Source: Roseimicrobium sp. ORNL1
GTDB lineage: Bacteria > Verrucomicrobiota > Verrucomicrobiia > Verrucomicrobiales > Verrucomicrobiaceae
NCBI RefSeq assembly: GCF_011044495.1
Contig: NZ_CP049143.1
Location: 7,130,001-7,194,000, forward strand
Direction: 5' to 3'
Length of the DNA stretch: 64,000 nt
Both the position numbers and the translations under genes were made by a program. Each line of letters begins with the position of its first letter. Position 1 is the stretch's first letter. Below the pieces are notes generated by a model, which was given only the letters and a program-made list of their open reading frames with translations, searched no databases and had not been told where the DNA came from. Positions 1 through 64,000 of this stretch are shown piece by piece.

Positions 1-163
1 TGCATATGCCGTTCACCTCAGGGCGCCAGTTCAGGAGAATTGCGGGGCCACTCATTTCCGGCCACTCGTTCTCATCCTCCATGCCCGCCACCACATACCC
101 CTTGGACTCCAGCCTCCATCGCAGAGACGCCAGCGAAGGCGCATCCTCGAACAGTACCACCAT
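1..163 (-). CDS. Hypothetical protein, N-terminal fragment running off the window
   Basis: The minus strand is open from an ATG at 163 to the window edge, giving 54 residues with no stop. The fragment starts MVVLFEDAPSL and is rich in Trp and Glu. It has no signal peptide, so a small cytoplasmic protein is likely. Codon use resembles the neighbouring genes. I do not recognise a family. The alternative is chance open sequence, which is common at this GC content over such a short span. No strong ribosome binding site precedes the ATG. Confidence 0.4.
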   Translation of the reverse strand, partial: MVVLFEDAPSLASLRWRLESKGYVVAGMEDENEWPEMSGPAILLNWRPEVNGIC

Positions 164-317
164 GCCTTGTGTATAAAAACCCTTCATCAGGGGTGCATTT
201 CACTCCGACCGTCCTCCAACTGGCAAGGCGAATACGGAGTTCTGCTCAAAAATTCATCCTCGCCCTGCGCCGTTTCCCCCTTGCACTCATGCCGGTCGTG
301 GGCACGGTGGACGCAGC

Positions 318-638
318 ATGAAGATGACCCCCGAGCAGAAGACTGGATTTGCCCAAGGCCTGGCCTTTGGGCTGTTCTTTCAGGTGCTCGGGGACTTTAT
401 GAAGGACGTGGCCCGCAAGCCTGAGTTGCCGTACTACGGCGGGCAGATTGCGGAGATCATGGGATATGTAATCTTCGCCTGGGGATGCACGCATCTCGTC
501 GCTGCGAAACGACTTCCCAAATGGACATCCCTGCTGGGCTTCCTGAGTGTCATCGGCCTGGCCATCCTGCTGGTGCTGCCTGACCGCTCCGCCAAGACCG
601 GCACGTCCGCCACGGATGCGCCAGCCCCGGCCAACTGA
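318..638 (+). CDS. Small integral membrane protein of unknown function
   Basis: This 106-residue protein has about three hydrophobic segments, near residues 10-28, 45-62 and 70-88. It ends in a short Ala/Pro-rich tail after PDRSAKTG. The N-terminus is short and not a cleavable signal, so inner-membrane insertion is likely. It lies 18 bases upstream of the GDSL-type gene on the same strand, so the two could be co-transcribed. I do not recognise a family. A second Met at codon 3 is an equally possible start. Function unknown. Confidence 0.65.
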   Translation: MKMTPEQKTGFAQGLAFGLFFQVLGDFMKDVARKPELPYYGGQIAEIMGYVIFAWGCTHLVAAKRLPKWTSLLGFLSVIGLAILLVLPDRSAKTGTSATDAPAPAN

Positions 639-656
639 TTTCTTTTTGTTTCCTCT

Positions 657-2012
657 ATGAAGGTCCTGCTCCCACTCAGCACGACCCTAGTGGCGAGCCT
701 GCTCACCGCAGCTTCGTGCCTGGCGAAGGACACCGAACCTGAGGCGGTGCCTCTCCTGCGCAATGGCGACATGGAGGCCGGTGGCCCTGCGCCCGCAGGT
801 TGGATTGGAAAGTTCGGCCCCTGTGAAGTGAGGACGGACACTCTCTGGTACCACGGCGGGAAGGCCAGCATGCTGGTGGATCGCAGTGCGATGTCCGACA
901 ACGGGCGCGGCTGTGTGCACCAGATGATCGTACTGCGTGACCCGCCGAAGGAGGCCAACCCGGCCATCATTTCACCCGCGACGCCCTCTGAGGCGAAGAC
1001 TCCCATCACGGCGCCTGAACCGCTGAAGATCCAAGTCAGCGGCTGGCTGAAGACAGACCCCGGTGCGAAGGCGACCTTCGCGGCACACTTCTTCGATGAC
1101 AAGTATGGGTTCAACGACCTCGTGCCCATCGCACACGTGGAGAAGTTTCAGGAATGGCAGCAGGCACAAGCCGAGATCGACGTGCCTCCGCAAGCAACGC
1201 GCGTGGCTATCGCCTTGTATCTGGAAGGCCGCAGCCGCGCGTGGCTGGATGATGTGACCTTCACCATCACACCGGAAAGCGCGGTGAAGGAGATCGTCGC
1301 GCGCAACCAGGCAACGCCCGAGCCCGAGGCGCCCAAGGAACCTACCGACGTGAGCAAGGCGCCTGCAACTGCAGTACCTGGCTACTATGCAGACCAGCCA
1401 CGCGTGTGGCAGGCATTTCACGAATCCTTCGTGAGCCGCGCAAAGCAGGGTGGCATGGATGTTCTTTTCCTCGGCGATGCGATCACTCAAAGCTGGACCA
1501 CCACTGGCGATGATTCGTGGGAGAAACACTTCGCCCCCTTCAAGGCGTCGAACTTTGGTCTCAGTGGAGACAAGACAAGCAATGTGCTGTGGCGCATCGA
1601 GAACGGTGAGCTCGAAGGCATTTCACCCAAGGTGGTGGTGCTCATGGTTGGCATGAACAACCTTGGCAACCAACAAAATACCACCCCGGACATCACTGCT
1701 GGCATTCGCGCGATAGTTGAAAAGCTTCGTGCCAAGCTTCCTCAGTCGAAGGTGCTGGTGCTCGGCATCCTGCCCATGGGCGCAGATCCCATGGGACCTG
1801 AACGCGTGCGCGCCGCGCAGGTGAATACCGAGGCGGTCGCGATTGGAAACAATGCAGAGGTGCGCTTCCTCGATCTCTTCCCGCGATTCCTGACACGCAG
1901 CGGCACACTGGTGCCGGGAGCCTACGCTTCAGACAACGTGCACCTCACCGCCCAAGGTTACGCCATCCTCGCGGAAGAATTGCGGCCCTGGGTGGAGCAG
2001 ATGATGAAGTGA
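657..2012 (+). CDS. Secreted GDSL/SGNH-fold esterase-like protein with catalytic Ser replaced by Ala
   Basis: This 451-residue protein has a signal peptide (residues 1-23; Cys21 could make it a lipoprotein). Residues 30-205 form a carbohydrate-binding-like beta-sandwich (the LRNGDMEAG start and WLDDV end are typical). A Pro/Glu linker near 218-240 leads to an SGNH hydrolase domain at 245-450, close to the PAF-acetylhydrolase group. Block I reads LFLGDAITQSW, so the nucleophile position (275) is Ala, where the family has GDSIT. The other blocks are present: GLSGDKT (Gly302-304), GMNN (Asn335) and SDNVH (Asp426, His429). It may therefore be a non-catalytic binder or use another nucleophile. The ATG at 657 follows a T-rich stretch with no Shine-Dalgarno. 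Confidence 0.9.
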   Translation: MKVLLPLSTTLVASLLTAASCLAKDTEPEAVPLLRNGDMEAGGPAPAGWIGKFGPCEVRTDTLWYHGGKASMLVDRSAMSDNGRGCVHQMIVLRDPPKEANPAIISPATPSEAKTPITAPEPLKIQVSGWLKTDPGAKATFAAHFFDDKYGFNDLVPIAHVEKFQEWQQAQAEIDVPPQATRVAIALYLEGRSRAWLDDVTFTITPESAVKEIVARNQATPEPEAPKEPTDVSKAPATAVPGYYADQPRVWQAFHESFVSRAKQGGMDVLFLGDAITQSWTTTGDDSWEKHFAPFKASNFGLSGDKTSNVLWRIENGELEGISPKVVVLMVGMNNLGNQQNTTPDITAGIRAIVEKLRAKLPQSKVLVLGILPMGADPMGPERVRAAQVNTEAVAIGNNAEVRFLDLFPRFLTRSGTLVPGAYASDNVHLTAQGYAILAEELRPWVEQMMK

Positions 2013-2050
2013 ATGGGAACAGAGTGCCGACGCTCAGACGAGCCAGTCAC

Positions 2051-2335
2051 TCAATACCATCCCATCCCACGCGGACTCCGCGCTGGTGCCCAATACGGTG
2101 TGCCGGTGTAGTACGATCTCCGCGCCCTGCCACTCATGCCGCCCACCGTACCGCCGATGAGTGCTCCTGCGGCTGCACCTTCCCATCCATTCACTGCACC
2201 ACCAACGGCCGCTCCCGCGACACCGCCACGCCTGCGACCACGCACCACGGGACTGGGATGCGGTGCCACGCAGCTCACACATTCCAACAGAATCAACAAG
2301 GCTCCTATGAGCCGGATCAACGAACTCGTTTTCAT
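2051..2335 (-). CDS. Small glycine-zipper lipoprotein
   Basis: The chosen start at 2335 gives 94 residues with a lipoprotein signal ending LECVSC, so the mature protein would start at Cys22. Residues 35-68 are a Gly/Ala-rich zipper of the type GGVAGAAVGGAVNG...AAAGALIGGTVGG, as in SlyB/OmpA-like small envelope lipoproteins. The C-terminal 25 residues are Arg/Tyr/Pro-rich. The longer upstream reading frame overlaps the EF-hand gene and lacks a signal, so it was not used. It is the last gene of the Bat gene series, 28 bases after the EF-hand lipoprotein. It probably associates with the outer membrane. Confidence 0.75.
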   Translation of the reverse strand: MKTSSLIRLIGALLILLECVSCVAPHPSPVVRGRRRGGVAGAAVGGAVNGWEGAAAGALIGGTVGGMSGRARRSYYTGTPYWAPARSPRGMGWY

Positions 2336-2363
2336 GGTTCTAAAGAAGTGAAGGTTGCTGGGA

Positions 2364-2819
2364 TCACTCGGTGACATTGGCCGTGGTCTCGGCCTCCAGC
2401 TTCTCGGTGTACGCATTCGCTTCCGCCTGGTTGATGGCGCCATCGCCGTTTGCATCCACGACAGCGAAGTGCTTCTTCAATCCTCCGCGCTTTTTCGCGA
2501 CCTCGATATACTCGTCGAACGAGACCTTGCCGTCATGATTGAGATCGCGCTCCGCGAAGTGCTTCGCCTCGAAATCAGGATCTGCAGCGCGCGCCTCCTC
2601 CATGGTCACCACGCCATCACGGTTCTTGTCAAAATGGTCGAAGACCCGCGGCAATCCCATGGCGTTCACCTCCGCCAGGGTGAGCTGGCCGTCCTTGTTC
2701 TTATCGGCCTCGAGGAACAGATCCCTGTCACTCGCGGTCGAGGTACTCGTGGTGCTGCACGCAGGCAGCAGGGTCATGGTCGCCAGCAACAATGCCGGCA
2801 ATTTCAGGTGCAGTTTCAT
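2364..2819 (-). CDS. EF-hand calcium-binding lipoprotein, translationally coupled to batD
   Basis: This 151-residue protein starts MKLHLKLP with a lipobox LLPAC. It then carries four canonical EF-hand loops: DKNKDGQLTLAE, DKNRDGVVTMEE, DLNHDGKVSFDE and DANGDGAINQAE. Each loop keeps Asp at 1, Asn or Asp at 3, Asp-Gly at 5-6 and Glu at 12, so four calcium ions could be bound as in calmodulin-like proteins. The start ATG overlaps the batD stop as ATGA (2816-2819), so translation is probably coupled. A periplasmic lipoprotein sensing or buffering Ca2+ beside the vWA/BatD complex is inference. Confidence 0.88.
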   Translation of the reverse strand: MKLHLKLPALLLATMTLLPACSTTSTSTASDRDLFLEADKNKDGQLTLAEVNAMGLPRVFDHFDKNRDGVVTMEEARAADPDFEAKHFAERDLNHDGKVSFDEYIEVAKKRGGLKKHFAVVDANGDGAINQAEANAYTEKLEAETTANVTE

Positions 2820-3886
2820 AGGGCGTCTTCTCCGGAATATTTTGTCGAAGGTCGTGGATTCAGCGGCTGCAAATGGACAGGTCGGAAGAGGGCCACGAAC
2901 TGCCCCACGGCTCTCCGGACTCTGGGAATGCTGAATACCACGAGGGCCGCGAACAGCGATGCAATGACAAGCTCTGCTTTTCGACTGATGGACTTTGCCT
3001 GCGGCGCGGTCGCTGTACTTGGTTGCAACGCAGGCATCGCGGGATTCGGAGCCACCGTCAACGTGCGTGCTGGTAGATCCACCGTGCGCGCGGACTTGGA
3101 ATCGAGATCCCACCAGGTGAAGCGTACTGCAGGAATCGTGAAGGTGCCCGCGCGCTGCAGTGCATACGTGACCACATCCTTTCGCTCACCGGTCAGACTC
3201 CCGCGTTCGGAGTGATCCTGCACCTCGGGTTCCTTGGGATAAATGCCGATGCCATCAATGGGTGCGGCATGAAATGGCGGGAACATCATGCCCGGCACGT
3301 CCGGCGCGGTGAAGGTGATGGTGCGCGTGAAGGCGTCTCCGGCTTTCGACTTGGCCTTGCCGGGGTCGGGATTCCAAGTTTCCTTCACCTCCAGATTCCT
3401 CGCGGTGATCACCATGCCGAGCTTCTCCGTGCCCGGCGGCTGGGTGGCGGTGAACTTCACCTCCGGCGTCTTCACCTCCGCGGGCACAGCATCCTTGTCC
3501 AGCGGTGCGTGCTTGTACTGGAAACGCACGGTGAACGACGGGATGACGCTCTCACCAGGGCGTTGCGCAAGCACGGACACTTCATGCCGCTGCACTGTGT
3601 AGCTCACACCATCCACCTCCTCGCTGCTGACCACAGGGCTGCCCACGGGAGGCATGAGGATCAGTCCCTGTGGATCTGGCAGGTCGAACGATGCCGCACT
3701 GGCAAAGAAGCCGGGTGCCATCAAATCCACCACCAGCGTCAACTTCTGCCCCACATAAGCGGCATCTTGCGAGTCCATCCTGGCACGGACTTTCGCTTCT
3801 TGAGCACGAATGCCCTGGCTTGGCGCAAACACCAGCATCATCGCCAGTGCGAAGCAGATCACACGCGCTGGATATTGCGTCATCAT
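2816..3886 (-). CDS. batD: BatD-like protein
   Basis: This 356-residue protein has a signal peptide (cleavage near GIRAQ), a large beta-rich periplasmic region of BatD type, and one C-terminal transmembrane helix near residues 285-305 before a short basic cytoplasmic tail. The start at 3886 is supported by an excellent AAGGAGGG about 6 bases upstream and by ATGA overlap with the preceding TPR gene stop. BatD proteins lie in MoxR-vWA operons and were first linked to aerotolerance in Bacteroides; the biochemical role is unknown. About 350 residues is short for BatD, which is often above 450, so some Ig-like repeats may be missing. Confidence 0.8.
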   Translation of the reverse strand: MMTQYPARVICFALAMMLVFAPSQGIRAQEAKVRARMDSQDAAYVGQKLTLVVDLMAPGFFASAASFDLPDPQGLILMPPVGSPVVSSEEVDGVSYTVQRHEVSVLAQRPGESVIPSFTVRFQYKHAPLDKDAVPAEVKTPEVKFTATQPPGTEKLGMVITARNLEVKETWNPDPGKAKSKAGDAFTRTITFTAPDVPGMMFPPFHAAPIDGIGIYPKEPEVQDHSERGSLTGERKDVVTYALQRAGTFTIPAVRFTWWDLDSKSARTVDLPARTLTVAPNPAMPALQPSTATAPQAKSISRKAELVIASLFAALVVFSIPRVRRAVGQFVALFRPVHLQPLNPRPSTKYSGEDAL

Positions 3887-4575
3887 TTTGCACCCTCCTT
3901 CGGTGGTGTGCTTGCCCCTGCCTGTTGTTGCGAGGCTTGATAGGCGAACTTCGCCTTCAGGAAGTCTCCCGGTGTGGTCTGCACGCGGCGCAGCCACGAA
4001 GCGCGCAGTTCTTCATCGGACATCTTTTCCCCATTCAACTCATTGGGCTTTTCGGGCGGCTTGTTTTCGCCCTTTTGATCAAAAACGATCTTGTCAGGCT
4101 TGTACGCTTCGGTCGCCTCCTTGTCACGATCCTTGCCGGAGTCTTCCATCTTCTTCTTGCGTGCAATGGCCAGGGCCTTGTTCTCCTCCGCGTCCTTCCA
4201 TTTTGGTTTGAATCCCAGCGCACGATCATAGCTGGCGATGGCGGCATCGTAGTTTCCATGCATGAGCCAGGCATTGCCCTGGTTGAAGGCGCCCGGTGCA
4301 CCCGGCACACGCGCGAAGGTCTTCGCCGCAGCTTCGAAGTCACCATTGCGATACTGCGCTGTGGCCGTGTGCCACGGGTCTTCATAAGCCTTCGCAGCCT
4401 CGCTGAATTTCTTCTCGTGCATCAGCATCTCACCACGGCGATCGGCTTTCATCCAGTAGTGCGGGTCACGCACCGTGCCGAACGCCAGGATGCCCACGAA
4501 CACCGCAAGCCCACTCAGGAGGGACCAGCGGACCCATAGATATTGCTTTCGAAAGTGGACGGGAATTGCAGGCAT
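3883..4575 (-). CDS. TPR-repeat membrane protein of the Bat operon (BatC/BatE-like)
   Basis: The start at 4575 (MPAIPVHF) gives 230 residues. One transmembrane helix lies near residues 14-34. It is followed by about three TPR-like helical pairs at 55-150, the clearest being GAFNQGNAWLMHGNYDAAIASYDRAL. The C-terminal region is Lys/Glu/Pro-rich and probably disordered. The longer frame upstream overlaps the vWA gene and was rejected. The gene starts 13 bases after the stop of the upstream vWA gene, and its own stop overlaps the batD start. TPR proteins in these operons are thought to scaffold the vWA partners. Confidence 0.82.
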   Translation of the reverse strand: MPAIPVHFRKQYLWVRWSLLSGLAVFVGILAFGTVRDPHYWMKADRRGEMLMHEKKFSEAAKAYEDPWHTATAQYRNGDFEAAAKTFARVPGAPGAFNQGNAWLMHGNYDAAIASYDRALGFKPKWKDAEENKALAIARKKKMEDSGKDRDKEATEAYKPDKIVFDQKGENKPPEKPNELNGEKMSDEELRASWLRRVQTTPGDFLKAKFAYQASQQQAGASTPPKEGAK

Positions 4576-4588
4576 GATCGTCTTCAAG

Positions 4589-5518
4589 TCATCGCGATGC
4601 GGAAGCCGTGGGCACCATCCATCCACGGCGGAAGAAGGGCAGGAAAAGAAGGGCGAGCAACGGCGTAAGCCAGTAGCCCGCCTCCTGCCAGCGGCTGCTG
4701 GGATCACCTCCGGAAAGGGCTGCGGCAAACTTGGCGGACCGCGCCAGCGTGTGCACGTCCGCATCGCCCGGAGAAAGGAGCACCACACTGGCTCCTGCAG
4801 CGCCTGACGCATTGCGTACGGCATCCAGCTCAGCGCCAGGATAAAGTGCAGGAAGCAGACGTACGGGCAGAGGCGAGGATTTGTGCCAGGTGGCGAGCGG
4901 TGTTGCCTGCTCGGGAGCGATGCTGTCCGTGATCCAGAGGATGGAACCCGAGCCTGCATCCTTCAGCGATTGCTCAGCAAGCTTCATCGCCTCTGCTGCG
5001 ACATCACCATCCTCCGGCATGATCTTCGGATCCAATGACTGCGCAAAAGTATCGATGATGCCACCATCCGACGTCAGCGGCATGACCACATGCGCCGTGC
5101 CGGCATAGGCTATGAGGCTGGTCTTGGCGCCAGCGCGATCCTTGAGCAGGTCATGCACCTTCTCGGTAGCTCGTGCGAGCCGGCTGGGCTGCACATCCTC
5201 CGTCATCATGGAGGGCGAGACTTTGATCACAATCGCCAATGCGGCCGTGTCTTCCGCGAAGGGAGTGGGCTCACGCCTCCACGTGGGGCCGGCAACAGCG
5301 AGCGTACTCACCAACCAGCCGATCGCAATGAGGTCCAGCGGACGGAACTTCGCCCGATGCTCGTTCCCACTCAAGAGATGCGGCAGCAGGTGCGGCGCCA
5401 CAATACCACGCCAGGACTGCGCGGCATCGGTATGACGACGCAGCAGCCACCAGACGATCAAAGCCAGCACCAACGCAAGCAGCCACCACGGCCGGATGAA
5501 ATGAAACTCGTCCATCAT
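4589..5518 (-). CDS. batB: BatB-like vWA-domain membrane protein with degenerate MIDAS
   Basis: This 309-residue protein has two N-terminal helices (10-27 and 62-78), a vWA domain at 92-250 and a C-terminal helix near 285-300. The MIDAS motif DxSxS reads KVSPS at 99-103, so the metal-coordinating Asp is Lys. The later segment EDVQPSRLARA matches BatB-type proteins. Related vWA proteins with a non-Asp first position exist, so this need not be a pseudogene, but metal-dependent ligand binding is doubtful. The start overlaps the stop of the upstream vWA gene. It probably pairs with the intact vWA protein 5515-6576. Confidence 0.82.
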   Translation of the reverse strand: MMDEFHFIRPWWLLALVLALIVWWLLRRHTDAAQSWRGIVAPHLLPHLLSGNEHRAKFRPLDLIAIGWLVSTLAVAGPTWRREPTPFAEDTAALAIVIKVSPSMMTEDVQPSRLARATEKVHDLLKDRAGAKTSLIAYAGTAHVVMPLTSDGGIIDTFAQSLDPKIMPEDGDVAAEAMKLAEQSLKDAGSGSILWITDSIAPEQATPLATWHKSSPLPVRLLPALYPGAELDAVRNASGAAGASVVLLSPGDADVHTLARSAKFAAALSGGDPSSRWQEAGYWLTPLLALLFLPFFRRGWMVPTASASR

Positions 5519-6576
5519 GCTGCCACCTCCTTGGGTTGAGTTCCGGGCTTCATCGTGATGTCACCCATCAGCTCTGCCTCTCTGCGAGCACGTGCTCTGG
5601 CCCTCGTTTGATGCACCACCAGTTGCAAAATCTGCTGCATCAGGGATGCCACAAGCGCCACGGCGAGGGGCCACCAGTACACATCCCGCCTTGGTCGATG
5701 ACTGATCGTCTGCGCCTTGCGCGTTTCCAGTTCATCCAGTTTTCGATAGATCTCGTCCAACTGCTTCCGGTCCGTCGCGTGTGAGAAGATACCTCCAGTG
5801 GTGCTCGCCACGTTCTTGAGTGTATCTACATCCAGCGCGTCTTCACCGGCTGCACGCGGATCGCCCACCGCTACGGTATGGATGACGATGCCCTTGTCCT
5901 TTGCAATGCTCGCGGCCTTCGCTGGTGGCACCTGGCTCGCGGTGTCATTGCCATCCGTGAGTGCGATGAGCACGCGCTCTTTCACCGTGCTACGATCGAA
6001 GACATTGATGGCCAGACCGAGTGCGTCGCCAAACGCTGTCTGCGGTCCCGCCATCTTCGTCTGCGCTTCATCGAGGAGCTGACGACACACCTTGAGATCC
6101 TCCGTGAAAGGCGCCTGCACAAACGGCGCGTTGCCAAAAAAGATGAGCCCGACGCGATCACCTTTGCGGCGGGAGAGGAAATCATCCAGCACCTCCTTCA
6201 CGGCGGACAAGCGGTCCACGGTCTGTCCTTTCGCGTTCTTGAAGTCCTTCGTCTCCATCGAGCCGGAGAGGTCCACCGCAAGAAGCATGTCGCGCACCGG
6301 CACATCTTTGGTGATGGGTGGTTCCGTAATCTGCGGACGCGCCAACGCCAGCACCACGCAAGCCCACACAACCACCAGTGAAAACTTCCGGATCCACCCT
6401 CCCCGCAATACCAGCGCTCCCCTGCTGGGCTGCTGCCCGGTGTGTTCGGACAGCCGCCCGAGAAATGGCACCACGAGGCCCTGACGCTCCTCTCGATGCG
6501 GTGGCACGAACCACGCCACCAGCAGCGGCAGAGCCAGCAACAGGAGCATCCATGGGTAGGCGAGTCCGAATGTCAT
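5515..6576 (-). CDS. batA: BatA-like vWA-domain membrane protein
   Basis: This 353-residue protein has N-terminal helices at about 5-24 and 62-80, a vWA domain at 95-285 and a C-terminal helix near 302-320. The MIDAS is intact: DLSGS at 102-106, a Thr in GPQTAFGDAL and Asp in LTDGND. The vWA domain should bind a divalent metal and face the periplasm between the helices, where BatA proteins are thought to act with the MoxR ATPase. Start and stop both overlap neighbouring genes by 4 bases (ATGA), which fixes the start and indicates a single operon. Confidence 0.87.
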   Translation of the reverse strand: MTFGLAYPWMLLLLALPLLVAWFVPPHREERQGLVVPFLGRLSEHTGQQPSRGALVLRGGWIRKFSLVVVWACVVLALARPQITEPPITKDVPVRDMLLAVDLSGSMETKDFKNAKGQTVDRLSAVKEVLDDFLSRRKGDRVGLIFFGNAPFVQAPFTEDLKVCRQLLDEAQTKMAGPQTAFGDALGLAINVFDRSTVKERVLIALTDGNDTASQVPPAKAASIAKDKGIVIHTVAVGDPRAAGEDALDVDTLKNVASTTGGIFSHATDRKQLDEIYRKLDELETRKAQTISHRPRRDVYWWPLAVALVASLMQQILQLVVHQTRARARARREAELMGDITMKPGTQPKEVAA

Positions 6577-7091
6577 GACGCGCCTCCTTCGCTGACGTCC
6601 ACACGATGATGCGTGATCCAGGCATGCACCTGACGGGCGAGTTCGCGTGCCTTATTCTCATCCACACTGGAGGCACTGCGCGGATCATAGGCCGCAGCTT
6701 CCAACAGGGAGCCGCCGCCTTGCGAGAATACCTTCTCTCGCACGGTGTGATCCAGAAACCCATCCCACGCTGTGCCCGTAAGCGAAGCCACGTCCTTCCT
6801 CGGGAACGCAGTGATGGCCGTGCGCTTCAGCAATGCTGCAAGACCCACGAGCGCATTCCCACGCTGAGAGGCATCGTGCAAAGCGGCTTGGTGTTTCGCA
6901 CACTCTGCCAAAGCCTCGCGCCGATAACGATTTCGCTGCCAGTGCATGAAAGCACGAAGCAGCCAGATCACGATAGCCACGCACAGTAAGCCGAGCACCC
7001 AGTACCACGCCGGAGCAGGCGGCCACCACGGGACAGCCGGCGGCGGCACGATGTCGTGCAGGCGATCCAGGCTGGTGGGGTCTTGTTGCAT
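6573..7091 (-). CDS. DUF4381-family membrane protein of the MoxR/Bat operon
   Basis: This 172-residue protein starts with a Pro/Trp-rich stretch (IVPPPAVPWWPPAP). One transmembrane helix follows at about 28-46, then a cytoplasmic helical domain with AALLKRTAITAFPRKDVASLTG. This layout is that of DUF4381, a family found almost only between DUF58 and vWA genes in Bat operons. Function unknown; a membrane partner of the vWA proteins is the usual guess. It starts 20 bases after the DUF58 gene and its stop overlaps the next start. Confidence 0.8.
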   Translation of the reverse strand: MQQDPTSLDRLHDIVPPPAVPWWPPAPAWYWVLGLLCVAIVIWLLRAFMHWQRNRYRREALAECAKHQAALHDASQRGNALVGLAALLKRTAITAFPRKDVASLTGTAWDGFLDHTVREKVFSQGGGSLLEAAAYDPRSASSVDENKARELARQVHAWITHHRVDVSEGGAS

Positions 7092-7111
7092 GGTTTCAGA
7101 ACTTCATTCCA

Positions 7112-8047
7112 TCACCTGCTGCCTAGCTGGTGGCGGAGCTGCTCCGCCACGCCCTCCGTCGTACTCAGCGGAATGACAGGCGTCTCACGGTTCAGCAGGA
7201 ACTTGCGCCCTTGCGCGCGGTGTTCCGCAAAGGCCTTGCGGTAGCGGTCACGCAGCACACGGCTGCTGGTGTTGACTTCGATTTGTCCAGAGCTATCCCC
7301 GAAGATGAGGGCACCCGCATCCGGCAAGTCCACCTCAAGGGGATCATGCACAAAGGCAAAGAGCACGTCATTGTGCTGCGCAATGCGGGTGAGGATGCGT
7401 TGCGTCTCCTCATCACTCCCTGCCGCATCGCTGATGATACAGACGAGCGCGTCATGCTTCGCCAGACGCTCGCAACGTCGCAGAGCTTCGTTGAACATGC
7501 CGCCGTTCGGCCGCTGCTCACCAGTGATGGAGAGCGCATGATTCTGTTCCAGCACCGCATTGAGAATACGCATCACCGTCGCGCGGCTGCGCTGTGGTCG
7601 GACCTCCTCGATATGGGTATCGTTGAAGACCAACGCGCCCACCCGATCCTTCTGTGAAATTACCCGCCACGCGGCAAGCGCGGCAGCCTCTGCTGCCGTG
7701 ACGGACTTCATGTTCTTTACGCTGCCGAAGAACATCGTTAGCCGCTGGTCCACCACGAGGAGAGTAGTTCGCTCACGTTCCTCCGTGTACACGCGGCTGT
7801 GCGTCTTTCGCGTGCGAGCCGTCACCTTCCAATCGATCTGCCGGATATCATCTCCCATCTGGTAGCGGCGAATCTCCTCAAAGTTCAAGCCACGCCCCCT
7901 CAGCCGTGACGCATGCCTGCCAGCAAGCAGCGATTGTATGGGTTGCCTTGGCAAAAAGCTGAAGCCGCGGGCACGGAACTGCAGGCGCACAAGATCATCG
8001 AGAGCCGCATAGACTCCCGGTTGCTTCGTTTCTGGTTTCTCGCTCAT
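7112..8047 (-). CDS. DUF58-family protein of the MoxR/Bat operon
   Basis: This 311-residue protein carries the DUF58 hallmark near residues 50-75: GRGLNFEEIRRYQMGDDIRQIDW. It then has a vWA-like fold with VVDQRLTMFFGS and IISDAAGSDEE. There is no transmembrane segment or signal, so it is cytoplasmic. DUF58 proteins are encoded next to MoxR ATPases and are presumed substrates or adaptors of them. The start overlaps the moxR stop as ATGA, which supports coupling. No vWA Asp-x-Ser-x-Ser is kept, as is usual for DUF58. Confidence 0.87.
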   Translation of the reverse strand: MSEKPETKQPGVYAALDDLVRLQFRARGFSFLPRQPIQSLLAGRHASRLRGRGLNFEEIRRYQMGDDIRQIDWKVTARTRKTHSRVYTEERERTTLLVVDQRLTMFFGSVKNMKSVTAAEAAALAAWRVISQKDRVGALVFNDTHIEEVRPQRSRATVMRILNAVLEQNHALSITGEQRPNGGMFNEALRRCERLAKHDALVCIISDAAGSDEETQRILTRIAQHNDVLFAFVHDPLEVDLPDAGALIFGDSSGQIEVNTSSRVLRDRYRKAFAEHRAQGRKFLLNRETPVIPLSTTEGVAEQLRHQLGSR

Positions 8048-9012
8048 GGCACCGCCACCTGCTTGATCACCTCGTCCAACACCGCATCCTTCGTGATGCC
8101 CTCCGCCTCTGCCTCATAGGAAAGAATGATGCGATGTCGCAAGCATCCATGCACCACGGCCTTCACGTCATCGGGCGTGGTGGAGTCACGCCCCTCCAGC
8201 CACGCATGCGCACGAGCACCACGATCCAAGGCCAGAGTGCCTCGCGGACTCGCGCCAATCTTGATCCATTCACTGAGCTTCGACTGCTTGAAATCACCGG
8301 GCCTCCGCGTGGCTGCGATGATGGCCACCATGTACTTCTCCACTGTGTCAGACACCTGTACGGCCAACACTTCCTTGCGCGCATCAAACACCCCCTGCGC
8401 CGGCACCTTCGCGGAATCGCCATTCTTCGCACCTGCATCTTCTCCGCGCACGAGCCTCAGAATCTTCCGCTCGTCCTCGTCATTCGAATAACCCACGAAC
8501 ACATGCAGAAGAAAGCGGTCCATCTGCGCTTCTGGCAGTGGATAGGTTCCTTCCTGCTCAATCGGATTCTGCGTCGCGAGCACCAGGAAGAGGTCTGGCA
8601 GCTTGTGCGTCGTGCCCGCCACCGTCACCTGCCGCTCTTCCATCGCCTCCAGGAGGGCAGCCTGCGCCTTTGCAGGGGCACGGTTGATTTCATCCGCCAG
8701 AATCAGGTTGCCGAAGATGGGTCCATTCTGGAATACGAACTTCCCTCCCCCGGCTTCACCGGTGTAGATCTCAGTCCCGGTGATGTCACTCGGCAGCAGG
8801 TCTGGCGTGAACTGGATGCGTGAGAACTCACTCTCCAGATTTGCCGCCAATGTCTTGATGGTGCGCGTCTTCGCCAACCCGGGCAGCCCCTCCATCAGGA
8901 GATGCCCATTGGCCAGCAATGCGATGAGCAACTGGTCGATCACTTCCTCCTGGCCGATGACTGACGCGCCGATGCGCTTCTTGAGTTCGAGAATTTGATC
9001 GCGTGTGCTCAT
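8044..9012 (-). CDS. MoxR-family AAA+ ATPase
   Basis: This 322-residue AAA+ protein has Walker A GLPGLAKT at 42-49, Walker B LILADEINRAPAKAQAALLE with the MoxR signature, and a sensor region ATQNPIEQEGTYPLPEAQMDRF. The C-terminal lid domain follows. MoxR ATPases act as chaperones or remodellers of the co-encoded vWA proteins. The start at 9012 (MSTRDQ) was preferred; upstream sequence in frame is not MoxR-like and overlaps the sulfatase gene. This is the first gene of the Bat operon, which then runs to about 2051 with 4-base overlaps at most junctions. Confidence 0.92.
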   Translation of the reverse strand: MSTRDQILELKKRIGASVIGQEEVIDQLLIALLANGHLLMEGLPGLAKTRTIKTLAANLESEFSRIQFTPDLLPSDITGTEIYTGEAGGGKFVFQNGPIFGNLILADEINRAPAKAQAALLEAMEERQVTVAGTTHKLPDLFLVLATQNPIEQEGTYPLPEAQMDRFLLHVFVGYSNDEDERKILRLVRGEDAGAKNGDSAKVPAQGVFDARKEVLAVQVSDTVEKYMVAIIAATRRPGDFKQSKLSEWIKIGASPRGTLALDRGARAHAWLEGRDSTTPDDVKAVVHGCLRHRIILSYEAEAEGITKDAVLDEVIKQVAVP

Positions 9013-9051
9013 GGCATTTTTTGCTGGTTGTATATCCTCGTTGTCCCTCGT

Positions 9052-9088
9052 GCTCGTCCTCGACGGCTCTTGACCGGCAGGGACGAGC
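9052..9088 (-). terminator. Stem-loop between sulfatase and moxR
   Basis: Positions 9052-9059 (GCTCGTCC) are perfectly complementary to 9081-9088 (GGACGAGC), with a 21-base loop. It lies 22 bases after the sulfatase stop and 40 bases before the moxR start. No T-run follows on the minus strand, so it may be a weak terminator, an mRNA end-stabiliser or part of the moxR leader. Confidence 0.35.
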
Positions 9089-9109
9089 CACATGCAGCAA
9101 ACCCCGCTG

Positions 9110-10672
9110 CTAGTTCTTGCCACCCTGCTCGCTCATCTTCCGCATCACCTCGTCGAGGTTGAAGCTCGCGGGCTTTTGACGCGGCGGGAATTCCTTGAAG
9201 CTGCTGAGCCACTGTGCTGCGAAAGCCTGCATCGGAACCTGGATAAAGACATGCTTGGCAGCGAAGTCGCCGTAGTAGATGCTTGTCGGACCGCGCTCGA
9301 ACGGGTCGCTGCGCAAATTGTAGAGATTCGGGGCGCGCAGCTTGGTAAACTCGCCCTGCCAGACGCCAAGCGGTGTCTTGGGGTTCGCCTCCGAGTGCTG
9401 CTCAAGGAATGCGGCTTTCCACTGCTCATAACGGATGGCCATGAGGTCACCGTCGTCGGACCAGTAGAGGAACTCTTTGCGCGGCGACTCCTTCACCTCG
9501 CCCTTGAGAAACGGCATGAGATTGTATCCGTCGAGGTGCACCTTGAACTGCTTGCCGTTCGCGCTGTAGCCCGCCTTCACTTTGGCCACGAGGTCAGATT
9601 CGCCCGCGGCTGCGGCAAAGGTCGGAATGAAATCCTCGTGCGCACCAATATCGTTGATGATCTGCCCGGCCTTTATGACACCGGGCCACCGCATGACGCA
9701 CGGCACGCGGAAGCCACCCTCCCAGTTCGTCGCTTTTTCACCCTTGAACGGGGTGGTGCCACCATCCGGCCACGTAAAGACCTCGGCGCCGTTGTCGGTG
9801 GTGTAAACGACGATGGTGTTGTCGGCGATGCCGAGATCATCGAGCTTCTTGAGGAGTTGGCCCACCATGCCGTCGTGCTCCACCATGCCGTCAGGATAGA
9901 GGCCGAATCCGGTCTTGCCCTCACTCTCTTTTTTCAGGTGGGTGTAAATATGCATACGCGTGCTGTTGAAGTAGCAGAAGAAAGGCTTGTCCGCCTTGTG
10001 CTGCCGATCCATGAAGTCCAGCGCTGCTGAGAGAAATTCCTCGTCCACCGTCTCCATGCGCTTTTTCGTCAGCGGCCCGGTGTCTTCGGTTTTGCCATCC
10101 GCCGTGCACTTCAGCACCCCTCGTGGACCAAAGCGCTTCTTGAATGCGGGATCCTTCGGGTAGTCTGGATTCTCCGGCTCCTCCTCCGCATTGAGATGGT
10201 AGAGATTGCCGAAAAATTCATCAAACCCGTGCGCCGTGGGCAGGAACTCGTCCTTGTCGCCGAGATGGTTCTTGCCGAATTGTCCCGTCGCATAACCGAG
10301 CTGCTTGAGAAACTCCGCGATGCTCGGATCTTTCGCGTTGAGCCCGATGTCCGAACCCGGCAGGCCGACTTTTGTAAGCCCAGTACGAATCGGCGATTGT
10401 CCGGTGATGAACGCAGCGCGACCAGCGGTGCAGCTCTGTTGCCCATACCAGTCCGTGAAACGCGCGCCCTCCTTTGCAATGCGGTCAATGTTCGGCGTCT
10501 CATAGCCCATCATCCCGCTGTTGTAACAACTCGGGTTGAACCAGCCGATGTCATCCCCCATGATGAAGAGGATGTTGGGTTTCTTGCCGCCCGTTTGGGC
10601 GAACGAGAATCCGGGAACTAGCAGCCCTGCAGAGAGCAGGATTGCTCGCACTAGTTTTAGGTATCGTTTCAT
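9110..10672 (-). CDS. Secreted sulfatase (alkaline phosphatase superfamily), CTAGR type
   Basis: The start at 10672 gives 520 residues with a signal peptide ending FSFAQ. The domain opens NILFIMGDDIG (metal-binding Asp-Asp at 40-41) and carries the modification site CTAGR at 81-85, where Cys must become formylglycine. Later motifs include FGKNHLGD, VEHDGMVG and VYTTDNGAE with a metal-binding Asp-Asn. CxAxR is a permitted but less common form of the sulfatase signature. The paralogue at 11336-12919 shares most of these blocks. An alternative GTG start 30 bases upstream is less likely because it precedes the signal peptide. The sulfate ester substrate is unknown; periplasmic or extracellular. 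Confidence 0.9.
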   Translation of the reverse strand: MKRYLKLVRAILLSAGLLVPGFSFAQTGGKKPNILFIMGDDIGWFNPSCYNSGMMGYETPNIDRIAKEGARFTDWYGQQSCTAGRAAFITGQSPIRTGLTKVGLPGSDIGLNAKDPSIAEFLKQLGYATGQFGKNHLGDKDEFLPTAHGFDEFFGNLYHLNAEEEPENPDYPKDPAFKKRFGPRGVLKCTADGKTEDTGPLTKKRMETVDEEFLSAALDFMDRQHKADKPFFCYFNSTRMHIYTHLKKESEGKTGFGLYPDGMVEHDGMVGQLLKKLDDLGIADNTIVVYTTDNGAEVFTWPDGGTTPFKGEKATNWEGGFRVPCVMRWPGVIKAGQIINDIGAHEDFIPTFAAAAGESDLVAKVKAGYSANGKQFKVHLDGYNLMPFLKGEVKESPRKEFLYWSDDGDLMAIRYEQWKAAFLEQHSEANPKTPLGVWQGEFTKLRAPNLYNLRSDPFERGPTSIYYGDFAAKHVFIQVPMQAFAAQWLSSFKEFPPRQKPASFNLDEVMRKMSEQGGKN

Positions 10673-10767
10673 AGCGTATATTGGATTCAATTCTTGATTC
10701 ACAAATTGATAGCCGGGCTTGTTGGCGGCAGGTATTCGGCCAGCATCGCCGTTGTGACCTTAAGGTT

Positions 10768-11205
10768 TCATGGCGGGCTGGAATCGGATGGAGGTTGCAG
10801 AATGGCTTCGGGAACACTGAGCCAGTTTGCCGCCGCGGCACGTTCGCGAAAGGTGCACACCTGGATGCGCGAGCCTTCCATCAATTCCGCATACATGCGC
10901 GCGATGCTCAGGCTGATGGTGCGTGTTGCGAAGAACGCCGACTTCACCGGCGGGCCAGGGTAGCGCAGCCGTCGCCGTGCGATGCGCACCACGTGATCGA
11001 GTCCTATCTGAATGCGTGTGTGGCCCGTCATGTCCGTATAACGGTCGAACGATTGACCCTCGACCTGCTCAGCCATCTCAAGAAAATCCACGATCTGGTC
11101 CGCCCGCTCATCTGTCAGCGCGCCCTCAGGAAACCACGTCACCAAGCGGTGGTCCGCGTGGTACCGCGCGTACGGAAAGCGCTTCTCAAGTTCCTCAGCG
11201 AACAT
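10768..11205 (-). CDS. Hypothetical protein, possibly SpoIIAA/STAS-like fold
   Basis: This 145-residue soluble protein has no signal peptide. It begins with a strand-like HADHRLVTWFPEGALTDE, then QSFDRYTDMTG, an Arg-rich RIARRRLRYPGP and a C-terminal FRERAAAANWL. This order resembles the SpoIIAA-like (lipid-binding/STAS-fold) family, in which a Trp-Leu near the end and an Asp-Arg-Tyr-Thr-Asp block recur. The assignment is tentative. It lies between two paralogous sulfatase genes on the same strand, with gaps of 130 and 95 bases. Confidence 0.6.
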   Translation of the reverse strand: MFAEELEKRFPYARYHADHRLVTWFPEGALTDERADQIVDFLEMAEQVEGQSFDRYTDMTGHTRIQIGLDHVVRIARRRLRYPGPPVKSAFFATRTISLSIARMYAELMEGSRIQVCTFRERAAAANWLSVPEAILQPPSDSSPP

Positions 11206-11283
11206 GTGCGTGGCGGATAAATTGCATTTGAGTAGGGAGAGGATGGGCTCGGTGCCCTCCTCTCACCGAGTTCTGCTTATCGA

Positions 11284-11312
11284 CACCGCCGATGTCTCGG
11301 ACATCGGCGGTG
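11284..11312 (-). terminator. Perfect 13-bp stem-loop after the second sulfatase gene
   Basis: CACCGCCGATGTC at 11284-11296 and its exact complement at 11300-11312 enclose a 3-base loop. It sits 24 bases beyond the stop of the sulfatase gene ending at 11336. There is no T-run on the minus-strand side; a T-richer stretch lies on the plus-strand side. It is a strong transcription-blocking or RNA-stabilising hairpin candidate separating the second sulfatase from the downstream genes. Confidence 0.6.
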
Positions 11313-11335
11313 TGTTTCATTCAACAGCGCACTTC

Positions 11336-12919
11336 TCAATTCGCGGGCCTGGCCATGCCCTCGACCTCCTTCAGCCGCTTCATGGCGTCCTGCTGCCTCA
11401 GCAGACCGTAGTTGATGCCCCCGGCATTCAAGGAAGATCCTGCCTGGAATGGGAACTGGTCGAAGTCCGAGAAGAACTCTTTGATCTTCGCCTGCACGGG
11501 CACGATCAGCCACATGTTGCGCGCGAGGAATTCGACCGCGCCCCCGCCTTCCTCCAGACCTCGCTCATAGGGATCCATGCGCAGGTTGGCGATGAGGGAC
11601 CATGCGGGGGTCTCACGCACCCCGGTGGCGATGTTGCCGTGGGCAACCGCGAAGCTCAGCTTCCAGTCGTTCCAGCGTAGCGCATTGAGATTGCCACCCT
11701 GATCAAAGTACATCATGGAATCGCGCGGCCCCTTCTCCTCCTTGCCCTGGAAGTAGGGCATGAAGTTGTAGCCATCGAGGTGAACCTTGAAGTCCTTCCC
11801 ATTGGCTTTGTAGCCCTTGGCCAGCTTTTCCTTCACATCCGGTACGCCAGCAGCGGCAAGCAGCGTGGGCGCCCAGTCCATGAGGGTGATGATGTCATTG
11901 TACACCGTGCCCGGCTTCACCACGCCCGGCCAGCGGACCATCATGGGAATGCGCATGCCGCCCTCCCAGGTGGTGCCTTTCTCACCGTGGAACATGGTCA
12001 TGGCGCCGTCCGGCCAGAGCGCGAGTTCCGCGCCGTTGTCGGTGGTGTAAACCACGATCGTATTTTCGGCGATCTTCAGCTCATCGAGGAGGTTGAGCAG
12101 TTCGCCCACCATACCGTCGTGTTCCACCATGCCATCCGCGTGGATGCCTTTGCCTGTCTTCCCAAGCGACTCCTTCTTCAGGTGGGTGAAGACATGCATG
12201 CGCGTCGAGTTGAACCAGCAGAAGAAGGGCTTCTCTGCTTTGGTCTGCCTCTGGATGAAATCCTTTGCGCCTGCCAGGAACTCCTCATCCACGGTGGGCA
12301 TACGAGCGGTGTTCAAGGGACCGGTATCCTCCTGCTTGCCATCCGCACCCACCTTGATGACACCACGTGGGCCGAACTTCTTTTTGAACTCCGGATCCTT
12401 CGGATAGAAGTAACCTTCAGGTTCCTCTTCGGCATTCAGGTGGTAGAGATTGCCGAAGAACTCGTCAAAGCCGTGCTTCGTGGGCAGGTGCTCATCGCGG
12501 TCTCCAAGATGATTCTTCCCGTACTGGCCAGTCGCATAGCCTTGCTCTTTCAACAAGTCCGCGATGGTGGGTGTCCACGAAGGAATGCCGTGCGGATCGC
12601 CCGGCATGCCGATGGTCAGCAACCCAGTGCGGAATGGTTCCTGTCCCAAGATGAAGGAAGCTCGTCCCGCCGTGCAGCTCTGCTGCCCGTATGAGTCCGT
12701 GAAGAGGGCGCCCTCCTTCGCAATACGGTCGATGTTCGGCGTCTTATAGCCCATCAGGCCCTGTGTGTAAGCGCTGATTTGCGGGATGCCGATGTCATCA
12801 CCGAAGATGACCAGGATGTTTGGCTTCTTTCCACCACTGGGCTGCGCAGAGAGAATCCCCGGCGCGGCCAGTCCCAAGGCCAGCAACAGGGCTGGCAGTT
12901 TTTTAAGGTGTCGTTTCAT
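11336..12919 (-). CDS. Secreted sulfatase (alkaline phosphatase superfamily), CTAGR type
   Basis: This 527-residue protein has a signal peptide (cleavage near ILSAQ). The domain starts NILVIFGDDIG, with modification site CTAGR at 82-86, then YGKNHLGD, FFGNLYHLNAEEEPE, STRMH, VEHDGMVG and VYTTDNGAELALWPDG. It is a close paralogue of 9110-10672, with long shared blocks through the whole length, so the pair arose by duplication with another gene now between them. Maturation needs a formylglycine-generating enzyme or anSME encoded elsewhere. It starts at 12919 with an AACCT leader and no Shine-Dalgarno. Confidence 0.9.
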   Translation of the reverse strand: MKRHLKKLPALLLALGLAAPGILSAQPSGGKKPNILVIFGDDIGIPQISAYTQGLMGYKTPNIDRIAKEGALFTDSYGQQSCTAGRASFILGQEPFRTGLLTIGMPGDPHGIPSWTPTIADLLKEQGYATGQYGKNHLGDRDEHLPTKHGFDEFFGNLYHLNAEEEPEGYFYPKDPEFKKKFGPRGVIKVGADGKQEDTGPLNTARMPTVDEEFLAGAKDFIQRQTKAEKPFFCWFNSTRMHVFTHLKKESLGKTGKGIHADGMVEHDGMVGELLNLLDELKIAENTIVVYTTDNGAELALWPDGAMTMFHGEKGTTWEGGMRIPMMVRWPGVVKPGTVYNDIITLMDWAPTLLAAAGVPDVKEKLAKGYKANGKDFKVHLDGYNFMPYFQGKEEKGPRDSMMYFDQGGNLNALRWNDWKLSFAVAHGNIATGVRETPAWSLIANLRMDPYERGLEEGGGAVEFLARNMWLIVPVQAKIKEFFSDFDQFPFQAGSSLNAGGINYGLLRQQDAMKRLKEVEGMARPAN

Positions 12920-12963
12920 AGGTTGTATGTTTTTCTATGTCCTGACGGAAATGTTGATGAGGT

Positions 12964-13536
12964 TCACGCGGGCAGTGGTTGCCCGGTGTGCGCATGCGCA
13001 TGCTTTTTCAGACGGAAGGCGAAGCCCACGAGCAGCAGGCCAAAGGCGATTGCATAGGTGGCAATAACCCAGATCATCGCGATGGCCCCAGTGCCGGGGC
13101 GGAGGACCATGATCACGCCGAAGCCAAGGGACGCCAGGCCGCTGAGCGCAAGCATCCACTCGTTGGCGATCTCCTTTCGCAGGACGATGGCGCCCACGAT
13201 CTCAAAGATGCCGCGGACGATGGCCGTGACACCCATGAAGATGAGCAGGGCCAGCGCCGTGAGTCCGGTCCAGAAGAGAACCGCGAGCCCAGCACCGATA
13301 CCAAGCAACCCCTCCACCACCAGCCACCAGCGGGGCACCAAGGTGCCTCCCCTGATAGCCGCGATGATGGCGGAGACACCATCTGCAAGTGCGTACGCCC
13401 CGAAGAGAAGCACCAGCACCTTCAGCGTGATGAGCGGCCAGCCAAAGGCCATGAGGCCAAACAGGATGGCCAGGATCCCCCGGAAGAGGATCCAGCCCCA
13501 GCTCGGAGCGAGCTGATGAAGCAATGCCGTTTTCAT
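12964..13536 (-). CDS. HdeD-like (DUF308) membrane protein
   Basis: This 190-residue protein has six hydrophobic helices in three pairs, the repeat pattern of DUF308. The typical starts RGILAILFGLMAFGWP, VVEGLLGIGAGLAVLFWTG and LSGLASLGFGVIMVLRPG are visible near residues 19, 72 and 132. A His-rich tail ends AHAHTGQPLPA. In E. coli HdeD contributes to acid resistance at high cell density; the mechanism is unknown. The start at 13536 follows a leader with repeated ATCACA units. It is encoded within a long series of envelope genes. Confidence 0.88.
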   Translation of the reverse strand: MKTALLHQLAPSWGWILFRGILAILFGLMAFGWPLITLKVLVLLFGAYALADGVSAIIAAIRGGTLVPRWWLVVEGLLGIGAGLAVLFWTGLTALALLIFMGVTAIVRGIFEIVGAIVLRKEIANEWMLALSGLASLGFGVIMVLRPGTGAIAMIWVIATYAIAFGLLLVGFAFRLKKHAHAHTGQPLPA

Positions 13537-13584
13537 GACATCGTGATGTGATATGTTGTGATGCTTTTTGTACGCGCCCCTTGT

Positions 13585-14016
13585 TTACCACCAAAAGGCC
13601 CCGGGACGTCCGGCACGGAAACCGCCATAACCCCAGGCGCCATACCAGTTCATGGCCATGGTTCGATTCATCTGCGCCGCCATCAGGTTGTCCTGCGCAA
13701 TCCTTTTCTGGAGAGCAAGCTGCTGGAACCTCTGGTACTCAGCCTCGCCCCCTACGTAGGCGATGCCATTCCGCTCATCCTTGAATGCGTAGAAGGTTCT
13801 CCCATCCACGGTGGCTCGGTGCACTCTATAGGAAGGCGCCGCGGCGAATACTTCCTGCTGCTTGGGCGTCTGCGGCGTCTTCGCGCGGAAGCCCGCTGCC
13901 GTGAGCAGCTGTACTTGACTGGCGGCATCCGCGCTGGCGCAGCCGGTGAGACCCGACAGGCAGCAGATACCTAGCATGAAACATGCGACGATTGATGCGA
14001 TGCGTTTTGTTTTCAT
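13585..14016 (-). CDS. Hypothetical lipoprotein
   Basis: The start at 14016 gives 143 residues with a lipobox SGLTGC, so Cys26 would be lipidated. The mature part contains GFRAKTPQTPKQQEVFAAAPSY, a predicted helix with Gln-rich sequence, and a Gly/Trp/Tyr-rich C-terminus ending GAFWW. I recognise no family. The frame extends upstream but lacks a better signal. It is encoded 54 bases after the zinc peptidase and 48 bases before the HdeD-like gene. Outer-membrane or periplasmic location is likely. Confidence 0.75.
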   Translation of the reverse strand: MKTKRIASIVACFMLGICCLSGLTGCASADAASQVQLLTAAGFRAKTPQTPKQQEVFAAAPSYRVHRATVDGRTFYAFKDERNGIAYVGGEAEYQRFQQLALQKRIAQDNLMAAQMNRTMAMNWYGAWGYGGFRAGRPGAFWW

Positions 14017-14070
14017 GGCATTCGATGTATTTGTTTTTTGGCTTGGCTTCGTGCGTGCTGGAGGCGGCAC

Positions 14071-14943
14071 CTACAGGTCCTCATAGGGCATTTCGAACAT
14101 CCGCTTGAGCATGCGCATGTCCCCGGTCTTGAAGCCCTGGAGAAACCACTTCGCACGCCGGGCTGAGGTGCCGTGCGTGTACTTCTCCGGAGAAGTGAAC
14201 CCGCCCGCACGGCGCTGCAGTCGATCATCGCCGATAGCGTTGGCGGATTGAATGGCTGACTCCACGTCCCCTGCTTCAATAAAATTAAACTGCTGCTGCC
14301 CGTAGTGTGCCCACACGCCTGCCAGATAGTCCGCCTGCAACTCAAGGCGAACGGACCATCGGTTGAACTCATCTTCCGGCATGGTGCGCCGTTTCTGATC
14401 CACGAGATCGCTGTACCCAAGGAGGTTCTGCACATGATGGCCCACCTCGTGAGCAATCACATAGGCCTGTGAGAAATCTGCCGCGGATCCTCCGAGCTTC
14501 TGCTGGAGTTCATCGAAAAACGTGGGATCCAGATAGACCGTCTGATCCGCGGGACAATAGAAGGGACCCACCGCAGCAGGAGCCACACCGCAACGGGTCT
14601 CCACGCGGCCGGTGAAGAGCACCATGCGTGGCGCCTGATACTGCTGGCCATTTTCACGGAACTGCTGGTCCCACACCTTTTCCGTGAATCCAAGGATCGT
14701 CGCGGCGAATCGTTTGCTGCGCTCTTCCTCGGGCGTGAGCGGACCCTGCGTCTCCGTGGTGCCCGTGCCCTGACCCACCTGCACGCCCTCCATGAGCTGG
14801 CTGAGCTGCTTGGGATCGACTCCGAGGAAATACCCGATTGCCAGGATGACCAGCAGGCCAAGACCTCCACCCACGGCAGCTTTGGGTCTCATGCGGCGGC
14901 GATCTTCCAGATTCGAGCTTTGTTCACCTTTTTCCCAGTCCAT
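14071..14943 (-). CDS. Putative neutral zinc metallopeptidase (YpfJ family)
   Basis: This 290-residue protein has a cytoplasmic N-terminus containing NLEDRRRMRP, one helix near 24-41 and a periplasmic domain at 75-290. The zinc site is HEVGH at 165-169; the third ligand probably lies in LQADYLAGVWAH about 40 residues later. The RCGVAP...GPFYCPAD block with two Cys is typical. AAGGAG about 11 bases upstream of 14943 supports the start. Members are called neutral zinc peptidases by motif, but substrates are unknown. It probably acts on envelope proteins. Confidence 0.9.
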   Translation of the reverse strand: MDWEKGEQSSNLEDRRRMRPKAAVGGGLGLLVILAIGYFLGVDPKQLSQLMEGVQVGQGTGTTETQGPLTPEEERSKRFAATILGFTEKVWDQQFRENGQQYQAPRMVLFTGRVETRCGVAPAAVGPFYCPADQTVYLDPTFFDELQQKLGGSAADFSQAYVIAHEVGHHVQNLLGYSDLVDQKRRTMPEDEFNRWSVRLELQADYLAGVWAHYGQQQFNFIEAGDVESAIQSANAIGDDRLQRRAGGFTSPEKYTHGTSARRAKWFLQGFKTGDMRMLKRMFEMPYEDL

Positions 14944-15063
14944 GGCTGTGTTCTCCTTCGCTTTGGGTTGGCGGTCGGTATCAGTTCACTTGGGGGGAAT
15001 GAGTCGGGGGTTATCTGAAGTGGGTGCGCTTCTGAGACAGCGGCTTGGATTTCAATTTCGCCT

Positions 15064-16458
15064 TCAGTTCATCGGGCCCTTGCTCTGGCGGTCGAGCAGG
15101 CGGAAGCCGCGCTTCTCCATCTCCTGGCGGAGACGTGGAGAGGCCACACCGGTGATGGCGATGGTGATCGTGGTGGGTTTCTTCCCATTCACCTGCAGTG
15201 ACTGAAGCCACTGGGCGGCCTTGTCAGACATGTCTGTCCAGCTGGCGTAGTCCCAGTGTAGTGCCAGCAGCACCGAGCCGTCCTGCAGTACGCAGTAAGG
15301 CAGGTTGTTGTGCAGGTCGATGCGGGCAATCGGCCACTGCTGGGCTTTCAGTTGCGCCATCAGTTGCGCCGTCTCCGCGTAAAAGATCGCATCCGTCTCC
15401 ACGGTCGATACCGTGGCCGCGTCGCGCACCAAAACATCCAGTCCCGACACTCCCATCAGAGCCCGGAGGGCGACAACAAACTGCGTTTGATGCCAGGGTG
15501 AAAAGGCGGGCGAGGCGCAGAAGCCTGCTGCATCCACCGGACCCACGCCCAGCTGTTGCAGCATGGCCTGATTTGCCGCGCGAATCTCCGCCGGACCTTT
15601 TCCGTAGACCAAGTCCGCCATGGCAGGAGGAATGGTCCCACGATTGGCATTCACGGCGGCCACCACCGGATCCGCGGACTCCGCACCCAACTGGAAGTTT
15701 ACTTTGGCAAGGCCCATCACCCGGCTCATGCCATCAAGCCGCCCCTGGAGCATGACATTGGAGGAGTATGGATTGAGTCCCAGCTTGCGACAGAGATCCC
15801 GCTTGGCGGCCGCCACCCGGGCGCCGGTCTTCTGCGTCTTGCTGCTGTAGATGTTGGCCTCCCCTTCCTTGAAGCCCTGCTTCACGTCCTTCCCAATGCG
15901 GTGGAAAAATTTCCCAATGCCGCTACTGGGAGCGTCCTCGATGGAGTCCACATTGCGATCGGGCGCATCGTCCGCAATGTCCTCCTCCTCATCGGCGGCA
16001 TCCTCCACCGCATCGGCATAGTCCTTCGTCCTCGTCACGACATCCATGCGTTGCAGGGCGCTGAGTTCCGTGATGCGATCCAGGAGCTGGTTATTCCCGT
16101 GGGCCAGGAAGGTGCCATACAGCGGGGAATCGATGGTGTAGTTGCAGATACCCCAGTCATTTCCCACCAACTCACGCACGCGGAAGAGCTGACCAGCCAT
16201 GAAGACAGGCTGCAGCAACTGGGTGGCCGATAGCGTGACCGTGTTCTCATAACCCCCAACAGCCGCACTGGCAGCGCGGCCAGTCACCGTACCGGGTGCG
16301 GGTATGGGAGCAGGAGCTGTCGGCTGTGCCCCAGGGACTGCAGGCGGAGCCGAGGTGGGGCTGACGGGCGGCGGAAGTGGTCCCTGGGCCTGAAGAGCCG
16401 GAGTGTGCCAGGCGGCAAGCGCGGAGAGACATGGGGCGAGAAGGCAGTGCAGTTTCAT
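15064..16458 (-). CDS. Hypothetical secreted protein with acidic segment
   Basis: This 464-residue protein has a signal peptide (cleavage near LQAQG) and then a Pro/Ala-rich stretch to about 58. A long mixed alpha/beta region follows with no family I know. Residues 150-178 are strongly acidic, containing DAADEEEDIADDAPD. The middle contains IGKFFHRIGKDVKQGFKEGE and LCRKLGLNPYSSN, which read as ordered helices. The C-terminus contains KKPTTITIAITG and RQEMEKRGFRLLDR. It is encoded between a META-HAD fusion and the zinc peptidase on the same strand. Envelope or secreted role, function unknown. Confidence 0.75.
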   Translation of the reverse strand: MKLHCLLAPCLSALAAWHTPALQAQGPLPPPVSPTSAPPAVPGAQPTAPAPIPAPGTVTGRAASAAVGGYENTVTLSATQLLQPVFMAGQLFRVRELVGNDWGICNYTIDSPLYGTFLAHGNNQLLDRITELSALQRMDVVTRTKDYADAVEDAADEEEDIADDAPDRNVDSIEDAPSSGIGKFFHRIGKDVKQGFKEGEANIYSSKTQKTGARVAAAKRDLCRKLGLNPYSSNVMLQGRLDGMSRVMGLAKVNFQLGAESADPVVAAVNANRGTIPPAMADLVYGKGPAEIRAANQAMLQQLGVGPVDAAGFCASPAFSPWHQTQFVVALRALMGVSGLDVLVRDAATVSTVETDAIFYAETAQLMAQLKAQQWPIARIDLHNNLPYCVLQDGSVLLALHWDYASWTDMSDKAAQWLQSLQVNGKKPTTITIAITGVASPRLRQEMEKRGFRLLDRQSKGPMN

Positions 16459-16484
16459 CGTGAGAAAAGGGATTGGGGTTCGAG

Positions 16485-17852
16485 TTACTTCTGTGTTGGG
16501 TAGATGACCTTCCAGTCATCCTTCATGCTCACCAGGGTCCAGCCTCGCTTGGGCGCTTCGTCGAGCCCCTTGTCGAGCTTGCCAAAGTGGGATTCGCGGT
16601 CGTAGGCGTATTCGCGATCTCCGTCCGTATGGTGGACAATCAGGCCGAAGCGCGCGCCGGTGCCTGTGGTGGTCCACTCCAGCATCTGGAAATCACCATC
16701 GGAGTTGCCAGCTGCGAAAATCGGGCGGCGGCCGATGTGCCTCTGGATGCCGACAGGTTTTCCCTCCTTGTCATCGTTGAGCACCAGCGAAGGTGTTTTC
16801 ACAATCACTGGTTTCCCGTCACGTAGCTCGTACTTGAGACCTCCGGAAGAGCCGACCACCTGCTCCGGCGGAATGCCATACACCTTCTCCGTCCAGGGGC
16901 GCATGAACTCAATGCCACCACCGGACACGATGAAGGTCTTGAAGCCGTTCGCACGCAGATAGTCGAGAAGTTCCAGCATCGGCTGGAAGACCATTTCGGT
17001 GAAGGGTTTTCCAGTCTTGGGGTGCTTTGCGGTCGCCAGCCAATCGGTGACCTGTTTCTCAAATTCATCCGTGGTCATTCCCGCATGAGTGGCCATGACC
17101 AGATCCAGCACGGCTTTCTCACCGCCCGCGAGCGCCTTCTTCAAATCGCCCCTGAGAATCGAGGCGAAAGGTTCCTCCGTTTTCCATTCGGGATGCTCCG
17201 GTGCCATGGCTTTGATCCGGTCAAAGGCGTAGATGGCCTGGAAATACATCGGCAGTTCCGTCCAGAGCGTGCCGTCATTGTCGAACGTGGCGATGCGCTC
17301 CGGTACTGGCACGAAGTCGGCGCTGCCTTCTTTCGTCACCTTCTCAACAAAGGCGATGATGGCTTTCTTCGTCGCCGTGTCATTCCATGAGGGAAGTGGG
17401 TCCGCAGCAGCTGATCCACCAGTGCCCCCGCCAAGGGATGCATACTCGTAGATGCCTCCATCGGCCTTCAGTGAGAGGAAGAGCTTCCCGTCCTTGACCA
17501 CATAGGAGGTGAAATTCGGAAGGTCGCGCACCACTTTGTCAAAGAGGGAGCCCGGCGGGCACATCGCCCTCGTGGTGGCCATGGCTCCAAACGAAATCTT
17601 CCCGGGTGCCTCAGACTTCCAGGTACCGTTCCCACGATTGCAATCAATCTGGGCACTCACCCGTCCTGAATCGAGGAACTCCAGGGTGTACTTCGCCGAC
17701 TCCGGGGGTGTATGCGTCTTATCATCACTGTAGGAGATTTTGACGAGCTTCCAGGAAGTGCCTGAAAGCGATGGTTCCGCTCCGTGGACGACAGCTTGGG
17801 TGAGCTGCGCCATCATGAGACCCAGGATTCCAAGGAAGAGTGCGGACTTCAT
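16485..17852 (-). CDS. META-domain/HAD-phosphatase fusion, secreted
   Basis: This 455-residue protein has a signal peptide (to about 25), a META (HslJ-like) domain at 28-135 with GTSWKLVKI and CNRGNG, a Gly/Ala linker to about 155 and a HAD hydrolase domain at 160-455. HAD motif I is DNDGT at 191-195, motif II VSGG near 315, and motif IV is GNSDGD with the metal Asp. Motif order and the large helical cap fit the phosphoserine-phosphatase-like HAD group. META domains are linked to envelope stress and motility proteins. Joining META to a periplasmic HAD is unusual. Substrate unknown. Confidence 0.85.
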   Translation of the reverse strand: MKSALFLGILGLMMAQLTQAVVHGAEPSLSGTSWKLVKISYSDDKTHTPPESAKYTLEFLDSGRVSAQIDCNRGNGTWKSEAPGKISFGAMATTRAMCPPGSLFDKVVRDLPNFTSYVVKDGKLFLSLKADGGIYEYASLGGGTGGSAAADPLPSWNDTATKKAIIAFVEKVTKEGSADFVPVPERIATFDNDGTLWTELPMYFQAIYAFDRIKAMAPEHPEWKTEEPFASILRGDLKKALAGGEKAVLDLVMATHAGMTTDEFEKQVTDWLATAKHPKTGKPFTEMVFQPMLELLDYLRANGFKTFIVSGGGIEFMRPWTEKVYGIPPEQVVGSSGGLKYELRDGKPVIVKTPSLVLNDDKEGKPVGIQRHIGRRPIFAAGNSDGDFQMLEWTTTGTGARFGLIVHHTDGDREYAYDRESHFGKLDKGLDEAPKRGWTLVSMKDDWKVIYPTQK

Positions 17853-17875
17853 AGCGTTCGTGCAGTTGGTATTTG

Positions 17876-18277
17876 TTATTCCTTGCCCGGTGTGATCGTG
17901 AAGGCATGGGGACGCACATCGTCATCCACCGTGAGCTTTCCCTTCAGTGGCGCTTCGAAGGTCAGGGCAATCACCGTGTCCTTGTCGAGACTCAGCTTGG
18001 CCTTGTCCGGCGGAGTCACGGCATACTTGTAGGCCCCCTTGCGCTCGCCCTCGGACTTGCCGCTCTGGTGCACAGCGGCAAAGGTGTATGAGCCATCCTT
18101 CGCAAACGTGTACACATAGCTGCCGTGCAGATCCTTGTACTCCAGCTTGCTGCCTGCGATCTCCTGGGGCGGCGCTGCTTTCTCCTCAGCGACCCCAGTG
18201 GTGGCAAAACCAAATGAGGCGCAGAGGATGCCCGCGAAGCTGGCGATATGGTGATGAAACATGTTCATGGTCGTCAT
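17876..18277 (-). CDS. Small secreted protein of unknown function
   Basis: The start at 18277 (MTTMNMFHHH) gives 133 residues with a signal peptide ending TGVAEE. The mature protein contains DLHGSYVYTFAKDGSYTF, then a basic GERKGAYKYAV and DTVIALTFEAPLKGKLTVDDD. This is a strand-rich small domain, perhaps a lipocalin-like or META-like barrel. Two other Met codons within ten residues are possible starts. It lies 14 bases after the preceding DUF1254-type gene and 23 bases before the META-HAD gene, so it is probably in one operon. Confidence 0.72.
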   Translation of the reverse strand: MTTMNMFHHHIASFAGILCASFGFATTGVAEEKAAPPQEIAGSKLEYKDLHGSYVYTFAKDGSYTFAAVHQSGKSEGERKGAYKYAVTPPDKAKLSLDKDTVIALTFEAPLKGKLTVDDDVRPHAFTITPGKE

Positions 18278-18291
18278 GGGTGACTGCCGAT

Positions 18292-19326
18292 TTACTTCAC
18301 CGGCTGCGGCTCGGGGAAGCTCCAGGTGCCGTCGAGGATCTCCTTCTTCGGGCGGTAGAGGCGCACGGTGTAGTTCCACCCCTTGGTGATGGGGATGCAG
18401 TTGGCCGTCTTGCCATCGTAGCCGCCGAACTGGATGGTGATGGAACCATCCTCACCCTTCTTCCCGGTGATGCTGTTGATGGTATAGGCGTTGTGCTCGT
18501 TCTTCTCGTAGTAGCCCCGGGCGTTGTAAACGCTCACGGACCAGAAGGCGTCTACTGGCACGTCCTTCACCACGAGCTTGTACACCGTTTCACCGTCGTT
18601 CTGCTTTGGAGTGACATTGAGATACACGGCATCCTTGTCCGGATTGCCACCCCAGCCCATGGCGCTACCAAGCAAGTGGCGGATGGGATCCACCGTCTCC
18701 TTGGTGCCGAAGGCCTTCTTGAAGTCCGGCATGGTGGAGCCCAGAACCAGCAGCGCATCCCGCACCTTCTTCTGGCTCACCGGGTCCCACTGCGGCACCT
18801 CGAACTTGCCCGGACCACCGGGCTGCTCGATTTTCAGAGCATCCTGTAGCGCGTGCACCTCGGAGATGTCCTTGGGATCAGCGGGATCCACCAGCGTGCG
18901 AATGCCTATCACCGCATAGCGCGTGCCGGCTTTATCTTTGTCCAGTTTGTAGACACCAGATTCATAGCTGACGTCTGGCACATAGTGGTCCTCGTTGACC
19001 ACCATGAGCGAGCGGAAGCGAGTACCCGCATCCGGCAGCGTCACGGTCACGGGTCCGGCATCGAGGTCGACGAGAGCCGAGGAATAGAGCGTGTCACGGT
19101 TCAGCCGGATGACCGTTTGTTTCTCGATAGACGCTGGCTCGCGACGGTGGTTAAACTTTCCAAGGACTCCGCCGCTGTCTTTGAGGAGATTGGTGAAGTA
19201 CAGATCTGACTCCGCACGGATAAAATTATCCACGGTCACGGGGACGGGGTCCGCAGCGTGGGCGATGCTGGTGAAGGCCGCGCTCAGAGTGAGCGACAAA
19301 GCGACAAGGGAGAGAGTTTGTTTCAT
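18292..19326 (-). CDS. DUF1254/DUF1214 secreted protein, short form
   Basis: This 344-residue protein has a signal peptide ending SIAHAAD. An N-terminal part with RLNRDTLYSSALVDLDAGPVT is a DUF1254-type segment. A C-terminal DUF1214 segment follows with FWSVSVYNARGYYEKNEHNAYTINS and ITKGWNYTVRLYRPKKEILDG. It is about 130 residues shorter than the two relatives at 21717-23135 and 24486-25931. The DUF1254/1214 pair is widespread in bacteria and some viruses, with no agreed function. Three copies within 8 kb suggest specialised duplicates. Start at 19326 by signal peptide. Confidence 0.85.
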   Translation of the reverse strand: MKQTLSLVALSLTLSAAFTSIAHAADPVPVTVDNFIRAESDLYFTNLLKDSGGVLGKFNHRREPASIEKQTVIRLNRDTLYSSALVDLDAGPVTVTLPDAGTRFRSLMVVNEDHYVPDVSYESGVYKLDKDKAGTRYAVIGIRTLVDPADPKDISEVHALQDALKIEQPGGPGKFEVPQWDPVSQKKVRDALLVLGSTMPDFKKAFGTKETVDPIRHLLGSAMGWGGNPDKDAVYLNVTPKQNDGETVYKLVVKDVPVDAFWSVSVYNARGYYEKNEHNAYTINSITGKKGEDGSITIQFGGYDGKTANCIPITKGWNYTVRLYRPKKEILDGTWSFPEPQPVK

Positions 19327-19347
19327 GAGGACGGTATCTTGATGAAT

Positions 19348-21717
19348 TCATTGCAGCTTCACGCGCACTTCCTGAATGGTGCCGGTGAAGGCGAAGGGAC
19401 GACGATCGAAGTAATCCAGCGACACAGTGGATCCGAGATCCACACCGACATCGAAAGTCTCACTTGCGGAGAAGGCGACAGGCACGGTGCGCTTCAGGTC
19501 CGCCTTGCCCACTTCCCTGCCATCCACCAGGAGCGTGGCACTGCCTCCCTTGGCGGGTCCAGCGATCTTCGTGATGACTTCGATCTTGTGCTTCCCAGCA
19601 GCGAGGGCTGATTCGCTCCGAGCAGAGTACTGCTCGATGATCATCATGTTGTAGAGGTACACGAGGTGCCCCTTGTCCATGTAAAGGGTGACTCCCCCAC
19701 CCGCGCCGCCAAGCGCGTACAGCACGCCATCGGCATTGGCAGGCACCTCCACATCGAGCGTCACGCTGGTGCTCTCACGACCGATGCCAGGCGCGCTGAA
19801 CTCCGGCATGCGCCGCGTGTTCGCATTGAAGGTCCAGTCAGTATAGGATGTCTTGATGCGATCCGCAGGATGCATGCGCAGCCAGAGTCCTGCGCCGATG
19901 GGGAAGTCCTTGTTATCCTCCGCCAGTGCGAGGAATTCCTCTTTCAGTTTCGCGAGCTTTTCGGGCTGCGCCTTCGCGAGATCGTCCGCTTGGGAGAAGT
20001 CCGCCTTCAGGTTGTAGAGCTCCCACGGATCCGAAGCCGAATCCCACTTCGCCAATCGCGGCGCGGAGGCGGGTGTGTTCCAGGGAATGAAGGGTCCGAA
20101 CGTGCACGCGTACCACCCATCCTTGTAGATGCCGCGGCTGCCGTTGTTGTCGAAGAACTGCACCTCCTTGCGCGTGGCTGCCTTCGCATCGGTGAAGGTG
20201 TAGGCGAGGCTGGTGCCGTCGAGCTTCATCTGCTCCTGACCGTTCACCACCTTGGGTGCCTTGATGCCCAGAAGCTCATAGATGGTGGGAGCAATATCCA
20301 CCACATGGTGGAACTGCGAGCGGATGGTCTTGTCCGGTGTGATGCCCTTCGGCCACGAGACCACCATGGGATTCCTCGTGCCGCCGAAATGCGATGCCAC
20401 TAACTTCGTCGCACGGAAAGGCGTGCTGCCCGCCCATGCCCAACCGGAATGGTACATGTTGTCCGTCTTCGGCGTGCCGAGTGCGGAGAGTCCGCCCAGC
20501 TTCTCCAGAGCCGCGATCTGCTGCTCGATGGTGTTGGGAATGTTGTTCTGAGCAAGCAGCTCGCTAATGGAGCCCTGCTGGCCCTCGGCGCTGGAGCCGT
20601 TGTCACCCCAGATGTAGAAGATGAGGGTATTCTCGCGCAAGCCGCGCTGCTCGAGCCCTGCCACCAATCGACCCACCTGCGCATCCGTGTGCTCCACGAA
20701 CCCGGCGAAGATTTCCATGCCACGACTTTGGAAAGCGCGCTGGGCCTCCGGTATATCCGCCCAGGCTTGCATCGTGTCATCTCGCGGTGTGAGCTTCGTG
20801 CCCGGCGGGATGATGCCCATCTCAAGCTGCCGCTTGTATACGCGTTCACGATAGGCATCCCATCCCGTGTCGAACTTGCCTTTGTACTTGTCCGCCCACT
20901 CGGGGAAGATGTGGTGCGGGCCATGCACGCCACCAGGCGCCCAGTACATGAGGAAGGGTTTGTCCGGCGCGAAGGACTGCCGCTTGTCCAGCCACGCGAG
21001 CGCCTTCTGCACCATGTCCTCCGTGAGGTGGTACTTCGGGTCATCATGCGGCGGCTCCACCGGGTCATAGTTCTCCACGAGGCGCGGCTCCCATTGGGAG
21101 GTCTCCCCGGCGAGGAAGCCATAGAAGTACTCGAAGCCATAGCCATTGGGCCAGCGATCCTTCGGGCCGATGGCGGTGGTCTCAGTCGCGGGTGTGTTGT
21201 GCCACTTGCCGAAGGCGGAGGTGTGATAACCATACTGCTTCAGCACCTCGGCGACCGTGGCAGCAGTCTTCGGAATGATGCCCGTGTATCCATCGAAGGC
21301 CACGGCACGCTCCGCGATGGTGCCAGAACCCACGCGTGTATGATTGCGCCCTGTCAGCAGCGCCGCTCGCGTGGGCGAGCAGATGGAAGTGGTGTGAAAA
21401 CAATTGTACCGCAGACCTTCATCCGCCAGACGCGTGAGTGTAGGCGTGTGCACTTCGCCGCCGAAGGTCTCCGGAATGCCGAAGCCCACGTCATCGATAA
21501 GCACGATGAGGATGTTCGGTGCGTCCTTGGGCAGGCGCTGCGACTGCTCAGGCCACTTCATGGCCGAGTCCTGCAAGCGCGGCTTCGCGGTACCGGCCAT
21601 CGGAGCCGGCGGGAAGGGCAGCACAGAGCCATCATCAGGCACCTCCGCGGCACGCATCACCACCTGCAGTCCGATGAATGCAGCGAGGAAAGTCAGCGTG
21701 AGTTTCATGGGGCGCAT
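19348..21717 (-). CDS. Large secreted arylsulfatase, CSPTR type
   Basis: This 789-residue protein has a signal peptide near 1-23. The sulfatase domain starts NILIVLIDDVGFG and the formylglycine site is CSPTR at 113-117 (canonical CxPxR). FGKWH and WGDNGSSAEG give further active-site residues. Residues from about 640 form a C-terminal beta-sandwich ending GTIQEVRVKLQ. Length and layout match large bacterial arylsulfatases. The start at 21717 overlaps the upstream DUF1254 stop by one base (TGATG), so expression is coupled to it. Pairing of arylsulfatase with DUF1254 is a recurring neighbourhood. Substrate unknown. Confidence 0.92.
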   Translation of the reverse strand: MRPMKLTLTFLAAFIGLQVVMRAAEVPDDGSVLPFPPAPMAGTAKPRLQDSAMKWPEQSQRLPKDAPNILIVLIDDVGFGIPETFGGEVHTPTLTRLADEGLRYNCFHTTSICSPTRAALLTGRNHTRVGSGTIAERAVAFDGYTGIIPKTAATVAEVLKQYGYHTSAFGKWHNTPATETTAIGPKDRWPNGYGFEYFYGFLAGETSQWEPRLVENYDPVEPPHDDPKYHLTEDMVQKALAWLDKRQSFAPDKPFLMYWAPGGVHGPHHIFPEWADKYKGKFDTGWDAYRERVYKRQLEMGIIPPGTKLTPRDDTMQAWADIPEAQRAFQSRGMEIFAGFVEHTDAQVGRLVAGLEQRGLRENTLIFYIWGDNGSSAEGQQGSISELLAQNNIPNTIEQQIAALEKLGGLSALGTPKTDNMYHSGWAWAGSTPFRATKLVASHFGGTRNPMVVSWPKGITPDKTIRSQFHHVVDIAPTIYELLGIKAPKVVNGQEQMKLDGTSLAYTFTDAKAATRKEVQFFDNNGSRGIYKDGWYACTFGPFIPWNTPASAPRLAKWDSASDPWELYNLKADFSQADDLAKAQPEKLAKLKEEFLALAEDNKDFPIGAGLWLRMHPADRIKTSYTDWTFNANTRRMPEFSAPGIGRESTSVTLDVEVPANADGVLYALGGAGGGVTLYMDKGHLVYLYNMMIIEQYSARSESALAAGKHKIEVITKIAGPAKGGSATLLVDGREVGKADLKRTVPVAFSASETFDVGVDLGSTVSLDYFDRRPFAFTGTIQEVRVKLQ

Positions 21718-23135
21718 CACTTCAATTCCTCCACATCCGGGAGATTCCACGCCTTCTCGAAGAGCTCCTTCTTCGGGCCGTAGAGGCGGAACAGCAGTTC
21801 GAACTGCCTCTTCGGGTCCGTGGGCACCCAGTTGGCTTCCTTTCCGGCAGGAGCTTTGGGACCGAAGTAGACGTCCGTGGATCCGTCCGCATTCTTCTGC
21901 ACTGACGTGTCGTTCGAAGCGAGGCTCGGGCGGGACATGCCGACGATCAGCGCGTGCGTCTCGCGGTCATAGGCAGTCACGGACCAGTATTGCTCGATGG
22001 GCGCATTCGGCGGGACTGTCAGGCGATAGGTTTTGTCTCCCTCCAGAGATTTGCCCTCGCGGTCGCTGATGTTCATCAGATAGAACTGACCGGTGCCCAG
22101 ATGCTTCGCGCTGAAGTATCCTATGTGATACATCACCGCCCGGCCGTCGATACCGTACTCATTTGGTTTGGCGAAACCCGAGCCCATGCCATCCACCGTT
22201 TCCTTCGGAATCGGCAATCCCCAGCGCGTCCCATCAAAGAACGGCGGGACGAAACCCTTCTCGAATTTTAACGCCACCTCAGCATGAGCTTCACGCACCG
22301 CACTCTCGAGGATCCGTTTCGTATTCGCATCTGGTGTGAACGGCTTGCCTTTCTCAATGCCAATTGTCTTCAGCGAGTCGATCATCACCTTGTCACGCGT
22401 GATCCATGGCTCTGCCTGCACGAAACGGTCGAGGTATTCGAAGAATGTCGCGTCATAGGGTATCGTCGCATCGAAGGGCTTGTCATACGCGTCCACGTAC
22501 ACGGTCGAGTCTGGGTTGCCGCCCAACGGGTAGATCTTCACCTTCTTGCCGTGCTCCACGGCGGACTTGATGTCGGCATCGCTGCGGCTCTTGAAGTTTG
22601 AACGCAGGATCACGAAGCCACGATTGGTCTCAGACTCCAGCACGATGTATCCCTCTGGCGCCTTCTCTTTATAACCAGGCGGCAGGATCAGATACTTCGC
22701 ACCCTTCCCCTTGTCCGCGCCAGCCGGCCCGACATCCTCAAGCGCATTCTGCCACGCCATGTCAAAGCTGCCGACGATCACGTTGTTCTCGTCCGCCGGA
22801 GGGATCTCCACCACCACCGGGCCTTTCGAGGTGTCGTAGAATGGGTTGAGGTAGATTGTGTCCGGATTGGGCGTGAGCGTCTGGTTCTTCGAGTTCACCG
22901 GCCGCGACCAATAGACGACCTGGTTGAGTTTCCCGCCGTTGTCGATCGTCGCCTGCAGCATGCGCTCGTAGTTCACAGCAGGAATGCCCCAGATGACTGC
23001 CTCGACCGCGCGACGGTGGATGGCACGCTTCTGAAGTTCCTCAGGAGAAAATTCCTCGGAGAGGGCGACCGTTCCCAACGCTACCGTGAGGGTGGCGAGG
23101 AGGAGCGCGTGCTGATTGTATGAATTGGGCTTCAT
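21717..23135 (-). CDS. DUF1254/DUF1214 secreted protein
   Basis: This 472-residue protein has a signal peptide (cleavage near VALSEE). DUF1254 at about 50-190 includes AVIWGIPAVNYERMLQ, TLTPNPDTIYLNPFYD and GPVVVEIPPAD. DUF1214 at about 355-470 includes QYWSVTAYDRETHALIVG and VYFGPKAPAGKE. The start at 23135 avoids a long upstream frame lacking a signal. The stop overlaps the arylsulfatase start. No catalytic motif is apparent. A periplasmic protein acting with the sulfatase is inference from position only. Confidence 0.9.
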   Translation of the reverse strand: MKPNSYNQHALLLATLTVALGTVALSEEFSPEELQKRAIHRRAVEAVIWGIPAVNYERMLQATIDNGGKLNQVVYWSRPVNSKNQTLTPNPDTIYLNPFYDTSKGPVVVEIPPADENNVIVGSFDMAWQNALEDVGPAGADKGKGAKYLILPPGYKEKAPEGYIVLESETNRGFVILRSNFKSRSDADIKSAVEHGKKVKIYPLGGNPDSTVYVDAYDKPFDATIPYDATFFEYLDRFVQAEPWITRDKVMIDSLKTIGIEKGKPFTPDANTKRILESAVREAHAEVALKFEKGFVPPFFDGTRWGLPIPKETVDGMGSGFAKPNEYGIDGRAVMYHIGYFSAKHLGTGQFYLMNISDREGKSLEGDKTYRLTVPPNAPIEQYWSVTAYDRETHALIVGMSRPSLASNDTSVQKNADGSTDVYFGPKAPAGKEANWVPTDPKRQFELLFRLYGPKKELFEKAWNLPDVEELK

Positions 23136-23157
23136 AGGCGTGTGTGATCGAGGTATA

Positions 23158-24408
23158 TCAGCACCGTGCCGCTGCGGGCGGCTCGAGGGTTGTTGCTGTT
23201 TCGGGCTTTGTTGCTGCCTGCTCGGCATCCTGCCGCATTTGCTTCGCATACCGCTCGGTGAGGATGGGGCCGAGCACGCAGGTGACGATGACGATGAGCA
23301 CCGAGGCATTTACAAAGGTCGCATCCAGCAGGCGCTCGCCGTGGCTGTTGATGCACTGGTAGCCAACCACGGCAGAGGCCAGGGTCGCGGCCATTTGGGG
23401 GAAGGAGAGGCTCGCGACCGTCGCAACCTCGTGACGCGGCTGGCGGAAGATGACGCCCGTGAGCCAGGCGGCGACAGACTTCCCAGCCAGCACGGCGGCG
23501 AGCAATCCGAAAGTCATGCCAGGGCTCTCGGTGATGGATTGCTTCAACACCGCAGGATCGACAAGAAAGCCAGTGGTGAGGAAGAACGCGGGGATGAACA
23601 GTGCCTGTGACGTGACCTCGAGTTGCTCCACGGCGAACTTCCCGCGCACCGCGCGCTTCACGGCTATACCCGCGAGGAAAGCTCCCACGATGCCCTCCAG
23701 ATTGATGATGCGCGCGCCCTCCGCACACACCACGATCACCACCAGCATGATGGTCACACGCAGCTCGGGCTTCTGCCCGTACCGAATGATGGCCTTGCGC
23801 GCGAGATTGCCCGCGCCAAACAAGATGAGCGGCACGAAGATGGCGAGCTCCAGCAATTCCCTCCCGAGGAAACTCCAGGAGAAGCCAGTGAGATGCACGC
23901 TCACCGTCACCGCCAGCACGAGCATGGAGGCGATGTCCGTGAAGATGGTGCCGCCCACCACCATGAGCACCGTGGGATGCTGCGTGAGACCTAGCTTCTG
24001 CAGAATGGGAAAGGCCAGCAACGTGTGCGACGCGATGATGGAGCCAATGAGCAGGGACGCATTCCACCCGAACCCTGTGAGCCTGCCCACCATTACCCCG
24101 GCGACGAAGGGCAGGATGAAGGTCAGCGCGCCGAACGTGAGCGAACGCGTGCGTGTCTTCTTGAAATCATCGAGATCGATCTCGAAGCCGACGAAGAACA
24201 TGAAGAGCAGCTTCCCCAGTTCCGCGAGGAGCGAGATGACCGGTCCGTCCTGCTTGATGAGTCCCGTGACTGCGGGCCCCAGCAGGAAACCTGCGATGAT
24301 GAAGCCGAGGATCCCCGGTAGCCGCAGCCTCTCCATGAGCTTCGGCATCAGCACGACCATGGTCATGGCGATGGCAAAGGTGGTAAGGATGGTGACGCCT
24401 TCAAACAT
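23158..24408 (-). CDS. Cation:proton antiporter (CPA2/Kef-like)
   Basis: This 416-residue protein has about 12 transmembrane helices. KLMERLRLPGILGFIIAGFLLGP near the N-terminus and LGKLLFMFFVGFEIDLDDFKK are typical CPA2 blocks. No TrkA-N regulatory domain follows; the C-terminus is a short Thr/Pro/Ala tail. A Na+/H+ or K+/H+ exchange role in pH or ion balance is likely. An ATG start at 24408 was chosen; a TTG at 24426 follows AAAGGAA closely and is possible. It lies between two DUF1254 genes, 22 bases upstream of one start. Confidence 0.9.
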   Translation of the reverse strand: MFEGVTILTTFAIAMTMVVLMPKLMERLRLPGILGFIIAGFLLGPAVTGLIKQDGPVISLLAELGKLLFMFFVGFEIDLDDFKKTRTRSLTFGALTFILPFVAGVMVGRLTGFGWNASLLIGSIIASHTLLAFPILQKLGLTQHPTVLMVVGGTIFTDIASMLVLAVTVSVHLTGFSWSFLGRELLELAIFVPLILFGAGNLARKAIIRYGQKPELRVTIMLVVIVVCAEGARIINLEGIVGAFLAGIAVKRAVRGKFAVEQLEVTSQALFIPAFFLTTGFLVDPAVLKQSITESPGMTFGLLAAVLAGKSVAAWLTGVIFRQPRHEVATVASLSFPQMAATLASAVVGYQCINSHGERLLDATFVNASVLIVIVTCVLGPILTERYAKQMRQDAEQAATKPETATTLEPPAAARC

Positions 24409-24485
24409 GGGAAAGGGTAAGGACAATTCCTTTGTTTCGGAGGGAAGATGAAAGGGATGAGGCTGCCTGAGTTTGTATCGTGGGG

Positions 24486-25931
24486 CTACTTTACTTCTTC
24501 GAAGTCACCAGGCTTCCATGCGCCATTGAAGGCAGGTGCTCCCGGGCCATAGATGCGGAAGTAGGTGAACCAACCCTTGGTAGGGAGTGTTTGCACCCAA
24601 CGCTTCTCACTTGCGCCAGCGGGCAATTTGGGCCCGAAATACAGGTCCACGGATTTTGCATCACCGAGGTCTTTCAATTCTTGTAGAGACCGGATGGCGG
24701 CGGTGCCCTGCTGGTTGACGATCTCGCTTCTCGAGTAAGTATCATATACCGTCACTGACCAGAAGAGCTTCGCCGGTACTGGCAGTGGCACAGTGAGCTT
24801 GTAAGTCTTGCCTCCGTCGAGATAGACCCCTGAGGCGTCACGCACGCCCAACCAATAGAGCGAACCTGCATGCTCATCTCGGCGGAACATTGCAGGCGAC
24901 TCGATCTGCGCCTGGTAGAACCACTTTTCGCGGGCTTCTAGATCCTTGTAGTTCGGTGTGTCAAAGGTACCGTTCTCGAAGCGCAAGCTGGCCCATTCCC
25001 ACTTCCGGTCCGGCCACGCGATTCGTTCTGGACGTCGGTCCGCGAACGACTGGACTCGCATCTGTATATTCGCCATTTTCGCTGCCTTCTCCAAGATGAT
25101 CTGCATCCGCTCGTCAGGAGCAAAGGGTTTGCCCTTCTGGATCCCAAGCATGGCAAGTTCGCCGTAATACATGCGGTAAGCCTCGTACGGAGGCTCAGCA
25201 TCGATTACTGAGTGAAGTTTCTTCCAGTATTCGAGATTGTCTTCCCAAGGAACTGGGGTGAAATCATAAAACTTGGCGCCCACTTCAAGCCACACCGGCT
25301 TGTCGGCGTCTCCTCCGCCCTTGTGTGGATAGAAATTGATAGACTTGAGTTTGTCTATGGCCGCATTCATATCCCCACCCGTCGGTATTGCGCGGAACAG
25401 CACGAGCACACGATTTGTGGTCGCTTGAGCCGCATAGTAACCCTGGGGAATCTCTCCTTTCCATCCTGGCGGAATGACCAAATGTTTGCCTCCTTTGCCC
25501 GCATCAGGACCGGGCAGGCCGAGGTCCATCACGTAGCGCTGATTCAGATCATTAACCACGGACATCACCGCGCCCGGCGGAATCTCCACCACCATCGGAC
25601 CCTTGCTCAGGTCAAAGTTCGCTCCGGCGTATGGTGTGTCGGAGTTCGGCGTAAACACCGCTTGCGCGGGGGTGCCCAGCATGAGCATGGGATTCTTGTT
25701 CTCCACCATGCCAGCTCGGGCGTTCCCCTCATAGGTGGCCAGAATGGACACCGTGGGATAGAAGAACTTGTAGGCCTGAATGGCGCGATTCAAGTCAGCA
25801 TCATCATACGCCCTCTGGATGGTTTCAGCAGTTGGATAGCCACCCTTGAACTCGTAGTCCTGCGCGACTGCGCAGCGGAATACCATTACTCCGGTCAAAG
25901 TCAGCAAGAGATGCGATAGGTGCGTTTTCAT
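24486..25931 (-). CDS. DUF1254/DUF1214 secreted protein
   Basis: This 481-residue protein starts at 25931 with a signal peptide ending RCAVAQDYEF. DUF1254 includes FTPNSDTPYAGANFDLSKGP and MVVEIPPGAVMSV; DUF1214 includes LFWSVTVYDTYSRSEIVNQQ and VDLYFGPKLPAG. It ends GAWKPGDFEEVK, close to the end of the relative at 21717. Codon use is less GC-biased than its neighbours in several stretches. The gene follows the transporter-like gene at 25963 by 31 bases. Confidence 0.9.
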   Translation of the reverse strand: MKTHLSHLLLTLTGVMVFRCAVAQDYEFKGGYPTAETIQRAYDDADLNRAIQAYKFFYPTVSILATYEGNARAGMVENKNPMLMLGTPAQAVFTPNSDTPYAGANFDLSKGPMVVEIPPGAVMSVVNDLNQRYVMDLGLPGPDAGKGGKHLVIPPGWKGEIPQGYYAAQATTNRVLVLFRAIPTGGDMNAAIDKLKSINFYPHKGGGDADKPVWLEVGAKFYDFTPVPWEDNLEYWKKLHSVIDAEPPYEAYRMYYGELAMLGIQKGKPFAPDERMQIILEKAAKMANIQMRVQSFADRRPERIAWPDRKWEWASLRFENGTFDTPNYKDLEAREKWFYQAQIESPAMFRRDEHAGSLYWLGVRDASGVYLDGGKTYKLTVPLPVPAKLFWSVTVYDTYSRSEIVNQQGTAAIRSLQELKDLGDAKSVDLYFGPKLPAGASEKRWVQTLPTKGWFTYFRIYGPGAPAFNGAWKPGDFEEVK

Positions 25932-25962
25932 ATGTGCGGTTCGGTAATGACTTGCGCCAACC

Positions 25963-26841
25963 TTATTCCGGGAACACCAGCGTGACGGAGATGCGGAGGC
26001 CCCACTCGGGTCCTTGCGCCGGTGCCTCGGCGTAGTAGCGGGCACCGAGTTGGAAGCTCACGGGCGTGCTGCCGATTTTCACCAGTTGAGTGATGAAGAC
26101 ATTGAGGGGGACGGTCCACTGCTCATTCTCCCAGTCATAGCCGGACTCGCTGTTGATACCGAAGGTGGTGTGCTTCGGTGTGGTATAGCTGAGGAAGGGC
26201 TGAAGGAAGGTGACACTCAGGTCCTGACGGTCCTCTTCTCCCGCGACGGACCAGAGATGATTTGCCAGGATGCCAGCAGTCCAACCGTGCTTCTGATGCA
26301 CAAAGATGAACGAGGGACCGATGGCCCACTTCTCCGCGCCGAGCAGATCATCGGTGGCCGTGGGGAACTGAAGAATGGGACCAATGCCAATGGTGGGCTG
26401 GCCTTCGTGCTTCTTGTTCGGTGACAGCCAGATGGTGGTATTCAAGTCGCCGAGTCCGGTCTGGTCGCTGGTGCCGATGACGTCCTCCTGGGTGATGAAG
26501 GGCAGAATGGTGCGCCAGATGATTTTCCAGTCGTCATTCAAGTCGATGGGCACGACCGGCTGAACGTTGAGCTTGTATTGGAAGCCATCACCATCCGGAC
26601 CCGCACCCCAGTCGAAATTGTTCTGAAAAGGCAGACTGATCAGCGAGGCCGTGGGGTCGTTCAACTTCTCGGCAATCGCGCCCATATCCGCACCTGCATG
26701 CGAGGGAGCCATGGACGCCTGAAGCGAACCATCCGGCGGAACGGATGGAGCGGGTGCCGGTGCGGCGGCGGCATGCAGACCGGACGCAGCCATGGACGCT
26801 GCAACCAAAACAGTCAGGGCAAGGGAAGATTGGGAGAACAT
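25963..26841 (-). CDS. Outer-membrane transporter-like protein (neuromedin U family name in databases)
   Basis: The start at 26841 (MFSQSS) gives 292 residues with a signal peptide ending LHAAAAP. After a Pro/Ala linker the sequence has alternating strand pattern with many Trp/Tyr, including FNVQPVVP-like turns and GLGDLNTTIWLSP, ending in ISVTLVFPE with a terminal aromatic pattern. This matches the beta-barrel group that databases often label neuromedin U or MetA-pathway-of-phenol-degradation-like. It is probably an outer-membrane barrel, cargo unknown. It lies directly upstream of a DUF1254 gene. Confidence 0.78.
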   Translation of the reverse strand: MFSQSSLALTVLVAASMAASGLHAAAAPAPAPSVPPDGSLQASMAPSHAGADMGAIAEKLNDPTASLISLPFQNNFDWGAGPDGDGFQYKLNVQPVVPIDLNDDWKIIWRTILPFITQEDVIGTSDQTGLGDLNTTIWLSPNKKHEGQPTIGIGPILQFPTATDDLLGAEKWAIGPSFIFVHQKHGWTAGILANHLWSVAGEEDRQDLSVTFLQPFLSYTTPKHTTFGINSESGYDWENEQWTVPLNVFITQLVKIGSTPVSFQLGARYYAEAPAQGPEWGLRISVTLVFPE

Positions 26842-26883
26842 GATAGGGTATGATGTGGTGGCGTTTTCCATCAACGGGTGACG

Positions 26884-27609
26884 TCAGATCTTCACCGTCA
26901 TGTAGGAGGTGGCTCCATTCATGAAGACCGGCTGGTAGGTGACGCCCTGATAGTTGAAATAGGTCTGGCCATTGATGACCGTGGCTTGCGATCCGGGAGG
27001 GAGCGTGGGCACCACCACTCCAATCGGCACAGGCGCTACGATGAAGGTCGTCCCTTGCTGCTGGTAGTAGACCCCACTCTGGTAAAAGTAGGTCTGGTTC
27101 CCCAGCACCACCGGAACCGAGCCGGGAGGCACCACCGCCACTACTGCACCGAGAGGCGCAGCTACCGCGACATAACCCCCGCTGGGCGCGGTCTTGTAAT
27201 ACACCCCAGCGTCGTAGTAGTAGGGCTGGTTCGCCACGACCACCGTCGTATGCGTGGGAGGCAGCGAGTGCACGATGGCACCTGCCGCAAGCGTCGTTGC
27301 AGCACCCACAGCCACACCACCCCAGAAGTGATCATGATTGTGAACGTCGATGTCCACATCACGGTGGATGTCGCGGTGCACATCCCAACTGCCACCGTGT
27401 CCATGCACATCGACATCTCGATGGAAGTTGCGATTGATATCCACATGCCCACCACCGCCCCATCCATGGGCATCGATGTGGGCTGAGCGATGAATGCTCC
27501 CACTCCGGTGCCAGTCTGCTTGCAGAGACTGCTGCGGCATCCATGCGGCGAGCAATGCGGCCATGACAGTGACTCCAGTACCTGTCGCGAATCGTTGATG
27601 CGTCTTCAT
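26884..27609 (-). CDS. His-rich secreted protein with three C-terminal repeats (DUF6515-like)
   Basis: This 241-residue protein has a signal peptide (to about 31) and then a His/Asp/Gly-rich segment at 34-95 with HRDVDVHGHGG, HRDIHRDVD and HNHDHFWGG, a plausible metal-binding region. One hydrophobic stretch follows near 97-115. The C-terminal half holds three similar units of about 40 residues, marked by YYYDAGVYYK, YFYQSGVYYQ and YFNYQGVTYQ, each preceded by a PP...VV strand. The pattern is that of DUF6515-type surface proteins. Envelope or surface location likely; function unknown. Confidence 0.82.
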   Translation of the reverse strand: MKTHQRFATGTGVTVMAALLAAWMPQQSLQADWHRSGSIHRSAHIDAHGWGGGGHVDINRNFHRDVDVHGHGGSWDVHRDIHRDVDIDVHNHDHFWGGVAVGAATTLAAGAIVHSLPPTHTTVVVANQPYYYDAGVYYKTAPSGGYVAVAAPLGAVVAVVPPGSVPVVLGNQTYFYQSGVYYQQQGTTFIVAPVPIGVVVPTLPPGSQATVINGQTYFNYQGVTYQPVFMNGATSYMTVKI

Positions 27610-27638
27610 AGGTTGTGGGGGCGAAATGGTTGGTTGAT

Positions 27639-28520
27639 TTAGTTGCCGGCTTTCACGTCAACGGCGGGCACGCGCGCGGGCGCAGGCGACTTATCCTTTT
27701 CCGCGTCAGGGCTATCGTCCGAGCTGGCGAGGAACTTGATGGCCTCCGCACCCTTGGGTGCTTCGAACTCAAAGACGTAGTCCGGCAGCTTGGTGCCTGT
27801 GTCCCAGTTCGAGATGAAGGCGGTGATCTGCGGCAAGCCTTCTTCGTACTTCAGCGTGATAACCACCTTGCGAAGCAGTGGCTTCGGGCCGTCCTCCACC
27901 CACGCCTGCCAGTCGATGGCCTCATGACCGAAGGCGACATGATGGCAGACCTTTCCGAGGATCTTCTCCTTGCCCAGATAGGCACTGTTCTTCGCCTTCG
28001 AAGCAGGCTCGCTCAGCGGCTTGGAGAGTACGAGATCATCCAGCGGGAAAACCACGCCGAGCGTCTTCTCCACATGGTCCACCATGGCATCGATCTTGTC
28101 CGGTGCAAGAGAAGAGGCGTAGTAGTTCTCCTTGTGATCCAGGAGGGTCACGTTCTTGCCATCATACCAGAAGGAGCGTCTCGGTACCGTGGTGGAGACA
28201 TCCACCTTGAGCCGGTTCGGACGGCGCAGCTTGATATCGAGCTGCTTGGTGTATTGCAGCTTCGACTTCTCGCCATACACCACGTCGTGACTCACCTCGA
28301 CAGTGGCCTGGTACTGCGGTGCCTTGGCGAGGAAGTCCGCCGCGCGATTGATGATGACCAGAGCTTTGGGATCCAGTTTGTTCTGGATCTGCCCCTCCGG
28401 TTTTGCCTGATATTGCGTGGCAGTCGCAGGAGCTATGGAGTCTTGTCCATGAAGCGCGGGGCAAAGAAACGCCGCCACGCAAATGCAGCAGGCAGCCAAT
28501 CTCGAAGGGTTTGTATTCAT
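27639..28520 (-). CDS. DUF2092 periplasmic protein (LolA-like fold)
   Basis: The start at 28520 gives 293 residues with a signal peptide ending ALHGQD. The domain at 45-265 has RAADFLAKAPQYQATVEVSHD, the strand-rich RPNRLKVDVSTT and WYDGKNVTLLD, all typical of DUF2092, a family related to LolA/LolB-type lipid-binding folds. The tail is acidic and Pro/Ala-rich. A periplasmic carrier of lipid or a hydrophobic ligand is the usual inference. It is encoded 29 bases upstream of the His-rich gene and 140 bases after the barrel gene at 28661. Confidence 0.85.
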   Translation of the reverse strand: MNTNPSRLAACCICVAAFLCPALHGQDSIAPATATQYQAKPEGQIQNKLDPKALVIINRAADFLAKAPQYQATVEVSHDVVYGEKSKLQYTKQLDIKLRRPNRLKVDVSTTVPRRSFWYDGKNVTLLDHKENYYASSLAPDKIDAMVDHVEKTLGVVFPLDDLVLSKPLSEPASKAKNSAYLGKEKILGKVCHHVAFGHEAIDWQAWVEDGPKPLLRKVVITLKYEEGLPQITAFISNWDTGTKLPDYVFEFEAPKGAEAIKFLASSDDSPDAEKDKSPAPARVPAVDVKAGN

Positions 28521-28567
28521 GAGATGAAGCGAGGATGTCCGCGTTGTCTGACGGGGATGATTGGTGT

Positions 28568-28647
28568 GGCCGGGGTGGAGGGACCTTTTTCCCTGCCTCC
28601 ATTCCGGCCTTCGGGGGAATTGTTCCTGACCGGTGTCGCTGCACCGG
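28568..28647 (-). terminator. Two stem-loops in the 140-base gap between barrel and DUF2092 genes
   Basis: CCGGTG at 28630-28635 pairs with CACCGG at 28642-28647 around a 6-base loop, 13 bases after the barrel gene stop. A second imperfect structure spans 28568-28609, with outer GGCCG/CGGCC and inner TGGA/TCCA and GGGA/TCCC pairs around A-rich sequence. Neither is followed by a T-run on the minus strand. They may be a partial terminator or an mRNA-processing element dividing the operon. Confidence 0.4.
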
Positions 28648-28660
28648 GGCATGATCTTTT

Positions 28661-29467
28661 TCAGAAGGTGTAGGAGAGTCCGACGAACGGACCATGTGAG
28701 ATGGTATCGAGAAGGAACTGATCCTTGTCGTAGTCCACCCCGAGGGCGCGATAGCCGATGACCGTGGAGAGTTTCGGATTGAACCGATAGCCAAGGCCAA
28801 CCAGTGCCTGCCAGGTGAGTTCCGACTCCACGCCGAATCCACCGATGTCACCCATGACTTGCACGAAGCATTTGTCGGTGAAGTCATGAATGACGCGGGC
28901 ACCCACGATGGGATCGATCCAATCCTCCTTGATGCCGAAGTGACGGCCCGGCCCGAGGTTGGTATCCACATCGATATCCACCTCCAGATACATCCAGCGA
29001 CCACCAGCGAAGACATCGAGCCGCGTCGTGTCATTCTTGATGAGCGCATACTGGATGCGGGCTGTGATGACCCACTGCTCCTGCTCGAAGCCCACCTTGC
29101 CAAAGAAGGGCCCGCGCTCGACAGAGGCATCATCCTTCAGCTTTCCCCAGATGACATCGAGGCCCAGGCTCCAGCGATCGCAACCCGCCTCAATGTAGGT
29201 CATGAAGGAGCCATCGAACTCATCAATGAGATCATTAAGACTCGTATCCGCGCTGACCGTGATGGGTCCAATGCCCGTTTCACCATTCACGGCACCGAGC
29301 CAGCCGTACGCGGCCACGGTGACGTACCACGGCTTCTCCGGTGGTGGCTCCGGGGGAACGACCACTGACTTGCTGGAGGGCGACGGCGTTCCCGCGAACA
29401 GACCCGCCGATCCAAGGACGGCGGCCATCGCGGCGGTGCGGAGGAATGTTGTAGCTGCTGATTTCAT
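28661..29467 (-). CDS. Outer-membrane beta-barrel protein of unknown function
   Basis: This 268-residue protein has a signal peptide ending GLFAGTP and a Pro-rich linker, then a barrel-like series of amphipathic strands. Visible strands include WYVTVAAYGWLGAV, EQWVITARIQYALI, LDVFAGGRWMYLEVDID and GPFVGLSYTF with a terminal Phe. The terminal aromatic is the outer-membrane assembly signal. The type resembles short 8-12 strand OMPs, but no specific family is clear. It is the first gene after the orphan receiver, 61 bases downstream. Confidence 0.82.
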   Translation of the reverse strand: MKSAATTFLRTAAMAAVLGSAGLFAGTPSPSSKSVVVPPEPPPEKPWYVTVAAYGWLGAVNGETGIGPITVSADTSLNDLIDEFDGSFMTYIEAGCDRWSLGLDVIWGKLKDDASVERGPFFGKVGFEQEQWVITARIQYALIKNDTTRLDVFAGGRWMYLEVDIDVDTNLGPGRHFGIKEDWIDPIVGARVIHDFTDKCFVQVMGDIGGFGVESELTWQALVGLGYRFNPKLSTVIGYRALGVDYDKDQFLLDTISHGPFVGLSYTF

Positions 29468-29528
29468 GTGGGTGTGGTGCGGTTGGGTGATTGGAGGAGG
29501 TGGCGTTGCGGGCAGGGCAAGTCATGCG

Positions 29529-29921
29529 TCACGGTGACCGGCCCGTGGCTTCGGGAAGCGCGGCCTCTCTGATGGCGGCCACAAAGGCCTTGCCCGAAAA
29601 GGGTTTCGTGAAGAGCGCTGCCGCACGGGCCATGGCCGGATGGGATTGCCTTGCCTCATCATCATGCGCAGTCATGAGGATGAAGGGGATGGCGTCTCCG
29701 GATTGATGCAGTCGCTCCGCAAGATCGAGCCCCGACATGCCGGTCAGCCGGATATCAAAGACATAGCAGCAGATCTCCTCCTTTGGCGGTGACTGCAGCA
29801 ACGCCTCCGCGTTGGAATAAGACAACGCCCGGTAGCCTGCAGCGCCAAGCAACCGCTCGACGGCCTGGCTCATGCCGGGGTCGTCTTCCACAATGACAAC
29901 GCGATTTCCAGAGGCCATCAT
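29529..29921 (-). CDS. Stand-alone response regulator receiver
   Basis: This 130-residue protein is a single receiver domain. The acidic pocket is VEDDP, the phospho-acceptor is Asp56 in FDIRLTG, and the conserved Thr and Lys appear in LMTAHDD and FTKPFS. No output domain follows. A phosphate sink, an adaptor or a shuttle to another protein is possible. It lies 107 bases after the FixJ-type regulator gene, with tandem candidate binding sites between them, and 61 bases before the barrel gene. Confidence 0.85.
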   Translation of the reverse strand: MMASGNRVVIVEDDPGMSQAVERLLGAAGYRALSYSNAEALLQSPPKEEICCYVFDIRLTGMSGLDLAERLHQSGDAIPFILMTAHDDEARQSHPAMARAAALFTKPFSGKAFVAAIREAALPEATGRSP

Positions 29922-29972
29922 TCGCGAGGGGTGAGAGGCCAGATATAGTCCCCGGTGCGCGAATCAGGTATT

Positions 29973-30012
29973 GTACCTTGGTTCCACACCACCCTGTACT
30001 TTGGTACAGGGT
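29973..30012. promoter_or_regulatory. Two direct copies of GTACYTTGGTWC plus a 22-bp palindrome
   Basis: GTACCTTGGTTC at 29973-29984 and GTACTTTGGTAC at 29996-30007 are direct copies starting 23 bp apart, about two helical turns. The second lies within the palindrome 29991-30012, with 9-bp arms ACCCTGTAC and GTACAGGGT. The site is 52-91 bases upstream of the orphan-receiver start and downstream of the FixJ-type gene. It looks like an operator of the local regulator. A terminator role for the palindrome is possible, but no T-run follows on the minus strand. Confidence 0.55.
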
Positions 30013-30028
30013 CCCCTAAACCAACCGG

Positions 30029-30685
30029 CTACTCGATAGTGCAGCCCGCTGCACGCAGTGCGTCCGCCATGTGCACCAGGTCTGCGAGGGATGCGGCCTG
30101 CATCTTCGTCATGACCTGCGCGCGATGCGCCTTCACCGTTCGCTCCACGGTGCCCAGCTCCGCGGCGATTTGTTTGTTCAGCTTTCCCGACACCACACCC
30201 ACAAAGACTTGATGCTCCCGATCCGTGAGACTGCGCAGGCGGGCGCGATACTCCTCCACAGAGCGCCTCGACTGGCTCTCATCCGTCTGCTTCGCGAGCG
30301 CTCCTTTGATGGCGTGCAGCAAGGCGGTGCGTTCCACCGGCTTCGTCAGAAAGTCCACGGCTCCCTGCTTCATGGCCTGCACGCTCATGGGGATGTCCCC
30401 ATGCGCGGTGAGGAAGACGACGGGCAGAGCATCACGGTCATTCTGCAGCGCTGCCTGCAATTCCAGGCCACTTGGCCCCGGCATGCGCATATCCAGAAGG
30501 AGGCAGCCATTCATCCCCGGCTTCCGACGCAGCAGGTACTCGCCGGCTGAGGCATACGACTGCACCTGAAAGCCCGCGGCGCGCAGCAGCCGCGTGACCG
30601 CAACACGCAAGGATTCATCGTCATCCACCACGTGCACCGTGGACGCAGCCTCCTCTTTCAATGTCTCCACGGCGCAGGTGGTCAT
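30029..30685 (-). CDS. FixJ-type response regulator (receiver + LuxR HTH)
   Basis: This 218-residue protein has a receiver domain at 15-130 with acidic VVDDDESLR, phospho-acceptor Asp65 in LDMRMPGPSG, FLTAHGDI and the Lys in FLTKPVE. A LuxR-type HTH at about 150-210 contains LTDREHQVFVGVVSGKLNKQIAAELGTVERTVKAHR. This is the FixJ/NarL arrangement. The start at 30685 overlaps the kinase stop (ATGA), so it is the cognate partner of the kinase. DNA targets may include the repeats just downstream and the motif ahead of the kinase. Confidence 0.92.
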   Translation of the reverse strand: MTTCAVETLKEEAASTVHVVDDDESLRVAVTRLLRAAGFQVQSYASAGEYLLRRKPGMNGCLLLDMRMPGPSGLELQAALQNDRDALPVVFLTAHGDIPMSVQAMKQGAVDFLTKPVERTALLHAIKGALAKQTDESQSRRSVEEYRARLRSLTDREHQVFVGVVSGKLNKQIAAELGTVERTVKAHRAQVMTKMQAASLADLVHMADALRAAGCTIE

Positions 30686-32619
30686 GAGGACCTCCCTGGG
30701 TTTGCGGTTCCATTCGCAGATTCCGCAGGCAACGTGAAGGTGAACATCGCGCCGCCATCGACGAGATTCCGCGCCGCGATGCTTCCACGATGGGCTTCGA
30801 TGATCGAACGCGCCATGGCCAGACCTAACCCCATCCCCTCCATCTTGGTTGTGAAGAAGGACTCAAAAATCTGGGGCAAACGATCCTCTGGTATCCCGTG
30901 TCCGTGATCACGGACAGACACTGCGACCCCGGGCCTGTCCTCACGCCAAGTGCGCACGAGTACCACCCGCTCGTGGGAGCCGTTGCTCTTCATCGCGTCC
31001 ATGGCATTCACGACCAGGTTGATGAGCACTTGCTGCACATGCACGCGATCCGCGGGCACTGCCGGCGCATCCGTCGCCAGCTCGCTACGCAGAATAATGC
31101 CGCGCCGCTGGGCATCTGTCGATAAAAGTTTCAGCACATCCCCCACAACCTCATTCACCTGCACGGGTGCGAGCCTCACCGGCGCACGGCGCACCAGAGT
31201 CCGGATGTGGCGGATGACCTGGCTCGCGCGGAGGTCATCTTTGCGAATATCCGCCAGGATCTGCCGGATATCGTCCAGAGGTGGATTCTCTGATTCCATG
31301 AGCATCTCCGCCGCCTCTGCGTTGCTTAGGATTGCACCCAGCGGCTGATTGATCTCATGGGCAATGGAGGCCGTGAGCTCACCCACCAGGGCCAGTCGGG
31401 ACACGTGCACCATGGACTGGCGCATCTCCTCCACCCGCCGCTGATCCGTGATGTCATGGAAGATGGCGATGTAGCACGCCTCATCGTGGATCCGGATGGT
31501 CTCGATCGAAAGGATGGCAGTGACCTCGCGCTCCGTGCGGGTACGCAGCGTGACCTCGTGATTTCTCAGGGCGCCCACGGCATCCACCAGACGGGCGAGC
31601 TTCAGGCGCTCCTTCTCACTGCGATAAAGGCCCAGTTCCTCCGGCAGGCGGCCGGCGGCTTCGGCATAGGTGTAGCCGAACTGCCGCTCCCAGCCTTCAT
31701 TCACATCCAGGATGGTCTCATCCTTCGCGCGGAAGATGACCATGGCACTGGGGCTTGCGTGGAATGCCTTGGAGAAACGTTCTTCGGAGAGGCGCAGTTC
31801 CATTTCAGCACGATGCCGCGAAACCGCAGACGAAAGGACATCCCCCAACGCATGGAGTTGCGCGATGACTGGCTCGCTCCACTCCCGGTAGTCGCTTGCA
31901 GTACAGAATGATACACCATGGGTGGTCCCATCCATGGAGTGCAGGGGAATGATGAGGGCGGACTTGATGTTCTTCGTCCTCACATACTCCTGCTCCTCCC
32001 GGGCATCAGCCGGAAGGTCATTCACGGCATTCACCAGGGGAATGGCCTTCCGGTGCTCGAACTGCGCACAAATCCACGGCATCTGCAGCTCTGCCTTCCG
32101 CTTTGCGATCGCCTCGCGCACGGCGGGGTCCGTGTGATACAGGATGCGGAGCGCCTGCGTGTCACGCACGTGCTCAAACAGCATGCAGGATTGGAATTCC
32201 ATCATCACTCGCACCTTTTCCAGCGCGTTGCCGATGGCCTGATCCAGCGTCTCCGCCGAGGCCTCCACCAAGTCTGCTGAGATCTCCGTAAGTACACGCT
32301 CAAAGCGCAACCGCTCCTCCTGCTCGCGCACCAGCCTCTTCCTCCGGCTGTTGCTTGCCAGCAGTCCGGCAATCAATCCTGTCTGGATGACGCCAACGAC
32401 CAGCGAACCAATGACGACGTTGCGATGAATACCCCAGATGGTGGGTCCGCGATTCTCCGCTCCGCCGCTGCCGGAAGGTGGCACGGCGCCCAGGGCCTCA
32501 GAACTCACCACGAAGATCGCCCCATACCCGGCGAGCGAACAGACGGCAATCCGCCAGCTCTTTCTCCAAGCTGCACACAATTCCGCACATGCGCGGAAGA
32601 TGGAGGAGACTCCATGCAT
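30682..32619 (-). CDS. Membrane-linked sensor histidine kinase (GAF-PAS-HisKA-HATPase)
   Basis: This 645-residue protein has a hydrophobic segment at 22-47 and a second at 66-88, leaving a short periplasmic loop of about 20 residues. A GAF-like domain covers 110-270, a PAS domain about 280-395, HisKA includes SIAHEINQPLG with His421, and the HATPase has NLVVNAMDAM, DHGHGIPE and GLGLAMAR. The layout is that of FixL/TodS-like kinases. The input is probably cytoplasmic through GAF and PAS rather than the short loop. Its stop overlaps the regulator start. Signal unknown. Confidence 0.92.
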   Translation of the reverse strand: MHGVSSIFRACAELCAAWRKSWRIAVCSLAGYGAIFVVSSEALGAVPPSGSGGAENRGPTIWGIHRNVVIGSLVVGVIQTGLIAGLLASNSRRKRLVREQEERLRFERVLTEISADLVEASAETLDQAIGNALEKVRVMMEFQSCMLFEHVRDTQALRILYHTDPAVREAIAKRKAELQMPWICAQFEHRKAIPLVNAVNDLPADAREEQEYVRTKNIKSALIIPLHSMDGTTHGVSFCTASDYREWSEPVIAQLHALGDVLSSAVSRHRAEMELRLSEERFSKAFHASPSAMVIFRAKDETILDVNEGWERQFGYTYAEAAGRLPEELGLYRSEKERLKLARLVDAVGALRNHEVTLRTRTEREVTAILSIETIRIHDEACYIAIFHDITDQRRVEEMRQSMVHVSRLALVGELTASIAHEINQPLGAILSNAEAAEMLMESENPPLDDIRQILADIRKDDLRASQVIRHIRTLVRRAPVRLAPVQVNEVVGDVLKLLSTDAQRRGIILRSELATDAPAVPADRVHVQQVLINLVVNAMDAMKSNGSHERVVLVRTWREDRPGVAVSVRDHGHGIPEDRLPQIFESFFTTKMEGMGLGLAMARSIIEAHRGSIAARNLVDGGAMFTFTLPAESANGTANPGRSS

Positions 32620-32651
32620 AAAAACGGCTTCACGGCACTGAGAGCAATTAC

Positions 32652-32663
32652 GGCCAAAGTATG
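32652..32663 (-). promoter_or_regulatory. Partial copy of the TACTTTGG motif upstream of the kinase gene
   Basis: On the minus strand 32663-32652 reads CATACTTTGGCC, sharing TACTTTGG with the tandem motifs at 29973-30007. It is about 33 bases upstream of the kinase start, a plausible regulator site for autoregulation. An 8-base match is not significant on its own. Confidence 0.3.
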
Positions 32664-32825
32664 CCTGTATACGGCGCGAATGGCCAATCTTGCTTCCACA
32701 GATGGAGCATTTGAATATTTTACTGCCAGATTAATGGTCCTGTGAGCAAAACACCTAGGTATTCCTGCTTATGCACCCATCTATTATCCTGTCTTGAAGT
32801 GCTTTCCTAAACGAAGGGGCGCACT

Positions 32826-33623
32826 TCACTTGCCAGCCACACGCGGCGGCACCCAGAAGACCCACCGCTGGGGCGGTTCATTTCCCATCGCGAACCGGAG
32901 TTCCACCAGAGTAGGCCGCTGAGGGCGACTCAACGCATTCACCCCCTCCTGCACCTGCTGCGGCGCTTCAGCCGGAGGTGGCGGAGAAGGATTCTCTCCG
33001 GGAGCTTGTGGACCTTGGGGTTGTTGAGGAGCGTTTCGAGTCGGCTCTCTCAATGCCGTGAGCGGCATGCCTTCATTCCACACGCTGATCCATTGCCTGG
33101 TCTGCGGCTGAAAGACCAGCCATTCCATCATACGCACATTCTCCAGAAGCACCACCCGTGTGCCGAGTCTCTTGTCCCCCATCTCCCAGGCAAGCAGTTG
33201 CTCTTCAGAGAGGGACCGCACGACCAGCCGCAGATAACCATCCACCGTGGTCTCCGTCTCCAAAATAGTGAAAGGTCCAGCCGAGGCAGACAAAAGAGAA
33301 GGCGCATCTCCCAGAGCGAGCTCGGTGGTATAAAGGCCACCGTCCTCCCGGGTACGCAGGCGCATCATCGCGTTCGGTGGCAGGCTGCGCAGACTGCGTG
33401 AGCACAGCTCGACAAAGGCGTGCGTGCGTGCGCCGCGCTGCTGGGAGGTGATGAGATCCTGGGCAAGCTGGGTCACTGCAATCACAATGCCAAACACAGC
33501 GCTTACCAGCAGGGAGGTGATGAACATGACGATGATCATCTCCAGCAAGGTGAAACCGCCTTCGCGACGGCGCCTCACAGACGCCCGCCATCCCTGATCA
33601 GGTGTGGATGTGAAAGCGTTCAT
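32826..33623 (-). CDS. gspJ: Prepilin-type pseudopilin, GspJ-like
   Basis: This 265-residue protein has a basic leader then the prepilin peptidase site GGFTLLEMIIV with Glu at +5. The hydrophobic N-terminal helix lies at about 24-46. The globular part carries RTHAFVELCSRSLRSLP and WLVFQPQTRQWIS, and a Pro/Gln-rich insert lies near 200-235. Position as last of E-F-G-H-I-J and size suggest the minor pseudopilin GspJ. No gspK follows; the next minus-strand gene is the kinase. The start overlaps the GspI-like stop. Confidence 0.78.
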   Translation of the reverse strand: MNAFTSTPDQGWRASVRRRREGGFTLLEMIIVMFITSLLVSAVFGIVIAVTQLAQDLITSQQRGARTHAFVELCSRSLRSLPPNAMMRLRTREDGGLYTTELALGDAPSLLSASAGPFTILETETTVDGYLRLVVRSLSEEQLLAWEMGDKRLGTRVVLLENVRMMEWLVFQPQTRQWISVWNEGMPLTALREPTRNAPQQPQGPQAPGENPSPPPPAEAPQQVQEGVNALSRPQRPTLVELRFAMGNEPPQRWVFWVPPRVAGK

Positions 33624-34105
33624 TGCGGTGTGCCCATGCCCGTGGGGCGGAAGATCAGGGGATAGGCCCAGGTCTCCGCAAACGCACTCTGCTCACGACC
33701 TGCGTCCATCCATCGCGCCGTGACGCGGACCAGATACAAGCCCTGCAATGGATTGCCGTCCTGATTCTTCAGTTCGAGTGGCTCCCTCCGGATGATATAG
33801 GTGAAGGCTCCATCCCTCACCTCATTCTCGGTGACCAGGGGCACCCTCGTGTTCTCCACCATCCATAACGGATCCCGCGTGGCTTCCTGCAGGAGGTTAT
33901 CCAGGCGCGCCTGGACATTTCCCTTCTGCCGCGCGGCAACTGAGGTGCGCCCACTGGAGTTGATGGCCTCGATGAGTGCCACGGCTGCCATGCCAAAGAT
34001 GAAGACCGCGAGCATGGTCTCCAGCAGGGTGAAGCCCGCCTCATGGAGGCAGCGCCTGCGGCGCCACGTGCCTTTCGGGTACATGATGGGGGCTGCAAGT
34101 TTCAT
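33620..34105 (-). CDS. gspI: Prepilin-type pseudopilin, GspI-like
   Basis: This 161-residue protein has a leader rich in Arg (KGTWRRRRCLHE), the cleavage site AGFTLLETMLAVFIFGMAAVALIEA with Glu at +5, and a short globular domain with YIIRREPLELKNQDGN and YLVRVTARWMDAG. Size and the Thr-Met-Leu-Ala-Val core fit GspI. Four-base overlaps with both neighbours (34102-34105 and 33620-33623) show tight coupling. The pseudopilus tip role requires GspH, J and K; K is not here. Confidence 0.8.
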   Translation of the reverse strand: MKLAAPIMYPKGTWRRRRCLHEAGFTLLETMLAVFIFGMAAVALIEAINSSGRTSVAARQKGNVQARLDNLLQEATRDPLWMVENTRVPLVTENEVRDGAFTYIIRREPLELKNQDGNPLQGLYLVRVTARWMDAGREQSAFAETWAYPLIFRPTGMGTPQ

Positions 34106-34632
34106 CGCGCCACCATGCGCTCCTCTTTCGCCGCACCTGTGAGCGGATCCAGCGTCACCTCAAACCATGACAGGCCCCTCTCAAAACGCGCCGTCAGCGG
34201 TTCACACAACCCGCTGGGAGTAATGATGAGCCGCTGGCCCTCCGCGGGCGCAAATTTCTCTGCTCCAAACCGGCGTAGCGAGAGCGCCATGCCGGGAGGC
34301 AGGGTGACTCGTTTCACCGGCACAGGTGTATCGTCGCCCGGTCTCGGGATGCGTAGTGGCATCGCCGCGCCCGTCTTGTCGAAGACCAGTACCTGCGGCC
34401 TCTCATACAAAGTCGCGCGGCGCACTGCTTCTGCCGCGAGTTCCTTGAACTCCAGCACCGGCTTGCGCAATTCCTGCTCCTGCATCATGCCATCGAAACT
34501 CATCGTTCCGAGACCGACGACGAGGATGATGATGACCAGCACGATCATCAACTCCAGCAGGGTGAACGCACCCGTCCGCAGGGTCAAGGCCACGCCAAAG
34601 CGCGGCTCATGCCTCAGACGGAGGGACTTCAT
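34102..34632 (-). CDS. gspH: Prepilin-type pseudopilin, GspH-like
   Basis: This 176-residue protein has the site TGAFTLLELMIVLVIIILVVG with Glu at +5, a helical spine and a beta-rich C-terminal part containing RATLYERPQVLVFD and LIITPSGLCEPLTARF. Its position between GspG and GspI and its size are those of GspH. It is a minor pseudopilin of type II secretion. It starts 11 bases after the GspG stop and overlaps the GspI start. Confidence 0.78.
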   Translation of the reverse strand: MKSLRLRHEPRFGVALTLRTGAFTLLELMIVLVIIILVVGLGTMSFDGMMQEQELRKPVLEFKELAAEAVRRATLYERPQVLVFDKTGAAMPLRIPRPGDDTPVPVKRVTLPPGMALSLRRFGAEKFAPAEGQRLIITPSGLCEPLTARFERGLSWFEVTLDPLTGAAKEERMVAR

Positions 34633-34643
34633 GGCGCTGGTGG

Positions 34644-35096
34644 CTACCAGTTTCCAAGGTCGTCCTGCGTGCCATCCAGGCCATCCTCGCCAAAGGAATA
34701 CACATCGACCCCGGACGGATTGTGCTTGCCCGGGTTACGGTAGCCCATCTTGCGCTGCCACGGATCCACGATGCCGTCAGACTTCACAAGCTGCTTCCAC
34801 TGGCGAGGTTGGGGGGCGACGGTCGGCTGGCTCACCAGCGCATCCAGTCCCTGCGCCTGGGTGGGATAGCCACCATTATCGAGACGGTAGGATACGAGGC
34901 TCGCTTCCAAGCTGCGCACCTTCGCCTTGGTGGTATTTTTCTCAGCGCTGGCGGTGATGTTCTGGAACATGAGAGCCGCGCCACCGATGATGAGGCTGAT
35001 GATGAGGAGCACCAGCATCATTTCCATGAGGGTGAAGCCGGCAGTGTCAGCCCCAAACCGGGCCTGTGACCGAGTGGCATGCGAGGAAATTTTCAT
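34644..35096 (-). CDS. gspG: Major pseudopilin GspG
   Basis: This 150-residue protein has the prepilin site AGFTLMEMMLVLLIISLIIGG with Glu at +5. The GspG body follows: RLDNGGYPTQAQGLDALV, then WQRKMGYRNPGKHNPSG and a calcium-binding end GEDGLDGTQDDLGNW. The tail is the hallmark of the major pseudopilin, whose Ca2+ site is needed for assembly. GspG needs a prepilin peptidase (GspO) that is not in the window. An 84-base gap separates it from gspF. Confidence 0.9.
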   Translation of the reverse strand: MKISSHATRSQARFGADTAGFTLMEMMLVLLIISLIIGGAALMFQNITASAEKNTTKAKVRSLEASLVSYRLDNGGYPTQAQGLDALVSQPTVAPQPRQWKQLVKSDGIVDPWQRKMGYRNPGKHNPSGVDVYSFGEDGLDGTQDDLGNW

Positions 35097-35180
35097 GGGG
35101 TGAGTCTAGGGAGTTTCGCCGGGAGGGGCAAGGGAGAAGCAAGTGACGGTAAGGACATAAAACACCTGATGAATGTCACG

Positions 35181-36518
35181 TCAGCGCTCCTGGATTTGCT
35201 GCAGGGTGCTGAAGACGATGCTGATCATCACCCACACCATGCTGCCCACCAGCACCGCCATGACCAGCATAAGCACCGGCTGCAGCAGTGCAGTAGCGTG
35301 GTCAATCGTCTTGGTGAGCTGACGATCAAAGCGCTCTGCTGCTTTCTCCAGCGCATCCGCCATTTCACCGGTCTGCTCACCCACGCGGATCATGTCGACC
35401 ACCAGCGGACGCATCACCCCCGTTTTTTCCATCGCGCGGCTCAGGGAACCGCCATCGTGCACCGCCGTCTCCACCGAGACCAATTGCTCACGCAGATAAA
35501 GGTTCATCGTGGCCTTCCGCACCAGCTCGAGTGCCCGGTGCAGGGGCAGGCCGTTCTTCAGGAGATTGCCCAGGGTTTCCAGAAACTGTACTTCAAACCG
35601 CGTGCGCAGCACCGGGCCGTACAAGGGCAGGTTTAGCATGGTGCGATGCCACCACGCGATCCGCCCCTTATCTTGGAACAACAGGTGTACCACAATTGCC
35701 GTCAGGATGGCAGCGATGACAAAGAGCCACCACCATGTCTTGATGAAGTCACTGGCGTTCAGCATCCACTGCGCCATCATCGGAAGCTCCTTCCCCGTGC
35801 TCTGCACCAGCTTTGCCATGCGCGGGAGGAGGAAGGTGACCATGGTCACCGCCAGAGCGATGCCTGAGACGACGATAAACGCAGGGTAAATCAAAGCCCC
35901 GGTCACCTTGGAGCGGAGCTGCTCCAGCTGATTCAGGTGGCGTGCCTGGCGGTTCAGGATGGAGCCCAGGGCACCGCCCGCCTCACCCGCGGAGACAAGA
36001 TTGCAGTACAGTTCATCAAAGGACGGACTCACCTGATGCAGCGAGCTGGAGAGCGGCAGACCATCCCGCACACGCTCACGCACCGAGGTGGCAAGCTGGC
36101 GCAGCACAGGCACGCTCCGGTTCTCCATCGCGTGAAGAGCCTGCTCAAGCTGAAGGCCCGCCGTCAGGAGGTCGCACAGCTCCTCGGTGAACTGGATGAC
36201 CTGCGCGCGGGTGAGCTTGATGGGGCCCGTGGGTGCCGCCCCTTTCGCGTTGCCAGCCTTTCCAGACGCCCCTGCCTTCGCCGGAGCAGCGGCGGCAGTC
36301 TTTGATTTCGCGGAGCTTTTGTCGGCCTTGTCTTTGTTGCTGTTCTTCTCCTTGGTGGCAACAGCGGTAGCGGACTTGCCATCTTCCGCGTTCAAGGAAA
36401 AGGGCTGCAATCCGCGTCGTGCAAGTTTCCGCACCGCCTCTCCACGATCCGCCGCATCCAGCGTGCCAGCACTGCGCTGGCCGGAGGTGCTCATGGCTTC
36501 GTAACGAAAGGCGGGCAT
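35181..36518 (-). CDS. gspF: Type II secretion platform protein GspF with basic linker insert
   Basis: This 445-residue protein starts MPAFRYEAMSTSGQ, as GspF does. A low-complexity Lys/Ala/Ser-rich insert runs from about 46 to 95 (KSSAKSKTAAAAPAKAG). Two GspF domains follow with helices near 205-230, 255-285 and 415-440. Diagnostic segments are EELCDLLTAGLQLEQAL and LETLGNLLKNGLPLHRALELV. GspF is the inner-membrane platform that contacts GspE. The insert replaces the usual short linker after the first domain and may match the charged insert in GspE. Confidence 0.9.
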   Translation of the reverse strand: MPAFRYEAMSTSGQRSAGTLDAADRGEAVRKLARRGLQPFSLNAEDGKSATAVATKEKNSNKDKADKSSAKSKTAAAAPAKAGASGKAGNAKGAAPTGPIKLTRAQVIQFTEELCDLLTAGLQLEQALHAMENRSVPVLRQLATSVRERVRDGLPLSSSLHQVSPSFDELYCNLVSAGEAGGALGSILNRQARHLNQLEQLRSKVTGALIYPAFIVVSGIALAVTMVTFLLPRMAKLVQSTGKELPMMAQWMLNASDFIKTWWWLFVIAAILTAIVVHLLFQDKGRIAWWHRTMLNLPLYGPVLRTRFEVQFLETLGNLLKNGLPLHRALELVRKATMNLYLREQLVSVETAVHDGGSLSRAMEKTGVMRPLVVDMIRVGEQTGEMADALEKAAERFDRQLTKTIDHATALLQPVLMLVMAVLVGSMVWVMISIVFSTLQQIQER

Positions 36519-36574
36519 GCAGTGCGTTCTCCGTTTTTCCAGACTATTACAACTTAGGGGGCGAGGCAGAAAGG

Positions 36575-38395
<1,821 letters not shown>

Positions 38396-38443
38396 GGGCA
38401 CGACAATAGCACAAACCTACGCATCGATGAGCACACCACAGCT

Positions 38444-39124
38444 CTACTCGGTCGGATTCTCGACCTCAGTCTCCGTGGCCTCCACCTCTTCTTCATCATC
38501 GTCGTCACCACTGACCGGGCGATAACCTTCCCGCTCCAGTTCCAGCTTCAGATGCTCCACCGCCTGTGCCAGGGTCAGGTTGTCGTCATTCACCCGGTTG
38601 GTTTCCTTTTCATCCAGCGTGATCTTCACATCCGCTGTCCCGGCTGCGCCGATGCTTCCGTCCCGGGCCTCGCTCTCCGCCTCGCTCTCGTCATCCGCGC
38701 TTACCAGCGTGCCGTGCAGGCTCTTGGCCACCCGCGCCGTGATCGTTGAGGTCGGGTTGCTGATTTTCACCGTGTGATTGATGTCACCCAGCGCCACAAT
38801 CGCCCCTTCTGCCGTGCCGAGACCCGTGCTCGCGGAAATCACCGCCTTCTTGTCCCCGCTTCCGCTCACTGCGGTGAAGAGCCGGCCACCGCCGGACGCC
38901 TCCAGGTACCTCCGCCCGTCCTCCTTCGTGGTCAGCAGGAATGTCGCATCCCCACCCAGCAGAGGTGCCACCACATACCCTCCCTCGAACGTGTGAAAAT
39001 TGATGCCCTTGGCATCGCTCGTGTCGAACTTGTACACCAGCACCTGCCCCATCCCCACTCCGGGCAACAACAAGGCCGCCAGCAGGAAAATCCACGAAGT
39101 GATAGAGTTAAACCAGCGCAACAT
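38444..39124 (-). CDS. Hypothetical secreted protein with acidic tail
   Basis: This 226-residue protein has a signal peptide ending GVGMGQ. A beta-rich body contains FDTSDAKGINFHTFEGGYV and TFLLTTKEDGRRYLEA. The C-terminus is strongly acidic (GDDDDEEEVEATETEVE). It starts MLRWFNS after a region of no gene to the next minus-strand ORF. It lies 48 bases upstream of gspE on the same strand, so it may be co-transcribed with the secretion genes. I recognise no family. A secreted substrate or assembly accessory is conceivable but unproven. Confidence 0.72.
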   Translation of the reverse strand: MLRWFNSITSWIFLLAALLLPGVGMGQVLVYKFDTSDAKGINFHTFEGGYVVAPLLGGDATFLLTTKEDGRRYLEASGGGRLFTAVSGSGDKKAVISASTGLGTAEGAIVALGDINHTVKISNPTSTITARVAKSLHGTLVSADDESEAESEARDGSIGAAGTADVKITLDEKETNRVNDDNLTLAQAVEHLKLELEREGYRPVSGDDDDEEEVEATETEVENPTE

Positions 39125-39247
39125 GGGCGCCAGTCTAGGGGGACGCTAGAGAACTGTCAATCCACGCACCGTTGAGGAATCGACAGATAAAGAAAGTGGC
39201 CGGTCGCGTGCCTCTCACTTCACACCTCGCCAGGCCAGACCGTGCGA

Positions 39248-39694
39248 TCAGTCTGCCCTGCGGATCTTCCGCTTCAAGCAGAGACCCACGAACTGGATCA
39301 CCAGGCCGGACACCACTGCAACCGCACCCGGTTTGATCTGGGTGCCCGCCAGCACCTTCTTGAGGTCCGGCATGGGCATGCCCTCCGCCGTGGCCTCTTC
39401 AAACTTCCGGCCCAGTTCCTGCAGGGTGGACCACTGATCCCACGCCATCCAGCCGAGGGCTCCGACGGCGACCAGCCAGCAAATCCAGCCAAAGACCGGC
39501 TTCGGCACCCACGACATCCCCACCACCGCCACCGAGGCCGCGATCATCACCATCGTGAACGTCCGGCTGATTTCGAACAGGTTGATGGTCTGCAGCCCGG
39601 GAATGTTCAACGCCACCTCGCGGGCACCCCACACCAACATGGCCGCCCCCATCAGGGCCAGGACGAAACGAAAGAAGGGCGGGCGGAGGGACAT
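39248..39694 (-). CDS. Hypothetical membrane protein
   Basis: This 148-residue protein has about four hydrophobic helices: FFRFVLALMGAAMLVWGA, FTMVMIAASVAVVGMSW, VFGWICWLVAVGALGW and GAVAVVSGLVIQFVGLCL. A hydrophilic stretch with ELGRKFEEATAEGMPMPDLKKV lies between the last two. The start at 39694 was chosen because the hydrophobic core starts there; an ATG at 39793 would add a polar N-terminus. I do not recognise a family. It is divergent from the sigma factor, with a 419-base gap. Confidence 0.65.
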   Translation of the reverse strand: MSLRPPFFRFVLALMGAAMLVWGAREVALNIPGLQTINLFEISRTFTMVMIAASVAVVGMSWVPKPVFGWICWLVAVGALGWMAWDQWSTLQELGRKFEEATAEGMPMPDLKKVLAGTQIKPGAVAVVSGLVIQFVGLCLKRKIRRAD

Positions 39695-40113
39695 GTCTCG
39701 ATGCGGATGAAACTCTTTCCTTTTCCTGGCTGGCTGGGTTTCGGTTTCACCCCACTGGGAGGTTTTTGCAAGTGATGTCAGCAGAGTGCTCATGGGAGTA
39801 GCCCCCCGTCCGGCGCACTCCTGGCGGTCGAAATGCGCCGGTGGGGGTTTGGGGAACCGCCATTCCCATCGCCGAAAACAGCAGTTCCTTAGTGACTGCA
39901 TTTGGATTTCCCAACGATTGTGACAGGACTTTCAACATTCCTTCGGGGACAAGGGTCACAATGCCCTGACATTGTCCGAAATCCCCAAGTGCCCCGGGGG
40001 CAAGGGCAGGCAAAAAATATCGTGGCTCCGGGCCATACTTCGCGTATGCTTGATACCCGGGCAGGCTCGGTTCCTGCTGTCTCCGAGGCTCCGGTCCAGT
40101 TCCCTTCCCCGCC
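39695..40113. other. Intergenic region between divergent genes, with two small hairpins
   Basis: No gene is supported in this 419-base stretch if the shorter start of the left gene is right. It holds two inverted repeats: ACAATG/CATTGT at 39958-39975 and CATAC/GTATG with a TTCGC loop at 40034-40048, the latter 66 bases before the sigma-factor start. An A-rich run GGCAAAAAATATCG lies at about 40007-40020. It should contain the promoters of both flanking genes, but no clear -35/-10 pair was seen. Confidence 0.5.
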
Positions 40114-40887
40114 ATGAGTGACCACTATACGACCTCATCCTTTCCCAGCACCACGACTGGCCGGGGACAACACGACCCCAATTTCGTCACGCGCTGGGAC
40201 GTCGTGAATCGCGCCAAGGATGGCGCTGACAGCAAGGAGGGCCTGAGTGCGCTGGAGGAGATCTGCCGTATTTATCGGCACCCCATTTATGTCGCTCTCC
40301 GCTTCAAGCATGGTTACGAGCACCATGACGCGGAGGACATCGCGCAGTCATTCATCACGTGGCTCATCCACGGCGGCTACCTGCGCCGCGCGGATCCAGA
40401 GAAGGGACGATTCCGCTCCTTCCTGCTGAGCTACCTGGACAACTACGTTTCCAACCATCGCCGCAAGCAGCAGGCGCAGAAGCGCGGTGGGCGCATCGTG
40501 CACGTGGCTGCGGAGTTCCCCAGCGAGACGAACCGCACCGCGGTGGAACCCCGGGACGAAAACACTCCGGACAAGGAATTCGATCGCGCATGGACCGTGG
40601 CCACCTTCCGTGAGGCGCTGGATCGCCTGCGCGCGAAATTTACTGCGGAGAACCGCGGCGAGGAATTTGAAACGCTGCAGGAATTCCTCCTGCGCAAGCG
40701 CGGTGAGGGCGAGAGCTACAGCACCGCGGCTGCAAAACTGGGCATCACGGAAGTGAACATGCGCCAGCGCGTCTCGCGTTTCGGCAGAAAATTCCGCCAG
40801 ACCCTCGAAGAGGTGATCAAGCCGATGGTGGCGGAGAAGGAGCTCGACGATGAGCTCAGCTACCTCTGGCGCTGCTTCGAGAAGTAA
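40114..40887 (+). CDS. ECF-like RNA polymerase sigma factor
   Basis: This 257-residue protein has a sigma region 2 core near 55-120: YRHPIYVALRFKHGYEHHDAEDIAQSFITWL, followed by FRSFLLSYLDNYVSNHRRKQQ. A region 4-like helix pair sits at about 190-235 with AAKLGITEVNMRQRVSRFGRKFR. It is longer than the usual ECF factor of about 190 residues, as in planctomycete and verrucomicrobial sigma-70-like families. No anti-sigma or Ser/Thr kinase gene is adjacent. The start has no Shine-Dalgarno. Target promoters unknown. Confidence 0.82.
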   Translation: MSDHYTTSSFPSTTTGRGQHDPNFVTRWDVVNRAKDGADSKEGLSALEEICRIYRHPIYVALRFKHGYEHHDAEDIAQSFITWLIHGGYLRRADPEKGRFRSFLLSYLDNYVSNHRRKQQAQKRGGRIVHVAAEFPSETNRTAVEPRDENTPDKEFDRAWTVATFREALDRLRAKFTAENRGEEFETLQEFLLRKRGEGESYSTAAAKLGITEVNMRQRVSRFGRKFRQTLEEVIKPMVAEKELDDELSYLWRCFEK

Positions 40888-40941
40888 CGCCGCGCGTTCG
40901 CTGTTCGCTCCGGCTTCAAATCTCAGGGTGCCATTCCATTT

Positions 40942-40992
40942 CCCCGGCCAGCAAATCACCAGCCGGGGCCGCCCGGGGAACTCCCGCCCGGG
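40942..40992. terminator. GC-rich hairpins at a convergent gene junction
   Basis: CCCCGGC at 40942-40948 pairs with GCCGGGG at 40962-40968 around a 13-base loop. CCCGGG at 40972-40977 and 40987-40992 can form a second stem. They lie between the sigma factor (+) and a small membrane protein gene (-), the expected place for a bidirectional terminator. T-tracts are weak on both sides. Confidence 0.5.
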
Positions 40993-41032
40993 TTAGCGTC
41001 CATGTGTGTGTGAAAGCGCGACAGCCGCGCCA

Positions 41033-41332
41033 TCAGATGCTGTGCTTGCCCATGATGTGACCAGGCTCGCGGAGCACTTCCATGGTGCCCCACAGGGCTC
41101 CCAGCGTCAGCAGCAGCACTCCCACGGCATAGGGCAGACCAAGGATGAAGATGCCGAGCACTTTCAGCCAGGCCACATGCTCCACTACCATGGAGAGAGA
41201 CGTGCCGAGCAGGAAGAAAATGCCTGCAATGCCCACCAGGTCGAAGGGTTTGCGGGGCGTTTCGTAGCCCGACATTTTCGCAAACCAGGGTGCCACAAGG
41301 CAAACCAGCCCGAGTACGATGAGGTCCAACAT
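41033..41332 (-). CDS. Small three-helix membrane protein
   Basis: The ATG at 41332 is supported by GGAGGTGA about 5 bases upstream; this gives 99 residues. Three hydrophobic helices lie near 1-20 (LDLIVLGLVCLVAPW), 33-50 (IAGIFFLLGTSLSMVV) and 55-80 (VLGIFILGLPYAVGVLLLTLG). The C-terminus LREPGHIMGKHSI is polar. I do not recognise a family. It converges with the sigma factor gene across candidate terminators and is divergent from the trypsin-like protease. Confidence 0.75.
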   Translation of the reverse strand: MLDLIVLGLVCLVAPWFAKMSGYETPRKPFDLVGIAGIFFLLGTSLSMVVEHVAWLKVLGIFILGLPYAVGVLLLTLGALWGTMEVLREPGHIMGKHSI

Positions 41333-41511
41333 AGGATTCACCTCCCTTCCAATAAATTGCGACAGTGGAAGGAGCGGCGCGGTTCAACAAATTGGCGGAT
41401 TTATACTCTTACCTATTGCACTTCGCGGCATCCAAACGGGCGGACCCCTTACACGGGTCAAACTCTTTGTATGCCATCGCCAGACCCGGTATAATTGTAT
41501 TTCTGTCTCCA

Positions 41512-42468
41512 ATGCCTTTGAAACTGCATCTCTGCCTGCTGCTCGCCTGCCTGTCGGTGAGTTCGTCCCGGGCATGGGGGAAAGAATTTCGTCTCGAGGA
41601 TCTGCTCTCTGTGCAGCAACAGGTGCAGTCCCAGTATGACCGGGCACGCCAGGCCGTGGTCACGGTGCAGTGCGGCGGCGGCACGGGGAGCGGTGTCATC
41701 GTGAGCCCCAGCGGCCTGATCCTTACGGCGGCGCACGTCACGGAAGGTGGCAAAAAAAAGTGCAACATCGTGCTGCACGACGGCCGGACTGTGGAAGCCA
41801 CCAGTCTCGGCGTAGATAATGCCACGGATGCCGGCATGCTGCAGCTCCCCCCTCCCGCCAAGGCCTGGCCCTACGCTTCCCTCGCCCGCGATGTGCGTGA
41901 GCTGAACGTGGGACAGTGGTGCTTTGCCGTTGGCAATCCCGGCGGCTGGGACGCGGCTCGCGGTCCGGTGCTACGCATCGGCAAGCTGGTGAAGATCGCG
42001 CCCAATACCCTTCAAAGTGACTGCGTGCTCATGGGAGGAGACAGTGGCGGCGGCCTCTTCAACCTGAATGGCGAGGTCATCGGCATTCACAGCCGGATCT
42101 GGAAGGGACGTGACCAGAACCTCCATGTGAGCATGGCCCCCTTCCTGCGCGCCTGGGACGCCATGAAAAAGGGTGAAACCATCTCGCTCTGGGAACAGGG
42201 CAATGGTGGCTGGATCGGCGTCTACACTGAAGGCACGGATACAGGCCTTGCCGTGCGCAAGATCGCCCCGGACTCACCAGCCGTGAAAGCCGGCCTGAAG
42301 GAAGGCGACGTCATCCTCAGTGTAAACAACAAGAAGATGGCCGAGCGCGGCGACTTCCGGGATGCCATCCGGGCCCGGCGTACCGGTGAACTGGTGACGC
42401 TCAAGGTGAAATCGGGTGATGTGGATCGCCTGGTGGAGGTGAAGCTGGGGAGACAGCCGCAGGAGTAG
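41512..42468 (+). CDS. Secreted trypsin-like serine protease with PDZ domain
   Basis: The start at 41512 gives 318 residues with a signal peptide ending SSRAWG. The protease domain (about 45-215) carries an intact triad: His75 in LTAAHV, Asp106 in NATDAGML and Ser178 in GGDSGGG. A PDZ domain lies at about 218-310 with IAPDSPAVKAGLKEGDVILSV. This is the HtrA/Deg (S1C) plan with one PDZ. Periplasmic or extracellular protein quality control is likely. A degenerate paralogue is encoded at 42888-43952. Confidence 0.9.
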   Translation: MPLKLHLCLLLACLSVSSSRAWGKEFRLEDLLSVQQQVQSQYDRARQAVVTVQCGGGTGSGVIVSPSGLILTAAHVTEGGKKKCNIVLHDGRTVEATSLGVDNATDAGMLQLPPPAKAWPYASLARDVRELNVGQWCFAVGNPGGWDAARGPVLRIGKLVKIAPNTLQSDCVLMGGDSGGGLFNLNGEVIGIHSRIWKGRDQNLHVSMAPFLRAWDAMKKGETISLWEQGNGGWIGVYTEGTDTGLAVRKIAPDSPAVKAGLKEGDVILSVNNKKMAERGDFRDAIRARRTGELVTLKVKSGDVDRLVEVKLGRQPQE

Positions 42469-42495
42469 AGAACCTTTGGCAAGCTACCCATTCGT

Positions 42496-42891
42496 ATGGA
42501 CACATCAGCAGCACCAAAACCATATACAGAGTGGAGAGTCGATGCCTTCAATCGCGCCGAGGATGCAGCACATACGTTTGGATATCATTTGATGCAGCAC
42601 TGCCGAACAGAAGCATTGAAGGTTGTTGAGTCCTCTCCTGTTCCAGCAAACAGCAACGACCTTCAAGAATTGGTCGCCACTGCCGTGGACACCGCTCTTC
42701 ACAACGTGATGGATTTGTTGGAAGGCTTCTGGGCAACGAAAGCCGGCCCCGAACACCGGGTCGAGTACGCGCTTTCGGTATGCGTTAAAGAGTCGGAGGA
42801 GGACTCAATATTGGAGCGCATTGAAATCTCACCGTGTCTCCTGGACCTCCCGATTGGCTATTGGAATTGGAAGGACGGAAGTTTCCAATGA
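42496..42891 (+). CDS. Hypothetical protein between two protease genes
   Basis: This 131-residue protein has no signal or membrane helix. It is helical in the first two-thirds (FNRAEDAAHTFGYHLMQHCR, ELVATAVDTALHNVMDLLEG) and has a strand-like C-terminus with VEYALSVCVKESEEDS. I recognise no family. The local base composition is less GC-rich than the neighbouring genes. Its stop overlaps the next start (ATGA at 42888-42891), so it is coupled to the pseudoprotease. It might be a recent insertion or a small partner. Confidence 0.65.
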   Translation: MDTSAAPKPYTEWRVDAFNRAEDAAHTFGYHLMQHCRTEALKVVESSPVPANSNDLQELVATAVDTALHNVMDLLEGFWATKAGPEHRVEYALSVCVKESEEDSILERIEISPCLLDLPIGYWNWKDGSFQ

Positions 42892-43952
42892 CTTTTGATA
42901 ACTGCATCTCCTATCTCGGCCTGCGAACGTTGCTCGCATTGGCTTCGTTGCTCACCGCGATCCCCGCGCTGACAGCAGCAGAGCCCTCTGTGCTGAGGGA
43001 TGACGACCGCACCAATGGCAGCAGTACGCTGGAGGCGCTGGGGAATATCCCCCAAGGTGCCATCGCTGCCACCATCCGGCTGGGAGCTTCACGCACGCAC
43101 GCCGTGCCGGGAGTGATCGTTTCGCCCGATGGCTACATCCTCACCGCAGCCAGTGAAGCCGCGCAGCGCAAGCCCTTGCGCGCCTATCTTACGGACGGCA
43201 CTGCGGTGGACGTGCGTGAGGTGAAAGAGGATGACGCCCTCAATCTCCTGCTCCTGAAAATCGAAGGGGCCAGCCTCCCTCCCGTCAAATGGGGAGAATC
43301 CGCCTCCTTCAAGATTGGGCAGTGGGTCTTCTCCATGACCGGTCCGTCCAAGGAAATCCGCATGGGGGTGATGAGTGCGCGGCGCCGTGCCATCCCGGAC
43401 TCCGGCGCGGTCCTGGGTGTCCGGTTCGGCGTGGACGACGCGGAAGTGGGAGTGACCATTGAGGAGGTCGCAGACGACAGTCCCGCGGACACGGCCGGGC
43501 TTAAGGCCGAGGACGTGCTGATGGCGGTGAATGGGGAGAAGGTCTTCCGCAATGAAAACGTGGCGCGCATCATTTCCGCCCACCGGCCTGGGGATATCTT
43601 GAAGCTCCGCTACTCCCGCAAAGGCGCGGAATCCGATTGCGAGGTGAAGCTCGCCAGCAAGCAGCACGTGGTCATGAACTGGCAGGGCGAAGACTTCGCC
43701 AACCACGGCGTCTCCCTGCGCACGGACAATTTTCCCGAGGTCATCCAGCACGACCTGCCGCTGGATCCAGAGGACATCGGAAGCGCCCTGTTCGATCTCG
43801 AAGGCCGCGCCGTCGCCCTCAATATCGCCCGGGTGGATCGAGTGACCAACTACGCCCTTCCTGTCGAATCCTTCCTTCCCAAGATGACCAAGTGGATGGA
43901 AGAAGATCGGAAAAAGAACAGCCCAAAAACCGCCTCGGCGGTGGGAGAATAG
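42888..43952 (+). CDS. Degenerate secreted trypsin-like/PDZ protein, catalytic His and Ser absent
   Basis: This 354-residue protein has a signal peptide ending PALTAAE. The N-terminal lobe matches the protease at 41512 (PGVIVSPDGYILTAAS), but the His position is Ser89. Asp116 is present. A PDZ domain lies at about 186-258 with VADDSPADTAGLKAEDVLMAV. After it, residues 285-330 hold a serine-strand equivalent (EDIGSALFDLEGRAVALNIAR) in which the nucleophile position is Ile297. The trypsin fold is therefore split by the PDZ domain and inactive by sequence. It probably binds peptides or regulates the neighbour. Confidence 0.85.
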   Translation: MTFDNCISYLGLRTLLALASLLTAIPALTAAEPSVLRDDDRTNGSSTLEALGNIPQGAIAATIRLGASRTHAVPGVIVSPDGYILTAASEAAQRKPLRAYLTDGTAVDVREVKEDDALNLLLLKIEGASLPPVKWGESASFKIGQWVFSMTGPSKEIRMGVMSARRRAIPDSGAVLGVRFGVDDAEVGVTIEEVADDSPADTAGLKAEDVLMAVNGEKVFRNENVARIISAHRPGDILKLRYSRKGAESDCEVKLASKQHVVMNWQGEDFANHGVSLRTDNFPEVIQHDLPLDPEDIGSALFDLEGRAVALNIARVDRVTNYALPVESFLPKMTKWMEEDRKKNSPKTASAVGE

Positions 43953-44006
43953 AATAGCTGGTGCGGCCCTATTGACGGCGGCGCTCTGACCGTTCACTCT
44001 CCACGC

Positions 44007-45329
44007 ATGCGTTATCGCCCGCTGCCCTCTTCGTTGTTCGTCGATGCCCGCAAGCAACTGCGCAAAAAGCTGAAGCCCGGCGCGGTAGTCATTCTTCACG
44101 CGAATGACACCTACCCCACCAGCGCGGACGGCACCATGCCCTTCGTGCAGAGCAGCGATCTCTTCTACCTCACAGGCGTGGACCAGGAGGAGACCGTGCT
44201 CATTCTCTTTCCTGATGCGCCGGATGAGAAACAAAGAGAGATGCTCTTCGTGCGCGAGACGAATGAGCACATCGCCATCTGGGAAGGTGAAAAACTCACC
44301 AAGCAACAGGCGGCGGATCGCACGGGCATTCCCGTGAAGTCCATTCATTGGCTGGATCGTTTCGACGATGTCTTCCGCAATGTGATGTGCCAGGCGGAGA
44401 ACGTGTATCTCAACAGCAATGAGCACCTGCGCGCTGCAGTGGACGTAGAGACACGCGAGATGCGCTTCACCCGCCGGTGCCAGCACGAGTTTCCCCTGCA
44501 CCACTACCACCGCCTCGCGCCCATCCTTCACGAACTGCGTGTCATCAAGAGCCCGGATGAAGTGAAGGTCATCAAGCAGGCCATCGACATCACCGGCTCT
44601 GCCTTCCAACGACTGCTTCATTTCGTGAAGCCGGGCGTGATGGAGTATGAGGTGGAGGCGGAACTCATCCATGAGTTCATCCGCAGGGGCGGACAAGGGC
44701 ATGCCTTCTCCCCCATCATTGCCAGCGGGAAGAATGCCTGCGCGCTTCACTACAACACGAATGATTCCCAGTGTCAGAATGGCGATCTGCTGCTCACCGA
44801 CTTCGGCGCACGCTACGGGAACTACAACGCCGACCTGACGCGCACCATCCCCGTAGGAGGCACCTTCACCAAATGGCAGCGTGCGGTGTACAACGCTGTG
44901 CTCAAGGTGCAGCGCGAAGCCAAGAAGATGCTCAAGCCCGGCGTCCTGCTGAAGGAATACCAGGAGAAGGTGGGAGCCTTCATGGAAGACGAGCTTCTGA
45001 AGCTGAAGCTGCTCACCAAAAAAGAAGTGAAGGAGGCCCGGGACAAGGATCCTGAGAAGCCGGCCTACAAGAAGTACTTCATGCACGGCACCAGCCATCA
45101 CCTGGGTCTGGATGTGCATGATGTGGGCAGCTCGTGGCGTCGTATTGAACCTGGCATGGTCTTCACCGTGGAGCCCGGTCTCTACATCCGTGAGCAGGGC
45201 ATCGGTATTCGCCTGGAGAACGATGTGCTCATCACCAAAAAGGGCGCGGTCGATCTCATGGACGCCATCCCCATCGAGGCGGATGACATCGAAGCCGAGA
45301 TGGCTTCCGCGGCGAAGAAAAAGAAGTAG
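44007..45329 (+). CDS. pepP: Xaa-Pro aminopeptidase (M24B)
   Basis: This 440-residue cytoplasmic protein has an N-terminal domain to about 175 and a pita-bread M24 domain after it. The five metal ligands are visible: Asp in LLTDFGA, Asp in NADLTRT, His in GTSHHLGLDVHD, Glu in TVEPGLY and Glu in IRLENDV. These bind two Mn ions in the family. It removes N-terminal residues ahead of proline. A large minus-strand frame overlapping it is a shadow. The Lys-rich C-terminus (AAKKKK) is not part of the fold. Confidence 0.92.
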   Translation: MRYRPLPSSLFVDARKQLRKKLKPGAVVILHANDTYPTSADGTMPFVQSSDLFYLTGVDQEETVLILFPDAPDEKQREMLFVRETNEHIAIWEGEKLTKQQAADRTGIPVKSIHWLDRFDDVFRNVMCQAENVYLNSNEHLRAAVDVETREMRFTRRCQHEFPLHHYHRLAPILHELRVIKSPDEVKVIKQAIDITGSAFQRLLHFVKPGVMEYEVEAELIHEFIRRGGQGHAFSPIIASGKNACALHYNTNDSQCQNGDLLLTDFGARYGNYNADLTRTIPVGGTFTKWQRAVYNAVLKVQREAKKMLKPGVLLKEYQEKVGAFMEDELLKLKLLTKKEVKEARDKDPEKPAYKKYFMHGTSHHLGLDVHDVGSSWRRIEPGMVFTVEPGLYIREQGIGIRLENDVLITKKGAVDLMDAIPIEADDIEAEMASAAKKKK

Positions 45330-45376
45330 GAACGCCACCAGGCAAGGCCTCACCACTCCACTCGCTCGACTCAATC

Positions 45377-45673
45377 ATGCGTGACCTGACCAGCTTCGCC
45401 AGCATGAAGCTCAAGGCCGCGCTGTTCATATTCATCGGGCTATTCTCAGGCGCGCTCGTTGTCTTTGGGTCTGAGTATTCCGCCTGGCAAAGAGCGTTGT
45501 TCCTCGTGATGTGCGTCTGGGCCTTCTGCCGGGTCTATTACTTCGCCTTCTATGTGATCGAGAAGTATGTGGATCCAAGTTTCAAGTTCTCCGGACTGGG
45601 AATGGCGGTGAAGTATCTGCTGACACAGAAGCGGAGTATGTCATCGTCCAATGACCCGACCAAATCGGAATAG
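45377..45673 (+). CDS. Small membrane protein of unknown function
   Basis: This 98-residue protein has two hydrophobic helices, LKAALFIFIGLFSGALVVFG near 11-30 and ALFLVMCVWAFCRVYYFAFYV near 40-60, then a polar tail. Two starts are possible, 45377 and the Met at codon 10 (45404); no ribosome binding site decides. It lies 48 bases after the aminopeptidase gene. I recognise no family. An inner-membrane location is likely. Confidence 0.65.
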   Translation: MRDLTSFASMKLKAALFIFIGLFSGALVVFGSEYSAWQRALFLVMCVWAFCRVYYFAFYVIEKYVDPSFKFSGLGMAVKYLLTQKRSMSSSNDPTKSE

Positions 45674-45716
45674 GCGACTTGGACCGGGCAATCGATAGCG
45701 AGATAAGCGACAAATC

Positions 45717-46244
45717 ATGAAGGAAGCTGAAAAGTCCTCTCGCCAGCAATCCTGCATCCGCATCGGATGCCTCGCTGTGCTCGGCTTGGGGGCGCTGCTC
45801 TTCATCGTCGTGTTCGTGCAGTATCGTTATACACCCTTCAATTATTTTCCCGCCGAGGTCGTGGAAGCCCTCCAGACAGACCCCGAAGCCACCTTGTTTT
45901 CCATCAACCCCTTGTCCGATGCGGGTGATTCAAATGACAGCCTTCGCAATCACCGCATCTACGGTAAGACCGTTCTCAGCTCGGCGGCAGATCGTGCCTC
46001 ACTTGTGAACGTGCTCACTGAATCCACACGTGGCGCTTGGGAGGGCGCAGCCTGCTTCGATCCCCGGCATGCTTTGCGTGCCACGGGGCCAAAGGGCACC
46101 TATGACCTCGTCATTTGCTTCGGCTGTGGCCAGGTTCACGTGTACCACCCGGATGGTCGAAAGCAGTTGGTGTTCATCCGCGCCTCCTCAGACAAATACA
46201 ACAGCTACCTCACGGCTCGCGACGTTCCCCTTCCAGACCAATAA
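45717..46244 (+). CDS. Membrane-anchored protein of unknown function
   Basis: This 175-residue protein has a short basic N-terminus and one helix near 16-35 (IGCLAVLGLGALLFIVVFVQ), then a soluble domain facing the periplasm or outside. The segment TYDLVICFGCGQVHVYHPDG contains a Cys-x-x-Cys-like pair (ICFGC) near 132-136. No thioredoxin fold follows. I do not recognise a family. It converges with the protease gene ending at 46278 without a terminator between. Confidence 0.65.
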   Translation: MKEAEKSSRQQSCIRIGCLAVLGLGALLFIVVFVQYRYTPFNYFPAEVVEALQTDPEATLFSINPLSDAGDSNDSLRNHRIYGKTVLSSAADRASLVNVLTESTRGAWEGAACFDPRHALRATGPKGTYDLVICFGCGQVHVYHPDGRKQLVFIRASSDKYNSYLTARDVPLPDQ

Positions 46245-46277
46245 ACCGGCACGGCCAGGAAACCGACGCGATGGATA

Positions 46278-47579
46278 TCACTTCAACCCCACACCCAGCG
46301 CCCGGTACTTCGCATCGAAGTCCGCATCAATGGCATCCAGTTCATCCGGGGTGAAGAGCGCTTTCAGAAACATGCCACGTACTTCGTCCAGCGACGCACG
46401 CTCGTTGCTCTCCACCTCCTCAGGCAGGGAACCTTCCCGCCCGCGTGTGCGCAGCCAGCGCGAGCCATCACCGACCACGTGGAAATAGTTTCGGATGCGC
46501 CGTGCATCACCATTGTCTGCCATGTGCAGAAGGTAGTGCGTGAAGTACATGGAGGAGATGTAGAGGCGGTGGAGGGTGATTTGCGCATCATGCCCCTCCC
46601 GGGTGGTGTCCCACTGCTGTGATGCGGTCCTCACCAGTTCGCTCGGCTTCATGACCCACCGGCCGCCGAAGTCCACGCCGGCACGCGTGAGCTGCTGGTA
46701 GAACTCAATGCGCTGCCGCATCGCCAGTACACGCTCGCGTTCGCCAAGATAGAAGACACCATTGCGATACGGAATCATCGCGGCGTACTCCGCGATGCCC
46801 TCGGTCATCCAGCGCGGCATGAGGGGAATCAGATCAGACGTGACCTGGTGCGCCATCTCGTGGATCAGCACGGTGGCCTTGTAACCGTCGCCCTTCGTGT
46901 TCTTCCCCATGAAGTTCACGATGCCCAGGCTCTCGAAGGGCACGAGCAACACCCCTTCTCCACGGCCGTTGCTCATGAAAACACCGGCGCTGCCCGCAGG
47001 CCCACCCGCCCTCGCATAATTATCCCGGCTCTGCACAATGCGCGCCTGAAGGGTCCGACCCTCGAGCGAGGGAAACTTCACGGGCAGCGAATGCAGCAGC
47101 TTGATCGTGCCCTCCGCCACCGTCGCGAAGTCGTTCATCACCGCAGTAGACATCTCCGCATCACACACAAAGTCATAGTGCTTGCTGCTGAAGGTATACT
47201 CGCCATCGCTCAAGGCACCGCCCTTCACATGAATGGGCGCCTGCTGCACATTGGCTGGCAATGGCAGCGCGGGAGGCAGAGCCTGCAGGGTAGTCTTTCC
47301 CACAGCCCACTCCTTGATCCATGCCTGATCTCCGGGGGAAAGATCGGCAATGCGCAAGCTTGCACGCTGGCGATTCGGCAGCGCCACCACGGCGCAATCC
47401 TTCTCCACCCCCAGCATCTCCGCCTCCAGTGTGCGGCCGTCACTATTCTTCCACTCACGCGCCACCAGGCCGGTAGCTCCCAGCAGGAGCAATACGGAAC
47501 AACACAGCGCGGCACGGGAAAAAATCATCCCGCATGGGACAGCGTCCCGCGAAGATCTGTTCGCCGCCGAATGATTCAT
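46278..47579 (-). CDS. Secreted HExxH metallopeptidase with N-terminal SHD1-like domain
   Basis: This protein reads 433 residues from the ATG at 47579, which overlaps the C39-like gene stop. A second ATG at 47528 begins a better signal peptide (MIFSRAALCC to GLVA). Residues 40-90 (REWKNSDGRTLEAEMLGV) match the SHD1-type SH3-like domain common in planctomycete secreted proteins. The zinc site is HEMAH near 240-244, with a downstream Glu in MTEGIAEYA, a gluzincin arrangement. It is likely an extracellular or periplasmic peptidase, possibly the DUF1570-like type. Confidence 0.83.
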   Translation of the reverse strand: MNHSAANRSSRDAVPCGMIFSRAALCCSVLLLLGATGLVAREWKNSDGRTLEAEMLGVEKDCAVVALPNRQRASLRIADLSPGDQAWIKEWAVGKTTLQALPPALPLPANVQQAPIHVKGGALSDGEYTFSSKHYDFVCDAEMSTAVMNDFATVAEGTIKLLHSLPVKFPSLEGRTLQARIVQSRDNYARAGGPAGSAGVFMSNGRGEGVLLVPFESLGIVNFMGKNTKGDGYKATVLIHEMAHQVTSDLIPLMPRWMTEGIAEYAAMIPYRNGVFYLGERERVLAMRQRIEFYQQLTRAGVDFGGRWVMKPSELVRTASQQWDTTREGHDAQITLHRLYISSMYFTHYLLHMADNGDARRIRNYFHVVGDGSRWLRTRGREGSLPEEVESNERASLDEVRGMFLKALFTPDELDAIDADFDAKYRALGVGLK

Positions 47580-48817
47580 TTGCTGAAGTACACCACATAA
47601 TAGCTGGTGCCCTCCAGCTCTTCATAGCGCATTCTTCGATTTCGCGCCTGAGGCCCCCAGCTTTCGGTGAAGATCACCTCGCGCCGATCATCACGATAGC
47701 CATTGATGATGCTGGCGTGCGCGGGAGCATCCCTTCCCGGCCAGCTCTTCCTGTCATCGCTACTGGCCACCGGTAGCTCGGCCTTTTCGCCCTGTGCAAT
47801 CCTGGAGGAATAAACGCTATGCAAATAATCCCGCTCCTGCGACCAGCGGCGAAACACAACCACCGGCATGCCGGCATCGATGGTGCGCTTCAGCAATTGA
47901 ATATCCAGCTTCGGCGAGCGCTGCGCTCTCATGCCCGCCTCCCGTGCGATCTGGCCAAACATCTCCCGGATATCCGGATTTGATTCCGCGCCATAGGTGA
48001 AGCCGTTCACCACCGCCAGCTCCTCCACGCTGCAGGTCAGGCCGAAGTGATTCGCAATCATCGCCAGAATGGCCACGCCGCAGTAGCCACGATTGCCTTG
48101 GGGCAGCATGGGAACCCCGGGGATGCGGCGCTCCGGTTGCGCCTCCGGTGAAGGACGCGCATGCATCCCGGCCAACGCCGAGGGCTTTTCCAGGGAGGAA
48201 GAAATCCGGGCGCTTTCAGGTTGTGCCATCAGGCTTCGCGCTTCGCGCTCACTGCGAAAGAAGTCCACCTGCAGGAGTTGCTTCTCCTTGCTCACGACTC
48301 GCGCAATACCGCCAGCGCCCATCCAAAGCTGCGCGCGCAGTCGCAGGCCACTGCGCTCACCGAGCATGATCTCACCTTGGGGCTGCAAGCCCATCTTACG
48401 AAGGCCATCTTGCAGACGTTGCTTGCGCAAGGTGAACTCGGTATCGAACCGTGTCCTCGCCGCCTCAATGGAATCCCCCTGCACGTTTGAATTCTCAAAC
48501 CCGAAAAAGTTCCCCGCATCCAGCACCACCACACTGATGGAGTGCACCTCGGCACTGGGCAGAAAACGCGCGGCAATGGCATCCGGCTTGATACCGAAGA
48601 GTTCGACCTCACCGTCCAGCGCGGCGCGCGAGACGAGCGCATTTCCATCCGCCGGATCACGCGTCCAGAGACGGACGAAGTCTGGTGACTTCCACAGGTT
48701 GGGTGTGCCTAATGCACGCTCAAAGGCAGCGGCATCGACGGCAAATACCTGATGTGCGGTGATACACCACGCTACCGCCATGAGCAGCAGGAGACACGAA
48801 CGCGTCGCAGCGGACAT
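47576..48817 (-). CDS. Secreted C39-like papain-fold peptidase
   Basis: This 413-residue protein has a signal peptide ending QVFAVD. A long N-terminal region of about 200 residues of unknown fold includes VVVLDAGNFFGFENSN. The C39-like domain has Cys246 in GNRGYCGVAILAMIANHF, His367 in AHASIINGY and the following ESWG turn. The family includes bacteriocin-leader peptidases and general C39-like proteases. Its stop overlaps the start of the HExxH peptidase gene by 4 bases, so the two peptidases are made together. Substrate unknown. Confidence 0.85.
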   Translation of the reverse strand: MSAATRSCLLLLMAVAWCITAHQVFAVDAAAFERALGTPNLWKSPDFVRLWTRDPADGNALVSRAALDGEVELFGIKPDAIAARFLPSAEVHSISVVVLDAGNFFGFENSNVQGDSIEAARTRFDTEFTLRKQRLQDGLRKMGLQPQGEIMLGERSGLRLRAQLWMGAGGIARVVSKEKQLLQVDFFRSEREARSLMAQPESARISSSLEKPSALAGMHARPSPEAQPERRIPGVPMLPQGNRGYCGVAILAMIANHFGLTCSVEELAVVNGFTYGAESNPDIREMFGQIAREAGMRAQRSPKLDIQLLKRTIDAGMPVVVFRRWSQERDYLHSVYSSRIAQGEKAELPVASSDDRKSWPGRDAPAHASIINGYRDDRREVIFTESWGPQARNRRMRYEELEGTSYYVVYFSK

Positions 48818-48841
48818 GGGAGGAGGAAGCGGGCTGGCTAC

Positions 48842-49342
48842 TCAACGCTTCAACGTGGCGGTCACCGCACCGGACTTCCACTCCTTGAGCACCACAGTGT
48901 ATTCCTTGCCGACAAAGGAAAGGTCACCGTCCTTGAGCCTTACCTCAGGAGCCCCTGTGAAAGCAGCCACGTTGCGGGAGAGACGTTTGAGCAAATCGGG
49001 ACCCGCCACCTTCGTCTTGTCTGCACTGAATCCGACGGCCACCGAAATGATCTCGGGCCCGGTTTCCGAGGAGTTTACGGTCACATTATCGGCCGTGAAG
49101 CCAAACACCTGCCCAGGATCATTGAGCATGCGTCCGGTTGGCACCGTTCCCATGATCCACGGGACTTGTGGCAGGGTTGAAAGCTGCCAATGGCCCGGCT
49201 CCTTGAACCAATCCTCAATCGGAAGACGCCGGGGATTGCCGCTGGCATTGAGAAAGATGCCGCCAACGGTTTGTGGAATGGCCGGAAGGTTTGGCGCAGC
49301 GAAAAGGAACGCGCCAGCCAGGAGCAGCAGAAGGAATTTCAT
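48842..49342 (-). CDS. Small secreted protein of unknown function
   Basis: The start at 49342 gives 166 residues with a signal peptide ending LFAAP. The body contains LPIEDWFKEPGHWQLSTLPQ, then FGFTADNVTVNSSETGPEIISVAVGF and a Lys-rich end. I do not recognise a family; strand-rich. It lies 24 bases upstream of the C39-like gene, which suggests one operon of secreted proteins. The longer frame upstream overlaps the transporter gene and lacks a signal. Confidence 0.7.
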   Translation of the reverse strand: MKFLLLLLAGAFLFAAPNLPAIPQTVGGIFLNASGNPRRLPIEDWFKEPGHWQLSTLPQVPWIMGTVPTGRMLNDPGQVFGFTADNVTVNSSETGPEIISVAVGFSADKTKVAGPDLLKRLSRNVAAFTGAPEVRLKDGDLSFVGKEYTVVLKEWKSGAVTATLKR

Positions 49343-49433
49343 GGCAATGCCAATGGCGGGTGAGAATTCAACGGACGCACCAGCGTAAGACGAATTCTCA
49401 GGAAGGGGAAGACAAAATGCCAGCGGCCTTTTC

Positions 49434-50189
49434 CTAACCCCGCCACGCATCCCACAGGAGCTTCAGTGTCATCGCAAACACGACCGTAAGAAACACCGGG
49501 CGGATGAAGGCGGCGCCCCGGCGAATCACCAACCCCGACCCGAGCCTCGCTCCCAGAAGCTGCCCGGCAATCATGGCGCCACCAGCCGCGAAGTGGACTG
49601 AGCCATTCGCCAGGAAGATGACAAGAGCGCCGACGTTGCTGGCAAGATTCGCCGCCTTCGTGTAGCCGGTCGCAGTGCGTAGATCCAAACCCAGCAGCAT
49701 TACCAACGCCACGGTCCAAAACGAACCGGTGCCGGGTCCGAAGAAGCCATCATAAAATCCCAGCGCGATGCCGAAGATGATCGCGAAGGTCACCCATGGC
49801 ATCCTGCGCGGTCCGGTGTGGATGCCGAAGTGACGGTTCAGCGCGGTGTACAGCGCCACTGCGGCGAGCATCCAGGGAATGAGTTGCTTCAGCAGATCCT
49901 TGCTGAGCACACTCACCGCGATGGCTCCGCCCATGCTGGCAAGACCAGCGAGCACCACCGCGAGCCACAGCCACGGTGTCTTCATCAACCCCGCCCGCGC
50001 ATACCGCCACACCGCGATGGTGGTGCCAAACGTGGACTGAAATTTGTTTGTCCCCAGCGCCACCTGTGGCGGCACACCCGATGCCAGCAGCGCCGGCACC
50101 GTGATGAGCCCGCCACCGCCCGCGATCGCATCAATGAACCCACCCGCGAATCCGGCGAGGAAAAGAAGCGCGAGGGTCAGGGGTGGCAT
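49434..50189 (-). CDS. TauE/SafE-family (TSUP) membrane transporter
   Basis: This 251-residue protein has about eight helices. The family blocks are visible: GFAGGFIDAIAGGGGLITVPALLASG near 13-38 and a second repeat-like block GFYDGFFGPGTGSFWTVALVMLLG near 140-165, plus TNKFQSTFGT. TSUP proteins export or import small anions such as sulfite, sulfoacetate or thiosulfate. The ATG at 50189 starts the family block immediately. The sulfur link to the sulfatases far left is only suggestive; the closest sulfur genes are the fdhD and desulfurase group. Confidence 0.9.
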   Translation of the reverse strand: MPPLTLALLFLAGFAGGFIDAIAGGGGLITVPALLASGVPPQVALGTNKFQSTFGTTIAVWRYARAGLMKTPWLWLAVVLAGLASMGGAIAVSVLSKDLLKQLIPWMLAAVALYTALNRHFGIHTGPRRMPWVTFAIIFGIALGFYDGFFGPGTGSFWTVALVMLLGLDLRTATGYTKAANLASNVGALVIFLANGSVHFAAGGAMIAGQLLGARLGSGLVIRRGAAFIRPVFLTVVFAMTLKLLWDAWRG

Positions 50190-50218
50190 GATTGTCTGAT
50201 GAAATCACAGAACCCGCC

Positions 50219-51979
50219 CTACAACTTCGGTGCCGCAGGCTTGATGGGCGGCATCTGGCCACTGACTACTCCACGGACTTTCATGGGACGCTTGTAGATC
50301 TTGTCGCCGCATGCAATGAAGAGTTCGCTAAGATCCTTACCACCGAAGCAAATGCAACCCGGAGGCTCGGGAGTTGCAATGATAAAGTTCACGCGCCCTG
50401 CTTGGTCACACACTTCGACTCCCTCGCCTGTCGCTGTGTAGAATCTCCCCTCCTGATCGACGCAAGGATTGCTGGCATATCCTCCTCCTTCCAATTGATA
50501 AAAGCCATGCTGGCGATCGGAAACCTTACCGTCGCCTTGGATTTTCCATGCATCGGCCGCTCCGGATACCGAGCTGGAAATTGTGTATAGTTGCGTTTGG
50601 TCTGGAGAAAGCGCGAGGCTTGAAATGTGCACATCCATAATCCCTGTCGCATCAAAGACCTCCCCTGATGGCTTCACACCCGCAAGCCAGGTTCCATCGC
50701 TGCAGTAGAGTGTGCCATCATGGGTCATCACCATGTTATCGGGATAGCCTCCGATGCCCTCGGCCCATTTTGCTGCCTTTCCGTCCGCTCCCACCTTGAA
50801 TAGAACCAGCTTCCTCTTGTTGGGATTGCCTGACAACACCACCATCGTATCGTCATGAGTCCACACGACCGCGCGCGGAGCCTCAACTGGCAGATCAAGC
50901 TTTCGGGATTTCCCCTTCGTATCGAATTCAACAAACGTCCACTCAGGCGCACTGGTTCCCCACGCAATGACATTTCCCTTGCTGTTAGCCACCATGTGTT
51001 CCCACCGAAAGGGACCGCCGGACGCAGGAACCTCCGTCCACGAATGACCTTCCACAAGCACCTCATATCCCTTCCACTTTGATTCTCCCTTCGCATTCGC
51101 CTTGATCTCCTCATTCGTTTGCCAGTCTTTCCACAGCCAGCGAAGGACGTCGGGGAAGATTTGGGTGGCGTGCTTGCCATTGTGGCCACCTTCACCCCAC
51201 GCGTGATTCACCTCATAGCCAGCCCAGCTAAAAGAGCGCTCCATCATCTGGTTCGCCATCCACCAATCGCCGCAGTACAGGTTGTTGTCCCCGGTGCCGC
51301 TCTGCAGGAAGATACGGATGGGCTTGGGCTCGAGTTTGCGCACCAGCACCGGCAGACGGTCACCGCCATGGATACCCACATAGGTTCCCACACCCGTGAA
51401 GACGCGACGGAAACGATCTGGGTGATGCCATGCCACCATGAAAGCGGCGATGCCGCCGCTGCTGTTTCCGGAGATGGCAGCATCGTTCGGGTCCGTGCTC
51501 AGCTTGATGCCGTGCTTCTTTTCGATGGCCGGCAGGAACTCCTCAATCAGGAAGCGTGAGTAGTTATCCGCGATGCTGTCGTATTCATAACTGCGGTTGA
51601 AGCGCGGCAGCGCATTCTCGTTCGCGGCGGGAACCACGCCTGGCTTGATGAAGACACCGATGAGGGGCGGGATGTCCTTCCTCGCGATCAAGTTGTCGAA
51701 CACCACCGGCGCCTGATAGATAACGCCATCCTGGAACACCATGAAGGCAACGGGCTTCGAGCGGTCCAGCCCGTGGGGAATGTAGAGCTGGTACTCACGC
51801 TGCGTGCCCGGGAAAATGTCTCCAGCGCTGGTGTAGGTATCTTTGATCATCTCCCCCTTGGGCACATCGGCCCGCGGCTTGGAATCCTCCGTGAGAGGAA
51901 ACTCCGGTTCCGCCGCCTTCGCCTGAGGAGAGGGCGAGAGTACGAGCAGGAGCAAAAGCAAGAGAAGGGGCAGGCGCAT
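50219..51979 (-). CDS. Secreted esterase (Fes/esterase-D type) fused to an SMP-30-like propeller
   Basis: This 586-residue protein has a signal peptide (to about 22). An alpha/beta hydrolase at 45-300 has nucleophile Ser173 in SGNSSGGIAAFM and a His in GGHNGKH near 275; this is the enterochelin-esterase/esterase-D type. Residues 305-586 match SMP-30/gluconolactonase-like propellers (GGYPDNMVMTHDGTLYCSDG, GGYASNPCVDQEGRFYTATGEG). The fusion couples ester hydrolysis with a lactonase-type domain in one secreted protein. A role in plant or algal polymer ester use is inference. Confidence 0.85.
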   Translation of the reverse strand: MRLPLLLLLLLLVLSPSPQAKAAEPEFPLTEDSKPRADVPKGEMIKDTYTSAGDIFPGTQREYQLYIPHGLDRSKPVAFMVFQDGVIYQAPVVFDNLIARKDIPPLIGVFIKPGVVPAANENALPRFNRSYEYDSIADNYSRFLIEEFLPAIEKKHGIKLSTDPNDAAISGNSSGGIAAFMVAWHHPDRFRRVFTGVGTYVGIHGGDRLPVLVRKLEPKPIRIFLQSGTGDNNLYCGDWWMANQMMERSFSWAGYEVNHAWGEGGHNGKHATQIFPDVLRWLWKDWQTNEEIKANAKGESKWKGYEVLVEGHSWTEVPASGGPFRWEHMVANSKGNVIAWGTSAPEWTFVEFDTKGKSRKLDLPVEAPRAVVWTHDDTMVVLSGNPNKRKLVLFKVGADGKAAKWAEGIGGYPDNMVMTHDGTLYCSDGTWLAGVKPSGEVFDATGIMDVHISSLALSPDQTQLYTISSSVSGAADAWKIQGDGKVSDRQHGFYQLEGGGYASNPCVDQEGRFYTATGEGVEVCDQAGRVNFIIATPEPPGCICFGGKDLSELFIACGDKIYKRPMKVRGVVSGQMPPIKPAAPKL

Positions 51980-52094
51980 GGTGGAGCGGAGTGTGGCGGG
52001 GATTTCTACACGTGGCAAGAATCGTCACGGGACGACGACGGGGACCATTGCGAGGAGGTCCCGGCATGCGTATGCTCCTTGTAAGGATAGGACC

Positions 52095-52553
52095 ATGAAA
52101 ATCCGGCACATCTACATTTCCCCGGCGCACGTCTATGTGGGTCACCACGGCAAGCCCGCGGGCGAGACGCTCATGGTAGAGGTCCCGGAAGTGGAATGCG
52201 TGACGGGCAAGGGCCTCAAGGGCGATCGCTACTTCGATTTCAAGAAAGACTACAAGGGACAGATCACCTTTTTCTCCGAGGAAGTGTATGATCGCCTGTG
52301 CGAGCAGATGCAGGTGACAGATAAAGACCCCTCTGTCTTCCGCCGGAATGTCATCGTGCGCGGCGTGGACTTGAACAGCCTCATCGGCGCCGAGTTCGAG
52401 CTGCAGGGCGTACGGTTCATCGGCACCCAGGAGGCCGCCCCCTGCTACTGGATGAACACAGCCTTCGCTCCGGGCGCAGAAGAACTGCTGAAAGGCAGCG
52501 GCGGCCTGCGAGCACGCATCTTGAGCGACGGTGTCCTGCGAAGGAATAGATAG
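52095..52553 (+). CDS. MOSC-domain protein
   Basis: The start at 52095 has AAGGATAGG just upstream and gives 152 residues. The MOSC hallmark is GKGLKGDRYF near 38-48, with RRNVIVRGVDLNSLIG and a C-terminal GGLRARILSDGV. MOSC proteins handle sulfur or molybdenum cofactors. The conserved Cys lies in EAAPCYWMN near 118. It is 30 bases ahead of mobA on the same strand, and fdhD follows, so a molybdenum-cofactor role is well supported. Confidence 0.88.
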   Translation: MKIRHIYISPAHVYVGHHGKPAGETLMVEVPEVECVTGKGLKGDRYFDFKKDYKGQITFFSEEVYDRLCEQMQVTDKDPSVFRRNVIVRGVDLNSLIGAEFELQGVRFIGTQEAAPCYWMNTAFAPGAEELLKGSGGLRARILSDGVLRRNR

Positions 52554-52583
52554 AGATAGATAAACGAACCGCGTGGCATTCAC

Positions 52584-53171
52584 ATGAACCCGGACCCCGG
52601 CCTTCCGCCCTTTGCCGCCGCACTCATTTGCGGGGGCAGATCCTTCCGCATGGGTCGGGACAAGGCGTGGCTGGACTGGGGTGGCAGCCCACTTTGGAGT
52701 GTGCAACTCGAGAAGCTCAGCTCCCTCCGGCCCACCCGGCTTCTCATCGCCTGCCGTGAAGAGCAGAACATCCAGGCGCTGGGCGCGGAGATCGTTTACG
52801 ATCCTCCCGGAAACGCCGGACCGCTGCCGGCGCTGCTGCGTTGTCTGGAGCTGGTGCAAATGCCGCTGCTCGCACTGGCGGTGGATATGCCGGAGATGAG
52901 CCCGGATCTGCTGCGGCGGATGGTGGAGGAAGGAGTCGCGGAGAACCGGGGCGTGATTTTTCACAACGAGGCCTTCGGTTATGAAACCCTGGCTGCACTG
53001 TATCCTCCGGCTGCCACCCCACTGCTGCGCGCCGCAGTGCAAGCTCACGACTACCGGCTCCAATCCATCGCCCAGGCTGCTGTAGACGCAGGTCTCATGT
53101 TCGTACATGAACCTTCCCACATGGAGGATGACCAGTTCAGAAACGTAAACACTCCTGATGACCTTGAGTGA
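52584..53171 (+). CDS. mobA: Molybdenum cofactor guanylyltransferase (MobA-like)
   Basis: This 195-residue protein has the nucleotidyltransferase motif ALICGGRSFRMGRDKAWL at about 11-28 and the acceptor motif ALAVDMPEMSPD near 95-106. MobA joins GMP to molybdopterin to form the bis-MGD cofactor used by DMSO-reductase-family enzymes such as formate dehydrogenase. It overlaps fdhD by 14 bases, so the two are likely coupled. Confidence 0.88.
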   Translation: MNPDPGLPPFAAALICGGRSFRMGRDKAWLDWGGSPLWSVQLEKLSSLRPTRLLIACREEQNIQALGAEIVYDPPGNAGPLPALLRCLELVQMPLLALAVDMPEMSPDLLRRMVEEGVAENRGVIFHNEAFGYETLAALYPPAATPLLRAAVQAHDYRLQSIAQAAVDAGLMFVHEPSHMEDDQFRNVNTPDDLE

Positions 53172-53991
53172 CGCAGACCTTGATGCCTCGACACCCGTGA
53201 GGCTCTCGCGCTTAGTGCGCGGAGAAGCAGCCATTCGTGCCGACGACGTTGTGGCCACGGAGGAGCCGCTGGAGATTCGCGTGGAAGGCCGCAGCCTCGC
53301 TGTGGTCATGCGCACGCCGGGACATGACGAGGAACTCACCGCTGGCTTCCTGCTGACGGAAGGCGTGGTGCAACACGGCTCCCAGATCTTCGAGCTCTCC
53401 GTCTGCCCCAGCCGCTCGGAAGGGCAGGGCAATGTGGCCGATGTGCTGCTCTCCGGCGTGGAGATGAATTGGGACTCGCTCACGCGGCATGTCTTCTCCG
53501 GAAGCAGCTGCGGTGTGTGTGGCAAGGCGACGATCGACTCCGTGTTTCAGAAGTTCCCGGCAGTCACCACAGACTGGCAGGTCTCATCAGATCTCCTGCT
53601 CAAGTTGCCGGACAAGCTGCGCGCCTCTCAGTCCACCTTTGAGCAAACGGGAGGCCTGCATGCGAGCGCCCTCTTCGATCTCGCAGGAAACCTCATCGTG
53701 CTCCGCGAAGACGTGGGCCGCCACAACGCCCTGGACAAGGTCTTGGGATTCGCCCTGATGTCTGGCGCACTCCCGCTCTCCAAATGCATTCTCATGGTGA
53801 GCGGCCGTGTCTCGTTCGAGATCATGCAGAAGGCGCTCGCAGGCGGCATCCCACTCGTGGCCGCCGTCTCCGCGCCGAGCAGCCTCGCGGTGCAATTCGC
53901 CAGGGACTCAAGACAAACCCTGGTGGGCTTCCTCCGCGGTGACCGCATGAACGTGTACACGGGCAGGGAGCGAGTCGTGCACGAGGGATAA
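53158..53991 (+). CDS. fdhD: FdhD, sulfur carrier for formate dehydrogenase
   Basis: This 277-residue protein carries the FdhD fold with RTPGHDEELTAGFLLTEG near 52-70 and the sulfur-transfer Cys pair in SSCGVCGKATID (Cys118, Cys121). The LREDVGRHNALDKVLG block is also present. FdhD moves sulfur from a cysteine desulfurase to the molybdenum cofactor of formate dehydrogenase. A cysteine desulfurase gene follows 95 bases later. No formate dehydrogenase is in the window. Confidence 0.93.
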   Translation: MTLSDADLDASTPVRLSRLVRGEAAIRADDVVATEEPLEIRVEGRSLAVVMRTPGHDEELTAGFLLTEGVVQHGSQIFELSVCPSRSEGQGNVADVLLSGVEMNWDSLTRHVFSGSSCGVCGKATIDSVFQKFPAVTTDWQVSSDLLLKLPDKLRASQSTFEQTGGLHASALFDLAGNLIVLREDVGRHNALDKVLGFALMSGALPLSKCILMVSGRVSFEIMQKALAGGIPLVAAVSAPSSLAVQFARDSRQTLVGFLRGDRMNVYTGRERVVHEG

Positions 53992-54085
53992 AACGCAAAG
54001 CAACGAAGCAGCAAAGGGATTGAGTTTTCCGGAGCGAAGCCTCCCTTGCGCACCATCCATCTTCACTGCACGCTACTCACTCACC

Positions 54086-55219
54086 ATGCCCGGCTACTTC
54101 GATCACAATGCCACGACCCCGCTGCACCCCGTGGCGAGGGACGCATGGCTGAAGGCAAGCGAGCGTCATTGGCAGAATCCTTCTGGTCTCTACCGCGAAG
54201 CCGCGGAAACAAAACACCGGCTGGAGGAAGCACGCGAACGTCTCGGTGAACTACTGGGCTGTGAGCCACAGCGCATCGTCTTCACCTCCGGCGCCACGGA
54301 GGCAAACAACGCCGTGCTGCGCATGCTCGCCGCGAAGCTGCCAGGCGACAGCACCGTGTTCACCTCGTGCATGGAGCATCCCAGCGTGCAGGTTCCGTTG
54401 CGAGCGACATTTGGCAAGCGCGTGCGTGAGGTGCCGTCGCTGCCAGACACTTCGTTGGATTGGGAGGCTTTCGCCACCGCACTGCAACCCCAGTCACAAC
54501 GCCCTGCACTGGTCACCATCATGGCGGCAAACAACGAATGCGGCACGCTGCTTCCCTGGCAACAGATCGCGCTCGCGTGCCGCGAGGCAGGTGTACGATT
54601 CCACTGCGATGCCACGCAATGGATCGGCAAGATGCCCGCCATGCAGCTGGGGGAGTGCGACTACATCACCGGCAGCGCGCATAAGTTTGGAGGCCCCAAG
54701 GGCATCGGATTTCTCGTGCTGAGATCCGAAGACGAATCGCTTGGCCTTCTCATCGGCGGCCCCCAAGAGGAGGGGCGGCGCGCAGGCACGGAGAACTATC
54801 CCTCCATCGGGGCCATGGTGACTGTGCTGGAGACGCTCACGCCCACGCTCGAATCCGTTTCGGTGAAGCAGAAAGAGTTTCGCGAAAAATTTGAAACAGA
54901 GATCTGCCAGGCAATCCCCGGCACCAAGATCGTCGGCCAGAACGCTGAACGCCTGTGGAACACCAGCATGCTCATCCTGCCACGGCACGATCATCGCAAA
55001 TGGCTCGCACGCCTCAGCCAGCAGGGCTTCGCCGTCTCCACCGGCTCCGCCTGCAGCGCCGGACACGATGGGGCCTCCCAGGTGCTGCAGGCCATCGGCG
55101 CCACGCCGGAGGAGATGAAGCGCGTACTGCGCATCAGCAGCGGATGGGAAACTTGCGAAGAAGAGTGGCACGGCCTGCTGGCAGCCATACTACGCGTGCG
55201 TGACAGCCTGGATGGGTAG
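54086..55219 (+). CDS. Cysteine desulfurase (NifS/IscS type)
   Basis: The start at 54086 gives 377 residues with the class V aminotransferase opening YFDHNATTPLHP. The PLP Lys is Lys200 in SAHKFGGPKG, and the catalytic Cys is Cys323 in STGSACSAGHD. SGATEANN near 68-75 binds PLP. It supplies persulfide sulfur from cysteine; next to FdhD it may feed the formate dehydrogenase cofactor. The upstream in-frame Met at 54020 was rejected because the family starts at MPGYFDHN. Confidence 0.92.
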   Translation: MPGYFDHNATTPLHPVARDAWLKASERHWQNPSGLYREAAETKHRLEEARERLGELLGCEPQRIVFTSGATEANNAVLRMLAAKLPGDSTVFTSCMEHPSVQVPLRATFGKRVREVPSLPDTSLDWEAFATALQPQSQRPALVTIMAANNECGTLLPWQQIALACREAGVRFHCDATQWIGKMPAMQLGECDYITGSAHKFGGPKGIGFLVLRSEDESLGLLIGGPQEEGRRAGTENYPSIGAMVTVLETLTPTLESVSVKQKEFREKFETEICQAIPGTKIVGQNAERLWNTSMLILPRHDHRKWLARLSQQGFAVSTGSACSAGHDGASQVLQAIGATPEEMKRVLRISSGWETCEEEWHGLLAAILRVRDSLDG

Positions 55220-55242
55220 TGTTCGTCACCACGTCATCGCGA

Positions 55243-56445
55243 TCACTTTTCGCTCACGCCATACTCTTTCAGCGAACTCTCCTTGCCCTTGGCCAAGTCA
55301 CCCGCAGCAGGATCCTTCAGCATCGGATCCGTGCCATAGACTCCACCGACCTCAGCCACCGGCAGGCGCACAAGTGACTGCGTGCGCGTGGGACTATCCA
55401 CGCAGTACCACGCATTCTTCTCGAAGCGGAAACTCTGCGGCTCGGTGCTTCCGCCCACATTCGCCGCAGTTGAGAGGTCGCTCGCGTGGAAGACGATGAG
55501 GTTCTCCCGGAAAACGCCATTGCGACAGGCAGCATAGCCCGGGTTCTGATTCTCCTGTAGGATGCGCAGCACCCAGCGGGTCGGGCGATAGATCGTGTTC
55601 CGCTGAAACACCGCGCCGTCCACTCCTACAAACGCCACAGGCGCAGCCGAGCCGGTGAAGTAACAATCCTCCACCGTGATGTCCTTCGCCTCGAACCCCG
55701 GATTCTCCGGTCGCATGAATTCGAGTCCGGTGCTCCCGCCGGCATTCACCGCACGGCTGCCCGCATTGGTGAACCGGCAGCGGCGAATGGTAATCCCACG
55801 GCTGCCGCCTTTGTTTTGCACGCCGCTGCCCTGTGCCGCAGCTCCGGCGTCATGCGTAAAGACACAGTTCTCCACCACACCCTCATGACATCCTACGAAA
55901 TCAATCGCCGAGCCGCCACTGCCCCAGCGCTCCACGTGGCATCCGTCGATGGTGAATCCATCCACCCCGGACATCTTGATGCCATCGCGATTCCCCTCTG
56001 GACCGATGTTGGTCACCGTGAGCCGGCGCAGCACGATGCCGCGTGACGGAGTGTTGCGATCGCCTCCATCATCAATGTTGACCCCATTGCCCGTCGCCCC
56101 AGTGATATGGAGGTCACGGATCTCCACATGGCTGCAGCCGCTGAGGTGAATGCCTCCATTACCTCCTTCCAACACAGGTGGCTGCTTCGGGTCCGCTCCG
56201 GCAATCACGATGGGCTTGTCTTTCTCACCTTTCAGCCCGGTGGCGTCGAGGCCCCCACGATACGTTCCCGGCGCGATGCGGATGGTCGTGCCGGGCGTCG
56301 CCTGCTGCAGCGCTTTCACCAGCGCCGTCCGATCGGAAACATTCACCTCCGCCGCACGGACGGAGCGGGTCACTGGAGACAGAAGTAGCAACAAAAGCGC
56401 AACGGCGCTTTGCAAGGTCCCAGTAGGGAAGTGGCGGCGAATCAT
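55243..56445 (-). CDS. Secreted right-handed parallel beta-helix protein
   Basis: This 400-residue protein has a signal peptide ending SVRAAE. Then comes a beta-helix domain with repeated short strands: ALVKALQQATPGTTIRIAPGTYRG, HLSGCSHVEIRDLHITGATGNG, SAIDFVGCHEGVVENCVF and RGITIRRCRFTNAGSRAV. The turns with VEIRDLHI and ITIRRCRF are typical of polysaccharide lyase or C5-epimerase helices. Specific residues of a known lyase are not evident. It lies upstream of an AlgX/AlgJ-like gene, so alginate-type polysaccharide processing is plausible. Confidence 0.85.
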   Translation of the reverse strand: MIRRHFPTGTLQSAVALLLLLLSPVTRSVRAAEVNVSDRTALVKALQQATPGTTIRIAPGTYRGGLDATGLKGEKDKPIVIAGADPKQPPVLEGGNGGIHLSGCSHVEIRDLHITGATGNGVNIDDGGDRNTPSRGIVLRRLTVTNIGPEGNRDGIKMSGVDGFTIDGCHVERWGSGGSAIDFVGCHEGVVENCVFTHDAGAAAQGSGVQNKGGSRGITIRRCRFTNAGSRAVNAGGSTGLEFMRPENPGFEAKDITVEDCYFTGSAAPVAFVGVDGAVFQRNTIYRPTRWVLRILQENQNPGYAACRNGVFRENLIVFHASDLSTAANVGGSTEPQSFRFEKNAWYCVDSPTRTQSLVRLPVAEVGGVYGTDPMLKDPAAGDLAKGKESSLKEYGVSEK

Positions 56446-56499
56446 GGCACAGCCCTTTAAGGAGCGATGCCACGCAATCTTTCCCGAATGACCGACGAA

Positions 56500-57543
56500 C
56501 TACGACTTCTTAACCACCTTGGCCGGGATGGTTGGGTTCCACTTGCCGAAGGAGAACTCACGGGCGGTGAAGACCCACACGGCGACTTTCTTCTTGGCCC
56601 AGAAGTCGGGACTCTTCACCGTGGCGCGCGCGATTTCACGACGGGGTCCATCGGCACCACCGGCCTGCATGGAGAACTCTTCCACGGCCGTGCCCAGTTC
56701 GACCTGCAGGTGATCCACAAAGCCACCCTGCTGGGCGAGCATGGCACCACCACGACGGAACACCTGCAGGTGGCTGTCGCCCATGACGAGCACCGGGCTC
56801 GCCGGGTCACTTTCCACCGTGGTCACGTCCGCGCCCGCCGACTTGCCCGCACGCTGCATGGGCAGCTTCTCCTTCGGCACAGAGGACTTCTGTGCATCCG
56901 TCAGGAGGTCGCCATGAAATTCCAGATCCTGTACCGGCAATGTTGCGAATCCACTCATGCCTGCCTGGGCGATGGCGGGATTCGTCTTGAGCTTTTCCGC
57001 CACGAGTTTCGCTACCATCTGGCACGCCTGGGGTGACCAGTGGGAGTCGGTCGCGCAGTAGAGCTGCTTGCCATCCGCCTTCGCGCGTTCGGCCTTGAAG
57101 ACCGTCTCCAGGTCCAGCACTTCGACTCCGGCGGCCTTCAGTTTTTCGTAGTAAGGCAGCAGGCTCGGAACGGTTTTCGCGTCCGCACCGGCACTCAGCT
57201 TTTCCGGATAGATGGCGGCCTTCGGCGGTACGGGCACGAGCAGGAGTTCTACTCCCAGCGCCTTGAGTTCCTGTGCGTACTTCGTGATCGCGGGAATCGG
57301 GTCCGTGCCCTCCTTGTTCACCTTCGCCATGTCCACCGCAGCGAGATCGCCATTCGCGAGGTGTTCCAGTTCCTTGCGCAGGAAAAACCAGTTCTTGTCT
57401 GCGCCCTGCACGGAGAGGTCCGTGGGTTGGGAGGCGGACAAGGCAGATTTCACGGCTTCCGGGAAATCTTGCGCCTGGAGGGCAGGAGCGCCGGCAGCCA
57501 TGAAGGCAGCAGCGGCGAGGACACATGCGACGAACGGTTTCAT
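56500..57543 (-). CDS. AlgX/AlgJ-like SGNH acetyltransferase-type protein
   Basis: The start at 57543 gives 347 residues with a signal peptide ending ALQAQD. The AlgX/AlgJ signature DSHW is at 166-169, supplying Asp166 and His168. Ser257 lies in VLVMGDSHLQ, the third catalytic residue. In alginate systems such proteins O-acetylate the polymer in the periplasm. No MBOAT partner (AlgI) is visible here. It ends 55 bases upstream of the beta-helix gene on the same strand. Polymer identity is unknown. Confidence 0.85.
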   Translation of the reverse strand: MKPFVACVLAAAAFMAAGAPALQAQDFPEAVKSALSASQPTDLSVQGADKNWFFLRKELEHLANGDLAAVDMAKVNKEGTDPIPAITKYAQELKALGVELLLVPVPPKAAIYPEKLSAGADAKTVPSLLPYYEKLKAAGVEVLDLETVFKAERAKADGKQLYCATDSHWSPQACQMVAKLVAEKLKTNPAIAQAGMSGFATLPVQDLEFHGDLLTDAQKSSVPKEKLPMQRAGKSAGADVTTVESDPASPVLVMGDSHLQVFRRGGAMLAQQGGFVDHLQVELGTAVEEFSMQAGGADGPRREIARATVKSPDFWAKKKVAVWVFTAREFSFGKWNPTIPAKVVKKS

Positions 57544-57634
57544 GATCGGGGACAGCGAGGTTGGGATGGTGAAAAGGAACGAAAGGAAACTAGGCGGAGT
57601 GGACAAATATTCGCGAGCGGCGATGTCATATTTA

Positions 57635-59869
57635 TCAAGGAGCCACACGGGGCGAGGCGACGTCGAACCACGCTTCCTGGCCAAAGGCCGTGGTGTCATC
57701 GATGACGCGCTCTCCCTTCAACTGGGGATGGTCAGCTTCACGCTCGATCGACAGTTCGTACGACTTGCCTGCTTCGCGTGGGAAACCCTGCACGGGCTTC
57801 TCACCCAGCATGGCCCAGTGCTTCACCAGCACGGTCTTGGCATCCAGGGCGCCCTCCTGCACCTTCTCCAGTTCATACACATAGGCGACCATGGCGCCGG
57901 TGTAGGGGGAGATGCCTTCCGGAGTGGGCATGGGGGAAATCTCCACCAGCTTGCCCTGAGCTTTCACGCGCGGTGGGGCCGGCGGAAACGTCGCGATGCG
58001 TGCCCCGGCAGCGTGCGCATTGCTGGCGATCTCCTCATCGGTCAGGATGCGATCGTACAAGGCCACCTGCAGCAGGCCGCCATTCCAACCTCCACCGAGG
58101 GTGAGCGACTCCGGCCCCGGCTTCGCAGAGCCACCGGGCATGGAATCCAGTTCCAGGGGCTCGCCGTTCACGTGGGCCTCAAAACCTTCTGCACTGCGCG
58201 TCACGGCGAGATGAAAGGGGGAGGTCGGCAGGACGGTTTTGCTTCTCCATACCGCCGAGCTCTTCGCCAGGACCAGATGGCCGGCGTCTTCACCAAGGGT
58301 GAAATCCGATCCGCTGAATATGGTGGTGAGCGGAGCGTTCGGTGCCATGCCTTCGTACTGCCCGGGCAACAGGATTGCCTCAAACGTAGCGGCAGGCTGC
58401 GTGCGCAGGTGAGCGACCGCCTCCTTCACAAATTCCGCCTCCGCCTCATACGTGCCGCCATCGAGCAGCAGTTCCCCCACGCGCCCGTAGCGCGCCGCAT
58501 CGCGCGCGGCCAGCACGGATTCATGCTTCGCACCATCGCGCGTGGTGAAGGCATTCAGCGTGGTGCGATCCTTCCAGAAGAAGAGCATGCCCTCCTTGCT
58601 CGTGGGCCAGGAACTGGCAATGACCGAGGTGCCCGAAGGCGCGACTGCCGCAGGAATGGCATAGCCTTTGAGATCCGCCTTCTTCGCATCTGCGATCCAC
58701 GCATCGGGATAAGCATCGCCACTGTTGTCGTGGGAAATCTGGAGCCAGCCCTCTATTTTGTCCGCCGTTTCGGAGAGGCGTCCCAGGTAGACCTGCGCAG
58801 AGCCGCCTCCCTTGTTGATCACGGACCCATCTTCACCCTTCCTTTTCGCATAGGGCCCGGTGATCACGATGTAGCGCGCGTGATTGCTCCACCGTGGATG
58901 GTAGAGCTCGCTGCCCTTCATGCCTGCGGCCTCGCTGAGGTTGATGGACCAGGTCTTCTCGCCGTCCTCAGCCGTCATGGCGGCCTTGCGGTGTTCGCCA
59001 TCAAAGGTCCACCCCACACCGCTGTTGTCCGGCGCCAGACCGCTCCAGCAGCCGGTGGTGATTTTCTTCGCGGTATACTTGTCTCCGGAGCGCATCAACA
59101 CACCCGAGTGCGGCCAGGGAAACTGCCCGCTGGCCCGCGTGCCATCCCGGGAGAACTGGATGTTGTCCGGCGTGATGGGCGTATCATCGTACATCACCTC
59201 GATTTTCGAAGGATCCTCCAGGGGGAAACGAATCAGCTTCTCCCCCTCCAGCGACAGGCCCTTGGTCGATTTCAGGTTGGACACCGCATACACGTACTCG
59301 GTGCCGCTCACAGGATCCTTCCAGCAGTCCACCGCATACCCTTCCGCGAGGCGCATCGGAGGAGAGCCCTTCCAGTCGGTGCGGTAGATGACGGGGCTGT
59401 AGTGTTTCTTCCCACCCTTGCGCACGGTGTTCTTGTCCGTGTAGAGAATGGACTCGCCGCTGTCAGAGAGCAGGGGCCGGGAGTAGTTGGCGGTCTTGGG
59501 GAGAATGGCCCGCTCGCCTTTGCCGTCCCGGCTATCGATGCCCATGAGCAGGAGCTTCTCGCTCTGCGCAAAGGTGTCGCCCTCATTGGCCCCGGCAGCC
59601 TTGGCCCAAACGAGGCGGGTGTGCGCCCCGGTGAAAGCCTCAATCGCCTGGCTGGTCTCCGCGGGATTGTCGTCCGCCGGATGGGCCTTGTTCCCCTTCG
59701 ACTTTGACTTCGATTTGGACTTGGACTGGGCGGACGACTTTTCCTTGGAGGAATCCTTGCCCTTGGTTTCCTTGCCTTCGTCCCCATCCTTGTCGCAGGA
59801 GGGAAGCAAAGTCAGCGTCGCCACAGCGGCGGTCGCAAGCAAAAGGGAAAAATGACGGAACAACTTCAT
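57635..59869 (-). CDS. Large lipoprotein with Ser-Lys repeat, propeller and LamG-like domain
   Basis: This 744-residue protein has a lipobox LLPSC (Cys25) and a very Lys/Ser-rich region, including consecutive Ser-Lys dipeptides near 48-58. A TolB-like propeller follows (ILPKTANYSRPLLSDSGESILYTD, DGTRASGQFPWPHSGV, PRWSNHARYIVI). Residues from about 490 to 640 contain a LamG/concanavalin-like fold (FSGSDFTLGEDAGHL, FEAHVNGEPLELD). It is likely surface-exposed and binds a polymer. It lies 91 bases upstream of the AlgX-like gene, so one operon with polysaccharide genes is likely. Confidence 0.82.
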   Translation of the reverse strand: MKLFRHFSLLLATAAVATLTLLPSCDKDGDEGKETKGKDSSKEKSSAQSKSKSKSKSKGNKAHPADDNPAETSQAIEAFTGAHTRLVWAKAAGANEGDTFAQSEKLLLMGIDSRDGKGERAILPKTANYSRPLLSDSGESILYTDKNTVRKGGKKHYSPVIYRTDWKGSPPMRLAEGYAVDCWKDPVSGTEYVYAVSNLKSTKGLSLEGEKLIRFPLEDPSKIEVMYDDTPITPDNIQFSRDGTRASGQFPWPHSGVLMRSGDKYTAKKITTGCWSGLAPDNSGVGWTFDGEHRKAAMTAEDGEKTWSINLSEAAGMKGSELYHPRWSNHARYIVITGPYAKRKGEDGSVINKGGGSAQVYLGRLSETADKIEGWLQISHDNSGDAYPDAWIADAKKADLKGYAIPAAVAPSGTSVIASSWPTSKEGMLFFWKDRTTLNAFTTRDGAKHESVLAARDAARYGRVGELLLDGGTYEAEAEFVKEAVAHLRTQPAATFEAILLPGQYEGMAPNAPLTTIFSGSDFTLGEDAGHLVLAKSSAVWRSKTVLPTSPFHLAVTRSAEGFEAHVNGEPLELDSMPGGSAKPGPESLTLGGGWNGGLLQVALYDRILTDEEIASNAHAAGARIATFPPAPPRVKAQGKLVEISPMPTPEGISPYTGAMVAYVYELEKVQEGALDAKTVLVKHWAMLGEKPVQGFPREAGKSYELSIEREADHPQLKGERVIDDTTAFGQEAWFDVASPRVAP

Positions 59870-60068
59870 TCAGCGCAGGAAACAGTCGGGCACAATCCAT
59901 AGAACGGGCGCTGCTCCACGAGGCAGGGTAAAAGTCTCCGCGAAAGAGAGATTTCGCTAGAAGCGGAGCAGCGGCATGAGCAGCATCCCCTCATTCAAGG
60001 GGGCTGCGGGCGGGCGTCACATGGAGACGGCTTCACGGGGGCGCGCTGGCCGCCTCTTGGGCGTCCGC

Positions 60069-60080
60069 ACCACGCGTGGT
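60069..60080. promoter_or_regulatory. 12-bp perfect palindrome upstream of trpS
   Basis: ACCACGCGTGGT at 60069-60080 is an exact palindrome 73 bases before the trpS start, in the gap between divergent genes (59870-60153). It could be an operator. No clear -35/-10 pair was seen; TTGACT at about 60117 is a weak candidate -35. Confidence 0.3.
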
Positions 60081-60153
60081 CTGTCCTGGAATGAAGGTCA
60101 CGGAAAGTTCCCTAGGTTGACTTTATGCCTGTCGCAAGCACTTTCGCCACCCC

Positions 60154-61119
60154 ATGCGCATCCTCTCTGGACTCCAGCCCACCGGCCGGCTTCACCTCGG
60201 CAACTACTTCGGCATGATGCAGCCCGCGCTGCAGCTTCAGCACGAAGGAGAGGCGTTTTATTTCATCGCAGACTACCACTCCCTGACCGCCATCCAGGAC
60301 GCCAAGGTATTGCGCGAAAACGTGCGAAATCTGGCCATCGATTTCCTCGCCTGCGGACTCGATCCGGAGAAGGCGGTTTTCTTCCGCCAGAGTGACGTGC
60401 CCGAAGTGACGGAGCTTTCTTGGATCCTCAACACCGTCACGCCCATGCCGATGCTGGAGAACTGCCACAGCTACAAGGACAAGATCGCCAACGGCATCAC
60501 GCCGAACAGCGGTCTCTTCACCTACCCGGTGCTCATGGCGGCGGATATCCTCATCTACGACAGTGACCTCGTCCCAGTCGGCAAGGATCAGAAGCAACAC
60601 CTGGAAGTGACCCGCGACATCGCGGTGAAGATGAATCTCGCCTATGGTGAAGGCCTGCTGAAGATTCCCCAAGCACGCATCCGCGAGGAAACCGCTGTGG
60701 TGCTCGGTACGGATGGGCGCAAGATGAGCAAGAGCTACGGCAATACGATTGGACTTTTCGAGGACGAAAAACCTCTCAAGAAAAAGATTATGGCCATCGT
60801 GACGGACTCCACTCCCGTGGATGAGCCGAAGCCAATCGAAGGCAGCAGCATCGTGGCGCTCTACCGTCTCGTGGCTACTTCTGAGGAAGTGGCGGCCATG
60901 GAGCGGGACCACCTGTCAGGAGGCGTGGGCTATGGCGACTTCAAAAAGCGCCTCTGGGAAAAACTGTGGGGGTTCTTCGCCGAAGCCCGCGAGAAGCGCG
61001 CTGAAATCCTCTCCAAGCCCGGCTACGTCGAAGACGTACTTCAGGACGGTGCGGCAAAGGCTCGCGCGGTGGCGAAGAAGACCGTTGAACGGGTGCGCAA
61101 AGCAGTGGGACTCGGTTGA
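60154..61119 (+). CDS. trpS: Tryptophanyl-tRNA synthetase
   Basis: This 321-residue class I enzyme has the HIGH-like PTGRLHLGNYFG at about 9-20 and the KMSKS motif in GRKMSKSYGNT near 190-200. It joins tryptophan to tRNA-Trp. Length and motifs match bacterial trpS. The start at 60154 has no Shine-Dalgarno (CGCCACCCC precedes it). It is divergent from the lipoprotein gene; no T-box or other attenuator-like structure was seen upstream. Confidence 0.96.
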   Translation: MRILSGLQPTGRLHLGNYFGMMQPALQLQHEGEAFYFIADYHSLTAIQDAKVLRENVRNLAIDFLACGLDPEKAVFFRQSDVPEVTELSWILNTVTPMPMLENCHSYKDKIANGITPNSGLFTYPVLMAADILIYDSDLVPVGKDQKQHLEVTRDIAVKMNLAYGEGLLKIPQARIREETAVVLGTDGRKMSKSYGNTIGLFEDEKPLKKKIMAIVTDSTPVDEPKPIEGSSIVALYRLVATSEEVAAMERDHLSGGVGYGDFKKRLWEKLWGFFAEAREKRAEILSKPGYVEDVLQDGAAKARAVAKKTVERVRKAVGLG

Positions 61120-61128
61120 GCAAAACTT

Positions 61129-61145
61129 CTGGAGAGAACCTCCAG
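61129..61145 (+). terminator. Short hairpin directly after trpS
   Basis: CTGGAG at 61129-61134 and CTCCAG at 61140-61145 form a 6-bp stem with a 5-base loop, 9 bases after the trpS stop. No T-run follows, so it may only weakly terminate or may separate trpS from the next gene. Confidence 0.35.
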
Positions 61146-61217
61146 GTACGGTCTGTAATAGGTGCGGCGGCGTTCCCACGCTGCCGGACTTTTCGCCGCA
61201 CTAGAACCGCTCACTCC

Positions 61218-61676
61218 ATGAAGACCCTTTTCGGAACCCTCGCAGCCCTCGTACTGCTCTGCTCCCCCACGCTTGCTCGCGTGGGCGAAACGCGAGCGGA
61301 AGTCGGCGCTCGCTATGGAGACGGGAAGAAATCCAACGACCGTCTCAAGGCGGACGGCGTGGAAACGTGGAAGTACAACAAAAACGGCTTCGACATCGAG
61401 GTCGTGTTCGCCGGGGACAAATCCGTTTGGGAAATCATCCACCGCCAGGACAAGAAGATCACGGACGAGGATATCGAGTCCCTCCTGAAGCTGTATGACA
61501 CGTCAGCCGCGACCAACTGGCGCTTCGACAAGAAGGACAACCGATGGGAGCGCGCGAGCAAACCCAAGCTGATCGCCTACCGTTGGCCCAAGCATCCCGA
61601 TTTCTTCTGCATCAAAGACATCGAAGCCTGCGAGAAGCTGGAAAAAGGCAAGAAGGCCGACGCCAGTGGTCTCTGA
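61218..61676 (+). CDS. Small secreted protein of unknown function
   Basis: The start at 61218 gives 152 residues with a signal peptide ending PTLARVG. The body has GETRAEVGARYGDGKKSND, the strand-like WKYNKNGFDIEVVFAGD and a basic end WRFDKKDNRWERASKPK. This resembles small periplasmic proteins conserved in Verrucomicrobiota, but no named family is clear to me. The upstream frame overlaps the trpS end and lacks a signal, so the later Met was chosen. Confidence 0.72.
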   Translation: MKTLFGTLAALVLLCSPTLARVGETRAEVGARYGDGKKSNDRLKADGVETWKYNKNGFDIEVVFAGDKSVWEIIHRQDKKITDEDIESLLKLYDTSAATNWRFDKKDNRWERASKPKLIAYRWPKHPDFFCIKDIEACEKLEKGKKADASGL

Positions 61677-61991
61677 GACAGCGCGACCAGTTTGAGTGGA
61701 AATCTGACGACGCAGAAGACGCGCTGCATCAAGCCACGTGGTGGAGAAATTAATCACCTTCCGACGGCTCATGCAATGGCGAGGTGAATATTCCGTCCGG
61801 AGGTAACGCAATAAATAGTCCCTACGCGCGGATATTCCATCACGGCGGGACGTGTTTTCCCAAGTTTATTTTGTATCGAAAACGTGGAAAAACTTTCCGG
61901 GAGTTCATGAGCAGAAGAGCGAATTTTGTCGATGCGCAACCATCAAGCAGATGTTGCACATTTGTCTACAAATCCTCGTACCACCCATTCG
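61677..61991. other. AT-richer intergenic region upstream of the PEP-CTERM gene
   Basis: This 315-base region holds no gene I can support. It is AT-richer than the surroundings. It contains GAATATTCC and GGATATTCC as a near-repeat, and the runs TTTATTTTG and AAAAACTTTCC. It should hold the PEP-CTERM gene promoter. No TGGC-N-TTGC type sigma-54 box was seen, although PEP-CTERM genes in some bacteria use one. Confidence 0.5.
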
Positions 61992-62861
61992 ATGAGCTCT
62001 CACAACACATCATTCCGGCTGCTCATGGTTGCAGCTCTGAGCGCGATGCTAACGCTCATTCCCACCATCGCCAACGCGCAGGCGGTCACCTATACTCAAG
62101 GCGACCTTCTCCTCGGATTCCACAAAAATGGAGTCGATTACAATGTCGTAATCAACATCGGCCAAGCCTCGCTTTATCGGGATGCCCCCTCATCGTTCTC
62201 CGTAAGCGTCGGTAATCTCGGAACTCTTTTGGGCAGCACCTTCGGTGCGACTTGGTATGAAGACGAAGGCCTTCAGTGGTCTGTGGTCGGCAATCCCAGG
62301 GACTTTAACGGAGACAATGCGACCACCGATTACCTCACGTCGCCTCAACCGACGATAGGGATCCAAAGCACTCCCTTGAGCGCGAGTTCGGTCAACCGCG
62401 GTCTCATATCCACCCGCTTCCAGACAATGAAGAACCAGTTCATTCTCCAGGACACGGCACTTGGCAATACCTATGCCGTTATCTGGGATCACACCATCAA
62501 CAGCACCCCTTATATGGACTGGTCTGAAACGGTCAGCGCGGATGCCCCAAGCGGCTTGGTCTTTGGCGTGTTCAATCCATCGTTGATCGTTGGATCAAGC
62601 GGCGACGGTATCGCCTACCCCGGAACCGCGCTGGATCTTTACCGGCTGGCGGGGGGGCAGAACGGCACTAACGGAGTGACCTACGAAGGAACCTTCACCA
62701 TAGACAATACCGGGAGTGTCGTCTTCGCTGTGCCCGAACCCGGTCGAGCTCTGCTACTCAGCCTGGGCTTGTGCCTGCCCTTGCTGCGACGTCGCCGTGA
62801 AACGCTTGCGTCCGTTACACTGGACGCCGCGCGACAGATGCCAGCGTCCTTGGCTGCCTAA
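61992..62861 (+). CDS. PEP-CTERM sorting-signal protein
   Basis: The start at 61992 gives 289 residues with a signal peptide ending NAQAVT. The extracellular body contains YTQGDLLLGFHKNGVDYNVV and GATWYEDEGLQWSVVG. The C-terminus has VPEPG, then a hydrophobic helix (ALLLSLGLCLPLL) and a basic RRRRE, the PEP-CTERM sorting signal, followed by an unusually long tail of about 20 residues. It would be processed by an exosortase not found here. Surface or biofilm role likely. Confidence 0.88.
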   Translation: MSSHNTSFRLLMVAALSAMLTLIPTIANAQAVTYTQGDLLLGFHKNGVDYNVVINIGQASLYRDAPSSFSVSVGNLGTLLGSTFGATWYEDEGLQWSVVGNPRDFNGDNATTDYLTSPQPTIGIQSTPLSASSVNRGLISTRFQTMKNQFILQDTALGNTYAVIWDHTINSTPYMDWSETVSADAPSGLVFGVFNPSLIVGSSGDGIAYPGTALDLYRLAGGQNGTNGVTYEGTFTIDNTGSVVFAVPEPGRALLLSLGLCLPLLRRRRETLASVTLDAARQMPASLAA

Positions 62862-62967
62862 ATTGATCGCAAAATCCTCCGCTTCCCTGATGACTCTGCC
62901 CTGATCTCTTCCTTGCGCACGCGCTCCACGCAGACCAGATTTCCGCGAGCAGGCGCGATTGCGTTGC

Positions 62968-63663
62968 ATGTGGAGTCACTTTTTTACATTTCTGGCAGGA
63001 GTCATATGCGGCCTTGGTGGGGTGAGCATCTGGTTCGGGCTGCGCTTCTTCGCGGATTTGCGCGCGACGAAGCATGCGGCGGCTGCGGATTTGTTTGCCA
63101 TGCTTCCCGGTGAGCGGGATCAGGCGGCGCTGGCTGCGGTGGAGGCCTGCAAGAACCGGCTGCGCTGGAACAAGAATCCAAATCCGGAGTGGCTGCCGCC
63201 GCTCGTGGATGAGATTCCCAAGCTGGTACGCGAAATCGCGGCGGTGTATCACCCCAACTCACCCCAACCCCTGCTCGCCCCGGGGCTCAGCCATTTCACG
63301 AAGGCCCTGCAACTTGCCGCAACGGACGTGACGGAATTCCTGCAAACACGCACGGTGGGCCGACTGGTGGATGTGAGCGCGCATACGGCCATCAAGACCT
63401 GGGAAAAAGGACGCGAAGTGATCCAACACGAAACCGTGCAGGCCCTGGGCAAGTGGTACCGCCGCATCCTGCCCGTGTGGCAGGTGCTCCGCTGGAACAG
63501 CCCCGTGGTCTGGGCCTCCATGGCCGTGTCCAACATCGCCGCGCGCACGTTGCAGCCCGCCATCATCGACATTGTAGCGCGCCGCGCCGTGGAGCTCTAC
63601 AGTGGACGGGTCGCAGGCACCTTCGAGATGGCGAAGCTGGAAGCTCCGAAGGATGACAAGTAG
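62968..63663 (+). CDS. Membrane-anchored protein of unknown function
   Basis: The ATG at 62968 gives 231 residues with one N-terminal helix near 4-22 (HFFTFLAGVICGLGGVSIWFG) and then a long soluble helical region, including AALAAVEACKNRLRWNK and LPPLVDEIPKLVREIAAVYH. The C-terminal segment SPVVWASMAVSNIAARTLQPAIID is amphipathic. I do not recognise a family. A TTG nine bases upstream is a poorer start. It follows the PEP-CTERM gene by 106 bases. Confidence 0.7.
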   Translation: MWSHFFTFLAGVICGLGGVSIWFGLRFFADLRATKHAAAADLFAMLPGERDQAALAAVEACKNRLRWNKNPNPEWLPPLVDEIPKLVREIAAVYHPNSPQPLLAPGLSHFTKALQLAATDVTEFLQTRTVGRLVDVSAHTAIKTWEKGREVIQHETVQALGKWYRRILPVWQVLRWNSPVVWASMAVSNIAARTLQPAIIDIVARRAVELYSGRVAGTFEMAKLEAPKDDK

Positions 63664-63722
63664 GGCGCTGTTTTTCCACATCGCCACTGGACCCGCCATC
63701 CAGCCGCGCCCAAGGTGGATGC

Positions 63723-64000
63723 ATGAGCGCCGAACCCGCCCCGACCACCGCCCGAGTGAGACGCATCAGCCCCATGCTCGCCGTGGCGGACATGGAGGAG
63801 ACGCTCGCCTTCTACACCACGGTGCTGGGTTTCACGGTGACCATGCAGTCGGCCGAGTACTCCATCGTCGCTCGCGATGGCGCCACCATCCACTTCATGA
63901 AGGCCGCGGACGAATCCGTGATGACCGCAGTACGAGGCCACACAGAGGTTTACATCGAAGTGGATGACATCCGCTCCGTGTACGAACACGCGAAGACCTG
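63723..64000 (+). CDS. VOC-superfamily (glyoxalase/bleomycin-resistance fold) protein, truncated by the window
   Basis: The frame from the ATG at 63723 is open to the window edge, giving about 92 residues. It matches the first part of a VOC domain: ISPMLAVADMEETLAFYTTVLGF, VARDGATIHFMKA and VYIEVDDIRSVYEHAK. This is the first beta-alpha-beta-beta-beta unit; the second unit must lie beyond 64000. Substrate unknown; it could be a glyoxalase, dioxygenase or resistance protein. Confidence 0.85.
   Translation, partial: MSAEPAPTTARVRRISPMLAVADMEETLAFYTTVLGFTVTMQSAEYSIVARDGATIHFMKAADESVMTAVRGHTEVYIEVDDIRSVYEHAKT

What the first reader, a model, noticed from the sequence alone, without database searches (positions are those of the whole stretch)
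55243..59869. Candidate exopolysaccharide-modification cluster
A beta-helix protein (lyase/epimerase type), an AlgX/AlgJ-like protein with Asp166-His168-Ser257 and a large LamG/propeller lipoprotein are encoded together. There is no AlgI, synthase or exporter. This may be a novel acetylation module for a surface polymer.
Basis: partly seen in the sequence, partly recalled or inferred. Interest (0 to 1): 0.5.

Follow-up and report, generated by a model that had tools for sequence, protein, structure and literature searches.

The report
Half of a split glycan-acetylation module
Two of the three neighbouring genes look like one half of a bacterial machine that attaches acetyl groups to a surface sugar polymer; the membrane half lies far away on the same chromosome, whereas in many other bacteria both halves sit side by side.

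Summary
The three genes and the Asp166-His168-Ser257 triad are real. The SGNH protein has the AlgJ/AlgX fold (Z 23.7 and 22.1); its triad is invariant in 39 of 39 aligned homologues. "An acetylation module without AlgI" is half right.

Of 88 non-duplicate loci that encode this short SGNH protein, 31 also hold an MBOAT (AlgI-like) gene and a longer, apparently membrane-anchored SGNH protein. In 25 of the 31 there is also a protein with the lipoprotein's C-terminal domain (12 with the propeller).

In the window's lineage the unit is split. The window holds the lipoprotein and short SGNH genes; the matching MBOAT and long SGNH genes lie at 2.49 Mb of the 7.96-Mb chromosome. The MBOAT occurs in 27 of 33 genomes with short SGNH, against 8 of 255 without. 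The lipoprotein's last domain is homologous to the end of long SGNH proteins, and three loci fuse long and short SGNH in one frame.

The beta-helix gene adjoins the pair only in the window genome and its congener, so it is not core.

Best reading: a new variant of the MBOAT-SGNH relays (AlgIJFX, WssFGHI, PatAB). The acceptor polymer is unknown; nothing was tested at the bench.

The parts
57635..59869 (-). Lipoprotein, 744 aa: lipobox LPSC, TolB-like beta-propeller (~74-394), LamG-like domain (~456-600), C-terminal domain (~600-740) homologous to the end of long SGNH proteins
   Evidence: relatives in 23 of 57 nearer genomes
56500..57543 (-). Short SGNH protein of the AlgJ/AlgX type, 347 aa, signal peptide by eye, triad D166-H168-S257, GDSH motif
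55243..56445 (-). Beta-helix protein, 400 aa, N-terminus weakly like PL6 lyases; neighbour in this genus only, not core to the module

Best explanation
The lipoprotein and the short SGNH protein are the periplasmic half of a four-component MBOAT-SGNH acyl relay that adds acetyl (or another short acyl) groups to an envelope or secreted glycan. Proposed steps: (1) the MBOAT encoded at 2.49 Mb moves acetyl from cytoplasmic acetyl-CoA to the tyrosine of its C-terminal FxYxxF peptide; (2) the membrane-anchored long SGNH protein encoded beside it accepts the acetyl on its Ser; (3) the short SGNH protein of the window takes it over on Ser257, or works in parallel, and transfers it to the glycan; (4) the propeller/LamG lipoprotein binds glycan and/or docks the enzymes, as AlgF does for AlgJ and AlgX. 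Shown here by computation: homology, catalytic residues, the MBOAT motif, the joint unit in relatives, the split in this lineage, co-occurrence, domain sharing and fusions. Inferred: the chemistry, the order of transfer, acetyl as the group, the role of the lipoprotein, the membrane anchor. Unknown: the polymer.
For: AlgJ/AlgX fold and invariant triad. MBOAT and long SGNH in the locus in 31 of 88. Short-SGNH tree and MBOAT tree show the same linked/unlinked division, with the window genome's 2.49-Mb MBOAT in the unlinked clade and its three other MBOATs outside. Co-occurrence 27 of 33 against 8 of 255 in 288 genomes and 19 of 20 in the nearer set. C-terminal domain of the lipoprotein homologous to the end of long SGNH proteins (hhalign 98%, E 1.6e-13). 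Long and short SGNH in one ORF with both motif sets in 3 of 3 checked loci. FxYxxF end in 47 of 49 cognate MBOAT ORFs, the motif shown to carry acetyl in PatA (PMC12148441, passages).
Against: No activity or interaction was measured. 8 of 35 genomes with the MBOAT lack short SGNH, 6 of 33 with short SGNH lack a full match to the MBOAT, and G056 in the nearer set lacks it. The lipoprotein family also occurs without short SGNH (4 of 37 nearer genomes) and as stand-alone paralogues; 17 of 49 split-type loci show none in the stretch held. Of the 25 MBOAT loci counted as having the fourth part, 11 match by the C-terminal domain only. The FxYxxF end is not specific: 43 of 49 other MBOAT ORFs have it too. 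Co-occurrence is not corrected for ancestry.
Confidence: 0.7

Rival explanations
1. The short SGNH protein is a glycan O-acetyl esterase that trims what the MBOAT and long SGNH protein attach, with the lipoprotein as its targeting partner.
For: SGNH folds serve esterases as well as transferases; AlgJ itself shows acetylesterase activity in vitro (PMC4148444, passages). Two SGNH proteins with different Ser motifs (GDSH and GDSF) could have opposite roles.
Against: Its nearest folds are the AlgJ, AlgX and PatB1 transferase-type proteins, far above the next row, and fusion to the long SGNH protein fits a relay better.
Confidence: 0.13
2. The short SGNH protein and lipoprotein work with one of the genome's other three MBOATs, or with several, and not specifically with the 2.49-Mb one.
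For: Three further MBOATs exist, one (5.72 Mb) with its own 565-aa AlgX-type partner. 6 of 33 short-SGNH genomes lack a full match to the cognate MBOAT.
Against: Only the 2.49-Mb MBOAT falls in the clade that holds the linked MBOATs, and of the AlgX-type partners in the MBOAT loci examined in this genome only its partner matches the shared C-terminal domain.
Confidence: 0.07
3. All three genes form one operon for modifying a polymer, with the beta-helix protein as lyase or epimerase of the acetylated polymer.
For: Short intergenic gaps (91 and 54 bases) and the same order in the congener; the N-terminus resembles PL6 alginate lyases.
Against: Orthologues in 19 other genomes lie elsewhere without shared neighbours across genera; only residues 38-125 match PL6.
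Confidence: 0.1

Closest known systems
Alginate O-acetylation AlgI-AlgJ-AlgF-AlgX (Pseudomonas)
   Same: An MBOAT, two SGNH proteins of the same fold and triad, and a non-catalytic periplasmic partner; AlgI-AlgJ-AlgX relay mediated by AlgF has been proposed (PMC10641220, abstract and Discussion read).
   Different: The fourth part is a propeller/LamG lipoprotein, not AlgF-like in Pfam match; the anchored SGNH protein carries an extra C-terminal domain and the short one none (in Pseudomonas AlgX has the binding module); genes are split here and no polymer gene is linked.
Cellulose acetylation WssF-WssG-WssH-WssI
   Same: Same set of kinds as AlgX/F/I/J according to PMC10641220.
   Different: Wss genes serve a cellulose synthase; no recurring synthase was seen beside the unit here. 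Not compared by sequence.
Peptidoglycan acetylation PatA-PatB and PatB1
   Same: MBOAT with C-terminal FxYxxF shuttle feeding an SGNH transferase (PMC12148441, passages); PatB1 fold, Z 15.5.
   Different: A single SGNH protein; no propeller/LamG partner mentioned in the passages read.

Membership tests
AlgX/AlgJ-type SGNH proteins (Pfam ALGX, PF16822) | Profile match over the catalytic domain above the curated cut-off | tested here: met
   113.4 bits against 26.5, profile 6-264 of 268
AlgX/AlgJ-type SGNH proteins (Pfam ALGX, PF16822) | Asp-x-His and GDS Ser triad | tested here: met
   D166, H168, S257 invariant in 20 of 20 and 39 of 39
AlgX/AlgJ-type SGNH proteins (Pfam ALGX, PF16822) | AlgJ/AlgX fold | tested here: met
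   Z 23.7 (AlgJ), 22.1 (AlgX); next unrelated row 3.6
AlgX/AlgJ-type SGNH proteins (Pfam ALGX, PF16822) | Acetyl transfer activity | not testable with these tools
   needs enzyme assays
MBOAT-SGNH polymer acylation systems | Cognate MBOAT with FxYxxF C-terminus | tested here: met
   Encoded in the same genome at 2.49 Mb, not beside the pair; motif in 47 of 49 cognate ORFs
MBOAT-SGNH polymer acylation systems | MBOAT and SGNH genes adjacent | tested here: not met
   Not adjacent in the window lineage (0 of 49 rows); adjacent or in the locus in 31 of 39 rows of the other clade
Alginate acetylation system AlgIJFX | AlgF (PF11182) present | tested here: inconclusive
   No match in the genome, but no control genome rang either
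Alginate acetylation system AlgIJFX | Linked alginate synthase and exporter genes | tested here: inconclusive
   No recurring family beside 31 linked loci; four Alginate_exp matches in the genome, nearest about 76 kb off; synthase not searched for in the genome
Polysaccharide lyase family 6 (beta-helix protein) | Match over the catalytic region | tested here: inconclusive
   Only residues 38-125 match BcAlyPL6 (E 1.5e-6); Chondroitinas_B below cut-off; no structure was predicted

The most novel reading that the evidence does not exclude
A widespread four-component envelope-glycan acetylation relay, so far undescribed as a system, in which two SGNH enzymes hand the acetyl group from one to the other, and a propeller/LamG lipoprotein and the anchored SGNH protein share a docking or glycan-binding domain that assembles the relay even where the genes are split between two distant loci.
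Probability: 0.4. Interest if true: 0.6.

Novelty: new variant of a known kind. Interest (0 to 1): 0.45.

Why it matters
Why alginate acetylation needs two active SGNH acetyltransferases was called unclear in 2014 (PMC4148444, passage), and an SGNH-to-SGNH relay was proposed in 2023 (PMC10641220). Natural proteins that carry both SGNH domains in one chain (for example from Pontiella sulfatireligans, L102) would let that relay be tested in a single polypeptide. The unit with an MBOAT in the locus occurs in records labelled Verrucomicrobiota, Kiritimatiellota, Lentisphaerota, Acidobacteriota, Planctomycetota, Bacteroidota, Thermodesulfobacteriota and Pseudomonadota (mostly metagenome bins, whose labels I did not check). 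It points to an acetylated glycan in groups whose surface chemistry is little known (this last clause is my own knowledge).

Tried and rejected
Beta-helix gene as a core part: rejected. Pairing with one of the other three MBOATs: not favoured. A linked synthase or exporter: no Pfam family is in more than 3 of the 105 flanking ORFs scanned. One search had listed 107 such ORFs (up to two on each side of 31 loci, longest non-overlapping frames, so some may be spurious); I left out two long ones (L118:13403-17986 and L123:15178-19212). Foldseek's top rows for the whole lipoprotein are trypanosome sialidases (propeller plus lectin domain, TM about 0.2-0.25, E 1e-13) and profile matches to the same sialidases are weak (E 0.02); I do not read the protein as a sialidase. 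Promoter scan: none found; terminator scan: 4 found, 3.9 expected. AlgF search: uninformative.

Literature: six searches. MBOAT with SGNH and Verrucomicrobia gave 0 papers. For Verrucomicrobi with MBOAT 20 of 22 were listed, by title diet, microbiome, liver or ecology papers. I saw no title that names this unit in the listings; I did not read those papers, and the library lacks most subscription papers, so this does not show that the unit is unpublished. PMC2824669 (passages) concerns eukaryotic acyltransferases and did not bear on it.

Rows dropped or not seen: 12 of 100 loci were removed as duplicates. One search kept the best 80 of 255 confirmed relatives. In the set of 57 genomes I scored MBOAT subfamily for 60 fetched regions plus the window genome's four loci and two linked loci, not for every MBOAT, so genomes without short SGNH are under-sampled there. 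The match list was cut off by the tool below about 391 bits. The thresholds 215 and 700 bits were set after seeing the lists (next MBOAT below 732 is 653). Counts were made by hand. Of the 6 short-only genomes, G248 and G170 have partial MBOAT matches (551 and 540 bits), G198 an adjacent one at 572, G153 one of 612 on another contig, G317 has its long SGNH match at a contig edge, and G123 has none near.

Full report
Observation. The SGNH protein scores 113 bits with Pfam ALGX, and D166, H168 and S257 are invariant in the aligned homologues (20 of 20; 39 of 39). Its predicted structure (mean pLDDT 94.5) matches AlgJ (Z 23.7), AlgX (22.1), PatB1 (15.5) and a DHHW protein (14.7); the next row is 3.6. 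The lipoprotein model (mean pLDDT 87) has a propeller nearest TolB (Z 21.8), then a LamG-like and a C-terminal domain. Its lipobox is LPSC followed by Asp-Lys.

What relatives show. A scan of the genome collection with the short-SGNH alignment confirmed 255 relatives and kept the best 80. With 20 stretches from nearer genomes, and after removing 12 duplicates, 88 loci were compared. In 31 an MBOAT gene lies in the locus, and in all 31 there is a second AlgX-type domain. In 25 of the 31 there is also a protein with the lipoprotein's C-terminal domain; by my count, 12 of these match the propeller, 2 match LamG and the C-terminal domain, and 11 the C-terminal domain only. Gene order varies. Lipoprotein, MBOAT, long SGNH, short SGNH is the order in 8 of the 12 propeller loci; in 10 of the 31, mostly Spartobacteria, MBOAT and long SGNH are divergent from the short SGNH gene. 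The long protein has, by eye, an N-terminal hydrophobic segment; it has its own invariant D295, H297 and S383 (20 of 20). The long proteins of that alignment read GDSF at the Ser motif; the short ones read GDSH.

The split. The short-SGNH tree separates 39 rows, of which 31 have the MBOAT in the locus, from 49 rows, of which none does (support 100/97). Of the 49, 22 have at least 5 kb on both sides, and 30 have a lipoprotein relative within 400 bases on the same strand. The window belongs to this group, whose rows are all labelled Verrucomicrobiota or are from the window's own order. The MBOAT tree holds a 48-row clade (support 99) made of 29 linked rows (100) and 19 unlinked rows (99); the window genome's MBOAT at 2.49 Mb is among the 19, and its other three MBOATs are outside (quick method, midpoint root). 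I read this as one module whose halves came apart in this lineage; joining of two older loci in the other lineage is not excluded, since the root is not fixed.

Co-occurrence. In 288 genomes of the phylum (counted by hand) short SGNH (215 bits or more) is in 33 and the cognate MBOAT (700 bits or more) in 35: both in 27, MBOAT alone in 8, short alone in 6, neither in 247. Fisher p is 3e-25, without correction for shared ancestry. All 8 MBOAT-only genomes have a match of the long-SGNH kind. Short SGNH and MBOAT are within about 6 kb on one contig in 22 of the 33, G248 and G198 included. In the nearer set of 57 genomes, 19 of the 20 with short SGNH (E 1e-40 or better) have this MBOAT (G056 is the miss), and 19 of 20 have some lipoprotein relative (G037 is the miss; in G004 and G056 the match is partial). 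Against: 4 of 37 genomes without short SGNH have the lipoprotein, stand-alone paralogues exist, G010 and G053 have the MBOAT without short SGNH, and 17 of 49 split-type loci show no lipoprotein relative in the stretch held.

Links between the parts. The last ~108 residues of the lipoprotein are homologous to the end of the long SGNH proteins (hhalign 98%, E 1.6e-13, 31% identity). The 565-aa AlgX-type partner of the 5.72-Mb MBOAT in the same genome has no such match. The match is not seen in every long protein: my profile missed it, for example, in G010 and G053 and in most linked loci. In L102, L103 and L134 the long and short SGNH domains are in one ORF with both DxHW and GDS motif sets intact; five genomes (G077, G109, G236, G267, G319) also show both matches in one open frame, some of which may be the same genomes. 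Shared domains and fusions are the usual signs of proteins that act together.

Mechanism. PatA acetylates the tyrosine of its C-terminal FxYxxF motif and this serves PatB as donor; the authors extend the model to the alginate and cellulose systems (PMC12148441, passages). The cognate MBOATs here end in that motif in 47 of 49 ORFs; so do 43 of 49 other MBOAT ORFs, so it fits the mechanism but does not single them out (a few ORFs are duplicates). In alginate acetylation a relay from AlgI to AlgJ to AlgX held together by AlgF has been proposed (PMC10641220, abstract and Discussion). I therefore propose MBOAT to long SGNH to short SGNH to glycan, with the lipoprotein as scaffold and/or glycan binder. 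The chemistry is inferred, and the direction from long to short is a guess from the presumed membrane anchor of the long protein.

The polymer. No flanking gene recurs: among 105 flanking ORFs of 31 linked loci the commonest Pfam family is in 3. The module thus looks free-standing, and the polymer is not identified. The genome has four Alginate_exp matches, the nearest about 76 kb from the pair; this is not evidence of alginate.

The beta-helix gene. It is conserved beside the pair in the congener (79% identity). In 57 genomes, 19 others have orthologues at 43-48% identity elsewhere. In 14 of these, the only neighbours shared by three or more loci come from four genomes of one genus. Its N-terminus resembles PL6 lyases. 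It may act on the same glycan, but that rests on adjacency in one genus.

Novelty. The parts are known kinds. The four-part unit with a propeller/LamG lipoprotein that shares a domain with the anchored SGNH protein did not appear in the listings of six searches, within the limits of that library. I call it a new variant of the MBOAT-SGNH acylation systems.

Noticed in passing
window 50219-52018 (-): A 599-aa protein that joins a putative esterase domain to an SMP-30/gluconolactonase-like region, beside genes I take, by eye, for MOSC, mobA and fdhD homologues (52092-53991).
   Followed up: no
window 61926-62858 (+): A 311-aa protein whose C-terminus looks by eye like a PEP-CTERM sorting signal (VPEPGR, hydrophobic stretch, arginines); no Pfam match above cut-off.
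   Followed up: no
window 27102-27191 (-): ARAGORN reports a tRNA of unassigned type with an odd two-letter anticodon call; possibly spurious.
   Followed up: no
L213:6004-8700, L214:7327-9921 (same genome, 1.67 and 5.38 Mb): Paralogues of the lipoprotein (899 and 865 aa) with the same C-terminal domain; no MBOAT or AlgX match in the 15 kb around them, so the family also has roles apart from this module.
   Followed up: partly
L055:6746-8461 and L056:6108-7331 (same genome, 2.86 and 1.98 Mb): Further AlgX-related proteins (the second is below the Pfam cut-off) that lie away from the genome's four MBOAT genes.
   Followed up: no
L098, L101, L105, L109, L112, L114, L116, L125, L130, L131: In these loci the short SGNH gene is transcribed away from MBOAT and long SGNH, an arrangement that could be halfway to the split seen in the window lineage.
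   Followed up: no
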